Shown here: positions 1 through 64,000 of the stretch, piece by piece | Layout: the number at the start of each line of letters is the position of its first letter | Position numbering within the stretch: the stretch's first letter is position 1 | Assembly: GCA_002104935.1 (NCBI GenBank) | Contig: MCGT01000003.1 | Location: 620,001 to 684,000, forward strand | DNA length: 64,000 nt | Reading direction: 5' to 3' | Source: Hesseltinella vesiculosa | Lineage: Eukaryota; Mucoromycota; Mucoromycetes; Mucorales; Cunninghamellaceae | Notes under the pieces: model-generated | Seen by the model: the letters and a program-made list of their open reading frames with translations, nothing else | The model's database searches: none | Told to the model about the DNA's origin: nothing | Program-made: the position numbers and the translations under genes

Positions 1-610
1 TGTCATTGACCCGAGGGTGGTGGGCATACTAGTCATTTTATATTAGTAGCTGTTCGTCGTCAGTGCCTGTCACGGTGGGGACATACAATTATAAAGCGTG
101 GACAACAAAGGACGCGCCGGATGAGTGATTGACGACAAATTATGGCTTTGGAAAGGAGCCAATATGTGGAGGTCGTCATTCAGCAAGCTAAATCCTGGTG
201 CCAAGGAGGCATACCTGAGAGGGGCACGTCAGTGCATGGTTTTTTTTTTTTTTTTTTTACCGCGTTTTACTTTGTGGGCGTTTTCATAGGGGACAAGTCA
301 AATCTACCTGTTCTTCTTTCTTGCTGGGGACAAGCCGGACAATGGGCTTGTTCCAGGTTTCGTTTGGCCACCTCGTCATGGAATACAAGAGGCTACCACA
401 GGCACATTGCGAGCTGTAAGCCAGATCCCTATCAGTTTGCCTGGGGGTGCTCTGACTGACCAATCATTCGCAACGGCTTTTCCGTTTTCGGAGATCCAGC
501 TTGGTAAGCTTGGTAATGAGTTTGTCAAGCACGTTTTTTTTGTTTTTTTTTTTTTTGTTTTTATTCCCTCAGACTTTTTATATTTTTTGTTTTTTGTCTT
601 TACTAGAACC
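1..610. other. Upstream region without an assigned gene
   Basis: This stretch holds two long T-tracts (about 240-258 and 534-556). The second belongs to the pyrimidine-rich leader just before the RIB4 start at 611. A plus-strand frame stays open from about 300 to 590, but it runs into the T-tract and shows no family motif, so I do not call it a gene. It could be 5' UTR or an upstream exon. Confidence 0.4.
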
Positions 611-1277
611 ATGTCTGAAAAAACATTTGAAAAAGGAGTGTCAGCCCCTCCCAAGAAGCTCGATGGCTCGGGTCTGCGCATTGCCATTGTCCATACCCGT
701 TGGAACTATACGTTGGTTGGGAAGCTTTACGACTGTGTGTATGAAACTTTGACCAAGAAATATGGCGTGTTGGCCGAGAACATTGTCACGGTAAGCCTTG
801 GCGGGAATGGGAAAAGCAAAAGAAAAAAAAAAGTAGAAAAGCATGTTACTGATCGTGGGATGGCACTCGCTCTAGGACACTGTGTCTGGCTCGTACGAAT
901 TGCCTATGGCTGCCAAGCAACTGATCGATTTGTCAAAGGCCCAAGCTACTGCTACTGCCAGCGACTTGCTGGGCTCGCCTGCGTTGCAAAGCAAAACCCT
1001 GGGCACCAAGAACACCGGTCCTTTTGATGCGGTGATCTGTATCGGGATCGTGATCAAGGGTGGCACTGCCCACTTTGAATACATCTGTGACGCTGTGACG
1101 CACGGTATCATGCGTGTGCAATTGGATACTGGCGTGCCTGTCATGTTTGGTGTGTTGACCTGCTACAATGACGAACAAGCCATTGCCCGTTCCAGCACCG
1201 AAGAAGGATTCCATCATGCCGAAGAATGGGCTGCTGGCGCTGTCGAACAAGCTCTTCGCAAGAACCGTGTGCTCTAG
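611..1277 (+). CDS. RIB4: 6,7-dimethyl-8-ribityllumazine synthase (riboflavin pathway)
   Basis: This enzyme condenses 5-amino-6-ribitylaminouracil with 3,4-dihydroxy-2-butanone 4-phosphate to form the riboflavin precursor lumazine. Two exons are read, 611-790 and 876-1277. The intron begins GTAAGC and ends CTCTAG, and the joined frame gives about 193 residues, near the usual fungal size of about 170-200. Family signatures seen are the N-terminal IAIVHTRWN, the VSGSYELP substrate loop just after the splice, and KGGTAHFEYICD, which carries the catalytic histidine. TGVPVMFGVLTCYNDEQA follows near the C-terminus. The start was chosen because the ATG follows a T-rich leader and begins the conserved N-terminus. 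The protein is expected to be cytosolic and to form a pentameric ring, as in other fungi. The assignment is firm. Confidence 0.95.
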
Positions 1278-1560
1278 TTAGTCATTTTAGTTTGTTTGCT
1301 TTTTTGTAAATACGTTCATTTCCATTTAAAAAAAGTGCTCTGAAACGAGATGTGGGGCATGAAGCGGGCGTGACACAGGTGATCATTCGTTTTTTTGACA
1401 AGAAAAGGCCGACTGTTTTTTTTGAAACAAACACACAATTTTTTAATTACGTTGGTACAACATCAAATCATAAAAGAGATGAGATAGAGAGAAAGAGGGT
1501 GGGGGCATGAAATAAAAATGGATGGAGGGGAAAGGGCATGAAATTTTTTTTTAGCTAGAT

Positions 1561-3301
<1,741 letters not shown>

Positions 3302-3789
3302 GTCGAAAGTTGTGTGAGGTAAAGAAAAAAAAGAAAAAAAAAAAGCCTGAAAAAAACCAAAACGAATGTTTATTTTCTGACTCTGAAAATTTTTTTTTTC
3401 TTTGCTGGGCCGGAGTGGGCTTTCGCCGGCAAAAGGGGCAAAAAAGAAAGTCCAGCCTGAACAGGTCAACCAGGGTCAGCCTATAGGCACGGCTCCGTCA
3501 TGGCCATAGCTGGCCCGTATCACAACCTTTTTTAACAATGACAGTTTGTCACAATGATGTCGATCTCCATGTGGACCACCACACACCATTTGGTCGATTT
3601 TCAGTTAGACAGCAAGGCCAGAAGCATGGGGAACAAGGGAGTGTGACTTGTTTGCCAAAAAGCTGCGATTTCAAAAAAGAAGGCCAGTCGGACTCTGTGC
3701 GACTTTCTCTCAGCTTGGGCAAGCCTATCAAGCCTCCTCTGTTTTTTTTTTTTTCTTTCCCTTTTTTTTTTACATTCAACTTCTTCACC
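3302..3789. promoter_or_regulatory. Shared divergent promoter of ATP2 and ATP16
   Basis: This 488-bp interval separates the divergent start codons of two F1-ATPase subunit genes. It contains A/T homopolymer runs flanking both starts (A-rich near 3320-3345, T-rich near 3741-3770) and a G/C-richer core around 3410-3480. No specific factor site is claimed. The bidirectional role is inferred from gene arrangement only. Confidence 0.55.
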
Positions 3790-4522
3790 ATGAACGCCCT
3801 TACCCGATCTGCTCGCGTTGCCACCAAGACTGTCCGTTTGGGTAAAACAATCGAAAACATGCAAAGAAGCATGATCTTCATTTTCCATGACTGTGACTGA
3901 CCATCGGTTTTTTTATTTTTATTTTTTTGTGATTGTTTTTTCTTCATGTAGCCCGTTTCTACGCCTCGGAAGCCCCTGCCACCACCGACAAGCTTCGTTT
4001 GACCTTTGTCTTGCCCCACAAGGTACATTACGATACCATGTGTTAAACATCATCCATGGACATTGGAACGATAACTCAACCGAGTTTTTTTTTTTTTCAT
4101 AGGCTTTGTACACTGCTCAAGATGTGCAACAAGTCAACTTGGCTGCCACCTCTGGTGACATGGGTATCCTTGCTAACCACGTTCCCACCATTGAACAATT
4201 GAACCCTGGTGTTATTGAAGTCATTGAATCCACTGAAGCTACTAAGAAGTTCTTCGGTAAGTGTCAACGAAAAACCCCATAGGAAGGCTCACCTCCTGCT
4301 TTCTCAGTCTCTGGTGGTTTCGCCATTGTCAACCCTGACTCCAGCTTGAACATCAACGCTGTTGAAGCCACTCCTTTGGAAGACTTGTCTGCTGAACGTA
4401 TCCAAGCTGCTCTTGCCCAAGCCCAACAAACCGCCAACGGCTCCGGCTCCGAATTGGAAAAGGCCCAAGCCAAGATCGAAGTGGAAGTGTATGAAGCTCT
4501 CCAAAACGCTTTGTCCAAGTAG
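3790..4522 (+). CDS. ATP16: F1F0-ATP synthase delta subunit (bacterial epsilon homologue)
   Basis: This is the delta subunit of the mitochondrial F1 central stalk. Four exons are read: 3790-3841, 3952-4022, 4103-4256 and 4308-4522. They join in frame to 163 residues, matching yeast Atp16 (160). The protein has a short basic presequence (MNALTRSARVATKTVR). An N-terminal beta-sandwich follows, with signatures such as KLRLTFVLPHK, GDMGILANHVPTIEQL and SGGFAIVNPDS. The C-terminus is a helical hairpin (LSAERIQAALAQAQ). The second intron ends in a T-run followed by CATAG. Its position opposite the beta-subunit gene suggests co-regulation of two subunits of the same F1 particle, although their stoichiometry differs (three beta to one delta). 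Confidence 0.95.
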
Positions 4523-4672
4523 ATTTCTTTTATTTCCTTTTTTCTTTTCTTTTCTTATTTTACACCCCTCGACCTCCTTTTTCCTGTACACATACAACTT
4601 TGCTAGTCGCCATCACCGCATTGACCCATTAAAAAAACATATTTTTTTGTGGCAAAGTTTTATAGAAGGGTA

Positions 4673-6168
4673 TTAGTCTTGATTCTGGTTGGAGGAGCGG
4701 CGAGCTGGTGAAGGGGAACTTTGGAATCTTCTATGAGAGGGTGACGGGCGAGATCTGGAAGGCCGAGGTGGTGACCTTGAGTTTCTAGAGCGAGATCGGC
4801 CTCGGCGACGACGAGGCGATCGATGTCTGGAGCGAGAGCGAGATCTAGAAGAGCGACGTCGACGAGGAGGCGATCGTGCGTATCTATATCTGGGAGGCGA
4901 GCGAGATCTGGAATACCGTCGGCGGTGATATCTGTCATCGTCTCGGCGGCCACGGTCGTTGGATCGATCACGCCGGCGTCGGTGACGATGTTGGTAATCG
5001 TCTAGGTCGTCATCAAATGAATCTCTTCGGCGGCCGCGGCTACTTCGCAAAGAGGGTGGGAGCTGGTGGCTAAAATTGTCATAGGCATCCTCTTGGGGCA
5101 ATTGGTCAACAGGCACTGGCATGGCTTTATCAAAGAGACCAGGAAAGTAAGCCATGTGGAATTTAGTGTCATTGACGTCATTGCTGGCCACAGGCTCGTC
5201 CGTCGCCAAGTCCTCGTCGTCTTGCGGATGGTCATATACCTTGAGCTCAGGTTCTTCGGGTGTTTTGATCAAGGCCATGATTTGTTCTGAAGAAAAAGGG
5301 TGTGACTCATCGCCCACTTCTGCCTGGTCACTGACTTACCTTGATCCTGCGCTGTGCCGTAATAGCCAGGGGGATAGCCAAAGCGTCGCATCTTCCCATA
5401 GTATTCCGGATACGGATACCGCGTTGTCAGACCAAGCGCGTCGATCATCAGCAGCGACAGTTTTCCAGGCTCAGGCTCGATCTTTTTCGTAATGTAGCCC
5501 ATCTTGTCCCTGACCACCTCATAGAACCGTCCGTCGTTCGAATGCTGAGTGACAAGTTCACGATTGCGTCGTATACGGTTATTGTCACGTTTCTTGGGGC
5601 ATTTTGATATTTCGTGGCCAAATGTTTCACAGTTCCAGCACTGTGGCAAGCTAATGGGAGAAGATTGAGCTCGGTCTTTGCCCTGCAGTTTTTGTTTTTT
5701 TGGTCCCTACGATTTTCGGTCCAAGCTGTTGTCGTTTGTACCAAAAGGCGTTCCCAAATTCGGTTGATAGGATGGTGCGTCTGGTGGTTCTTGCCCTTGG
5801 CCATCATAAAAGTCTTCGCCATCAAACACAATGTCACAGCTTTGTTCAGGATTTTCCGAGCGTGGATCAAGATTGGAAGGATCGATCAATATCTTTGCTG
5901 GGCGCATTCGCACCATTTCAGTTTCTTCATCGTATTCCAGTGAGGTATTCTTGTCTACCTTTTGTTCGTACTGGACACAATGTCGAATGTAAGACAGCGG
6001 CAGTTCGTACAAGGTATCGATAATGCCTTGGATCAACTTCAAGCTGACAAAACCGGCGGTGGCATTGGTGACGACTGTTTTCAAAATTAACCCGCCTTGT
6101 TCTTCAGGATGCTGTAGCGCTTTTTGAATGGCATCGATCGTTTCTCGACGCAATGCTTTTGCACTCAT
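4673..6168 (-). CDS. Zinc-knuckle / PSP-domain protein with RS tail (ZCCHC8-like)
   Basis: Three exons are read leftward: 6168-5711, 5650-5340 and 5286-4673, giving about 460 residues. In order they encode an N-terminal region with no known motif and a CCHC zinc knuckle (CWNCETFGHEISKCPKK) whose codons start just after the first splice. A PSP domain follows (PGKLSLLMIDALGL, then YPYPEYYGKMRRFGYPPGYYG). The C-terminal 120 or so residues are rich in Arg/Ser dipeptides. CCHC plus PSP is the arrangement of human ZCCHC8, the scaffold of the NEXT nuclear RNA-surveillance complex. PSP domains also occur in the splicing factor SF3B2, which lacks this zinc knuckle. The RS tail suggests nuclear-speckle or splicing contacts. 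The role in RNA decay or splicing is inferred from family. Confidence 0.8.
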
Positions 6169-6431
6169 TCAATGACACGATGATTTTAATAAAAAAAAAG
6201 GAGAGACACAAAGAAACAAAAAAAAAAAAAAATTGAAATGCAGCAAAATGAGCCAGAAAAGCAGGTTGCCCCTGGCCGTTTTTTTATTTTCTTTCTGTCT
6301 TATTTTTTTTGGAATCATTGATACCCCCCCTCCTCCTCCTCCATCTAATGCTAATATAAACGATCATGACTACTGAAAGTATTAGGTAGGCAGCACAGAA
6401 TGTAAAGTAGCCCTGTCGGCATTGGATACTA

Positions 6432-7564
6432 ATGAATCCCCTGGGATGCCTTGATAGATCGGATCCTCTGCCTGGTTTGTACCCACAGCCCAGTGCTCTA
6501 CAACACTATCTGCAAGGTAAACCTACAAAAATGACAACATGCCATTCATACATTCTTCGATTGTAGCCAATCGAACGGTGATTGCAGCCTCCAGCGCTGC
6601 TACTGCTAGCGTACTGGTGTCTGGGCCTGTAGGTGTCCCCTTATCGCTCACTCTATATCATACTCACCGTGCTTCCGGTGCCATAGTTTGACTCTGTCAA
6701 GACAAGAATGCAAACTCACCATTATAACTCCATGCTCGACTGCTTCAAGATCACTTTTCAACAGGAAGGCACCCGGGGCTTCTTCCGAGGCGAGTCCTGA
6801 CACAACGAAAATCCCGCCGTCGACCCTGACCATCCCAGTTTTTCATTTGATTAGGAATGATTCCACCTCTGATCACTGTCAGCGCTATCAAATCACTCTC
6901 GTTTACAGTCTATGAAAACAGCAAAGCATTCCTTCGATCGCAAACCAGTTTAGATGGCCAGTCGCTGTCGACATTGATGCCGCTGGCCACGCTGGGTGGT
7001 GCCTGTGCTGGCGCATGGACCAGCGTCTTCAGCTGCCCCTTGGAACTGGTCAAGATCCAGCGACAATTGGAAGTGCTGATGCAGCAAGCCAATGGTGTAC
7101 AGACTGTCGAATCGTCGAGTCTCCGTGCAGCCACACAGATTGTCAAACGCCACGGGATGTTTGGCCTGTGGAACGGGTTGGGATGCCAGTCGGCACGTGA
7201 TACCTTTGGCACCGCATTTTACTTTGGTAGCTACGAAACCTCTAAACGACTTCTGTCCAAAAACGGCGATGGGAAAGATACTGGCCCGCTGACACACTTT
7301 CTTTCGGGTGGGCTCTGTGGCATGGCCAGCTGGCTCTTGGTCTTCCCTGTCGACCTGGTCAAGTCGGTGATCCAAAAGGACTTGATGATGCCCGAACGAA
7401 AATACAAAAACGCTCGTGATTGCGCTCGTGAAATCGTCCGTCGTCAAGGGGTTCTTGGACTGTACCGTGGCCTGTCTGTCACGCTGGTCCGCGCCTTCCC
7501 CATCCACTCGCTCAACTTCTTAGTGTACGAACAAGTCCTTCGCCTGATCCCTCCTCCTTCCTAG
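6432..7564 (+). CDS. Mitochondrial carrier family transporter (substrate unknown)
   Basis: Four exons are read: 6432-6516, 6567-6628, 6687-6789 and 6855-7564, giving 319 residues, normal for a mitochondrial carrier. The three repeats carry the signature PX(D/E)XXK motifs: GPFDSVKTRMQ (the splice falls between P and F), CPLELVKIQRQ and FPVDLVKSVIQKD. GFFRG and GLYRGLSVTL follow the odd-numbered helices. The third intron has a GC donor (CGAG|GCGAGT), because only that boundary joins FFRG to MIPPLITVSAIKS in frame; the GT-rule alternative runs into a stop. Carriers exchange metabolites across the inner mitochondrial membrane. I cannot assign a substrate from sequence alone. The start is the first ATG in the frame that feeds the second exon, so it is the least certain part. 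Confidence 0.85.
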
Positions 7565-7683
7565 AAATACAAAATGCCATAAAATTGTGATTAGAGATTT
7601 TATTATACACATTTGGGGGGAATCACGAGTCTAACTAAATACAATTGAGAAGGTGTGAAAAAATGGCCAATGGCTGCAGGCGT

Positions 7684-8316
7684 TTAGAAAAAGCCGCCGT
7701 CAAACCCGCCGTCAAACCCGCCATCATAGCCACCGTCAAAACCACCACCACCATATCCATCATCGTAGTAGTTGTTTTCTACAATGGTTGTGTGAGGTTG
7801 AAGGGCTTCACCAAGAAGGAGACCACCTGCAAAGAAAAAGTCAGCGTGATGCGTTTTTTTTTTTTTGAATGACCTACCCAAAAGACCGGTACCAGCGCCA
7901 AGAGCAAGGCCTGTACCAGCACCCATACCACCACCTCGGCCAGCGCCAAATAAGCCAGCTCGGCCAGGTTGTTGCTGCTGTTGGACATAGACAGGTTGCT
8001 GTTGAGGATAGTAGGGCTGTTGCTGGGGATAATAAGGCTGTTGTTGAGGAGGAGGAGGGGCATAGCCTCGGTTATCATTATTCAATGGTTTATCCGCAGG
8101 ATGCTCCCATTGACGAAGTGCTGTGGGGGTGTAGACGTAGAACCATCGGTTAGAGTTGGGGTCCAGTTGAGTAATCCAGCCTTGTGGCAGTCCTCGAGCA
8201 TCAGGGTTGCCTGAGGGTGCACGTTGAGGAGGAGTGGCTTGCTGTGAATAGGGAGGAGGGGGAGACGACATATTCACTTGACTGGTAGGACGGCTTGACT
8301 TTGAGAATAAACCCAT
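7684..8316 (-). CDS. WW-domain protein with Pro/Gln-rich and glycine-rich tail
   Basis: Two exons, 8316-7878 and 7826-7684, give 193 residues. A WW domain sits near residues 40-72 (LPQGWITQLDPNSNRWFYV, ending QWEHP), with both tryptophans and the Tyr/Pro expected for binding proline-rich ligands. A PYYPQQQ-type proline/glutamine tract follows. A glycine-rich hydrophobic stretch (GLFGAGRGGGMGAGTGLALG) comes next, and the C-terminus is made of repeated GGFDGG units. Similar fungal WW proteins exist, but I know of no assigned function. The 51-nt intron (7827-7877) is a multiple of three and has no stop in frame, so its retention would insert 17 residues rather than truncate the protein. Confidence 0.75.
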   Translation of the reverse strand: MGLFSKSSRPTSQVNMSSPPPPYSQQATPPQRAPSGNPDARGLPQGWITQLDPNSNRWFYVYTPTALRQWEHPADKPLNNDNRGYAPPPPQQQPYYPQQQPYYPQQQPVYVQQQQQPGRAGLFGAGRGGGMGAGTGLALGAGTGLLGRSFKKKKTHHADFFFAGGLLLGEALQPHTTIVENNYYDDGYGGGGFDGGYDGGFDGGFDGGFF

Positions 8317-9591
8317 TCGATTTTTTTTTAAAAGAAACTAGAAAAGTGAAGAGAAAAAAAAAGAAGGATGGGAACAAACTCTTTTTAAAACGCTAAAAAG
8401 CTGCTTTTGTTGCGATCCTATTGGTTACGATTCAGATGACACTTGATCGCAATGGCTTCTGTTCCAAACTGCACGCCAAGACCCTCACACAAGCAAAAAA
8501 CAAAAATAGCTTTGCCCTGTGCCACAGTCAGTCGTCAGTGGTGGGCAAAGCATGGCATTTTTTAATGCACGCCACAGCTTGCTCATGTCAGCAACAACAA
8601 TAAAGAATGAAAAAGGCATTGGATGAAATCCGGAATGACGTCTTTTCCAAAAATGGCCAAAGGCTCGTCCTTTCCTTTCTTGTTGGTGCAGCCCGGCAGC
8701 CGTTCCGGCTACTTCTCGCCAAGACTTGCTTGCCCGCGGTTACTGAAATTTATCTTTGTTGTGAATGACTTCCATCATAGCTCTTCATGCCCAAAAAAAT
8801 AGCAAACCCACGGGCCATGTGGTGTACAGGCTACTTTTATGCGTCTGTCCAATAGGATGGGCCGAAAGGAAGATTCAGCATGGCTGCTTTTTTTTTTTTC
8901 GCCTGTGTCCAAGCCCAGGTTTGGCCAGACTTTGCATGTTTGCATGTCGCTAGCTCGCCATAATAGTGTCAGAGAGCCATTTCAATTTAACTGCAAATGC
9001 CTTCCAACTTGTAGGTATTTTAGGATGGCTTTGAGGAGGTTGGACCTGGAATCTAAAAGATTTTGCTTAGGCTGAAGATGACAGCCGCATTTTCCTACAC
9101 CTTTCGATTCTATTCAGGAAGTTATAACCTCTCTCACTGCATGGTCTTCCGCGCCTCTCGCCCTCGGCAACGTTATTGCGGCCGTCTGGGCGACCCACTG
9201 GCGCCACATGTAGGACGAATCCCTTTTTACTGTCGTCCATGTCCTCGACACCGGCAAGAACATCCAATTTTTTCGCAATAAAATTTTTTTCCGGACCCAC
9301 AAAGATTCCAAAACAAAGTTACTTTCGAGCACCCAAAAGTATTCAACTTGTCAATGGTGAAGATGATGGTTACGCTTATGGAGATTCCGAATGGCAACCC
9401 AAGTCACAGACCTTGAACCTGCCTAACGTCGCGATAAATAAAAAAAAAAGAGCGCGTCACTCGCTCCATGATCATTTACGCCGCCCATTGTTTTATTAAA
9501 ACAAGAAAAGCAAAGAGGGTGGACGTAGTGGATGGAGGGGGGGTAGAAGGGGAAAAACAGGGGTAGAGAGAGGGGGAATTGGGGGGAGAAA
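8317..9591. other. Intergenic region without a convincing gene
   Basis: This stretch of almost 1.3 kb has only short, mutually exclusive open frames. The two longest plus-strand ones (about 9063-9281 and 9176-9499) overlap in different frames. A minus-strand frame also covers 9067-9300. None shows a family motif. An AATAAA-like signal and an A-run are present near 9437-9450. It may hold a small intron-containing gene, but I could not assemble one. Confidence 0.4.
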
Positions 9592-10251
9592 TCAGTTGAA
9601 TTCATTCAGAAGTCGATTCAATGCTTTCCTCTTCTTTCTCAATTGCAAGAGTTCATATCGCTTGGCATCGATTTGCAGGTCAAGCTGTTCTCGGGCCCGC
9701 TTCAGATGCGTAGTGCAACTGTTTTCCCTATATCAAAAGTTCAAAACAGAGAATGAAAAATGCCGTTTCGTTCGAGGATTTTTATAACTGAGAGAAAAAA
9801 AAAAGCATAATTACCTTGTTGTATGAGCCAGTCCCTGGGGTGGCAAGGCATCTTTGAGTGGCAAGGCGACTTCCTGGGGTGGCAGGGCGGCATCTTGGGG
9901 TGGTAGTGAACATTTGCAGAATGTCCTGTCATCAAGGGTGGCTTGCAAGCCATAGAAATTCTAATCAAAAGGAATATGAATAGATGTATTAGTCACAATA
10001 CGCTCTTTTCAAAAAATGGAAGCATAATACGTAGGTCACTGGCTGCCCATTTTTGCAGGCAGGCCTTACAATAATTGATCCAAGCGATCGGCAAATTGCT
10101 CGTTTCTGGACAGCATAGTAGATTAGAAGCATGCTGCATGGCCTTCACTTTTCAAGTGTACAAAGCAGGCGTCCCCAGAACATTTGACAATGTGCAACGG
10201 TTTACATGGTGTCCATCGGCCAACAACTTCCAAAATTCGTTTTGGATCCAT
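9592..10251 (-). CDS. Putative small coiled-coil protein (tentative gene model)
   Basis: No family was recognised. The best frame-consistent model has four exons. Exon 1 starts at the ATG at 10251 (MDPKRILEVVGRWTPCK) and runs to about 10162. Exon 2 (about 10106-10071) encodes KRAICRSLGSII. Exon 3 (about 9962-9824) is acidic/proline-rich, with ALPPQEVALPLKDALPPQ. Exon 4 (about 9729-9592) is a basic coiled coil ending LLQLRKKRKALNRLLNEFN. The last exon is the strongest evidence: clear heptads, an ordinary TTGATATAG acceptor, and a good stop context. The first intron donor (GTACAC) is weak, so translation could instead begin at the ATG near 10123 just upstream of exon 2, giving a shorter protein. 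Total length would be about 130 residues. Treat the 5' half as a guess. Confidence 0.4.
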
Positions 10252-10857
10252 TGGAAAAAGAGCCGATCCTCGCAACAAGATTTGACACGAAGGCCTATGG
10301 CACGATTTACACATTTTTAAAAACGTTGCAAAAAAAAACAAACTGGAAAAGAGTAAAAAAAAAAAAAAAAACTGGCGGACTAAAAAAAACAAGGAAAGCA
10401 AGTTTTTGCTTCTATCTTATCAATCACGCTGAATTTGGCGTTAGATAGTCGTCTAACGTTGTGCGATGTCATGATGGTTGGGTTGAGTTGATGGAAACGT
10501 GAATGAATAAAAGGTTGACAAGGGGAAGTGAAGAAAAAAAGGGAAGAGAGCAAAGAAAAAGAAGAAAGGGGCAGGGAAGGAAAAAGGTAAGGTGATAAAA
10601 ACGAACGTTATCGAATTTATCAACAGCTCGCTTTTTCGGCAGCCTACCAGCGCATAGAATGAGTATCCCCAAAGAGTCATATGGCTACAAAAATGAACAG
10701 CAACAAAATACACAGCTGAAAGCTGTGGTTTCCTAAAACGAGTCGACCAAAGTTCTCAAAAAGGAAATCGACGCGATTCAACTGGCTCAGAAAATGAGAG
10801 GAAAAAAAAACAATGGCATTTTTTTTTCCTTCGCCTTTTTCGCCACTTCATTAAAGC
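10252..10857. other. Intergenic region, A-rich
   Basis: A-runs (10330-10365, 10387-10400) and a purine-rich strand (10520-10590) dominate. No gene is seen. The right end is the 5' flank of the nucleoporin gene. Confidence 0.45.
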
Positions 10858-13641
10858 ATGACCAAACATAAAAAGAAGACAAAAAAGCATGCATCTTCTT
10901 CTGTCGAAGCCGTTGTACCGGCTGCCGATACTGATGATCAGGTACTTGCTAAATTTTTATTTCTGTGCTTTCAATCTTTGACCGTCCGTTTCTTCTTTTA
11001 AAATCGTCATAGCCCAGATCTCCCTCACCAGACGTTGCCACCGTTCCTTCATCAAAAGTTCAAGCCGATGCATCGCCAGAAGCCATAGACAATACCACAG
11101 AAGAAGTCATAGCTGAGCCATCGATTGAATCTGTGGTCCAATCCTCAACTGAAATGGTTGCCGACGAAAGTGCATTGAACAACAATTACAACGACCCATC
11201 CTACAATGATCAACAGGTACCTGCGATATTATCAGTGCAGAGGGTTTAATTTAACCGAACTTTTTTTTTTGTTTTTGTTCTTGACGCTGCCGAATAGGTT
11301 CCTGATCTCCTTTCTGGGCTGTTGAAAAAGCAGGCCGAAAAGGCACCAAAAACGTGGGAAGAGGTAAAGATGGCAAGCCCTTGCGACAAATAGGAGGCTA
11401 TACGTTTCCAAGATATTCGGGTCATTTACCAATATGTTTTGATTTTAGTTTTGCCGCGCTTCCTTTGACATTTATCATAGGATTCGTACATGGAAGCTTG
11501 AACAAGGCGCGATCTTGGGAAATCTTGCTTGGAGGTAATGCCACTCATTGTACGTCAGACTACATGCCAACTTCCCGCCTTTTTTCGCTTCTTTTTTTTT
11601 TTTTTAGACAAGACGAGTTAACCGAGTTTGCGAAAGACTACATCGAGTTGATCGAATTGTATTTGTCGAACAAAGTATGCCAGGAGAGACCATTGCGCAA
11701 GACAGGTTCACCCATCAACTGATACTCACCATACCCCCGTTTTGTTCATAGGTGGAAGAGGATGAGCGTGCAGAAACGTTGAAAAAGCACCTCCCAGCAG
11801 CGATCCTTTGTGTGAAAATGTATATTGAAAATGCAGGCACCATCTGCCTGGGCCAACTAAGGGACTGGCTGGCTGATTCTGAGAACCTTGGTAAGCAGCG
11901 GGGGAAGAAGGTGATGAGAGGAATGCTGGAACTAACAATTGTTCGGGGTTGTAGATGCACCTCCCGTTGAGCTGGGTGTTGCAAACAGACTGGGTTGGCC
12001 TTTTATCCAAATGTAAGCAAGCCTCCTTCTGTTTCCTGTCCTGTCGCGTTGACCTGCCCTTGTATTTTTTGATAGGCATATCCTTCAAGGAAGATTTGGA
12101 TTTGCCATCGACGAGCTGGAAATGTATGTTGCCACTGAAATATGTACTAACAAGAAGGCGCTGTCTCAGCTTATCGATATCCTCCGAGCGATCCCCGAGT
12201 TGCCCTACACCCAAGAGGAAACGACAGCTTGGGTCACAAAGCAAAGCGAATGGCGCGAACTGGTTTATGCGTTCTGGAATGAAGGGCTCGACGATGCTGA
12301 GGACAGGGACGCAGCCGGCTTGGAAACGACAGTGATGATGTTGATGGGCGACCTGGATGGCCTCGACATGACCTTTTGCGATTACTGGATGGGCTCTTTG
12401 ATTTTCGCCGAGGTGCATGACTCTGAATGGACGTCGCTGTTGGTAGGCATGGGCAGTAACGAGAGCTCCCAGGAAAAAATGTACTGTGACATATGGCTAA
12501 AAGATCTCGATGGCTTCTTTGGCGCCTTGGATATGGAAGGTGATCTTTGGATGTCGGTGCATCTCGGCTATCTGATGGTTCTCGCCGACCAATTGCCTGG
12601 TGGTCTTTCGATTGCCCCTGAACCTACAAACGAAGAACGCATCACCGAGCCGATCTGCTACCAGTACCGCGCCTATGCTGACCAGCTGGTGCTTGAATTC
12701 AATATGCTCAAGGAAGCCATGGAGTACAATATGGCTTGCCCTGTCAATGCCAATGCTTGGAACAAGCAAGTAAGCGTGTGATTTTTTTTTATGTGTGAGT
12801 CTGCTCGTCTCTCATCATTTCTTCTTTCTTTCCAGTTGCTTACCAGACATGGCATCACCTCCCTTGGGGAAAAGGCGCTGAAGAGCATTGCTCTATTTTG
12901 CCGCAACAACCAGTTGATCTTTGTGGACCAGTTTATTTACACGGTAAGATGACTATTTGCAAATAAGTAAAGGCGGTGCTCGGCCGGTCGCTAACAAGGA
13001 ACATTATATTGTAATCTGCAGACGCTTGGTGATCGACTGTTTGAACAAAAAAAATATTTGGAGTGTGTGTCTCCGTACGCCTATGCCGAAAACTCAACTG
13101 CCCTCGACATGATAGCCAAGATTCTGCTTGACCAATACTTGAAAGATGGCAGCTTGGATCAAGTAGTCACTGACAAGGAATACACTCTAGCTCTAGAAAC
13201 CTCGCCAGCCTATTCCTTTCTCTACAACTACAAGATCCTCCGAGATTTCATCCAGGTACGTGCAAGGGAAAGAGTTAAGAAATCCACGGTTCAGCTCACT
13301 TTTTTTTTTTTTAAAAAAAAAAAAAAACGTAGGCGGAGCAGCTTGATCAAGCTTACGACAAGCTCTGGATGCTTATGGGCAGTCTAGGGTTTGTCAACGC
13401 CGAGTATTCGCTGGTGCTACTTATTGATGCCTTTGATGTGTACCTGAGTGCCAAAGCTGCCACCCGAACCGATACCCTTCAGCTATTGCACCAACTGGAC
13501 ATCGCCGTTAAAGATGAAGCATGGCCCAGCTTCGCCACCAATTACTATGCATGCCATCACAACGGCAAGGAATTGGCTCCAGATTTGATAGCAGAAAAGC
13601 TGAAGCAGCGTTTCATTTATTATTTGATGCAGCTTGCATAG
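10858..13641 (+). CDS. NUP85: Nup85-like nucleoporin of the Y complex
   Basis: Eleven exons are read: 10858-10941, 11013-11216, 11298-11363, 11449-11534, 11608-11674, 11752-11890, 11955-12012, 12076-12769, 12836-12943, 13022-13255 and 13333-13641. Every join keeps frame and gives 682 residues, within the Nup85 range (about 650-750). The N-terminus is lysine-rich and disordered (MTKHKKKTKKH). The rest is alpha-helical, like the ACE1 solenoid of Nup85. The region SFLYNYKILRDFIQAEQL followed by YSLVLLIDAFDVYLS has the spacing and character of the Nup85 signature (FLVKYREF, then a helix ending LLLDALPLLE). Nup85 binds Seh1 and Nup145C/Nup96 in the outer ring of the nuclear pore. I judged the family from pattern rather than alignment, so another ACE1 protein is possible. 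Confidence 0.68.
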
Positions 13642-13788
13642 ACACTTTTGACCATTTTTTTTATTTGAAAATTAAAATATATTTTTGTTGCCTCCAAGTC
13701 GACACTCCCTTTGGCTTATGTTATATTATTTTGTTTATTGAAATGCAGGATGCAATTGAAGATGCGGATATGAGAGGTCTATACGGCA

Positions 13789-14457
13789 CTAGGCTTTGAT
13801 ACCGAGGATTTCGTTCAAACGGGCTGGATCGTGCTGGGTGGCCATGCGCTTCGCCTTGAGGAATTTGGCACGGGCACTGAAAAAAAAAAAAAAAAAAAAG
13901 GTCAGTTCCTGAATTTTGACGACGAGAATGGCTTTGACTTACGCATTTCGGATAGGCACAACAACAGGCGCAGGATCTTGCTTGTCCTTCTTCTTGTCCT
14001 TTTTGGCTTTCTTTTCTTTCTTATCCTTCTTATCCTTTTTGGCCTTCTTTTCTTTCTTGTCCTTTTTGTCCTTCTTCGCCTTTTTCTTCTTCTTCTTTTC
14101 GTCGTCGTCGTCGCTGTCCGATTCAGCCTTGCGTTTCTTGCTGTCTTGGTCATTGTTGCTGTCATTGTCGCTATTGTTGTTGCTGTTGAGATCGGCCAGG
14201 AGGCGACTGAAGGCATCGGTGTTGCCCAGCCAGTTGTCACTTTGGTTTTTCTTGGCACCCAGGCCAAGATTGTCATCCTTTAATCGAATCTTGACATGAT
14301 CTTGTGAACCGTCTTCATTAGCCCCGAGGCCTTTGCCGGGAGCCCAGCCCATCTTGGCCATCATGCGAAACCCAAACTTGGAAGTGTCGTTGCTCCAGTT
14401 GAGATTGTTTGGATCCGACGAGATCCGTTGTCGTTCTTTTTGTCCGGCTAAACCCAT
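13789..14457 (-). CDS. G-patch protein, PINX1/Gno1 type
   Basis: Two exons, 14457-13943 and 13876-13789, give 200 residues. The N-terminus MGLAGQKERQRISSDPNN leads into a G-patch (FGFRMMAKMGWAPGKGLGANEDG) that starts within the first 50 residues, as in PINX1/Gno1. A highly charged KKKKKKAKKDKKDKKEKK tract occupies the second half. The short second exon encodes RAKFLKAKRMATQH and ends LNEILGIKA, a C-terminus typical of fungal Gno1. Yeast Gno1 activates the DEAH helicase Prp43 in rRNA processing, and human PINX1 also inhibits telomerase. Nucleolar localisation is expected. The acceptor is preceded by a run of 18 T on the coding strand. Confidence 0.85.
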
Positions 14458-14959
14458 GTTGTTCAGTATAAGTTGATATAAGAAAAGACGTCGATGTTAT
14501 GGTGCGAAACAGGTGAGGGTATAAACGTAAATGGATCAACAACAAGCGAAAAAAAAAAAAAAAGGTGTAAGAAAAAAAAACTTTTTCCACCCACCAGCCA
14601 GAGCAGCGCCAGCTTCTGAATTTGCCACCCGCGATTTTGATTGGTTTTCTTATTTTTTTTTTTTTTGTGCCTCGACCTTTGGGCGAGCAGGTGTAGATTG
14701 GGGCATGTTCTCGACAGTCGTCGTTATATTAAAAAAAAAAATTAAAAAGCCCCCCTGTTCATGCATCGTTTTTTTTTTCTAAAAAAAGAGTTCATCGCTT
14801 ATCCATTTTTTTTTCAAAAAGATGCTTGACTAGAAAATGTGTATGTTATCTTTATGGAATTAAAATTACAAGGAACAATAAACAAGAATGGAAACATGCC
14901 ATGTGGCGATAAAAAAAAAGCGGGAGAGGAGGGGGTATGGATGGTCAAAAAAAAAAAAT
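14458..14959. other. Intergenic region with many homopolymer runs
   Basis: This is the 5' flank of the G-patch gene and the 3' flank of the coiled-coil gene, both leftward. It has seven or more A- or T-runs of 8-14 bases. No gene is seen. Confidence 0.45.
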
Positions 14960-15806
14960 CTAAGCAGACAAATTGAGCTTGGCAAAGGTTTGGATCTTTT
15001 GTATCAACTGGGCAGCTTGGTTACGGCAATCTTGGACGTCGTCTTGAAGGGTAGTGGACTGATTCAGGTTATCCAACAGCGACCCCACTTGCAATTCGAT
15101 ATCCTGGACCAATGATTGTGTCAGATCATGCTGCTTTTGTTGAAGGCTCTTCACTTGATCCAAATATTTTTGCTGCTCCGGATCGTCCTGTTGGTCCTGC
15201 TGCTGTTGAGGAGGTTGGGCAAGCAAATCCAGAGACCATTGATACTGCTGGTACGTCTGTTGAACAAGATGCTGTAGTTTCTTGAGCTCGCTCATCAAGG
15301 CCGTGCGTTCGAGGTTAGAGCGGCTGTCCATATGATCGATAGCTTGTTGCAGGGCTTGCTTTTGTTGAGCGACGAGATTCCTTGCCGAGACAGCTTGATC
15401 GCGATCGCGGGCGAGCTGCTGTTCTTGCTTTTTCAAGGCTTCCATTTGCTTTCGTGATGCCATGGCTTCTTCCTTTAACTCTTTCACCTTGTCTTCAAGA
15501 TGGGACGATTGCTGCCGAGTGTGCTCCAGGGCCAGCTCCTTGGTTTCCAATACTTTCATCAGTTGTTGGATATGGCTGCGACAATCTTGATTAGATTCTA
15601 CATAATCTTTTCCTTGTTGGTCGCTTTTCGCTTTGGCATCTTTGACGGTGGTAAGCTAAAACATCCACGGGAGAAAAAAAAAATGTCAGCTTCATTTTCA
15701 TCAAACTGAACGAGGTTACCTGAGCCTGTGCGGCATCTAAATCCTTCTGTAGGGATTCCCAAGTATCCTGTAACTGTTCCAAAACTCGGTCGGATCGAGT
15801 AGACAT
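14960..15806 (-). CDS. Coiled-coil protein of unknown function
   Basis: Two exons, 15806-15720 (29 codons, MSTRSDRVLEQLQDTWESL) and 15655-14960, give 260 residues. Almost the whole protein predicts as heptad coiled coil by eye, with dense Glu/Lys/Gln/Leu and no Pro or Gly until a QPPQQQQDQQDD linker near residue 170. A second coiled coil follows and ends QTFAKLNLSA. There is no catalytic motif or membrane segment. Such proteins may be cytoskeletal, kinetochore or mRNA-transport adaptors, and I cannot choose among these. The gene is divergent from the CK1-like kinase at 16548 across 741 bp. Confidence 0.75.
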
Positions 15807-16356
15807 GCTGTTGATGAACAAATGATCTTTCAAAAAGAAAGATTGAAAAAGAGAAGCAAAGAAAGGAAAAAAAGAGCGTCCCTGCTGAGTTTTAAGCTTC
15901 TGAAAGAGGAAACTGAATCCGTCACGTGGATGCATGGAAAAACCGTCGTTTTTTTTTTTTTGTTCTTTTTCCTTTTTTCCCACTGTTTATTGCACATTCT
16001 TATTGTTTAGCATCCAACACGACCCTATCTCTTTCTTCCTCGTTTTTTAGTAACTGCCTTTTTACTTCTTTCTTTGTTATCTTTAGCTTATTATTATACC
16101 TATTTTTTTTTATTTTCATTACTTTTGCTGACTTGATTTCCCCCAAACCTATTTCTCAACGGGAAAATCCAGCCTTTTTTTCTTTTGAAAAGCTCACCTT
16201 CCCTGTCTTCATACATTGTAGTTTATTACGACACGGTTGAGTCTTATCAAAAGAAAAAAAAAGTTGAAGATTGACTTGGCACGAAGAACATTAGCAACCC
16301 TCCATTGATCTTTTTATTTTGTAACACACACACACACACACAGACTCTCTCTCTCC

Positions 16357-16395
<39 letters not shown>

Positions 16396-16547
16396 ATAGT
16401 TTCCCCTGTTCCTCCCTGTTTTACCCCTCTTGGTATATATCTTGTTTATAGCTCTCTTTTGTATTTAGCTTTCGCGCTACTATTCTCTATATTCTACATT
16501 TCTTTTTTTTTTTTTTACGCTTTCTGACTCTCGTTCTTCTTGCGGCC
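15807..16547. promoter_or_regulatory. Divergent upstream region, pyrimidine-rich leader of the kinase gene
   Basis: The plus strand is strongly pyrimidine-rich from about 15950 to 16545. It includes a CA/CT microsatellite and a T-run about 35 bases before the kinase ATG. I see no coding region. This looks like promoter and 5' UTR shared by two divergent genes. Confidence 0.5.
16323..16392. repeat. (CA)n-(CT)n compound microsatellite
   Basis: About eight CA dinucleotides are followed by an interrupted run of some 30 CT dinucleotides in the presumed 5' UTR or promoter of the CK1-like kinase gene. The strand bias to pyrimidines matches the surrounding leader. Confidence 0.9.
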
Positions 16548-18128
16548 ATGACAACCTTCAAGAATATCCTTGCTGTCGATCCTTTGCCAGTGGCTTATAG
16601 TTTGACAGATTCATCGTTGGAAAGTGATCGTTCTATTGGCCGTCAAGATGTTGTTATCGGTGAACAATGGGTGGTATCAGCCAAGATTGGCGAAGGTTGC
16701 TGGGGTGAGGTTTTTCAAGGTAACACGAACCTGACAACTTTTTTTTTCTTGATGGCCAATTCACGTTTTCTATTTCTTAGTCAAGGACAAACGCACCGGA
16801 CGTCTCTATGCAGTCAAGCGTGAACCTCGTTCTCCCTTTTCACAAATCCGCCATGAATCCATCATTTATGACATTCTTGCTGGTGGTCGTAAGTGCCAAA
16901 AAAAAAAAAAAAAAAAAAAAAACCTGGCTTTTTTTCCACGTCTCATTGACGCCCTCTTCCGCTTTCAGCTGGGATCCCCCAATGCCATTGGTATGGAATT
17001 CACGACAACTATGATTGCATGGTCATGGATCTTCTGGGTGCTGACTTGAAACAACTACAAGATCATGTCCAAGCTGTACCGTTGCCCATAGTCGTAGATC
17101 TTGGCTGCCAAATGGTAAGAGAAAAAAAAGGAATTTTTCTTTCGGGAAAATAAAACTGATGACTCCTCTTTTTTCTTTCATAGGTGGATATGCTGGAGCA
17201 TATCCATGATCGTGGCTTGGTATATCGCGATATCAAGCCCAACAATTTTTTATTTGCCGAGACATGCTCCTTTGACGACGATGAGCTGGATGATAAGCAT
17301 GTGACCTGTCAAGATGTTTTTGATCGATGGGGCGAGTTCCGACCAAAGCTGTTTGTGGTCGACTTTGGCCTGGCCACGTACTGGCGAAATCTTGAAACCA
17401 AACAACCTTTCCCAGAAACAAAAAAGCCCCTCCGGTCCCGTATTGGCACCGCACGCTATGCCTCGCTCAACGTCCATCATGGCAAGATACCCGCTCGACG
17501 CGACGACATGGAGAGCCTGATCTATTTGCTGATTGAATTGGCAAAGGGGTCGTTGCCCTGGACTGGGATCCAAGCTCGCTCCACCAAGGTCGGTTGGGAT
17601 CGCATGCGAGCTATCAAAGAAGAAACGTCCCTGACTAGCCTGTGCGCTGGTCTGCCTTCCGCCTTTGCTGCGCTTGTGGAATATACCCGACATTTGCACT
17701 TCCTGGACCGCCCCAACTACACGTACATGCGTCACTTGCTGCACTCCTGCCTGTTGCATACTCCTACCAGCAGTCCCTGGCCTGATGTGTTTGTCATGGA
17801 TGACCTTGTCAATGAACTGCCCCACATTGGCTCGCCACCAACGCCACTTGTCAACCATCGTCCCCCCGTTCACCCACGACAACAAAAACACCAACCACAG
17901 CCTCCCTCTTCGGCACCCAGCCACTCCCGTCGTCCCAGCTACCCCAAACACAAACACCCTACCCCACCTTTGCCCTCTCCTGCCGTTCAACCCCATCCAG
18001 GACAAACCAATCCCAGACCCGAGCAACGCAAGCGTCGGCCCTCGAAAAAATTTAACAACAACCACCGACCAACCCCTTCCAAAGCCGCCAAATTCAAGTC
18101 TTCTGATCCTCCCGCCTTCAAGTCCTGA
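16548..18128 (+). CDS. Casein kinase 1-like protein kinase
   Basis: Four exons, 16548-16719, 16781-16888, 16969-17114 and 17184-18128, give 456 residues. Kinase motifs in order are the glycine loop GEGCWGEVFQ, the ATP-site lysine in YAVKREP, the catalytic loop YRDIKPNNFL, DFGLATYW and the CK1-type activation segment RIGTARYASLN. CK1 kinases have this segment in place of the APE motif. The C-terminal 130 residues are Pro/His/Lys-rich and disordered, ending in a basic stretch (EQRKRRPSKKF) that could be a nuclear localisation signal. An acidic insert (DDDELDDKHVTCQDVF) lies between the catalytic loop and DFG, where standard CK1 has a shorter loop. This divergence suggests a lineage-specific or TTBK-like member rather than the Hrr25/Yck orthologue. 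Confidence 0.85.
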
Positions 18129-19821
18129 GTGGCCATTTCCCTTTCCAGGCTTTCTTTCACCATCGTGGTGGATTGTTTGGTTTTTTTTTTAAAAAAAGAA
18201 ATAGCAATAACAATAATAAAAAAAAAGACGAGAAAATGAAAGACGATATCAGTTTCGTGATTTTTTCTGTGTTTACTGGCGCAGTGGCTCGCACCCTTGA
18301 ACAGCATTTTGGGCTTTGCTGTTGACCCACATGCCACCAACGGGCCATTGACGTGGTAGGTTCCATCATCATCTACATCACTCATTACCGGAAATGCTGA
18401 GGGAAATGTGTGCTATTGGTAAAGTTCGTTCGTTCGTTCGTTTTTTTTTTTTTTTTTTTTTTTTTGGGGGGGGGGGGAGCACGCTTGCTTCAGCACCATT
18501 TCGGGCTCAAGACCACGCGGAAGCTAATGATGTGTGCTCTGCCAGATGCCCCCAGATTTATTCAGCCTACACACAAAAAAAAAAAAAGAAAGAAAACCCA
18601 GCAAGGATAATGGAGTGTTCCAATTGAAAGAGTGCCCATGAAAGAGCCAAATATTGAAAAAATGGTGATGCTGGACAAGGTTGAGGCAGGCGACACAGTC
18701 AGAGAGTTCTTTACTGTCGTTATCACCATCTGCGGGGAAACAAACTGCTCAGCAGTTCCAAGCCCTGTCCACTTATTTCTGAACTGCATGGCAAGGCAGC
18801 AAGACTATGATATCTCTCACCGAAGCAATGAACTTGACATCATTTTTTTATTCTTTTGAGTGGCAATATCGTTTTGTTGCTCATGTACAGCACAGTTCTT
18901 CAGGCAATTATTCCTTCTTCAAACAGCGTCAAACAAGCCCCATTGCGTCATGTAGGTGCTTTGACAATCTTTCACGTTGTTTTCTTGATTTCAAAAAGCC
19001 AAAGGCCTAGCCAACCTAGCACTAATAAAAAGGATATATCCTCCAGCCTCACAGAAAAAAAAATATTGCTAAACTGTCCATCCCAAACGAATTAACCTTG
19101 CGGATCAACTCATGACCACCATGTTGCTAAAACGCCTTAACCTGCGAGAGTGGAGCAATTACTGTTGAAAAAAAAAAAAAAAAAAAAAAGGGCGAGATGA
19201 TTGCCAAAAAGGAACACCCAGCTTTGTGCCTCGGTCAAAAGTGGCACCCCAAGGGGGAAAAATTCAAAATTCGGCCCTGAGCTTCCTACTTTTTGTTTTG
19301 CCGTGTGTCGAATTTGTCATGCCTGACCGAGTTGAAGGGTTCGGTACCCAAGTCATCTTTGATTGGTAAACCTTAAAAAAGATTTTTTTTCCATTTCATT
19401 TACAGGTTCCCTGGATTTTCCCAGCCAATAGCAAACAGCTTCCTTGCAAATTTTTAAGCTTCCGTTCCAGTCCAACCCTCTGGCCTTGGGAATCTTGGTG
19501 CTTCTTTTTTATATCCATGTCCAAAGAAGCTCAATGAAATCGAAATCAAAGTTGTTGGATCTGTTACACTAACCAAAGTAGGTCAATCTCACGCTCTTTA
19601 GCGTTTCTTTCTTGTGAGTAAGTGACGATCGTCTCACAGCTGTTCACGAGAAAGAATTTTCATTGGTTCCAGAAGTTGCTGAACGTCTCAGAACGAAAAA
19701 GGCGGGGCAGGATCAGAAAATAGAAACACCGCTCGATAGATTATTTAAAGCGGGGAGGATTTTTTTTTTCACCCCACCTTTTTTTTATTCCTTTTCCTTT
19801 TTGTTTTTCACCTTACTTGTA
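18129..19821. other. Intergenic region, no gene assigned
   Basis: This 1.7-kb stretch has an adjacent T(24)-G(13) run near 18441-18478 and a 20-A run near 19170. Several overlapping short frames occur, for example plus 18632-18859. None shows a motif or consistent splice sites. The last 200 bp are the promoter and leader of the MFS gene, with T-rich tracts just before its ATG. Confidence 0.45.
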
Positions 19822-21684
19822 ATGACTCAAGCAGTGGAAGTAAAAGACTTAACGCCTGAACAACTGGTTTTGCAAAAGAAGCTTGTCAAGATCCTTGATT
19901 TCAGACTCCTTGTGTAAGTTTATTGTGATCGATTCATTCAAAATGCATGATCGCCATTGGACTCACCACTCTCCTCTTCTGATTGATTGGGTAGGTGGAG
20001 CTTCTTTGCTTATTTTTGTAATGGTCTAGACAGAAATAACATGCCGTAAGAACCTCCACTGGCAAGCACCGAGTGTGTGAACTGACTTTTTTTTTGCCCA
20101 AACAGGTACGCATATACTAGCGGCATGCCCGAAGATCTGGGCTTGGTCAAGGACCAATACAACTGGGCTGTGACCATGGTAATTTCGCCATGTTTTCTTT
20201 TCTTGATATATTCTTACACAACCGTTTCACGCTAGTTCTTTATCGGTTATGTGATCCTTCAAATTCCTAGCAACGCCATTATCACCCGTGTGCGTCCCAG
20301 TATCATGTTGCCTACCATTACCTTCCTTTGGGGAGCTGTTGTTTCGTTCATGTCGCTTGTGAAGAACCCTCAAGGCCTTTATGGTCTCCGTATTACGTTG
20401 GGTTTCAGTGAAGCTGTAAGCCTTTTCATCCACGCCATTGATTTGATGCTCACCAGATATCTGTAGGCTTTTTACCCCGGTATTGTCTACTTGCTGGGTT
20501 CCTGGTACACCAAGGAAGAACTTGGTGCTCGCACTGCCATCTTTGTTGCTGGCTCCCAACTTTCTGGTGCTTTCTCTGGTTTAATTAGCGGTGCCATCTC
20601 TCAAACTCTGCACGGCCAGAATGGCATGAGCGGCTGGGTAATTCGTAAAAAAAAGTCAAACGACCAAAACTCACTCTTTTTTTTGCATTTCAGAAATGGC
20701 TGTTCATCATTGAAGGTGTGATTGCTATGTTTGTCGCATTGTTTGGGTTCTTCTTGTTGCCTGACATGCCTGCCAACACCCGCTTCTTGTCCCCTGAATT
20801 ACGTGAATTGGCCGTGTACCGTCTGCAGCGCCAAGGCCGTCAAACCAACATCACTGGCTTCAACTGGGTCACCTTCCGCAACTTGTTCAGCTCCCCATAT
20901 ATCCTCATTTACATCATTGTGTTCTCCATCATGCAAATCGGGATGCAAATGCTCACTCAATTCCCTATTATCCTCAAGACCATGGGCTATGACACTACTT
21001 GGGCCAGTTATATGAATGCTCCTGTTTGGGTGGTGGCTGCCATTGTCATTATTGCTCAAGGCTATCTCTCCGATTGGAAGGGCGCTCGTGTCTGGCACGT
21101 TGTTGGCGGTGCCATCATCACCATTGTCTTCTATATTATTCTTGTCGCCGTTAACGGCGGCGAAGTTTCTACCACCCTTCTGTTTGTCTGTGTCTACTTT
21201 ATCACTCGTAAGTTCCTCTGGAGCATACAAAAAAAAAAAAACAACGAAAAATGGCTCATCTACCATTCTCTCTTCTGCAGCTGTCCTTGGTATCAGTCCC
21301 ATCTTCATGACTTGGTTGAACGAATTTTATTCCGTTGATGTCGAAACCCGTGCCCTTGCCATTGCTACCGTCAATAGCATTGGTAATCTCGCTCCTAACT
21401 TTGCCAACGTCAAGGTAAACCAGTACACATTGTCCAAAAAAGGGCTCCTGGTACTGACTCCTTGATTTTCTTTTTGCTAGATCTGGCTCGTCTCTGACGC
21501 TCCTGCTTTCAGAAATGGCAAGATCATTACCATGTCCTTGATGATTTTGCTCGTGATTTTGGTCATTGCCATGCACTACTGTCAACAAGCTGGCTTGTGG
21601 CTGCCAAAGCGCTCAGACAAGATCGAAACCGACAGCACCGTCTCCAACATGGATAAACCCCACGAAGCCGATGAAACTGTGTAA
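19822..21684 (+). CDS. MFS permease, anion:cation symporter (Dal5/Tna1-like) family
   Basis: Eight exons are read: 19822-19913, 19995-20045, 20106-20178, 20236-20415, 20467-20637, 20694-21207, 21281-21414 and 21481-21684. They give 472 residues, normal for a 12-helix MFS protein. The sequence WSFFAYFCNGLDRNNM in helix 1 and the downstream YNWAVTMFFIGYVILQIPSN are typical of the Dal5 allantoate/Tna1 nicotinate family. GLRITLGFSEA and WYTKEELGAR are the matching loop motifs. The central cytosolic loop starts at LPDMPANTRFLSPEL, and the tail is hydrophilic. Members import vitamins, allantoate or other organic anions with protons at the plasma membrane. I cannot name the substrate. The gene ends 460 bp from the 3' end of the Fanzor-type gene, tail-to-tail. 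Confidence 0.88.
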
Positions 21685-21842
21685 ATTGCCCTTACACCCT
21701 CTCGATTTTTTTTTACCTCCATCCGCATTATCTCTCTCTGTATCATTATTTGTATTTTATAATTTCTCCCGTTTCATTTGTATCAACTCATCTATGCTTT
21801 GAAATTAAATCTAATCCTTGGAGTTTACACTTTATTTAAAAA

Positions 21843-21992
21843 AATGTCGCAGTGATAGGAATGCAAATGTCGCAAAAAGAGCTATTAAACATGGAAATGT
21901 GAAGGATAAGTTTAGCATATGATGGCGAATAGAATTTAACTTACCAATAACGATAAATTGGGAAGATGCCAAAGGATTGCAAATGTCGCAAA
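21843..21992. repeat. Direct repeats at the 3' flank of the Fanzor-type gene
   Basis: TGCAAATGTCGCAAA occurs exactly at 21862-21876 and again at 21978-21992, 116 bp apart. A shorter related piece, AATGTCGCA, lies at 21843-21851. They sit between the 3' ends of the MFS gene and the Fanzor-type gene. They could be element termini, a guide-RNA scaffold part or unrelated repeats; sequence alone does not decide. Confidence 0.7.
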
Positions 21993-22143
21993 GACATTAG
22001 AAATTGAGGAAAGTGGTGAGAAAATGACTTTTTTTTTTTTTTTTTTTTTGCAATCTTACCTGTAAATATACTTCAAACATCAACAAAAAAAAAACGCTGA
22101 CGTTGCCATCTATTGATGGTAGTTTTTTTTTTTTTTTTCGTTT

Positions 22144-25100
22144 TCCTACAATATAAAAAAGTATGAGAGATGCTCAGATATTATACGCCCCAAGCACTTA
22201 CATGAATGCCAGAGGGTTATGGCGGGGAGAGTGGGGCGAGGTTGGTGGTGTTCAGGAGGGCGGGTCAACGCAAGCGGCCGAGCGCCGTTGCTGATGGTTT
22301 CGTCGAGGATCCAGAACATGTTGGCAGCGGCGGACACGTCTCGATCCCACACCGTTTGGCAAGTGGTGCAGAACTTCAAAGCAAAGATAGACGACTGATC
22401 TTGCGTGCGCACGGGAGACAGTTGGTCACCACAGGTGCTGCAGTTCTAGTTTGGATCAGCAAATTAGAAATGCCCACCACGCTCATTTTTTGACGTTCTT
22501 ACCTGGCTGGTCCAGAACTCGTTGGTGTGGGCAACCATGCAGAACGCTCGGTGCTGTCGTTCGATCAAGTGCTGTCTGACGTTGTTCGTTCTGCCCACTG
22601 CGTGCCCACGAAAATGTTGGGCATCTCGACCAACCATGGCATCACCGAATGAGATCAGTGGCAGGCCATCCACTGTCTCTTTGGAGCCGTGATACGGTAA
22701 CTTGCTGGCTCGTATGCGGCTAGATTATACATAGAAAAGGAACATGAGATAACGCAAATAGGCCATTTTTTGTATTACGTTGGTTGCTGAGGGGGGTCGA
22801 GGTATTTTTGTTGGAGTGTCAGAAGATGCTGCTCCAATGCTTCAATTTCGCTGTTTATGGCAGCTGTAGCAAGGTCATGCGCTGTACCATATTGATCTAG
22901 TGCGTGGTTCATTTGTCGAGCAAATCGGCGCTGGTCTTCTTCGGGTCGAGTTTCAGGGTGCACACCAAGTGGCTGGTCCAAGGTTATGCGCATCATCTGG
23001 TCCATCAGCTCACCATGTTGTTCGCGCAAGCGCCCCAGATTATCCATTCGAGACTTCGTGTTGTTGTACTCGTCCTTGATTTGCAGCAACCGAGCATGCC
23101 TTCTTCGTTGTGCCTGTCGCTTTCGTTGCTTTCGATTTTTCCTTGTCTTTCGCTTGTCTCGACAGCGTCGGGTGTACTTGCGAGATCCAGTGGTGATGAA
23201 GTTGGCAGCAGTGGCAATTGCTCGTTGCTTGCCTTTGACTAATTCGAAGTTGGAGATCGCATGGTCTGTGTTGTAAAAGGCAAAGGTTGACTCGGAGCAT
23301 ATGAGTTTGTGTTGGACGGTCTGGCGAATGGCAACGGGATCGGCGGTTTTGGTCATGGGCGTATTCGCCTCAATGTCCGCCATAGTCTCGTAGGCATGCA
23401 CTTGCTCAGGCACCGATGGCAGGGGCTGGATCTTGCGACGATTCATATCTCGTTGAATATGCGACTCCTTGCTGGTGGTGCAATACTCTTTCATGGACAT
23501 TCGGCGTACCGCATGAGGTTCATGGCCTCGCCCAAAGGAGGTGGTCATAACTGCGCGCCGACCAGGATCAATACCACAAAGAGTGAAGCCAGCAACGTCT
23601 TGGTTGGCCAGGTCGGGTGTGTGAATGACAGGTGGATCAGGGCCATGGGGTAGGCGGGAAAAGACAACGTGCAGTTGCACTCCATCCGTTCGCATCACAC
23701 CAGAAAAAAAATGACCACGAATCCATGCCCGGCGGAGTGATTCAAAGCTAAAAAAAAAAAAAAAAAAAAAGGTTAGGCCTCTTGCTCGTTTTATTTTCCA
23801 CATTTTCCCTCCTGCATCTATCCATTTACCAGGGGTATCCAAGCTTTTCAAAAGCAAACACTTGCCAAAAGATGTGTAGCTTGCGCAAAAATGGTGGCAA
23901 TCTTGTCACTTGGTCGTTTGGTGATTGCCGAGAGCCTGTGAGTTGTGTGATGTTTTCAGGTGTGATGTCCACGAACCGAGGTTTGGACGAAGGAAGCGGC
24001 AAGAGAGTGAATGAGGGCACTTCGATATCATTTTCATCACCAATTGTTGCACGGTAATGATCATACACGTCGAGTATTGCTCGTAAAATTGGTAGGTGCC
24101 GACCTGGGTCAGCACGCAGTGTCTCTTGGGTAATCGTTGGTAACTGTGGAGGTTTCATCGCCCATAGTTCGTTCTAAACCAGCACCGTAAGAGATATATG
24201 TCGTTCTGGTATTTCCACAGGTAGGGGCTCCATATTTCGGGCAATCATGGCAAAGGTTTGGTAGACGTAATCCTTGATGATACCGAGGATTCTGGAAGGA
24301 GGTTCCTACAAAGAGAAAAATAAAAGTATGGAGGTCAGCCAAATTTGGACATGTCGCTTTTTTTTTCTGCCTGCTTCCTACCTCACCGTCAACAGCAAAG
24401 CGAAATTTCACAAACTTCTTGATTCGGCCTTCAAAGTTCTCCGTAATGTGATTACGGTTTGCAGAAGCCTGAAGCTTACAGGCCATGGACAGCTCGGCGG
24501 TATGACCAGGGGTGTCATATGTAGCGACGTTCAGCAAATCTTGGTTGAATTCATGCCAGTGAGTTAGCACAGTGCCCGGCACACGTTCATCGGACCGTTC
24601 CAGGAATGCATTCAAGTGACCACGTGTCAATTGAGTCATCAAGTAAAGGCCGTTCTGTGTAAACAAAAAAGGCGGGACTTGATCGGAGTGATGGGTGGCA
24701 TAATCCAGCAGGAAAAGCTGCAGCCGTGTCAATGTCCTACGCAGATAATCGGACTTGGCCTTGATGTTGGTGATCAGGACGTTGCGATAGGTTGGTCGGA
24801 CAATGGAATCAAAACTACGGACGCGAGTGTAATCTTCAGAGGCAGGCAGTCGTGATGACATGAATTGCTTCTTGCTTAGCGCTCTGAATGGGCAGGCAGG
24901 GTTGGATGATCGTGAGTGGCCAGGAAGGCCGCAGGTTGGGCATGTTTCAGGCGGGTGTTGATTTTGTGCTGCCTCCCGCAACTGCTCATCGCCAAGACGC
25001 TGGAGAACGTTGATCTCGTTCATCATGTCACTATCAGAGCTTGTTGTGGCAACGATCGCTATCAAAAATAAAAGTTAAATAGCCATGCAAAAGCTGAAAA

Positions 25101-25449
25101 GAAGATGCACTTACGATGTGATGGAGGGATATAAAATGGACATTGTCGAGATCGGCTTGTTTGATGATGCGGGGAGCCACAAGCCTCGCACACGCGTAAT
25201 CCTAGTTATAAAAACCAAGTCAATGCCAATGCCAACGTTGTGCTCTCATTGCATATTACCACCACGGTGCTTACGCACCCACGTTAGCAGGATCATGGCT
25301 TGCTGGCGTGTCAGTAGATGAGTTGTAGCGAAGCGGTCTTCATCACGTGTCAAGTCATTCAGCGTTGCTGTCGGTACATTGATAAGGATCAAAAACCAGC
25401 ATTGCATGATCTTTTTGCTGGCTCCTAACGGTGGATGTTGTTGCTCCAT
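22144..25449 (-). CDS. Fanzor-type RNA-guided nuclease (eukaryotic TnpB homologue)
   Basis: Exons are read leftward: 25449-25260, 25201-25115, 25058-24382, 24305-24219, 24173-23830, 23747-22779, 22719-22503 and 22445-22202. A TGA stop is completed across the last splice (22145-22144). The product is about 938 residues. Two CX2CX4HX7C knuckles lie at C68-C84 and C132-C148. A long helical region follows. The RuvC-like nuclease consists of GIDPGRR (D522), ISFGDAM (810-812), NEFWTSQ (E852), a zinc finger formed by C859/C862/C883/C886, and WDRDVSAAANM (D893). In known Fanzors the canonical RuvC-II glutamate is lost and a shifted glutamate is used, which fits E852. Fanzors cut DNA guided by an RNA made from the element's end. 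Caveat: 24174-24218 is either a 45-nt intron with a weak GTGGAA donor or an in-frame stretch ending in TAG, which would make the copy defective. Confidence 0.82.
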
Positions 25450-25579
25450 GAATACAATAATAAGGCAGCAATGAAGAAATAAAAGAAAAACGAAAAAAGA
25501 GAGAAAAAAAAAAAGCGCGACGCCTTTCCTTCTGCTGGTCCTGCTTTATTTTTTTTTCTCCTTCAAACAACTTTGCTTG
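25450..25579. promoter_or_regulatory. Short divergent interval between Fanzor-type gene and small gene
   Basis: Only 130 bp separate the two divergent start codons. The plus strand is A-rich to 25513, then T-rich from 25548. If both genes are expressed, this must serve as a shared promoter. No terminal inverted repeat was visible here. Confidence 0.4.
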
Positions 25580-25982
25580 ATGTTACAAACCAACTACCCA
25601 TCTGTTCGGCCACCTCTTCCTGGTATTTCTGCAGGTGCAGAACACATCAGAGATATGCTTGACAACCTTCACCATCTTCCTATCAAACAACAACGCTTTG
25701 TATTACGGTCGTTGATTGAAAAATTCCCCATGGAACCACACGTTTGGATATTAGCCATCGAGCTAGAAAAAAACGATAACAAGAACGATGCTGCTCAGGA
25801 CATGTTACTTGATGCCTTGGGGAATCATCCCACAGATGAATACTTGCTTTATTTGCGAGGTAACTTCCAAACCCAATATCACGCATGGCATACCTGTATA
25901 AACCTCAACCTTTTTATTTTCTAGATCATCCGTAGACAAAGTATCAAAAAATAAACTCGTTCCCAAAGAGAAGCACACATAA
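25580..25982 (+). CDS. Small helical protein, hypothetical
   Basis: Exon 1 is 25580-25859 (MLQTNYPSVRPPLPG, ending TDEYLLYLR). Exon 2 begins at one of two tandem acceptors. Use of the AG at 25923-25924 adds only DHP before a stop. Use of the AG at 25934-25935 adds DKVSKNKLVPKEKHT and ends at 25982, for 108 residues. The protein is helical, with a pattern (EPHVWILAIELEKND) that recalls one TPR/HAT-like helical pair but no full repeat array. I recognise no family. It may be a genuine small gene or the truncated 5' end of a longer gene interrupted by accessory DNA. Confidence 0.5.
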
Positions 25983-26189
25983 TTTTAATGAGCGTAGCAT
26001 TGATAGTACTCTGAAGAGCTAAAGCAATTGCCATACACGTACGTGATAGTAAATCCCAACCTGCATTGGCCATACAATCTGAGTTCCTCGTACTTTTTCT
26101 AATCCACTTTGCTTCAACTCATGTACCTCGTTCGCTTCGGCTGCCTATTTTTTTTTTTTTTTAAAAAAGGAAAAGCATTGGTCCATTTA

Positions 26190-27300
26190 CTTGTTGGACT
26201 GCAGGGTGATGGGTAGCTTTACCTCGATATTTGCAGCCTTGGCGGCAGTCATGGTGGCGTTGTTCTCGCTCGGTGGGTCAAGCCAAAGTCACAGGAGCAG
26301 GCGCAGCAGATATTGTAGCATGGTCTTGAGTGATTTCCCAGAAAGAAGGTTTTGAATGTTGGTTTCCAACTTGTTGTTGTAGATGGATCGCAGGTCGCTG
26401 GTCATGATGCCAAGGTCAGGACGACGAGTTGTAACATCCACGTCAGATAGGACCACACTGGGTGGTTGGCTGTTGTGGACGCCTGGGTCTTGCCGAAGGT
26501 TGTTGATAAGAAGAGGTATTGTATGGGGTCAATTGAGAATAAATCGTCCGTCAACGCACGAGTAGGGGGTGGAAGCGCAAAAAAACGTCATTTCTGTCGA
26601 CTCAGACCTGACTCACAAAATAAGGTGAGTCCATCAGCTGGTCTGATATCCATCATACCATTGTACTGTACAAATCAGGACTCTGAGTCGTAGCAAATTT
26701 TAGCAAAGTCGCTTGCACTAAAAATGTCATTCCTTGCCAGTAATTGGTCACTTCACTCATCGCTGTCTTGAATAACCCGGAGAGCTCATTTCTCAGCGCT
26801 AGACCCGGCGTCAGATTGGAAATCACTTGCCAGGATCGATGTCACGCTCTTGTGAACCCAAGGATCTCTTCTTTTATCTTGGTGGTAGGTGGAGTGGAGG
26901 AAGAGGATGGGTCGGTGGACAAGGGGAACGCAGTAGAGCAGGACGCTTGCTCTTTTGATGCAGTTACCCATGGCTTCGGCTAATGTTTCAGAGGACAATG
27001 ATGCAAATGACTCATTTATCGAGCTTTTCCTGACTTGCATGAACGTGTTCTTCTTGCTGTATTTATAAAGGAACCGGGCTTCCAGTGACGGGCATCATCA
27101 ATATACTTCAGCTGACCTTTGGTAGCCGTAAAACATTGTCCAGCTCCATCTTGGTCTTGCTATGGTCATTGGCATTCAACAGTTTCGCCTTGATGTGACG
27201 TTGGAATTCAAGAATGAGGATCTCCTTTGCCTCCGTTTCATCTTTATTGCTTAGCGAAGGTTTTCGATCCGACCATTGCTGAGCACGACGCTTACCCATC
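26190..27300 (-). pseudogene. Multi-frameshift remnant of an unidentified gene
   Basis: Reading leftward, protein-like segments follow one another in different frames with no splice sites between them. Near 27157-27020 is KGQLKYIDDARHWKPGSF, ending in a Ser/Lys-rich KSGKAR. At 27020-26900 comes INESFASLSSETLAEAMGNC. Near 26940-26860 a different frame gives STPPTTKIKEEILGFTRA. At 26835-26660 comes ISNLTPGLALRNELSGLFKT. At 26510-26290 comes SVVLSDVDVTTRRPDLGIM, running to a stop at LLRLLL. The order and composition suggest one ancestral protein of about 300-400 residues broken by small indels. A lysine-rich open frame (27299-27108) lies at the upstream end. I recognise no domain, so its link to the neighbouring Fanzor-type gene is only positional. 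Confidence 0.55.
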
Positions 27301-27987
27301 AGGACGAAAGTACAAGGTGAAATAAATAAAAAGTATAAAAAAACGAGCGAAGTGATGAGTTTTGAATCGACAAGGAAAAAAAGAGGGTTTGACAGTGGGC
27401 AATGACCCTCTGATCGGAATGAAGTATTTTTTTGAAAGCAAGGGCGGAAAGCGTTTGTCCTTTAGCAGAAACGCAATGATATTCTTCAAGTGCCAAATCT
27501 CTTTCCTCAAGTCAATCAAGAGAATCCAGGCTCTGGAAATATGCATGGTGAAAAAGCTTGAATGTGGTCTATTGGCTTTGTCTCCGTTGTCTTTCTATCC
27601 TCACCTCGTGGCATTCATTTCCCCATGCGAATTTGAATGAGGAGTTTCAGAGAATACACGGACAAAAATGTTACACTGGGCTTGGAACCGTCCAATAAAA
27701 TGGATTTTCTGTTTTTGGAATTTTCATCTAACAGCACCCATCCGGGTTCATGTCTCTCTATCCTCACTCAAACCCGGATGCAAAAAAAAAGGGAGGCTGA
27801 AAAAACAATGGAGACAATGAAAACAAAGGGGCGGTCTAGGTCACAAACGTCTGATTCAGAAAGCCTTTTTATTCTTTGTATCCTTATGGACAACCTTGGT
27901 CCTTAGCTTTAAAATAAATCAGATACACTACTCAATACCAGGTGTACTTCATTTCATTATAGAAAAAAAATAAATGGCTGCAAATAA

Positions 27988-28735
27988 ACGATGTGGGAAA
28001 ATAAGATAAAAGTGGGGGGGGGGGATCGTTTCTTTTTGCCTGGCTTAAAACGGCAACGACAGATTGCTTCCTTTTCTTGTTTACTTACTTAGTGCCGGCG
28101 GTGGAGCTGCAGGACAATGAAAAAAAGGTGAGTTGCATTATGCAAATTCCCGCCAACATGCTCCTTGTCAGTTTCAATGCTTTTCACACGTTTAACTTGC
28201 CTGTAGACAGCCGTGACCGAACCCATTAACATGAAATCAAGGCGTACAGCAAGCATCTGTAGTTATCACTTAACCAAAGGGATAGGAATTGCTTGACGAA
28301 ATACAGTAGGATGTGGGGAAAAAAATTGAAAAAAAAGGGGGGGGTACTACTTCTCCCTTTGCTTAAACGGCAACGAAAAAAAGTTTGAATTGAACTAAAT
28401 TTGGTAAAGGAGAATGGAGGATTGTGTAACCGATTTTGACAGTAAAAAGTGTCAGGAAAAAAAAAAAGTTGGCGGCTGCTCTTTGATGAGTCCATTTTGT
28501 GCTACGCCTCCAACGCATGGCTTGCATGTAAACAAGAAAAACAGCAAAGTTTAGCCACTAGCATCGTGTCTTATCTCCATTCATACGGCCTTTGAAAAAA
28601 AGGTGAAGTCATAGACTCGAACAAACATCGATTGCAATGTGTGGTGGTCATTTACCCTGCCAGTTTAATGTTTTTCTCACTCTTTACAATAAAAAAGAAT
28701 GGATGTGGGAAAGAAAAAAATGGGGGGGGGGGGAG
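27988..28735. repeat. Three copies of an A-rich/G-tract module
   Basis: GATGTGGG followed by A-rich sequence and then a G-run of 8-13 bases occurs at about 27990-28024, 28310-28344 and 28702-28733. The first two copies also share a downstream CTTAAA(A)CGGCAACGA about 20-30 bases later. The copies are about 320-390 bp apart in the same orientation. Confidence 0.7.
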
Positions 28736-29939
28736 GGTGAAGAAGTGTCTTCTACTGCGACGTATTCAAAAATGGAAAGTGAGTCAACCCATTTTTTCCT
28801 TTTCCACTCATTTTCACATGATTGAAGAACAATGGAAAGCCTGATGAGTCATGGTTGCCGCAGTTTTTTTTTTTTGAGATAAAGGCGATGATTTCCAATT
28901 CATGTGTTTTTTTTTCTTCGGTCGTTTTTGACTTCGTGGTCGGAAACCTTTGTCCTCCAGGCTGTTCATATGATACTTGCATAGGCTACATTGATGAACG
29001 GCCGCGAGAGATTCTGGAGGTCCTATTATTTGTTGCAAGCATTCATTTGTATGCAGTAGGTAGTAGGGGTGAAGGTGGTAAGCGGGCCTATCGGTGGCCA
29101 TTGCCGGAGACCTTGGATTTAAGCTCGCCTTATGATGTCTCTTGGTAATGAAGGTGATCCGTCAACGTTGATTCCTCAACAGAGGGTGATTCCTCACCGG
29201 GGAGATGACGTTACGTTGTATCCGCAGGGTATGGGGGTTCAGCTGCTGCTGCTCGCAAGCAGGCGGGTGCTAACCCGTGGTCTTCCTGAGGAATTCACGG
29301 CGCGAATTGACTGCATTTAGCGGTAGCATTGGTCGTCTCGGGGGCAATCCCCTTGATGGTAGGCCGGAAAGAAGTGTGGGCCAGGAGGTCACAATGCTAC
29401 AGGTTATTGGTTACAACAACCTGTGAACCTTAAAATCACGAAAGAACAGCACTGGCCATCTATGGGAGCCAAGCTCGTAGTGGTGTATCTGTTCAAGAGG
29501 GACATTTTAGCTGAATGAACAGCACTACCGTTTGCTCTGTAAATGGTGTCACTCCGGCAATAAGGGATAGTCATAGGGACAAAGATGGCTTCCGCTGGGG
29601 AGGATTTCCACCCTCTGAAAAAAAGAAAAAAAAAACCAACTATTCAATAAAAAATGCTTTTACAATAAACACATTCCTCATTGACAATCCTAATCCCCAA
29701 TGAAGAGCAGGCATGGGCTGAGAAAAAAATGACTTTCTTTATTTTTTGATCGTTTCGTTTCTTTTTCCTACAATTAAATGGCAAAGGAAGAAACTTTACC
29801 GAACAAACCGGGAGGGAGATCTCTATTAAAAAAAAATAGAGTGCCGCCATTCACATGGCCAGCGTTTTTTTAACTGCTTTTGTCAAGCTGAGGAGAGCGA
29901 CTTTGAAGCAGGCATAACATTGGAAGAGCTAGACTTTCC

Positions 29940-30290
29940 AAAATGGATGGCCGTGTTTGCTGATGTGATGACGAGCTGTCTCGTGTGCACCAGCCAGGAA
30001 TCAAAGGCAGCGTGGGTATGCTGAATATGGGAACCCATTTTCTTTTGAAAAAAAAAAAAAAAATACGCAAACGTGCACAGCACTTTTGAGTGATAGGATC
30101 GATGTGACATTTTGTATGGGCACGCAAATGCATGAACGATGATGGTGCTGAAAAGATCAGGTCGATTGGTAAAAGTCGCCCAGCCAACTTTGGATGAGCT
30201 TCGTTTTGGCACCTCCGATTCACCAGCTAAAAAAAATGGAAAAGCGGCCGTTTTCGCCATGGGATCCCCAGGCCATTTGATGAAAAAATC
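29940..30290 (+). repeat. Dispersed repeat, copy A
   Basis: This copy shares order and sequence blocks with two copies near 58 kb: an (A/G)GAATC start, an A-run, GAGTGATAGGATCGATGTGA, GGTCGATTGGT, CGCCCAGCCAA, CACCTCCGATTC and an A-run. Copies are clearly diverged. On the minus strand all three retain similar peptide-like stretches (for example GESEV, then GWATFTNRP). Confidence 0.7.
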
Positions 30291-30653
30291 GCTAGGTCAT
30301 GATTGGTGTTTCATTTCATGGTATGGCTGCCCCAGTGGCTCCAATACAAGAGCAGGTGTCTATAGGGTGGTAGCTTATTGTCACGGCCTTCTGTGTGCTC
30401 CTGCTGTTCTTTTTAGTATCCATGGCATACTTGCTTATTATATTAAAAAAAAAGCTTACGAACTAACCTGGGCAAAAATGAAAATGCGCTGGCCAGAGCG
30501 GTCGTACGAAATTGGAAATTCAGAAAGATGCGAAAGCTGTGCAGCAGCTTTGAAAGAGTGAATTGATGTGGAAAATGCCAATTTATTTGGCAAATGGGCC
30601 GTGGATACAAAAGGGAGAAGGTAAATTGTGATAAAAATAGATTGAAGGGTAGA

Positions 30654-33600
30654 CTACAAGGTGGGGGCGCGGTGAGAAGACTGAAGATTGTAAGCTTGTG
30701 ATACGCGTCTTGGGTTACGACCGGAGGAGCCGTCGGCAAAGGCAATGCCAGAAGTCGATGCCTTCAAGGCATACACCAGCTGGATCATTTGGTCTTCATC
30801 ACGGATCAGCTGCATACCATGCTGACGAGCATAGCTTTCCTCAGCACGCAAGATGCTGCGGATCTGGTTCTGGCACTTGTCAAACACCTGGGAGTTTTGT
30901 TGCAAGCCGAGCATCTGAGCATCACCAGCACCGAAACGGTACTTTTCAATCTCATGGCACAATGATGCCAGGTCTAACAACTGGGGCAGGATATCCTACG
31001 AATGGGGAAAAAAGACCGGTGAGTAAACGAGACGCAAGCTCTTTTTTTTCTCGACGATCATGGTTACCTTGCTCTTACTGGCATCACCGTTCTTGGAAAG
31101 AGTGCGTTCAGAAACCATGACAAGGTCTTCGTTAGTGCGGATGCCGAGTTCAAGGAGCAGGATCTGGGCGTCAGGGGAAAGTTTGGATTTGGGATGCACA
31201 GCATCGATGAAACCAATGGCCATAAAGTTGTTGACGGCATTCTCAGTGGCTCCAGTAGACAGGACTTCGCGGTAGACAGTGCGGCGGCCGCTGATGAGAT
31301 GCGCGGCAATCCACTGCGCAAGAATTGGGACAGTCTTGCGAGGCATATAGGGTAAATCGCGCAATGCCGAGAGCGAGCAGGAAGTGATCCAGTAGGCATC
31401 CAAGGTGGGGTATAGGAAGGATGCTTGCAGGCAGATGTGGTTGTACTCGGCATGATCTTCAGGTTTGCTGGCCAGTTTGATGAACAGAGTGCCAGAGTGA
31501 CTTTCTTCTTGCTTCACAGCCAAGAAACCATGCGACAAGAACCAGCCAATCAAGTTATTGAATGTCTACAAATTAGAAAAACGAGATAAGCTAAAGTGTA
31601 AGTGATCTATGGAGAGAACGCTTTACCTCTTCTAAATCCCACGTGTAAATAAATTCGTCCTTGAACAACTGCACCAAAAAGGTGAACTTGGCAAAGAGTT
31701 CATCGCGAGGTAGGACGGTGCTGGCTCCATAAGAGAGGTAGATGACCGACAACATAGCTTCGGGCAAAAAGGTTTCGACGATCTAGGCAGCAGAATTAGA
31801 AAAAAAAAAAAAAGGTAAACTGGGAAAGTGAAAAGCTTGGACAGCTATTTTGCGGTTTTTACCTGATTGGCCATGTAAGAAAGGTACATGACATTATCAG
31901 CGTGGTCCACCACACGCACCAGAGTGTTCTCGCTTGCTCGTCTTCCACCTTCAAAAGTGACATTGGTCTTTGAATCCAACAGTTCCAAAGAATAGGACAC
32001 AATGACATCCGGCTCTTCGTTTTCTAAAGACAGTAGGGAATTGAAAAATCAGAGGCTGCATTGTTAACCTCGTCCCAGTCCTCTTTCGTACCTTGCCAGT
32101 CGATAGACAGGCCCTTGTTGACGATTTGTTGACGAAGCCAAAGAGCATGGCCATGTAGTTTGCACAAGGACACACCGTTTGTCATACGGCCGTGGAGGAT
32201 GATGGAGGCAACCACAGACACTGGGCTGAGAATGGCACTTGCATGTTGCTGCTTTTGGACTTGCTGGGCAATGTCCTTGGCAACTAACGTGTTCTTTTCT
32301 CTGCGGCTCAGATCACTATAAAATAAAAGCGCCAGTATTAGCCCGTTCTTCTTTGGACATTCATACAGCATTTCATTCTTACGTGTGAATGGTGTCCAAG
32401 GATTCGACAATGCCATTGACATCCAATGCTTGGCCAATGCCGACATAGACACGACCATAGCGGCCAACATCAAGTGTAGATTGTTCCTTGGTTTGAGCAC
32501 GCTCGACAACAGAGGCACTGGGACGAAGGAAAGAAGCAGACCGGGTCAGTTTGCTAACAGCGCTGGTGGCAGCAGATGGCGTAGTGAGAGAGGGCTCCAT
32601 ACTGGCTGGCACTGGGTCTTTCGCTTTTTGGTCGAGCACTTGATCGATCAAAACACGCAAATCGGGTACACGTTCAAAGGTGACATGGATGGGGACGATG
32701 GTGATGGGTTTGTTGTTCGTGCTGTTGGTGTTGGAGAAGGAGGCAGATGGCTGGCTAGACAGAGAAGGTGAGGGCGAGGCTGGAGATGATGATAGCCCAG
32801 TGCCATTGGCTGAGGAAGCAAGCTGTTCCACTGCAGCGTCAACAACCATCTCTAAAAGACCATCATCAAACACAGCTTGGATACGGCCAGTACGAGAGCG
32901 AGCGCGTTCAAGGACCATGGACAAAGCACCATGCTCGTTCAATAGAGCTTCAGTGTATGCAGCTGTGATCGCACTGCTGAGAGGCGATCGATGCACGGGG
33001 TCACGTCGAACAAAATAGGCACCAGTAATACGCAAAACGTCTGAAATTGGACCGAGCAAAGCAAGGGCTAATTCACAAGAGAGAGAGAGAGAGAGAGAGA
33101 GAAGATCAGTCTAGCTGTTTCTTAGCCACGTGCTAGAGGGGCCTCTTACCTTCATCACACATCACAGCAGGCACTGGCAAATGGTAGCGCAAGCACACGT
33201 ACCAAACGAGCAGTTGATCCAAAAGAGTCTTCGAAGCTGGGACATACACGACCTTTTTCCCTTGGATTTGCTCCTTTAGCTAAATTTGAAAAAAAAAAAA
33301 AAAAAAAACACGAATGGGAAACAGTTCAGTTTTTTGCAGACTTTCCCCCCTCCTGGATCATCAATGTTGTGCTTACGCGTAACAAGTCTGCATCATCGAG
33401 TCGAACGCTGGAAAACATGCGCTTGAATAGAGCATCCAAAAAGGCGCCGGCAAACCAGACATAGGCTAGTTGAGTACGTTCACGCATGCGCTGCAATATC
33501 TTCAGGGCTTCACCCAACACGGTTTGTTGAGGGACACCTGAGGCATCGATGATCTGGCGGATGCTGGCAACCACACGTTTATCGTTAAGGATGACGATCT

Positions 33601-36600
33601 TCATTGCTTCGTCATGATCGACCATATGAGACACCCAGCGGCCGAGGTCGGCGGCGGTGGCAGCATCGGACAGGATCCCAGAATCGTCGTGGCACCAATC
33701 GTCCAGGCTGGCGTCCAAGTCAGCGATCCAGTCTTCCAACTTTCGTTTCTGCACCGTTGTCAGCTTGGAGCCCAACTGCGACATGGAAGGTTGCTCGAGG
33801 CAGGCAATCAATTGGGCTACCATACGCTCATTGCGCTTGTCAATATCGCCCAAGCTAAAGACAACAGATTCGATTTGACTCTCGAGGATAGAGTGGCGCA
33901 CAGAAGGGTGCTTTGAGAACAGTGCGCAGTCCCATTGGCGAGGAAGGACCAGTGATCGGGTGCCGAGTTGTGCCTGGGCTAGAGAGATATGAACGCCATA
34001 GCTGTAGCTGGCCATGTAGTCGTACCAGTTGGTGGGCGATGCCGCTTCGAGATCGAATTTTCGGTCGGCAGCCAGGTGGGAAGCTAGGCGGAGAACATTC
34101 TCGTGTTCCAATTGCCAATCCTGAGGGAAAAACGGTTGGATCGCCTCGACAGCCTTGGCAGCAATGAAAAGTAAACGCTGGAAATCGGCAGCACCACGGT
34201 AGGGGGCATGGCGTGAGTTTGCGTGGCTGTTACTGTTGCGGTTGCTACCGGCAGTCGGCATTGGTGTGCCGTTGGGGAGGGTTGCGTTGCTACTGGCGCT
34301 GGCTACGGCGGCGGTAGGCTGGGCTTTGGTGAACATCTTGTTGAAGAGCGACTTGCTGGCTACAAAGTACTGATCGGCAGTGGGCAGCGTGGCTTTGGTA
34401 TTGCGTGTCCAGTAATGATACGCGCCTTGGTAGGCTTCGCGCCAGGTGACAGGTCGGGGAGCACACACCTGATAGACGTAGGGGAAGTATTGCACGTGAG
34501 GTAATCGGCTTGGCAGTGAGTCACGGAGGATTTCATTGTAAGGCAGTACAAACTTGACACCTGGTGGTTTGGCAACACAGGGCGCACCGATGATTGTACG
34601 GGCAAAGTAATCCACTGGTACAATGTCAGCCGTTTGTTGCCCGTCTTCATGGGGGAACACAGAAATTCCCTGGCCAGTCAGCAACACCATGCCATGTATC
34701 CCAGATACACCTTCAACCTAAAACATAACAATAAAACATTGCATGAGACAAGCAACGACCATGTGCATTCTCTGGTTTCGTACCCAGCCAGGCAAAGGTT
34801 CAGCTAAACCAGCACCAAGATGTGTGGCACGGACAATCGATATGGGCCATTGTGCTTTCCCACCTTGGATTTCCTCCACACGGTTGTAATCGACGCGTTT
34901 TAAAATCAAGTATTCGGTCAAAGATTTGGTGAATGTGTAGATGTTGGGGTAATACTGCAAGATTCGTTGTGTCATTTTCGGAATATCTAAGCATCGGACA
35001 TGAGAGTAAGTCCCTCCACCCAACGTGGCTCTTCTTTCTGCCTTTACCTTGCAATTCCAAGCCGACGATTTCCTTCAGCAGTTCTTCAGGATCACCAAGT
35101 TCCATAGGATAGACGCGTTCTTGGACAGGACCATCAGGTAAATTGGGGTTCATGTAGGCAATAGACAGATGAACAAAGGATTCTAGACAAGACAAAAGGA
35201 AAAAAAAAAGAAAGCCGTCAGTCGATCCAAAGCAGGCAAGATTGAGCACTGGTTTACCCATGGCCACACATTCGTCAGCCAAGTCCATCAATCGCAGTGT
35301 GCCCAAGGTGTTTGTCTGTTCGGAAATGTATTAAAAATGAAGGGAAGATCGAGTTTAAATAAAGTTTCGGACTTACCTCAAGCGATAGGTCAAGACGTTC
35401 AGAGGTGTCTAGGGTGGCAGCACAGTGCAAAACGACTTGCGCCTGTGACACCACCATTTCACGGTCCTCGTTGTTCATGGATAAATCAGGCGAGATGATG
35501 TCGCCAGCAATCGGTACAATCTTGGTTTGCACAATGTCGTCAAACACAGCCTCACCGAGCTGTTTGCGCAGGATCACAAACGCCTGTGACCAAAAAAAAG
35601 GTGTGAGAGCCTCACTTTGGACCCCTCATTTTTTTTTTTTTTACCTTGCTGCAGAGAATTTCTTGTTTGAATCGATCGCTTGGGCGGCCCATTTTGCTGC
35701 GTTTAGTGTTGCCGCTGCGAATCAAGAGGAATATGCGACCCAGCGAGCTGCCCAGGGAGTGAATTAATTTCCAGAGAATAGCCTTGCCCACAAAGCCTGT
35801 AGCGCCTGTCAGTAAGATCGTTTTGTTCTTGTAGTATAATTCTACAGGGCCAGGAAGGCTTGTATCCACTTGCTTTGGAGGAGGAAGAGGAGCATTGTTC
35901 ACGGCGGCAGGTGCATTTACAGACTTGTCAAGATCTTTCGTGCTGGCATTACTTTCATGGTGAGGTAGATGCTGTTCAGTGGTGTCACGGTCAGGGACTT
36001 GCGATTCAGGTGCATCTGGTTCAGGTGCTTCTTGGTGCTCTGTTTCTTGAACCACCTCTAGGACTATTTCAGGCACTTGCTGAGGTGCATGTTGCTCGAG
36101 ATCTTTATGTTCATTTTGATGTTGCAGCTGTTCTTGTTTCTGCTGCTGTTGCTGTTCCAGTTGTCGCTGCAGTTCCAGTTGCTGTTGCTGTTCCAGTTGT
36201 CCCTGCTGTTCCAGTTGCTGTTGCTGTTCCAGTTGTCGCTGCTGTTCCAGTTGCTGTTGCTGTTCCAGTTGCTGTTGCTGCTCCTGTTGCCGTTGCTGTT
36301 CCTGTTGCCGTTGCTGTTCCTGTTGCCGTTGCTGTTCCTGTTGCCGTTGCTGTTCCTGTTGCTGTTCCAGTTGCCGTTGTTGTTCCAGTTGCTGTTGCTG
36401 TTCCAGTTGCTGTTGCTGTTCCAATTGCCGCTGCTGTTCCTGTTGCTGCAGCTGTTCCTGTTGCTGCAGCTGTTCCTGTTGCAGCTGTTCCTGTTGCTGT
36501 GCTTCCCGTTGCTGTATTTCTTGTTCTGCTTGTTGTGGCTCAGCTACTTCATACTCTTCTTCAGACTCGTCTTCAGGGTCATCGTCTGGTTGAAGCACTT

Positions 36601-36694
36601 CAAAGCTGGTAACAGAGGGAGGGGTGGCAGGCGATGTCAAGTCATCTTGACCGATTACTTCTTGTAAAACGATGCGCGGTATAGGCATGGTCAT
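30654..36694 (-). CDS. Fatty acyl-CoA reductase fused to a GPAT-like acyltransferase module
   Basis: Thirteen exons, with leftward boundaries 36694-35645, 35583-35377, 35315-35258, 35182-35048, 34986-34784, 34717-33377, 33279-33150, 33067-32383, 32315-32092, 32023-31863, 31782-31627, 31565-31068 and 30995-30654, all join in frame to 1,729 residues. The N-terminus is acidic, then Gln-rich. A fatty acyl-CoA reductase domain follows, with NAD(P)-binding TGATGFVGK (296-304) and active-site YTFTK (YXXXK, about residue 497). After it comes a PlsB/GNPAT-like region with GAYFVRR (1057-1063) and ERARSRTG. The expected HX4D catalytic motif reads SKTLLD (S1014 in place of His), so the transferase may be inactive. 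The protein probably makes fatty alcohols, and the second module may bind acyl donors or the membrane. I chose the ATG at 36694 because the upstream in-frame ATG lies in a T-rich leader. Confidence 0.85.
36120..36535. repeat. Imperfect minisatellite coding a Gln-rich tract
   Basis: Units of about 15-18 bp built from CTGTTGCTGTTCCAGTTG and variants repeat some 25 times. On the minus strand they encode Gln with Glu and Leu at intervals in the N-terminal tail of the FAR-GPAT protein. Such tracts change length readily by slippage. Confidence 0.9.
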
Positions 36695-36912
36695 GGAATT
36701 ACTGACGTGTGCACAATCTACAATCGAGAGAGTGGCTTTGTGGAATGAATGCAAAAGTGAAGGGAAAAAAAGAAAAAAAAAAAAGATAAAAAGGGGCAGG
36801 GAAAGTGAGGCGCAAGACAAAAAAGGCGTACTAGTTGGCGGCGACAGTTTTTTTTTTTTTGTGTGTGTGTGTGCGCCCGCTTTTGTTTATTTTTATTGAT
36901 TTTTTTATTTTC

Positions 36913-37637
36913 ATGATGCCTGATATCACTCGTAAAGAACAAGATACCCATGTATGTCCCAAATGTAATCTGCATTTTGACTATTGCTAATCATGCACAT
37001 CTTTTTGTTTTCTTCTTGCATGTTATATTTCCTTTTTTTTTTTCCAAACGTAGACTTCTTCCACTCCAGCCTCATCTGAGCCTCCTCAAGTGACACGACA
37101 AAAGTATGAGGAAGCCAAAGCAGAACTGCAAGGCTTGCTTAATCGAAAACGCCAAGTTGATGCCAGTTTGGTAGTAACAATGACATGGTTGATTGCAATG
37201 CCTTACATTTTTTTTTTATTACCTAGATCAACCTCGAACATTCGATTTATCTTTTTGAAGGTTCTTACCTTGAAGACACCCAATCGAACGGCAACATCAT
37301 TCGAGGTTTTGACGGATATTTGTCCAACCGGCCTGACAAGAGAAAACAAAAATTCAATGAACTGGACCGACTGTTCTCTCTGTCATCGTCGACATATCAA
37401 AAGGTCAGAACCATCTCTCCCGATTCATATCTGGATTATCTAACTAAAGCGCCTGCTGATTTTACATAGGCATTGGCTCAAAAGGAAGAGCAGGAATCAA
37501 GCCAAGATGACCGGTCAATGTCCCACATTCAGCGCAAGGAAAAGAAGCGCAAGCTGAAAATTCCATCTGGCGCCAACGGAGAATTGCGAAAGAAGAAACG
37601 ATCTGGCTCAGTCTTGGCAACGGATGACGATGAATGA
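36913..37637 (+). CDS. EAF6: Eaf6-type subunit of histone acetyltransferase complexes
   Basis: Four exons, 36913-36951, 37054-37170, 37227-37403 and 37470-37637, give 166 residues. The NuA4/Eaf6 domain is clear: a coiled coil [19 protein letters not shown], then [18 protein letters not shown] and [15 protein letters not shown]. The C-terminus is basic with a likely nuclear signal ([11 protein letters not shown]). Eaf6 is a small shared subunit of NuA4 and NuA3 (MEAF6 in animals) that helps hold the acetyltransferase module. The ATG is doubled ([11 protein letters not shown]), so the start may be either codon. The 5' end lies 218 bp from that of the FAR-GPAT gene, in divergent orientation. Confidence 0.93.
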
Positions 37638-37805
37638 TATCTTTTGCCTCCTTTTTTCTTTTCATTTCATAGTACATAGTTTTAATCGATCATCCCACTT
37701 CTGTCTCTTTCTTTTTCGCCCTTGACCTCTTGTATATACGACCCAATAAAATGACATTGCTGCCTGCGATTTTAATTATACAGTACAAAAAAAAAGTACA
37801 AACGT

Positions 37806-39556
37806 TCAACGGTTTTCAATTTCTTCCTTGATCACTTCAGCCAAACGACGAATTGCCTCATCCATATTTTCTGTCGTCACATTGCTGTAGGAAAGGCGAA
37901 CAAAGGGTGAAGGACCGTCGTTGGGTAAGAAAGCCTGTCATAAGATAAAGTGTCAACTACTGAGGTAACGAGCAATTTATTTATGTATTTTTTTTTTTTG
38001 GACTTACTGCGCCAGGGACGGCAAGGACGTTTTTTGCAATCGCCTTTTCCAGGATCAACTTTTCAGCATCGGTGACACCAACCAGGCGAAGCCAGCAAAA
38101 CATACCACTGTCAGGTTCCGTCCATTCGGCAATGCCCGTCAAGTGTCGCTTCAAGCACTCTAAAAACACCTTGGCTTTGCCTTCGTAAAAGGAAGCCACC
38201 GTCTTGACATGATCCAAAAAGCCTTCGTAGCCCCATTTGTTCAGCAATTCGTATGCCATCAACTGAGATACTCCAGAAGGCTGCAAATTGGTAGACTAGT
38301 CAAATGGAGAAAAAAAAAGGGCGTCAGCGTGTCATTACAAGAACCGAAACCTGCTGCCTACCATCGTATGCAAATCAATGCGGTCAACCAGTGCCTTTGG
38401 TCCGGTGACAACACCCAGGCGAAGCCCAGCCGACAAGATTTTACTGAGGCTGTCAAAGCGAAGCACACGGCCGTCCGAGTCCATGGAAAGGTAAGAGGGC
38501 GTTCGGTAGGGTTGGAACTGCGTGAGAAACAAAAAAGTCATTTGAGGCACGCTCCTTGTTATCATCCGTAATGGGTTGTTTTTTTACCTGCAGATAGTAA
38601 TAAGGGTCATCTTCAAAGATCAGGATGTCATATTTATGACAAATGGCATAGACTTGTTTCTTGCGTTCCAAGGTAGAGCTAGCACCGGTGGGATTGCCAC
38701 CAACAGGCACAGTGTACAAGGCTGGAGGCATGGGCCGGTCCTCGGGCCAATTGGCAAGCACCTGGTCCAGGTGCTCAGGCACCAAACCCGAGCCATCGGT
38801 GTTGACGCCAATCAATTCGCACGGTTGCGATTTCAAAAATGACAAAATACCGGTGTACGTGGGATTTTCCACAAGGATGGGTGTGCCTGGCTCAATCACC
38901 ATTTGAAGGGCCTAGTGACCAAAAAAAAAAAAAAAACAAAGTTTGACCAAGTCCATGGAGAGGCTCCTCTCCACGACCGTGTGCTTTTTGCTGTTACCTT
39001 TGTAATCAAATCTTGAGAACCCACACCCAAAGATACGCTGTATTCTACGTGAGGTTTATGCTCTTGTTGCTGTAAACCACGGATCCACTGATTCAAAGGC
39101 GAAAACCCGCTCTGGCATATAGGAAAGTCGATGTCAGCGACCACTGCTAAAGACGTGTCGTTTTCTTTCTCTTCCTTGTTGCACCTCTGCTCGGTTTCCA
39201 GACTTACCGTCAAATCATAGTTTAAGCACTTTTGAAAGTCGGCAGCATCAACATGAATGATGTCGCCATTCTTAAGGGTCAATTGCATGCTTGCATACGG
39301 AAACGTTTCAGGGTTTGGGCTACCAGCGCCTAAGGAGATCTACAATAGGGCCAAGTATGTTAGCTCTGTGTTGAAATGCCAGTATTGGTCCACAAGGGAG
39401 CTTTACCATGCCAGGTTTGTTCAAGTAAGGGAGCAAGGCACGGACTGTGGCAGGAGAACTGCGTTAGTAATGACACGACACGGCAGACAAGGTGCACTTA
39501 CTGGCTGAAGGATTTCTATTCTTGCTTTCTTGGCTAATGAATTTTGAGTAGTCCAT
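37806..39556 (-). CDS. PLP-dependent aromatic / 2-aminoadipate aminotransferase (Aro8-like)
   Basis: Eight exons, leftward 39556-39502, 39444-39407, 39339-39208, 39111-38998, 38911-38588, 38517-38362, 38280-38008 and 37934-37806, give 406 residues, typical of AADAT/Aro8 enzymes. Signatures are the N-terminal [50 protein letters not shown], the aspartate in [11 protein letters not shown] that contacts the pyridine nitrogen, and [13 protein letters not shown], where K247 should form the PLP Schiff base. Such enzymes transfer amino groups between 2-oxoglutarate and aromatic amino acids, kynurenine or 2-aminoadipate (lysine synthesis). Substrate choice cannot be read from sequence. No presequence is evident, so a cytosolic place is likely. 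Confidence 0.92.
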
Positions 39557-39948
39557 GGTTTACAATGTCAAAATGAAGACTGGTGAAAGAAAAGTGGAAT
39601 GAAAAAAAAAAAAAAAGATGTGATGCGCTTTTTTACGTTGTCTGAAAAAGGCAACTCTGATCAGATGACTACGCAAAACTCGCTCGAGGAGAGGATATCC
39701 GTTTGCCCGGGGTCAAGCTTACCCGCTTTTTTTTTTTTTTTTTTTGACAGGTCCTCGCATGATCTCATTGCAGGAGCTGCATGAATTTGTGCGTTTTCTT
39801 TAAAAAACAGAGGTTTATTTATACAGTAAGCGTGGGCTAAACACAGGAGAAGGGAGGAATGAGAATGCAGAAAGGAGAAAAAAAAAGTGTTTGATGGTAT
39901 GTGGTGGTATCCAAGAAAAAAAAAGGAGGAATGACGGACCATTCCGTA
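39557..39948. other. Intergenic region
   Basis: Promoter side of the aminotransferase gene and 3' side of the copper transporter gene. It contains a T(22) run near 39728-39745. No gene is seen. Confidence 0.45.
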
Positions 39949-40600
39949 CTAATGATCGTGGCCGCCTTGCGCAGAGAGGCCACCAATGGATCGATATCTT
40001 CCAAAAGCCATTTCACCCACAAATATGCCAACGATGACAACAATAAAATAGCCGCCGTTGCCGGTCATGACGACCATCATCAGCAGATAGCTCATGAACG
40101 ACGACAGGGCTGTGAGGAAGCTGCGTGCTGGGTCGTCAATCCAGGAAAATGGAGGAATAGAAGGTGTTTGTCGTTCAGTCGGATACGTCAATGCTTCTGA
40201 GCTGCTTGAGCTCGAATAGGAGGGGTCTTGCTTGGACTAAAGAATGGGCGAGTCAGTTTGGGTTGGACAAGCACTTTTTCCTGTAAAAGCGAAAAACCAA
40301 AAAAAAGAAAAAAACAAAACTTACAGCGAGGATAATCGAAGGACGCACACGGTCGTTTTTGAGAGCATACTTGTTCGCGCGCCAAGTGATAAAATAGACC
40401 TCTACAGCCAGTAAACCACGAGATACGATGGCAAACACAAAAAGACCAATACAAGCGCCAATGTAAGCAGCCTCGTCAGTGGGCACCCAACTACTTAACC
40501 AAATACCGTCACCAGTTGACGACCAGTGAAACGTGCCCATTCCCATCGACATAGACATGCTACTGTCTCCCATATTCATGTTGTGGCTGCTATGATCCAT
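39949..40600 (-). CDS. Ctr-family high-affinity copper transporter
   Basis: Two exons, 40600-40325 and 40236-39949, give 187 residues. The extracellular N-terminus is rich in Met and His (MDHSSHNMNMGDSSMSMSMG), the mets-type copper ligands of Ctr proteins. A first membrane helix (YIGACIGLFVFAIVSRGLLAV) follows, then a cytosolic loop with a serine run. The second helix contains the closely spaced methionines of MSYLLMMVVM. The third carries a GXXXG packing motif (GIFVGEMAFG). The C-terminus has Cys-free HDH. Ctr proteins form trimeric Cu(I) channels at the plasma membrane and need a reductase to supply Cu(I). The next two genes downstream in the map encode such a reductase and a Bim1-like copper binder, which supports a role in copper uptake. 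Confidence 0.92.
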
Positions 40601-41448
40601 GGCTTTGTTACTAGCACAAAAAAAAAGAAAGTTGGAAAAGAAGGAGGGAAAAAATATTCAAGCCGCTTTTCTTTTTTAAGGCGACAGAGAACCCGGCGGC
40701 CTTTTAATTAGTTGGAGCAGCAAAATGTTCTCAACTGTGGCGGCTCGTCATAGCGAAATGCTCTCACCATTTGGAGCTGAAACCTTATTTGGGTCAGTTG
40801 ACAGAGAGTTGGACCCTGCGTGAACGTGTCGCAGAATTCTATTTCATGCAAGTTTGTTTCCGCTGTCTCTTGAAACTGACCAGGCTATCGATCCTTCCGT
40901 TCCTAATTCATCCTTGTTTCATTCATTGCTGTACCACCATTTCCAAGGCTGAGCCAGGGTATCATTCTCACCTAGCATGAGCCTGGCACATGCGATCACT
41001 GTTATCAAAAAAGAAGGGATCAAGGGGGCCGAGCAGTGACGGAACAAGATCAATGTACCCTGTGCAAAATGAAGCTGCTCGAAACGAGATGCTTCAACCA
41101 TAGCACCGTAACATTCGTTTTTCCAAGCCAGGTATCCTCTGCCATATGGATTTCGGGCAATGCAAAGGCATCGGGTTATTTTATGTTGGTACGGCGGCGT
41201 CGCCGGTCGGATCGGATCTGGTGGTTGGGCAGATAGCGTATGCTCGTTGATCTCTCTCTCTCTCTTAAACACAATAGCAGATATGCTTGTGCAATCAGCC
41301 TTGATCATACCTCGATTTGAGATAAGTTACTGAGCAGATCGCCTCGGCGCAGAAAAGAGGCGTCATTTATATGAACAAGTTTGGGTAAAAATAGAAAGAT
41401 GACAGAATGGGAATGCATGCTAAGGATGATGTGTAAATGGAGACATGC
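40601..41448. other. Intergenic region between Ctr and reductase genes
   Basis: Both neighbours are transcribed leftward, so this holds the Ctr promoter and the reductase 3' end. A minus-strand frame (40919-41308) is open but has no motif and I do not call it. A short CT run lies at 41250-41264. I saw no copy of the Mac1-type TTTGCTC core here. Confidence 0.4.
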
Positions 41449-43170
41449 CTAGTCAAAATCTTCGCAAATCAGCGTGACTTGACAAGACTTGGTATGATCC
41501 AAGGCGGCAACGCCGTTTTTGAAGACCCGGTTGAAAGGCGGTGGGCCACACACTAAAAGAGAAAAGAGTGAGTGGTCATGCAAAATGACGTTGTTGCTCT
41601 TCCTACCAAAAATGCCTAGAGATGAAGTCGAAGAGGCATGACACATGTAATCGGTTGGATTGAACCGGCATTGCTGGATAGGCAAAGGTGTGATGTCACG
41701 TCGTTTTTCGCTGAGCAAGCCAGACTTGGGTAGGGATTCATCGAGCTCATCCACGGGCTCATCTGGAGTTTCGAGAGACAGGGATGCGGGATCACCAGTA
41801 TAATGGAGGGCCACATGAAGCTTGGGGAACAGAGCATCGGCTTGGTGAGCGGTGTCGAATTCAGCAGCATACTCGGCTAGTTCCTGGCGGAACCAGCAAA
41901 AATCCTCGGCTCTCCTGACAGTCCAGCAAAAGTAGATATTCTTGGTAAAAACAGGTTGGTCGCGTTGCTTGTAGAGGAGTGACGTGGCCAGCTGGCGAAG
42001 CATCTGCATGCCCCAGGTCACCCCCGCGCCGGCTGAGGCGATCACAATGGTTCGCTGCTGCTGCAACATAGTTTCAGGGTCGGTGGCACTGGTATGGCGG
42101 CCGCAAGGTCCCATCACCATCACCTCCCATTCGTCACTGTCGTTGGCCGCCTTCTTGTCCATGCTGACGGCAGCTTGATGGAGCTGACGAGTGAAGTTGC
42201 CGCGCACAGTCGCATACACTTCTAGCTTTGTATCCTTGTCCGACTGGGCCACGTTGGTGATGGTGAAAGGGTGCCATTGGAACCAGGAGATCTTGGGGAT
42301 ACAAAGGTAGACGTGCTGGCCTGGGTGGTGGTTCAGTGGGCTTGCGAGCCGGATACGGAGGCGGGTGGCATCAGGCAACGCAAACACGTGCATGTGGGCC
42401 ATGCGGTTTTGGACAAAATAGCAAGCAAGCAGGTTCAACACATAGCAGAGGATCCCGGTCAAAAAATAGCGCATGGCATACGGCGTATGGACGGAGATGG
42501 AGCCAATAAAACCAAACGCCAAGAGATGAGAGCCCAGAAAGAATTCATACTTGTACACGCGCACAGGGTACAGGCTGCCCAACACGACAAGACACAGACA
42601 GGCATAGCCGGCTAAGCCGTGCTGGACTTTGGTGGTGGTCAGATAGGTGGCCAAGAACTTGGGGAATTTGGCCCATTGGTAAAGCATGCAGGCCATGTGG
42701 ACGGTAGCCAAGGTCACCATGCAGTAGCCCAGGAATCGATGGAACAAGTTGAGGCGTCGAGCAGACATGCCAGTGATCAATTGTAGAGCAGAGTATTTTC
42801 CTGCTGACCCTAACAAAAAGGGCACAAGCGAGATGGTCAAGAAGCCAGCGCGGTTGGAGTTGAGCCAGAGCGTAGTGCCCACGAGCAGCAGCGGAAGCAG
42901 CATCGTGATCATGGCCACACCAACTAGGATCGCACCAACTGGAGGGAGGGATGTGATCGGTTGGTACGAAAACCGGTTGACAATGTAGCGATCGAGTGAC
43001 TGAAACCAAGTAAGTCTGGTAGCGATCCGACGATTGGGTAAGTTGGCCAGCTTAAGCAGGCCATGGCGTACCGTCAAAATAAATAATACACCAGCCATCA
43101 CCCCCAACAATACTTGAGTTGCCCACTCGTTGATATTGTAGGGCGTTCCGGACATGTCCATATCATCCAT
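41449..43170 (-). CDS. Ferric/cupric reductase (FRE/NOX superfamily)
   Basis: Exons 43170-41607 and 41552-41449 give 555 residues. The 54-nt intron is read because GIF joined to VCGPPPFN restores the NAD(P)H-site motif. It is a multiple of three without a stop, so an unspliced 573-residue reading is also open. There are several N-terminal membrane helices. Paired haem-ligand histidines lie in HRFLGYCMVTLATVH and in SHLLAFGFIGSISVH. The FAD motif is WHPFTITNV, the NAD motif is AGAGVTWGMQML, and the C-terminal site is CGPPPFN. These plasma-membrane enzymes move electrons from cytosolic NADPH to extracellular Fe(III) or Cu(II). Lying between a Ctr transporter and a Bim1-like protein, this one plausibly makes Cu(I) for uptake, though iron is equally possible biochemically. 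Confidence 0.92.
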   Translation of the reverse strand: MDDMDMSGTPYNINEWATQVLLGVMAGVLFILTVRHGLLKLANLPNRRIATRLTWFQSLDRYIVNRFSYQPITSLPPVGAILVGVAMITMLLPLLLVGTTLWLNSNRAGFLTISLVPFLLGSAGKYSALQLITGMSARRLNLFHRFLGYCMVTLATVHMACMLYQWAKFPKFLATYLTTTKVQHGLAGYACLCLVVLGSLYPVRVYKYEFFLGSHLLAFGFIGSISVHTPYAMRYFLTGILCYVLNLLACYFVQNRMAHMHVFALPDATRLRIRLASPLNHHPGQHVYLCIPKISWFQWHPFTITNVAQSDKDTKLEVYATVRGNFTRQLHQAAVSMDKKAANDSDEWEVMVMGPCGRHTSATDPETMLQQQRTIVIASAGAGVTWGMQMLRQLATSLLYKQRDQPVFTKNIYFCWTVRRAEDFCWFRQELAEYAAEFDTAHQADALFPKLHVALHYTGDPASLSLETPDEPVDELDESLPKSGLLSEKRRDITPLPIQQCRFNPTDYMCHASSTSSLGIFGRKSNNVILHDHSLFSLLVCGPPPFNRVFKNGVAALDHTKSCQVTLICEDFD

Positions 43171-43735
43171 GGCGAATCAATACAGTTAGCAACAAAGTGA
43201 ACTAAAAAAAAATAGGAGAAAAAAAAGGAACCAGCAGCATTTTTTTTTTTTTGGCTGTTCATTTTTGAGCTTTCATGGCTTGTTAGCCAATCGGAAACCA
43301 GGATGGCAGCGAAAAGAACGCTTTTTCCATGACACAAGTTTGAAACTCTGTAGCCCTACGCTTGGAAGATGTTTGAGTGGAAAATGATCTATTTTGCTCG
43401 GGGTAAAAAAGTATGTTTAAGTTGCATAATCAACAATTACATTCCCCCCTGCGCATCCATGCCACCGATCGTTCCCCATTATTTTTCTCGCACGAACCCT
43501 TTCTAGCCAGCCATTGTTTTGAGTGGCCCGGGTCAACGCTTTTTTTTTTCCTTCAGCGTTAAACTCTTGTGCAACTGTCAAAGAATTTCATTGTCATAGC
43601 CAATCAACTGTTCGAGAGACAGCAAAATGTTCGCAAATAATTGAAAGCCAGAATTGTTGTTTAGGAGCACTGCATTGCAAAAGCAATCCCTCCTTTTCTT
43701 TTCATTCTTTTCTTTCCCTTTCACTGTAATAGAAT
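43171..43735. promoter_or_regulatory. Divergent promoter of the reductase and Bim1-like genes
   Basis: This 565-bp interval serves both divergent genes. TTTGCTC, the core of the yeast Mac1 copper-response element, is present once at 43393-43399. A single 7-mer is weak evidence, since it can occur by chance at this length and Mac1 normally needs two. T- and A-runs mark both start-codon flanks. Confidence 0.45.
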
Positions 43736-44401
43736 ATGGTTCGTGCTGTCGTCTTGACAACTGCTCTGCTTGGCTTCTTTGGTCAAATGGTCATGGGCCA
43801 TTATCAACTGACATACCCTGCTGCTCGTGGCTTCAGTGAAACCACCGAGCCAACGGGTCCCTGTGGTGGCTTCAATACCGCTGGCAACCGTTCCCAATTC
43901 CCTCTGCAAAACGGCTTCTTGGAAGTCAACTCGGAACACACTTCTTACTCTTATCAGGTGTACTTTAGCGCTGGTGAAAACCCCACTGCTTTCAACACGT
44001 CTATCCAAATCGGCTCTGGACAAGTCAACTATCCTGCTCAAAGCTGCTGGGCTATCAACTTCCCCGCTAACGCCGGTATCTCCAATGGCACTGTCGGTAC
44101 TATTCAAGCTATCTACAATGCTGGTGATGGCATGCTTTATCAGGTACGTCTCCCCCCAAAAAAACACCATTGCTGGGTTGCTCAATTTTTTGTGTTTTAG
44201 TGTGCTGATGTTGTTGTGGTGAGCAGCCCCGCCAACTTTAACACCTCCGCCTGCGTGAATGCTGATGGTTCCAAGCCCAACCTTGGCTCCAGTAATTCGT
44301 CCTCGTCTTCATCCTCACCTGCTAGTGCTGGTACGCAAGTCCAAGTGGGTGCTGTTGTCATGGGCCTTTCAAGCGTTCTAGCCTTGGCTCTCGCTCTTTA
44401 A
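43736..44401 (+). CDS. Bim1-like (X325) GPI-anchored copper-binding protein
   Basis: Two exons, 43736-44143 and 44201-44401, give 202 residues. A signal peptide (MVRAVVLTTALLGFFGQMVMG) should be cut to leave an N-terminal histidine, HYQLTYPAARGF. That is the first ligand of the copper site in LPMO-like X325/Bim1 proteins. Cysteines at GPCGGF, SCW, the exon-2 start CAD and SACVN fit the family's disulfides. NGT and NTS glycosylation sites and a Ser-rich linker follow. The C-terminal hydrophobic segment after GTQVQVG suggests a GPI anchor. Cryptococcus Bim1 helps Ctr1 acquire copper under limitation rather than cutting polysaccharide. Its position beside Ctr and reductase genes supports that role, by inference. 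Confidence 0.85.
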
Positions 44402-44536
44402 ATTTGCTCCCCCTCCCTCCCCTCCCTCCATTCCATTCCTTGTTATTTTTTTTTCATTCGCATTCTATCCGTGACCAGTAATAAAATCCTGCTCATTGTA
44501 AACTACCTCTATCTCTATTAATTAAAAGTCTAGTTC

Positions 44537-46136
44537 CTAATAGCGACAGTGACCAACCCAGCGAGGTACAGGCACCACTTCACGGACGTTGTCCAATCCA
44601 GTGAGCCACAGCATCAGCCGCTCAAACCCAATACCATAGCCACCATGAGGGGCAGAGCCATACTTGCGCAGATCAAGGTACCATTGGTAGTCGTCCATCT
44701 TCATACCTGCATGCTTCATTTTGCCCAGCAACACATCGTGTCGTTCTTCACGCATGGATCCGCCAACCAGCTCACCAATACCAGGCATCAGCAAATCGAA
44801 ACAGGCAACTGTTCGGCCATCATCGGCATCATTCGCACGCATGTAGAAAGGCTTTAGTTCGGCAGGGTAGTCGGTCACAAACACTGGGCGGTCGCAGCAG
44901 GCAGCCGAGGCAAGGTAGCGTTCGTGTTCGGATTGCAGGCTGCTGCCCCAGGTGGTTGGGAATTGGAACGTGTGCTTTGCGCGCTGCAGCACATCCACTG
45001 CCTCGGTGTAGGACATGCGCACAAAAGGTTGTTGGATGCTCTTTTCCAGACGCGCCAGCAGCGACTTGTCGACCCATTGGTTGAAAAAGGCCATGTCATC
45101 TGCGCATCGATCCAGCACGTGGCGCGTGGTTTCTTGTACATTGGCCTCGGTGACATCCAGCAATTGGTCCAGGTTGTCCAAAAAGGTCATTTCAGCCTCG
45201 ACCATCCAGAACTCAGCCAAGTGACGCGACGTGAGCGACGGCTCGGCACGGAAGACTGGACCAAAAGTGTAGACTCGGCCCATGGCAGTGGCCATGATTT
45301 CTGCATGAAGCTGCCCAGACACCGTCAGGTACACCGGCTGCTTGAAGAAATCGGATGGTGTAATCCCAAACACCTCACCAGCGCCTTCGCAATCCGAGGA
45401 TGTCAACAATGGGGTATGTACTTGGATAAATTCTTCGCTCTGTAAATGACAGAAATAAAGTGAGCTAGCGTAGATGACTTTTACGGCTGAACCCTACCGC
45501 AAAGAATCGCTGGATGCCTTCGCTAGCAGCATTACGCATACGCAATACAGCGCTGCCAGTATTGCCTCTAGCACGAAGGTGATTGATTGACCGCATGAAT
45601 TCTAAACTGTGGCGCTTCTTTTGCAATGGGTATGACTATCGTAAAGGAAAAAAAAAAAAAGTGTTGGCGCTGCGACAGAGTCACTACCTTTTTTTCAGTT
45701 GGTTACATTGTCACATTCACCCAGGACCTTGATTTCAGACACTTGTAGCTCTTGACTTTGTTCCTTACCAGGGCTGGCCACCAGCATGCCTTTCAGCTCT
45801 ACACAGGCACCGGTGGACAATCTATGCAACAGGGAGAGAACGTGAGACTGGCTACCACCATTGTAAGAATACTGGCCGGGGAGCAATTTACTTTGAAGCA
45901 TCGGATCCGGTGAGAATGGCTTGAATGCCCTTGAGATTAGACCCGTCATTGATATTGGCAAACGACAGCTGCTTTTGCTGTCGAACGGAGCGGATCCAGC
46001 CACGAATCGTTACGGGATCAGCCGCTGGTTTATCGTTTAACAAGCCTCGGATCGTCTTTGTTGGAAACACCGAGGGTTTGGCCATGGTGCTATAACACCT
46101 GGCTAACAGGCTACAGGCCGATCGTGAGGTGTACAT
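44537..46136 (-). CDS. Asparaginyl-tRNA synthetase, probably mitochondrial
   Basis: Four exons, 46136-45892, 45821-45707, 45635-45498 and 45439-44537, give 466 residues. The N-terminus [18 protein letters not shown] looks like a mitochondrial presequence. An in-frame ATG 36 bases upstream (MFQLLPLF) could extend it. An OB-fold anticodon-binding domain ([14 protein letters not shown]) is followed by a class II core. Motif 2 lies in [21 protein letters not shown] and motif 3 in [15 protein letters not shown]. The serine in FWMVEAE and the compact length fit AsnRS (NARS2/Slm5), whereas AspRS usually shows different motif-2 flanks. It charges tRNA-Asn for mitochondrial translation. Use of the internal Met ([10 protein letters not shown]) could give a cytosolic form, but that is speculation. 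Confidence 0.88.
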
Positions 46137-48048
46137 GCACAAAAAAACAAAAAGTGGAAGGAGCTGAAACAAAAAAAAATGTTTTGAAAAAAAATCAGGG
46201 CTTGACAGAATATAGGGTATTTTTTATTCTTTTTGGTGTGGCCTGTCAAAACAACCATTCGTTAGTGAGTGGTATTTCCACTATATAGAATGTGGCATTC
46301 TCGATGCTTGGAACTTGACTTTTCAATCATGTTCAACAAAGGTGCAATGCCTGGGCTTGGGGAAGAGGAGGAAAAGGATGGGTTGCCACAAGGTATATGT
46401 GCGAAAGTTTGATTTCGTCTTATGTACCGAAAAGCATGTCGTATTTGATATCGATCGATTCAAAACCTCTTTCAGCCATTGCATCGTCGATGTATTTTTT
46501 GGTGATGGGTGTCCACAATTATGGCACACTTCGCGCTTCTTGTTGTTTAGTGCGAGACAATTAGGACAAAGAAAGGTGTGAAACTATACTGTTTATCAGG
46601 GCTGACGGAAGGTGGGCAGGCACCCATTTGGAGCTGCGCACTGACGTAGCAGCAATGCTAAATATCTGAGTAACCCGCAGCAGTTGTCGAAGGGCTTTGA
46701 GCGTGACAAATCATTGCATAGAATACAATGCTTCTGTAGCTGTTGTGCAACCAATCTCAATCATCGTGAAGAAGCGGTGGTGAACTTTTTGCGGTATGTA
46801 AAATATTAAGTCGGTGGTTAAGAGTGTCCACACAAAGCGACTATGTGTTGGTGTTGTCATCACCAGGCTCGACTTCACCATACCCTAATGCCTGTCCAAT
46901 GTCAGTTGGACCAAAGTTGACACGATCGTATCTGCAGATTCGTCCATATCTGCTAGGAAGTCTCAGGGAAGACAGCGTATCTGGAGAGACAGCTGGAGGT
47001 CGAAGTAGGGAGTACCATGCCAAGAAACTGGTTCACTGCGAACGCACGTTTGCAAAGCGTACTGTTTTTTCTTGAACTGGGCCAGTGCAGCTCTCCATGT
47101 CACCAGCGGCAGTGGTTGCGATGGTGTCTGCACCTTCACCTAGGTTTAAATGATCGCCCTGTTAATGTTAATCAGTCGAAGATACTTATTTTTAGAGCTG
47201 CTCCAGTCAGCAGTCCATGCTTTAAGTCGATGAACCTCGCTCGACGCCAGCCCTTGGAGTTTTACAAGATTTCAGGTCCATGAATACTTTGAACTTGGGC
47301 TCTCTTTTGTCAATTTGTACCCCTGATTCATGATGATTTATGTATAATGCTTAAAACGGTTATTTTTATCAATCCAACATTGATAAAAAAAAAAATAGGA
47401 CATTGCCCAAATACAGTATGGAACAGTGCAAAAAGGAACGAATGTGGCCTACGCCTTTTTTTTTTTTTTTTACAAAAAATTGACTGTCTTTCTTTTTGCA
47501 ACCCCCCACTCCCTGACCCTTGGCCCAGAAAGGAAACAGTGTTTTGAAGGGCAAGCGCATTTTAGTGCAAGCAAAGCCATCCTTCAATCAAAATGCTTCT
47601 TCCCCATATTCTAACCGAACCTTTTTTCATGAATTAACTCCGCCAAACATAAAAAAGCGAACGGGAAGTACATTGCAGGAGGTCGTCGTTCGACGACGTT
47701 CAGGTTTGAAAACACAAAGCCAGACTTGATTTGTCATACGGCATACTCTGCTGCCGTCACGTTGCCTCGGTCTTTACCAATCTTCTTTTCCTTTCCAATT
47801 TAGGCTGGAAGTAGCAATAGCATGAAGGGCAGATCCGCATAGGTTGTTGTGTTCTTGTTGGAGATACGATTCATCGCTGCTTCTGGCCTTGATGAGAATC
47901 TTTACGTTATGCTGAGTTCCGCCCTGCAGCGATGCACCGACGATGAAAAAAAACAAAGGGAAGATCATTTTAATACAGAAAAGAGGCTATATTGACAAGA
48001 GAGAGGTGATGGAGGGGGTTGTTGAAAAAAAAAAAGAGGAAAAAGAAT
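46137..48048. other. Gene-poor interval, about 1.9 kb
   Basis: No intact gene is seen. A minus-strand frame near 46590-46320 has two CXXC pairs (CPNC, then CHNCGHPSP) like a zinc ribbon, but lacks an evident start or partner exon. Another minus frame at 47023-46841 is open without motifs. These may be mobile-element remnants. The right 300 bp are the 3' flank of TOM40. Confidence 0.4.
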
Positions 48049-49124
48049 CTAAGCCGAGAGCATGATACCAACACCGAATTTGCTTTGACCCTTCATGTGG
48101 TCCAAATCGCCGCTGATCAAGAAAGAGAATCCAGGAGCCATCTTTTCTTCCAAGACAGCAGACACACGACCAGTTGTGTCGATTTGACCACGGAAAGTAG
48201 CTTGTCTAAAGTCGAATTTACCGCTGACAGTGGCGACACCATCACGACGGCCATTTTGGGACATCAAGTTCAATTCGGCACCGAATTCGACCTTTTCGTT
48301 GATGCGTTGGTAATAGGTAGCTTGCAGGGCATTGAGGCCTTGGAAGGTGGCGGTGGCAACATAGTCAGCACCAGTGTACTTACCGACAAACGACATGGCG
48401 GTTTCTTCCATATCGGCAGTGGGGCGTTGCAACACGATTTCCGAGCCGAGAGCCAGGTTGGGGGTGACGGATTGCAGGTAGTTGGCCATGTACAGACCGG
48501 TCCATTCCAAAGGATTGGGGTTCATGGCCTTGATGTTGATCGAGTAGTCGGAACCGTTGATATCTTGGTCGACTTGCAACATAGATTGACCAGGGGTGCT
48601 GGTGATTTGGGCGACGACCTTGGTAGCGGAGTGAGCGTTCCAGGCATGGCGCACCACAGCGTTCAGGTTGAGATCGTTGTCCATGGTGCCTTGGGCCATG
48701 GTCTTTTCCGTCATGTACCCAGACATGAAGTTGTACATGGAAGGCATCACTTGCGAGCCAAGGCTGAACTGATGTTGTACGTGGAAGTTGGCCGACAATT
48801 CTTTGATAATGTTGGCTTGGGCACCGTCGAACAAATAAGCCGAGCAAGAGCAATCTTTGTTTTTGTTGAACAAAAAAAAAAAAAAAAAGTGAGTTGCTTT
48901 CCTGTTGTCAAGGTTTCTAATAGAAGGACTAGGGTGATGTCATTACCTTTGGATTCAGCATGAAGACGTTCGAATTTGCCAGGGTTGGGCAGGTTGAGCT
49001 TTGATTTTTGGTAGCTAAACCACGAGCCCCAAGTCAGAGGATTGTAAGGGTTGCCGGTGGGCTTTTGATCCTTCAATCCAAAGGAGGCCAGGGGCGAATA
49101 GATAGGTGGGTTTGTAGCGGCCAT
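48049..49124 (-). CDS. TOM40: Tom40, pore of the mitochondrial outer-membrane translocase
   Basis: Two exons, 49124-48947 and 48854-48049, give 327 residues. After a hydrophilic N-terminus, PNPGKFERLHAESK joins across the intron to SAYLFDGAQANIIKELS, the hallmark start of the Tom40 barrel. Alternating-residue beta strands then run to the end, including FHVQHQFSLGSQ and YMANYLQSVTPNLALGSEIV. The last strand FGVGIMLSA fits the C-terminal beta-signal read by the SAM complex. Tom40 is the channel for nearly all imported mitochondrial proteins. The acceptor context (AACAAAAACAAAG) is purine-rich, although a T-run lies just upstream, so the exact exon-2 boundary is slightly uncertain, but the frame is fixed. 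Confidence 0.94.
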
Positions 49125-51246
49125 GAGGTAACTAATATATTATATGATATGTATTAAAAAGTGCCACTACAACAAAAGTGTCAATGGAAAGGGGGAGAGG
49201 GAAGGAAAACTTTTTGACAAGAAAAAAAAAAAAAGCTTTAAAATTTTGCCAGCCACTGCCACAGCGGGAAAAATAAAAAGAGAAAAAAACAGCGCAGCCA
49301 GTAAGAGTAACACATGCGAGTTTTCACTAAGCGCACTAAACGGCTCCGCGTTTCAATCCAATGTTGGAGGGCCATGTTGCATTTCCCAGGTTAAATCATC
49401 ACTGAATCGCTTTGACCTCAGCTTAACAGAGGGATGTTTCGCCATGGGACGATGACGCACCCATTTCACCGGCTTTGTCAGCCTGAGCGATGAGCCGAGG
49501 TGGGATCCTTTGTGTTATATTGATGCAAGGTTTGGGGAAAACAACTCGCATGCGTTTAGTCTGGAAATTATCTAGCAGACTGATCTAAACAACACTTTGC
49601 TTGTCTCCAAACTTTGAATCGCTGGGCATGCTGGCGGTGGCAGACAGCCCAGTGCGTGCCAAAATCGGAGAGGCCAAAAGGATTTCAAACGCCGTTCTCG
49701 ACGGTTCCTGGCGATCATCCTGACGACCTCATCACTTTCGCCTTCGAGTCAAAAATGAGAACTTTTTTTTTTAATTGTTTTGTAGCGGTACTTTGTCCTG
49801 CGCTTCCATCTCTCTAAAAGTCGTCATGTGCACGTGATGGTGTCGTAGCGCATTGCAGGAACATGCGGTTATATGGGTATCATTTGTTGTTGTTGATGGG
49901 TGATTGTGGTATTTATGGGGTGAATGGGAAAGCAATTGTTTCGATGGCCGTAGTGATATCAAAGGAATGGCAACATCTTTGGTAACGGGATCACGCCAGG
50001 ACATCACGGCAGGGACCTTAGAAGTGGCCAGCGGGCTCGAACACTTACTTAATTGCCATTTTTGGCAAGTCACTCAAATTCCACGCGATTGATGGCTAGC
50101 ACAGTAAAAATCCGAGGCACAGAAGAGCATGCGAGACGACCGCATGACGGTGGTGGTGGTATGTTTCTCGTAGTGTGCATTTCATCCCATTTGTGCCGTT
50201 TTGTTTGCTCGGCCTCGATCTCGATCCTGATGAAGATAGTCCAAACTTTGATCAGTTTCGCCTTCACACTTCTGTTACCCCAGTGAAAAATCTGCCATTT
50301 CCACAAGGGGACCAAGTCAATCCATTCCAAATCTTGCATACGTGTATTAAACGAGAAGAAATGGCCATCATTAAAATGATTTTTTTTATTCAATAAAAAA
50401 ATAAAGTGGGATGCCTCCCTTCCTGGTAAAACAACTTTTGTCGCGGTAAGAAGGAAACTAAAGTAGCATCGTGGACCGTGACAGCTTTCATCCCATTTCT
50501 TATTGAAACGGCTGAACCAGAATCAAGGAATGCCAATACCATGGCATTCAAGCTGACAGAGTGTTGGATAAAAAGGAACGAATCTGACCCATGCAAGGCG
50601 TGTTTCCAGTAGAGGGCGATGAGGAGTGTGAGTTATGTGGAAGAACTTGATCAAAGTGTTAAAGGGTTGGTTCTGTGGGAGTGGTGTTCTAATATTGCAG
50701 TGTTGACTAGCTTGTGGCAGGGTACTGGTTACGTGGCGATAGAAACATAGGCAATCAATGCTGAAGTCTTGGAGTCCATGATTAAGGTGAGCAACACTCT
50801 TGAACAAGTCCGTTGCGAAGAAGGGATTAAAACTGATGTTTGGGTGATGGGGGACCAAAGTCATAGGCGTGAGTATAGTGATCTCAAAGAGATCCATTGC
50901 TCAACTATGCATTGATGAAGGAGGATTGGATCGTCGAGGTGCTGGGCCGAGGATATGCGGATGAACAGGCAGCATCTGACAAAAGTCAGCTACCCATGAT
51001 GAAGCAGATTTTTGATATTAAAGAATAAAAGAAAAAAATTAGGCAATGCAGCCTCTACTGTAGATTTTCATTTCAGATTGGTAGCTTGGAGTTCGATCAG
51101 CTAAGGTGGAGAACGATTAAGAAGCAAAAGAGGGAGGCAGAAAAAAAAACTGAGGCAGGCGGCGGAAAAAAAAAGCTGCAATTTCACTGGTTTTTTTTTT
51201 TTTTTTCTCTCACTTTCTTTCCACTTTCTTTGCACTCTTTTAAGCA
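49125..51246. other. Gene-poor interval, about 2.1 kb
   Basis: No gene is supported. A 124-codon minus frame (50897-50523) and an overlapping one (50596-50390) are open. The second contains AFLDSGSAVSI, which resembles a retropepsin active site, but has no other retroelement hallmark. Both could be relics. The last 120 bp are the U2AF35 leader with T-runs. Confidence 0.4.
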
Positions 51247-52457
51247 ATGGCTGAATACTTGGCAAGTATTTACGGTACAGAAAAGGACAAGTAAGTGAAT
51301 ACAACAATAGAAAGAAAGAGATTTTGATAGATCAAGATAATGGATGGGATGAAATGCTGGTGGATCAAGGAATACTCATACATCTTTGTATTTTTTTTTT
51401 TTTTTGTTATTCTTGATCTTGTCATTAGGGTCAATTGTTCGTTTTATTTCAAGGTAAGAAAATCTCTTGTATTGCTTACTTGAAAAAACATGAGTTCATC
51501 CGCCTCTTATTTTATATAATCTCACGCTGTCTTTTGCAGATCGGTGCCTGTCGTCATGGTGAACGATGCTCACGCAAACATGTCAAACCCACTTTTTCTC
51601 AAACCCTCCTGGTGGCAAACATGTACAAACCACCCATGACACCCGATGGCCGACCTATCGAAACGGGCGATCAAAAGCAAGAATTCAATGACTTTTATGA
51701 AGATGTGTTCTCAGAGCTGGCCAGCTTTGGTGAAGTCGAAGATATGATTGTATGCAACAACGTAGGCGAGCACCTGGTTGGAAATGTATACTGTCAATTT
51801 CGAAATGAAGAAGATGCTGGCAAGGCCGTGGAAAGCTTAAACAATCGATTCTACGCCGGTAAAGCAGCTTTTTTTGTTGATACTGGGCATCTAACTTTTT
51901 TTTTGCCAGGTCGCCCCATGTATGCAGAACTATCGCCTGTGACGGATTTCCGAGAAGCCTGCTGCCGTCAAAACGAAATTTCTGAATGCAACCGTGGAGG
52001 CTTTTGTAATTTTATGCACTTGCAGCACCCCAGCCGTAGCCTGCGACGTGAACTTATGGAGGCACAACGATTATCTATTAGAGAAAAGCGCCGTGAACAA
52101 CGAGAGCAGGAAGGCGATGCGTCCCGGTCCCACCGAGAAGACTCCAGCAGCAGACGCTTTGACGAAGATCGTGGCGACCGTGATCGTGATCGTGACCGAC
52201 GACGACGTTATGATGATGACCGTGTAGATGACCGTCGTCGCCGCCGTTACCAAGATGACCGTCGCCCTCGGTATGAAGACGACAGCCGCCGACGCCGCTA
52301 TGAAGAACACCGCTACGAAGACGACCACCGGCAACCACCTCCCCCTCCCCCCGAAGCCGACGCATATCGCCACCATGGTATGAGCATGGAACTTGACCGA
52401 CCTGCAGAAGTCAAGCCTGAACATATCAAGGATGAGCGTGTCATGGAAAACCAATAA
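51247..52457 (+). CDS. U2AF1: U2AF small subunit (3' splice-site recognition)
   Basis: Four exons, 51247-51290, 51429-51453, 51540-51858 and 51910-52457, give 311 residues. Domain order is the family's. A short N-terminus (MAEYLASIYGTEKDK) leads into zinc finger 1 ([20 protein letters not shown], built from three exons). A UHM-type RRM follows (LASFGEVEDMIVCNN, GNVYCQFRNEEDA). Zinc finger 2 is CCRQNEISECNRGGFCNFMH, and an Arg/Ser/Asp/Glu-rich tail ends the protein. U2AF35 contacts the AG of the acceptor and pairs with U2AF65 in the early spliceosome. Exon 2 is only 25 nt, a micro-exon inside the zinc finger. The consistent T-run/AG acceptors across this window suit a conserved U2AF pair. Confidence 0.97.
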
Positions 52458-52556
52458 AAAAAACAAAAGGATGGACTTTTTTTTTAAGCGCCCTGGCAAG
52501 AACAAAAAAGGAACGAGTGTTTTTCTTTCCCCTCAGTTTTTTTTGTTACTGCTGGC

Positions 52557-53714
52557 ATGGATCCCTTTGTTTTTGCGTTTGTGCTATCCTCATTATTTGT
52601 GATTTATACACAGCGGAAAAAGTCATTGACCAATGATGGTGCAGCTGGTGCTTTTGTAGTAGGCTTAATAACGTTTTCAGCTTCCTACTGGTACTTTGCC
52701 GTTGTGAATTTGACGTTCTTTTTCACCAGTTCCCGACTGACCAAGGTAGAGTCATACCCTTCCTCATCTCACATTCTGTCTTGTTACTCATCGCATTCTC
52801 TTGTCCTGATATCGTAGTTCAAGGCTGATCGTAAAAGGCTTCTCGAAGATGATTTTGACAAGTGCGCGCAACGAAACTTGACGCAAGTGATTTGCAATGG
52901 CCTCGGCGGTACTATTGCTGTCGCCTGGTTCCATACCATCGATAGCAACCAGTGCTATGCTTCCATCCAAGGTGGTTCGATCCTCATCTGGGCTTACCTT
53001 GGGTAAGAAGTCTTGTGCTTTTGTTTCACAGCCAATTTGCTCACCTCGCGCTCTCTCTTTTTTTCACCTCAGCCATTATGCTGCCTGTTGCGGTGATACG
53101 GTAAAAAAAAAATGAGCGTTCCAAGTTCATCATAGCCGAATAATAACATTTCGACGTAGTGGGCTAGCGAGCTGGGTATCCTTAATAAGTCCTGGCCTTA
53201 TCTGATTACAAAGTGGAAGCAGGTGCCCCCTGGTACCAATGGTGGAGTATCGCCCTTGGGTCTGGCTGCATCTTTGGGAGGCGGTCTGCTGATCGGTCTT
53301 GTTGGGGCTATATCCTTGTCCATGGATCCACGTTGTAATGGCATCGATTATCGCCTTATTTTACTCGGGGCAGCTGCAGGTCTAGGAGGATCCTTGGTAA
53401 AATCCGATGCGGGTACTTTCTCGATGCGATGCTGATAAAAAAAAAATTGTTTAGATCGATTCTGTCTTGGGAGCTACGGTACAGCGCACGATGTATTCCA
53501 AAGACAAGAAACTCATCGTCGAATCCGAACAAGGCAAGGGCCAAGTGGAGCATATCAGCGGCTGGGACATCCTCGATAACCATCAAGTAAGCTCTAAGTC
53601 TCTCATGACCTTGACAACGTACAATAACTTTCTCCATCTCTTTTCTAGGTGAATTTGGTCACTTCCTTGTTGACTACTGGTCTTTGTGGACTTGCTTCCT
53701 ATTACTTTGCCTGA
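52557..53714 (+). CDS. TMEM19 / DUF92 integral membrane protein
   Basis: Six exons, 52557-52745, 52818-53002, 53073-53100, 53160-53396, 53455-53586 and 53649-53714, give 278 residues. Typical DUF92 features are [13 protein letters not shown] near the start, the cytosolic FFTSSRLTK, and [17 protein letters not shown] across two splices. [18 protein letters not shown] and [13 protein letters not shown] follow. About six membrane helices are visible. Plant and cyanobacterial relatives (VTE6) phosphorylate phytyl phosphate. The fungal and animal TMEM19 role is not established to my knowledge. Exon 3 is 28 nt. The gene starts only 100 bp after the U2AF35 stop, on the same strand. Confidence 0.87.
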
Positions 53715-53892
53715 TCTCAACAATAAAAAAGTTGCATGAATGATGACTTTGAAGAGACCAATGCGCTGAGATTGAAAGTGGCGTGGGTGTGTGGCTTCAA
53801 AAAAAAAAAATGAACCAGCACTTTTTTTTTTTTTTTTTTCCTTCTTCCCTTTCTTTGAATTTCTTTTTCTCTTTGTATATTGCTGGATCGCC

Positions 53893-56259
53893 ATGGCTGA
53901 AACCGTTCAATATTTCATGGAACGTATGGTTCCTGATCTGGAGGAACTGGAACGAAAAGGTTACTTTACAAATGTAAACAGTTTAGATCCATACAACTCC
54001 TACCCTTTTTTTGTGTGGACCTAACCATATCTACGTTTTTTTTCTCTCAACCAGACGGAAATCAACTCGATTATCAAAAAACGAACCAATTTTGAATATG
54101 CAATGAACCGCCGCATCAAGAAGAAGATCGACTTTCTTCGCAGCATCGAATACGAAATGAACTTGGAACAGCTCCGTGTCAAGCGCAAGGCTCGCATGGG
54201 TAAAACAAGCGATCGAGGATACAGATCCATGTTGCTGATCTGTCTATGTTTTATTGATAGCTACAAGCGAAAAGGCTGGCATGGCGGAATACAGCATTCA
54301 CAAACGGATCTTCCAACTATTCAAACGTGCCCTTGTGCGATTCCATGGCGATGTGTCCCTTTGGATGCAGTACATTGACTTTGCCAAAAAATCCCAATCG
54401 CAAAAGCTTCTCAGTAGCATCTTTGTCCAGTAAGCTTTTTCAGTCCACCGCCACCAGTGCGCTCCAACTTTTTTTTTTTTTCTTTTACTGCCATTAGGGC
54501 CCTTCAATACCACCCCAACCACTCACCTCTATGGATCATGGCTGCGTCTTGGGAATTCGAGGACAATGCGAACATGGGCGCCGCTCGACTACTCTTACAA
54601 CGGGCCTTGCGTATGAATCCTCAGTCGCCTGAGCTGTGGCACGAATACTTCCGCCTGGAGCTCCTGTACATTGAAAAGATCAAAGTCCGCCGACGCATCC
54701 TTGGCATCGATGAACAATCGCTGAAACAAAAAGAGCTCGAAAAGGAACAGCAGCAGCTGGACGACGGCAATGACGACGTTATCCAGCTGCCTGAAATGAC
54801 TGGTGAAGATATGGATCAAGATGATGAAGCCTCAGCCTCGGTCAAAAAACTGCAAGAGTCCACGGCCAACGCGCTGAATGAAGGCATCAACCCGATCTTG
54901 CAAGGTCTCCTGGCCAAAATCATTTACAACAATGCGATCGATGGTAAGGTTCTTGCCTGTTGTTCATCCACGTGTCAACATGAATGAAATGAAAAATAGC
55001 GGTCTGACCTGTTGCTTATGTTGCTAGTGATTTCGAATGACCTCACCTTTCGATGTGACTTTGTCGATATCTACCGCCAATTCTCGGACCACGACAATGG
55101 CTGCAACGAGATTTTTGAGTCCATCGAGCGCGACATGAGCACTGACCCGCTGGCCCGCTCCTATCTGGCCACGCGCCATCTCTTCACCAAACCATCGAAT
55201 GCCATCCAAGACGAAGCAACCGCAAAGTATATCCCTGTCAGTGACCCAGCTTTTGTCGTTGCTCTCAAACGTACCGTCGACGACTTCCAGTCCAGCTTGG
55301 ACCAGGTGCCCACCAGCGCCATGTGGCAGCAATATGTCGATTTCTTGGTCGAATGGGCTGCCTTGGTCACCGATGAACACTTGACCTTATACCTTGATAA
55401 GCTCCTCCACCGCGCGTTCCAAAACTGTGCCAAGAAACAGCTGCTGTCACCCGAGCTGTATGTCACCTGGATTGAATGGCTGCGAAATGACAAAACCAAC
55501 GATAGCACCAAGCTCGACAAGGCGCGTGCCAAGGCCAACGACGCCACCACGACGTACCCAGAACAAAACCGGCTTTGGAGCCTGCGACTGGATCTGCTGC
55601 CTACCGACACCGAAGCCGACGACGCCCTGGCTCTGTACAAAAAAGCACTGCAGCAATGTCCTCATAGCGTGGATCTGTGGTCAGCTTACATGGATTGGAT
55701 CCTGGCCCAATGGGACCTGTGCAACAGCTCAAAACCCTCGGACGAAGATTGGTCATTGGATCGCATCGATGCTTTGCTCCGCGATGCTTGCCAGACTGTC
55801 ACTGCCTTGCTGCCTTCCCTTGTGGCCGAGACGGACGAACGCAACCAGATCAAGAACCTGGTGCTTAGCTGTTACGTGACCTGGGCTAAGCAAGCCAAGG
55901 GCATGCCCGGTTTCCGCACCACTTACCAATACATCATCCAGCATCTGTACCCGACCTTTGCCTTTTACAAGACCTGCCTCGAAATCGAAAACAACCAAGA
56001 ACAGGACCTGTTGGCTGCTCACCAGAAACCTGATCTAGCCTCAGAAAAGAGTGTCGAACACCTCTTCGAGCTGGCTGCTCGTCTGGACAACGTCAAGCAA
56101 CAAGTCTATCTCATGTACCTTTCGTACCTGTACACCCACAAGAAATTCCAAAAAGCCAACCTCGTGTATTTCAAGGCCTGCAAGGAAGTGCCTGACAAGG
56201 ATGTCTTTGAGCAGCAATTCCAGGCTGTCAAGCAAGGCAAACAGCATTTTACATCATAG
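53893..56259 (+). CDS. UTP6: Utp6, U3 snoRNP / SSU processome component
   Basis: Five exons, 53893-53973, 54055-54199, 54261-54429, 54498-54943 and 55028-56259, give 690 residues. The N-terminus is diagnostic: YFMERMVPDLEELERKGYF, then the basic RRIKKKIDFLRSIEYEMNLE. HAT repeats follow, e.g. RALVRFHGDVSLWMQYIDFA, ALQYHPNHSPLWIMAA and ALRMNPQSPELWHEYF. An acidic insert sits near residues 240-290 (EKEQQQLDDGNDD). Further HAT-like helices (LYKKALQQCPHSVDLWSAYM) complete the protein. Utp6 belongs to the UTP-B module that binds the 5' ETS in 18S pre-rRNA processing. It is longer than yeast Utp6 (440) and nearer the human protein (about 600). Confidence 0.93.
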
Positions 56260-56469
56260 ACTCTCTTTTCACACTCACTCTCTCTTCATGCTCAATAAAC
56301 ATCATGCATCCCTCTCTCAGTGCTGGATCGGTTCAATAAAAAAAAAGGGGGATCAGCTGCCTTCATGCGCATGATGTTCCAATTTTCACTTGGTGGTGGT
56401 GAAATATGTTGGGGTTTATTTGGCTACAAAACAGATATCGTAGCATGCATGAGAAGAAAGGGGGTTGGC

Positions 56470-57383
56470 TCAAAAAGCCGAGTTCAAATAGTTCAAAAGG
56501 TTGGCGCGTTGCTCGTCCCGTTTCTTGTCCTTGGAGGTCTTGTGGACCTTCAGCTTCAACTAGAATGAGAGGAAGAAGGATGAGCGACATGAAGTCTGGT
56601 TTTTCTGGCGTCACTTGCCACTTGCCTTTTTCCCAGTGATGGCATTTCGTCGTTGGTCGTCTGAATCACTGCTGTCACTTGTTTCCGTATCGGATCGCGA
56701 TCGTTTATGTTTTTTCTAGAGAGCAAGCGTAAGAAAAAGCTAGATCGATAACTAAACCTCTGGTCTGTCTGCCTTACGTCTTTCTTCTTCTTCTTGTCTT
56801 TCCCTTCTTTCCGCGAATGGTGATGGCGCTCATGTCGATGTTTTTTGCTGGGGCGCTCGTCTACAAAAAAAAAAAAGAAAAAAAAAAAGCTCAGCAATGC
56901 CTGGCGGGCTAAAGGGGGTTTGGGCTTGTTCATCTTTACCATCTGACGAGGCATGATCTGTGTTTTCGCGTTTAGAGTGACGATGATGCCGGGAAGATGG
57001 GCGTGTAGGAGAGCGAGAGCGACCTAATGGAGTTAGAAGGTCAAAGGATCAAGAGGGATTGGACAGATGGGAGAGCAAGGGCGAAAGGTGATGTTTTGGT
57101 GTTTTGATCCGTTGATTCCAAAGTAAGAAGCGGCCAACATAAACAAAAAAAAAAAAAGGAGGTGATTAGCTTCCTGTCATACATTTGCACAACAAGTAGG
57201 AATATCATTTGCTTGTCTACCAACTCTTACCTCGATTGCTTTTATGTTTTCGCTCTTCGCGGGAATTCGAAGGACTCTTGGATCGATGGCGTTTTCTTGT
57301 TTTTTCTTTACATCAAATGAAATAATAAAGACCATAAATCCATTGGCTCAATGACAAATTCATTAACACTTACCTTCTCCCAT
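56470..57383 (-). CDS. Arg/Ser/His/Lys-rich nuclear protein, hypothetical
   Basis: Six exons, leftward 57383-57374, 57305-57231, 57023-56940, 56860-56778, 56715-56626 and 56559-56470, give 143 residues. Exon 1 codes only MGE plus one base. The body is RS-like (RSRSPTRPSSRHHRHSKR), then KKHRHERHHHSRKEGKDKKK and an acidic/serine patch (TETSDSSDSDDQRR). It ends with a conserved-looking tail, LKLKVHKTSKDKKRDEQRAN, then LLNYLNSAF. The last intron uses a GC donor (AAAAAG|GCAAGT), since no GT nearby keeps frame. The composition suggests a splicing-associated nuclear protein, but I recognise no named family. Low-complexity coding split over six small exons makes the model less certain than average. 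Confidence 0.65.
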
Positions 57384-58089
57384 GTTGACCAAACAGACAA
57401 TGATAAATGTCAGTGGGTTGAGAAAGAAAGAGAAAAAAAATCATAGCCTGGGCGGAGATAATTTAGCCTGGTTACGGGAAATGGGGTTCGTTTGGAAAGT
57501 GTCAAAGCGAGACAGATCACGTTCGCCGATCGACCTAGTTTTTTCAACTGCCTCTCCATAATAAGAACTAGTATGCACACAAATTTTCAAAGTTACCTGT
57601 TAGATTAAAAGCTTAGCGTATCAGCTTCTTATTTTATGAAAAAAATAAAAAAGGCGGAAGATCGACACTACTCTTCAATTTCACCTTGACGCTGAGAACA
57701 GGGATGCTCAGGACGTCGTCAGATTTTCCGTCTAGCCATTTGTAATTTTTGGCCACATATGTTGATCTCTGTTTATGATAATTGTGCATTATTAGAGCGG
57801 TGCTTCCTTGATATTCAAATGGATGTTTAACATACCTAGCTGAAATCCTATGCTTGTAACAGGATCATCATGCAATATTGCTTTTGACATTAAATCTGTT
57901 CCTGGACGCGAGATGGCAAAAACCTAACCCTCGAAAAAAAATCACTTTTTTAGGCGTGTAAGCCAGCCTATGTGTCATATTAACTACTTTGCCTCTTCTT
58001 CACAAACCTGAGATTTTGGACCTTTGGAATGTTTTGGAAAAAGCTGTGCTTTGAATTTTTTTGGATTAATTGCAATATCGAGGCTTGCG

Positions 58090-58405
58090 TTTGCCGATTA
58101 TCAAAGCCTTGCCTGCCTTCAGCAAGGAATCGAAAGCACTGCGCGGAGATGGAATTTGACGTATTTATTTCTCTTCATTTCGAAAAAAAAAAAAGCAAAT
58201 ACCACCCAACACTTCTGAGTGATTGGACAGACGTGAAATTTTGTAGGGGTGCGCAAATGACTGAATGATTGACAGCGTGAAAAAACCGGGTCGATTGGTG
58301 AAGATCGCCCAGCCAACATTTGATCCGTTTGGTCTTGATAGCTCCGATTCCTCAGCTAAAAAAAATGAGAAATTGGCCAGTTTCCCAAGGGGATTCCCAG
58401 GTGAA
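58090..58405 (+). repeat. Dispersed repeat, copy B
   Basis: Same block order as the copy near 30 kb: CAAGGAATCGAAAGC, an A-run, CTTCTGAGTGATTGGACAGA, GGGTCGATTGGTGAAGATCG, CCCAGCCAACATTTGAT, TAGCTCCGATTCCTCAGCT and an A-run. It is then followed by a related CAAGGGGATTCCCAGG. Confidence 0.7.
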
Positions 58406-58519
58406 CGGACCAAAAATCACAGTGCAAAATTGGTCCAAGCTCGCTTGCCCCAAATTTTGCACACGCGTAAAAAGTGATGGGGAATGAACGTGATGAGCTT
58501 TGTAACACTTTCGGACAGC

Positions 58520-58790
58520 CGAGCGAGGAGCTAGAACGATGATGACCCATTTCTCTGTGTGCGCCAGACACGAATCGTAGGGTGCATTGAGGAGTCCGAA
58601 TAAGGCAGTTGCAAGTGATTTGTTCAAAAAAAGAGAAATAAAGTTTGCGCACTTGCGCGCAAAAGCATGATTGATGGTGCTGCTGAAAAAACCAGGTCAA
58701 TTAGCAAAGGTCACCCAGCCAATTTGTCAGCGCTTTCGTTTTGACACCTCCGATTCTCCAACTAAAAAAAAAAAAAAGGAAGCTCTCCTG
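58520..58790 (+). repeat. Dispersed repeat, copy C
   Basis: A third diverged copy in the same orientation, about 430 bp after copy B. It shares GTGTGCGCCAGACACGAATC, the GATGGTGCTG stretch, CCAGGTCAATTAGCAAAGGT, CACCCAGCCAATTTG, ACACCTCCGATTCTCCAACT and the closing A-run with copy A. Confidence 0.65.
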
Positions 58791-59054
58791 AAAAATCATC
58801 GAAAATCCGCTCGCATCAATTTTTTTACGCAGTCAGCGCAAGGTGAAAGAGAGTGGCAGTGGAAGTTTAACGTCATATCAACGCCATGCAGCCTAGCTAG
58901 AGCAATGGCTTGCTGTTGGCCAACACGGTCGAATCTCAGTGTGTGTGCGTTTGATCAAGAAACATGGCACTGCCAATCAGATTTATTTGGACTTTTTTTA
59001 TTTTTTTTTTTACATTTTCATGCAAGACTTTCCATAGAGGTAGAGCGAGGTATT

Positions 59055-60645
59055 TCAATGTTTGAGCAAGGAGGGAGGGATAGATGGATTGTTATGTTTA
59101 CATAGAGGATGCTGGGGTAGTTGGGAATGGGTTGTTTTATCCTGCGGGGTGACAGGGTCGTTGTCATCATCGTCGCTGTCGAGGTCGAATTCCATGTCGG
59201 TGTGTGTGCCGTCGAGGGAATCATAGCAAGACCATCGAGGATCCCGAGGAGCTTTGCGATTCTCTTGAGCTAAAAAAGAGATGGAATTAGTTTGATCATT
59301 GGCGAAAGAAGAGGGGGTACCTACCAAAGTCGGTAGCCAGAAGTGTAGCAAAACGCTCAGGGAGACAGGCGGTCTGGAACCATGGGTGTTGGTGGGCGTC
59401 GTCAGCGGACCAGCGCTGGCGTGGTTTCTTTTGTAGGCCGCGATGAATAAAGTCGCGGCACAGAGACGAGACAGGAGGCATGGTGGTGAAAGGAGGGGGA
59501 TCGTGCAGGATATGGTCAAAGACAGAAAAGGCGTCTTTGGCATCATGAAAGGGTGGACGGCCCCGGAGGAGCTCGATGCAGGTGATGCCTAGACTCCAAA
59601 GATCGACCTTGGCATCATAGCCACGTTGCCAAAGGACCTCGGGGGCTAGCCAACAAGGGGAGCCAACAAAACTATGGCGTTGCGACATGCCTTGGATCAG
59701 TTGGCCAGACACTCCAAAATCGGCTAGCTTAATGACTCCAGTGTCGGCTTCCACCAGTAGATTGGCAGCTTTGACATCACGATGAATCAGGCCATTTTCA
59801 TGGAGGTACACCAAGCCCAGCAAAACTTGCTTGACAATGCTAAAAAAAGAAATTAGATCAGTCAAGGTAGGATAATTCATTTTTTCTTGTATTACCATGC
59901 CACCACGGATTCCGGTAAGCCAGTTGATCGTTGTTGGAGAAGGTCTAGACATGAACCTTTTTTTAAGTGGCGAGTGGGAAAATGAAATGAAGTAAATTAG
60001 AAAATATGAGGTCTCCGCTTGTTTTTTTTTTTTTTTTTTTTCGTCTTGGTTTTACCAGCAGACATGTTGGGGGTAATGATATACAAGTTCGAACCAGAAA
60101 CGAAGCTGCTGAGGATGGGTAACAAGTGAGGGTGACGGGAGAGTGACATGATCTGCACTTCGTGGTACAAGGCTTCGAATTGGGCACAGGACATCGCCAT
60201 GGTTTCAAGCTCGATTTTTTTCATTGCCACCGAGGTTTCATTGGGGAGGTGCTGGGCGGAATAAACTTTGGCACTGGCTCCTGAACCTTAAATAAAAAAG
60301 TTGAGCAATGAGAAGGCTCGATTTTTTTTTTCTGTCCATACCAATTAGCTTTAATAGGCGATAGTCCCCAAGGCGTGTAGAATAGGAAGTGTGATGAGTC
60401 CTTTTCTTTGGTCGTGGATGGTGGCTAAAGGACATGAATTTCGGAAGCCATTGATGCCAGGAGGAAGAGGGTGAGAGGGATGGGCCGCTGACTGTGCGCC
60501 TGCGCACGATGCCAGTGTGACCCATCTGACCTTGACTGGAAGGAACGGCAAGGTCGGTCATGGCGTGCAGAAGATCGTTCACCGACCGGTGCCTTGTTAC
60601 GGTCACCTGACCTTTGGCATGCACAGCTGAAATGGTGGATTCCAT
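59055..60645 (-). CDS. STE20-family protein kinase (OSR1/SPAK-like)
   Basis: Five exons, leftward 60645-60342, 60286-60056, 59956-59896, 59839-59325 and 59269-59055, give 441 residues. A 95-residue Ser/Arg-rich N-terminus precedes the kinase: LLKLIGSGASAKVYSA (the glycine loop crosses the first splice), VAMKKIELE with the ATP-site lysine, IHRDVKAANLL, DFGVSGQL, and GSPCWLAPEV with the STE20-type activation segment. DLWSLGITCIELLRG follows. The tail is acidic (DMEFDLDSDDDDND) and then Pro/His-rich. The sequence most resembles germinal-centre kinases of the OSR1/SPAK/Fray type, but a clear CCT (RFXV-binding) domain is not visible, so substrate docking may differ. Confidence 0.88.
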
Positions 60646-61278
60646 GCTCAAAAGAGAAGAGAGAAATGGGTCGCTCAAAAGTGTGTTCAAGAAATTAAAA
60701 AGATAATGAAGAGAAGAGAAGAGCCGAGGAAAGTTTGAAACCAGTGAAGAATGAAGAAAAATAAAAGACCGACGCCATGCTTTTTGATTTGATCTGCATT
60801 TGGCTGAGAAATCATTGGTGAATGATGCAATCTGAGGGCGGTTTCTCAGACAATGGGTCACAAAGCAGTATTCCCCAACGCAGGCCCTCTTAATGGTAAA
60901 CAAGCTATATTAAAAATAATAAAACAAAAATAATAATAAAAAAATCGGACTGCTGCAACACAGTAACAAAAACAAAAAAAAATAAAAGTCTAAGTAGGCG
61001 GCAACCGTCATGGGTAGGTAGTGACGTCGAGGCATTCGCTGCGTCGGGTATCTGTATGCAGCATCCTAGCCTATTGGGAACCTTTTGGGGAAAAAAAAAG
61101 TTAGAAGCATAAAAGGCAAAAGATCAACCATGGCCCGTCTGTCCAGACTCTTTTCGACTTGCCGTTTTCTTCAAAAGGGGACCGAGACATCTATCAAAAT
61201 GTGGACCATTGCCAATCTGCTGGAACGCTTGGAAGATCTACAGGAATGAACAGAGAAAGCTGAGGATTTGGCAACCAG
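60646..61278. other. Intergenic region
   Basis: This is the promoter side of the kinase gene and the 3' side of the FYVE gene, both leftward. It has A-rich runs near 60910-60985 and 61091-61100. No gene is seen. Confidence 0.45.
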
Positions 61279-61947
61279 CTATTTTACTTTTTCGCTCTCC
61301 TTACTTGAGGCATTGTCATTGGTTTGCGACTGTGAGCTTCGTCGCCGGAGGGTGATATCGTTGGAGTTGATGGAGACCGAGATGTCCTCATCTAAGAAAA
61401 GTCGGTAGAAACGATCAATAGGATCAGTGATAAGTGCAGAAGAGGAGAGAAGGCTTACCGTCGACGTCGGTGCCTTCAGAGGTGGCGGGAGGAGTGATGG
61501 TTGGATGGTTCCACGCATGAAAATCCTTGACACAAAGATCGCATGCACGTGAGAGGGTTCCGGTCATATCAAACTGGCAATGATGATCCAGCTTGAGGTA
61601 GTTGGAGCAATGCCGCGTGCAAAAGATAAGACCACATCTTCGGCAATGGTGCCGTCGGTCCAAGAGGCCAAACGATGTCGTACAATTATCGTATTCACAT
61701 TGCTTCGCTTCGGAATTAGGCTGGCCACCCACAAAAATGCACAAAGAAGAAAAGCAAATGAGCTGCAAGGTTCAATGTCCACTCATCCAAGTTGTTTCCT
61801 CATTTTTATTTTGCTACCCACCTTCCAATGATCGCGCACGGGTGGCTCACTAGTGGCCGCCCATGGCAAATGATTAGACAGATTTTGTAATCTTGATTCG
61901 CCTTTCTTGCTGTGTGTGATTTGATTCGTCAAGTAGTCATTACCCAT
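61279..61947 (-). CDS. FYVE zinc-finger protein
   Basis: Three exons, leftward 61947-61822, 61720-61459 and 61391-61279, give 166 residues. The FYVE domain starts as HWK at the end of exon 1 and PNSEAKQCEYDNC in exon 2. It carries the phosphoinositide-binding basic motif DRRHHCRRCG, then IFCTRHCSNYLKL and ACDLC, giving the cysteines for two zinc ions. The C-terminus is serine-rich (LRRRSSQSQTNDNASSK). FYVE domains bind PI3P on endosomes or vacuoles. No RING, Rab-binding or lipase domain accompanies it, so the protein's partner is unknown. The first intron has a GTGGGT donor. An upstream in-frame ATG (61995) would add 16 residues. Confidence 0.85.
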
Positions 61948-62235
61948 ATTATCAAGTCGAAAATAAAGTGGGAATGCGAATGTTGAGTAGCGCAAAAAGA
62001 AGGAAAGAAAAGAGGTGGGAATATCGAAGTGAGAAAAAAAAAATCACCTAGTGGCCATTTTTTCAATGTCCGCTGCATGACAAACGTTTGTTTATTGAGT
62101 TGTATTGTGTTAGTGCGTGCCTAATTGAGTGAAGGGATGGGATGGCAAGACATAAAGTGAAGTAGCGTTTGAGATGGTTGGTATGGATAATTCCTCGCAT
62201 TTGGCATCGCTTGGGAGCATTTGGCAGCACTCTCA

Positions 62236-62973
62236 TTAGCGGGGACGTTGAGAGACCAAAGCATGGTTTTGACAATCGATCTCCATGTGAAAGTAGCTGG
62301 CAACACTGCGGCTGACGCTGATGAAGGCGGTATGGGGTTCGCGGTATTTTTCGTTTAACTTATCCTTGGCATCTACCACCCTGGGTTTGGTCAGGCCACG
62401 CTTGACGCCATCTTTGACCAATTTGAGGGCTTGGTCCATGGCCAAGGGTGTATGCTCGAGCTTGCAGACATAGATGAGGTTGATCAAGAGCGTGTTGTCC
62501 AGGTTCTCATCACGGACACAACCGAGGTCCTTAAGGGCAAAGAGAGCAAAGGCGAAGGACGTCCGTGCGTTGGGAGCGTAACGCACCATGGTTGACACTG
62601 ATTTCTGCACCAGGGTAGCCTTGCGCTGATCGTTGTCGAGGGCAGCCAGGAAGCTTTGGTATTCAGAAGACGAAGGCGGGTGGTAGTTGACCTGACCCAG
62701 CAAGTGGACAAAGAGACACAAGGCTGGGCGGAATTGATGATGACGACAGAAAGTGACCAAATCAGTCATGGTGCGATGAGGATTGTATGGAAGTGAAGGC
62801 CGTTTGGGGTCATTGAGATGGTTGATGTCGGCGGTTTGTATAATTTCATCGATCATCGTAGAGGCCAGTCGCTGACAAACGGAATGGAGCGGCACGGCCT
62901 GAACAGCTTGTTGACGAGTGTTTAGTTGTGCTACAGGCTTCTGCGCTTGTTGAGAAAACTCTTGCCATGACAT
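62236..62973 (-). CDS. Hypothetical helical protein (245 aa), single exon
   Basis: A single uninterrupted frame from MSWQEFSQQAQKPV to a C-terminal SQRPR shows codon use like its neighbours. It is alpha-helical, with Leu/Ala-rich helices such as RPALCLFVHLLGQV, SFAFALFALKDLG and TLLINLIYVCKLEHTP. The last could be a weak helical-repeat unit (AMDQALKLVKDGVKRG). There is no signal peptide, membrane helix or catalytic motif. Absence of introns is unusual in this window, where most genes have several. It could be a PPR/TPR-like or lineage-specific protein; I do not assign a function. Confidence 0.65.
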   Translation of the reverse strand: MSWQEFSQQAQKPVAQLNTRQQAVQAVPLHSVCQRLASTMIDEIIQTADINHLNDPKRPSLPYNPHRTMTDLVTFCRHHQFRPALCLFVHLLGQVNYHPPSSSEYQSFLAALDNDQRKATLVQKSVSTMVRYAPNARTSFAFALFALKDLGCVRDENLDNTLLINLIYVCKLEHTPLAMDQALKLVKDGVKRGLTKPRVVDAKDKLNEKYREPHTAFISVSRSVASYFHMEIDCQNHALVSQRPR

Positions 62974-63861
62974 GCTTCCGGTACAATGGACAAAGGCTGG
63001 ATGAGGAACGTTTCGTTACACTGAAGGTAAAATGGGGTGAAAGAAAAGAGTGCAAAAAATAAAAAAGACGGCGTCGGCGTCCAGAGTCGGATCTTTTTGT
63101 TTGTTTGGTTTTCTCGAGCCAATCCATCTGCATCACACGGACGCGCTCAACCCAGAGGTCAGGCTGGATTGGCGGCTTCTTTGAAAAAGTAGACTCCCAT
63201 GAATAGCGTAGAAGAATGAGCGGGTCACGTGGCAGTGCCGTATTTTCTCCTTCATCTTGACTGATGCTGTTTCACTACAGAATTAAAGTTTTTGCTAGCA
63301 AGTTCACTAGCACGCCATGGTCATACTACTGGTTTCTTAGCATTCTTCTTTTTCCAATGTAAACCTTTTTTTTTTTTTTTTAGCACGACAAGGGTTGCTC
63401 GCACATGAAAAAGTTCATTTCCCAGAATGGCAAAGTTTTGCCACGCGACCCTCGGTTTTCTGCTTGATGATTTCAGCATGGGCTATTTTATGATCTCCAG
63501 GGCTTCTTTTTGTTATTTTTACTTTCATTACGTTTGCCTGGTGAAAAGCTCTGTCTTGTTTAGGACGTCCTATCACCTCCTGGTTTTTGACCCAATGAAC
63601 AGGATGTGCCTTTTATCAATTGGCGTTGATGGCGTTTGAATCAGAAAGACAAGAAAAACTGGAACGATAGAAAAATAGAAAAAATGGAACATTGCCCGGA
63701 AGCTTCGTGCCGTGTGAGCCAATCAGGTAGCAAGGTCGCATGAATACCCAAAGGCTTGGTCCAAACTCCGAGAAACAAAAAAAGGGCTGCGCTTCCGTTC
63801 TTTTTTTGATCTCTTTCTTCTATTTTTTTTTGATCTATCTTCCCCTGCACAAAATAGAAGG
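62974..63861. other. Intergenic region
   Basis: Divergent flanks of the hypothetical gene at its left and the partial gene at its right, so this should contain both promoters. A T(22) run lies near 63366-63382. A plus frame at 63427-63639 is open but lacks motifs, so I do not call it. Confidence 0.4.
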
Positions 63862-64000
63862 ATGTCTGGTCAGCCTACCCCACAAGCGTCGGCGACCATC
63901 CAATTTGACGCTCTTCCTGCTGAAGAAGCTAGAACAAAATATGGCACCAATGAAAAAATCACCCAAAAGCCTCTGTCACGCACGTCCACCAGCCAAAGCA
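63862..64000 (+). CDS. N-terminal fragment of a gene cut by the window edge
   Basis: From the ATG at 63862 a frame runs open to the last base: MSGQPTPQASATIQFDALP, then acidic and Ser/Thr-rich sequence. It follows a T-rich leader, like other starts in this window. The hydrophilic beginning is not diagnostic of a family. The rest of the gene lies beyond 64000. Confidence 0.6.
   Translation, partial: MSGQPTPQASATIQFDALPAEEARTKYGTNEKITQKPLSRTSTSQS

Follow-up and report, generated by a model that had tools for sequence, protein, structure and literature searches.

Among the described systems closest to the locus reported here, the Spu-1 elements of Spizellomyces punctatus are multi-copy, are bounded by 30-nt inverted repeats and, in the available text of Saito et al. 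2023 (PMC10432273), are described as having no transposase between the repeats. In the Mucorales, the Fanzor1 elements MCi-2, MCi-4, MCi-5, ROr-4, and PBl-3 are mosaic, with a transposase that is mostly missing or partial, according to the available sections of Bao and Jurka 2013 (PMC3627910). Furthermore, PpFz1 of Parasitella parasitica carries a RuvC insertion, FRI, which the accessible part of PMC11423790 reports only from Parasitella and Rhizopus. At the level of the protein, a shifted glutamate sets Fanzors apart from most TnpBs, and TnpBs have been searched for with the pattern DPG x(120-160) E x6 CxxC x(12-18) CxxC x(4-8) D, both as given in the available text of Yoon et al. 2023 (PMC10711439). 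Literature searches pairing Fanzor with Mucoromycota, and Hesseltinella with TnpB, returned no paper.

The DNA analysed here, hereafter the window, is a 64,000-nt stretch of Hesseltinella vesiculosa (Mucorales, Cunninghamellaceae) that corresponds to C23:620001-684000 in a genome of 27.05 Mb and 85 contigs. The gene on its minus strand, running from 25449 to 22146, very probably belongs to a recently disabled copy of an H. vesiculosa DNA transposon that is non-autonomous and encodes a Fanzor1 RNA-guided DNA endonuclease; unbroken copies of the transposon would act by means of a transposase in trans, an omega-RNA, and cutting with TTTA as the TAM. The features of the locus, in window coordinates, are listed below.

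21795..21824, minus strand: flanking sequence from which a guide would be taken were an omega-RNA to run past the element end, as the TnpB/Fanzor layout would imply
21825..27630, unstranded: what remains in the window of a putative Fanzor1 element (about 5.8 kb), delimited by homology of near copies; left terminus kept, right lost
21825..21851, minus strand: left terminal repeat (gene 3' end), reading TTACACTTTATTTAAAAAAATGTCGCA on the plus strand; on the gene strand an AATAAA occupies 21836-21831, with its position 12 nt from the terminus
22146..22445, minus strand: Fanzor exon 7, with the CxxC...CxxC zinc finger, WDRD (D893), and the stop
22503..22719, minus strand: Fanzor exon 6, with the ISFGDA block and the shifted glutamate of NEFWTSQ (E852)
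22779..23747, minus strand: Fanzor exon 5, with RuvC-I GIDPG (D522 in the 956-residue numbering) and the long basic insertion
23830..24305, minus strand: Fanzor exon 4, a single exon including 24218-24174 and an in-frame TAG, from copy comparison and P0001
24382..25058, minus strand: Fanzor exon 3, equivalent to P0001 residues 1-215
25115..25201, minus strand: Fanzor exon 2, homologous to P0002 by eye
25260..25449, minus strand: Fanzor exon 1, with ATG at 25449; resembles the P0002 N-terminus by eye
25580..25870, plus strand: divergent ORF of at least 97 aa, HAT/TPR-repeat-like from weak Pfam matches, 3.74-3.96 kb from the left end
26220..27299, minus strand: disrupted 5' portion of another Fanzor-like gene (P0005/P0007 family), oriented as the Fanzor; tblastn matches it in pieces of 45-75% identity that fall in several frames
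27631..27807, unstranded: another repeat, adjoining the point where the right end is lost; its copies at other places are 97-98% identical

The Fanzor identity of the window gene is supported by the layout of its motifs and by profile comparison. Joining eight pieces at GT-AG junctions (minus strand, 22146-25449) gives a protein of 956 residues in which the initial annotation's placement of D522 in GIDPG, the DPG of RuvC-I, was reproduced exactly; the shifted glutamate in NEFWTSQ (E852), the CxxC pairs (859-862 and 883-886), and D893 in WDRDVSAAANM were likewise all found as it had described. RuvC-II is rearranged, since the block taken as canonical, ISFGDAMVGRD, is without a glutamate and E852 stands six residues before the first CxxC, at C859. 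Set against the pattern of Yoon et al., the order of the motifs and the E-C and C-D spacings fit the window protein, whereas the CxxC-CxxC spacer (20) and the DPG-to-E distance (327, a hand count) lie outside it because of a 20-residue zinc-finger loop and the long basic insertion, respectively.

The proposal of a Fanzor-type protein also held in the profile searches. The PF07282 (TNB) profile scores 31.5 bits on the window protein (E 2e-7), above its cut-off of 26.3, and NCBIfam guided_TnpB scores 22.1 bits, under its full-length cut-off of 100, on P0001 (DM01DRAFT_1122431, NCBI-annotated), the best database relative of the window protein and 97% identical over 89% of it. Comparison with Fanzors and TnpBs by profile had been proposed for this protein; when a profile of P0001-P0004 was searched against the PDB, SpuFz1 came first (E 2e-6, from two stretches, each weak when taken by itself at i-E 0.11 and 0.2), the TnpB-like L79 second (0.0017), and GtFz1 third (0.0037). 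In that profile, the pattern of glutamate plus zinc finger is whole in P0001 and P0004 only; P0002 and P0003, as annotated, either end or skip sequence at this point. The search yielded 17 distinct PDB sequences at E<=1, those below GtFz1 being 11 TnpB-, TranC- or Cas12m-type proteins (0.006-0.2) and three unrelated ones (0.19-0.95), and it is this ranking that suggests a Fanzor1 assignment. A single-sequence search of the PDB with the Fanzor protein gave zero matches; an AlphaFold model of P0001 with three relatives (four sequences) was useless at a mean pLDDT of 39.6; and Fanzor homologues outside Hesseltinella were not found by a search that relies on shared 5-residue words and scored the 7991 best-sharing candidates.

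Introns are said to have been reported in Fanzors by Jiang et al. in 2023. For the window gene the initial annotation had counted at least seven, of which six are backed by annotated relatives, introns 1-2 by the homologue P0002 (by eye) and introns 3-6 by P0001, this support consisting of computed gene models. The other, the 45 nt at 24218-24174, turned out to be coding: all 12 of the 12 other copies have an open reading frame there, and the TAG occurs in the window copy only. In the window copy, seven exons separated by six introns are thus predicted, and the in-frame TAG would end translation before the catalytic RuvC core is reached. That the Fanzor gene is functional, with seven introns, and that the 45-nt piece is a real mini-intron removing the TAG is highly unlikely; in the window the piece does start with GT, end with AG, and sit in phase 0, but the 12 open copies are without the closing AG, and the annotated P0001, P0002, and P0003 all code through it. 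In addition, a further intron is possible at the gene 3' end (22202-22146, GTAAGT...TTGTAG). The last two introns have counterparts at identical protein positions in L062 of the C33 lineage, which is 65-68% identical, and are therefore older than that split. The suggestion of a long-resident gene stands with respect to the age of these introns and fails with respect to residence, because a multi-copy transposon gene is not a settled resident gene. Similarly, the description of the core as intact-looking has to be withdrawn in view of the TAG before it and of the loss of the element's right terminal repeat.

A 4.4-kb query produced 54 match rows in the genome, the window included, and PF07282 gave 46 genome matches at E<=1e-3, counted by exon and some of them under the cut-off. 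Three copies elsewhere in the genome (L010, L011, and L012), 98% identical and with the same exons, are open through all seven exon blocks, free of internal stops and of indels, and a partial copy with 99% identity (L019) has a 1-nt gap in exon 3. Open copies lie at C23:366349-370511, C12:1159-5315, and C35:51260-55188. Lineage B is 86-92% identical, and a 17-nt gap in its RuvC-I exon is common to five of the five copies that align there in one piece (L013-L017); in that exon the alignment of L018 is split in two and gapped, L020 aligns along just 64 nt, and L021 is unaligned. Between the window lineage (the window, L010, L011, and L012) and lineage B (L013 and L014), dN/dS is 0.27-0.29 over 896-899 codons, a codon comparison that establishes purifying selection between the two lineages; inside the window lineage it is 0.23-0.58 on few changes, and between the two B copies (L013 and L014) it is 0.78. 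Since open copies exist at 98% identity and dN/dS between the lineages is this low, the window copy would represent a young loss in a formerly constrained lineage. The same selection (dN/dS about 0.28), together with introns common to several lineages, might be expected of a domesticated Fanzor gene retained by the host instead of transposon cargo; such an origin has only the slimmest chance of being correct, because near-identical copies at several places have common ends and unrelated flanks, the window copy is broken, and the RuvC-I gap recurs throughout the one-piece-aligned copies of lineage B. A recently inactivated transposon copy thus remains the preferred reading. Separately, L026, L027, and L028 (C4, C12, and C23) are internally deleted derivatives with common deletion joints, window 23158 joined to 24050 and 24392 joined to 24562, and with the RuvC-I motif part gone.

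The gene is element-borne, as seen from common ends, many copies, and differing flanks. Near-copy homology starts at 21825-21826 and stops at 27609-27630, and other copies run past 27630 on the gene-5' side to ...GACATTTGAAAGTGG...CTGTAAA. The left end is matched at 17 places with 79-99% identity and the right end at 21 places, TAAA being present at 15 of the 17 still readable; six close-kin right ends are among the TAAA-bearing ones (L050-L055), and their flanks differ. TA adjoins both ends, with TTTA on the gene-5' side, these borders being compiled from ends of different copies, and no empty site was seen among the copies. The left and right terminal repeats have TACA and a AATGTCGCA-like box in common and are otherwise weakly alike, 69 of 2000 shuffles giving an equally good similarity. 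A DDE transposase was found neither in the Fanzor protein nor in the six further ORF pieces of the element that were scanned, and the matches listed for DDE_3 (at least 164 in the genome) and DDE_1 (28) show, by eye, no regular spacing to the ends. An unbroken element would be moved through its terminal repeats, between those TA and TTTA borders, by a transposase acting in trans.

A related left end, in which GATAAA replaces AATAAA, occurs as the TACACTTTATCC-type at ten places (C8, C10, C23, C25, C26, C45, C54, and C55) known from the left end alone. Among the DDE_3 matches listed, and by eye, one lies about 4.5-5.5 kb inward of three of these ten ends, and another lies 0.3 kb outside one TACACTTTATTCATG-type end; clustering of transposons can explain both. 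A further repeated stretch at window 28817-30504 has a 92% copy at C23:790801-792481. On the left, a gene convergent with the Fanzor, whose 3' side is at 21795..21824, looks from its translation like an MFS transporter, and the neighbours in the window, judged in the same way, look like ordinary fungal genes.

When left ends are compared, the same ends are seen to enclose five or more kinds of Fanzor: matches fall in the lineage of the window, in the C33 lineage (L062), in the P0002/P0003 lineage (L069, an ORF of which repeats the P0003 C-terminus), in a DPG lineage (L072/L074), and in a GTDYG lineage (L071). The last belongs to the P0005/P0007 family, whose broken 5' exons constitute window 26220-27299 and whose middle part has 38 genome matches, counted by exon. 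At L071:1825-2845 (minus strand), SGTDYG in place of DPG, the shifted glutamate NEARTSMVCPYC, and FGRD are seen by eye; from these motifs, and from the shared N-terminus and SGTDSG block of the relative P0007, the gene at 26.2-27.3 kb is taken as Fanzor-like. A candidate reading of that gene as a transposase was dropped on these grounds. The L071 pieces gave no match against Pfam, NCBIfam, or the PDB (single-sequence).

Many members of the P0005/P0007 family lie less than 3 kb from contig starts (C30:1206, C27:1591, C6:614, C56:1238, C18:767, C75:1166, C50:740, and C66:2438), where they are perhaps subtelomeric or mark assembly breaks in repeats. On C12, a lineage-B Fanzor (L013) stands in head-to-tail arrangement with the N-terminal portion of a further Fanzor behind it, the later part of which lies by the left end at 466975, the tandem being joined across 1.1 kb between the read loci L013 and L072; the window and C12 are read as two cases of tandem accumulation with the older gene decaying. 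The divergent ORF at 25580-25870 matches Prp6 at 7.6e-15 over the whole sequence with no individual repeat significant, matches Suf at 0.007, under the cut-off, and has 35 genome matches, its identity to the window's version being 39-54% between three lineages. Seventeen left ends were compared in total. Ten of them belong to the window, C33, and P0002/P0003 lineages; in eight of the ten the ORF lies 3.74-3.96 kb inward, with its strand relative to the end unchanged, and the other two adjoin contig ends. In the remaining seven, from other lineages, the ORF is absent at that distance.

The shared ends of the copies suggest, in addition, how a guide RNA might be made. The terminal 110-140 nt are conserved between lineages on the gene strand, and at 12 of the 17 left-end loci AATAAA stands exactly 12 nt from the end as the sole one in the last 330 nt of that strand; of the other five, four are without the end and L067 (the end of L010) is without the hexamer. 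Left-end pattern matches contain AATAAA in 19 of 30 cases, the pattern itself favouring AATAAA. Among the 17 readable right ends, outward-reading AATAAA occurs in none within the last 110 nt, and inward-reading AATAAA occurs 43-44 nt from the end in eight. Moreover, in the second Fanzor group (L003-L006 and L008; P0004 type), AATAAA is found in none of five within 330 nt of the homology stop; hence the terminal AATAAA is not general. Poly(A) cleavage usually takes place 10-30 nt downstream of AATAAA, so an RNA processed at the terminal hexamer would have its 3' end 4-24 nt outside the element, in the flank. That such cleavage would suit a flank-derived guide is a bold idea, and common descent of the ends accounts equally for AATAAA being conserved. 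The literature on Fanzor and polyadenylation, judged by title and start of abstract, contained nothing on poly(A)-made guides.

The predicted RNA fold of the terminal block is no better than that of shuffles (z -1.2 to +0.2 in five sequences), zero compensatory pairs were seen over the terminal 140 nt in 12 sequences, and Rfam at the gathering threshold gave no match in window 20000-29000. A conserved 3' block without a significant predicted fold would be in keeping with a RuvC protein devoid of guide-RNA activity, that is, a nuclease-dead or structural derivative, which is very improbable given that the D-E-D triad is kept in both the window and P0001 and that selection between the lineages is purifying. 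For unbroken copies of a guided Fanzor transposon, the Fanzor mRNA or a 3'-end RNA would extend across the conserved block at the terminus and on into flanking DNA, yielding an omega-RNA scaffold to which the flank contributes the guide; the RuvC nuclease would then cut the empty site, with TTTA as the TAM, and this cutting may help the element to persist or spread. A wider combination, which is unlikely to hold as a whole, is that AATAAA in the gene-3' repeat sets the Fanzor RNA 3' end 4-24 nt outside the element, mRNA cleavage and polyadenylation making the guide; that five or more kinds of Fanzor can be exchanged within the same pair of ends, the end-adjacent gene being the active one while the older genes behind it decay; and that the HAT-repeat-like protein helps this RNA processing.

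With 46 TNB and 38 second-family matches in 27 Mb and with common termini, this genome offers a test of the coupling of ends, guide, and Fanzor turnover in a eukaryote, and the ends common to several Fanzor kinds and the terminal AATAAA are worth specialist attention. The window gene adds a member to the fungal Fanzor1s, Fanzor1 elements being already known, and SpuFz1 is a shorter protein than the Hesseltinella Fanzor. The likeness to SpuFz1 and Spu-1, as the available text of Saito et al. describes them, consists in a Fanzor1 (the top PDB profile match) in a multi-copy, repeat-bounded element in which no transposase was found; in contrast, the conserved dinucleotide outside the 5' repeat is CA in Spu-1 and TT before TA in Hesseltinella, the 30-nt repeats of Spu-1 correspond to weak terminal repeats, and Hesseltinella has several Fanzor kinds per end pair and a divergent HAT-like ORF. 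In the available sections of Bao and Jurka 2013 (PMC3627910), the Mucorales elements such as MCi-2 resemble the present one in carrying Fanzor1 within mosaic DNA elements whose transposase is mostly missing or partial, but they have either 9-bp TSDs with MuDR-like ends or 6-12-bp TSDs without recognisable TIRs, whereas Hesseltinella has TA borders and the AATGTCGCA box; moreover, MCi-2 keeps a 6-kb 3' Fanzor region constant and varies its 5' region, whereas in Hesseltinella the ends are constant and the Fanzors vary. The Fanzor1 Tc/mariner elements of the same source have TA borders as in Hesseltinella, where, unlike in those elements, no mariner transposase was found in the element and no regular link to DDE_3 appears among the matches listed. 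Finally, PpFz1, as presented in the accessible part of PMC11423790, is likewise a Fanzor1 with an insertion in RuvC, the Hesseltinella insertion being known as a long basic stretch only.
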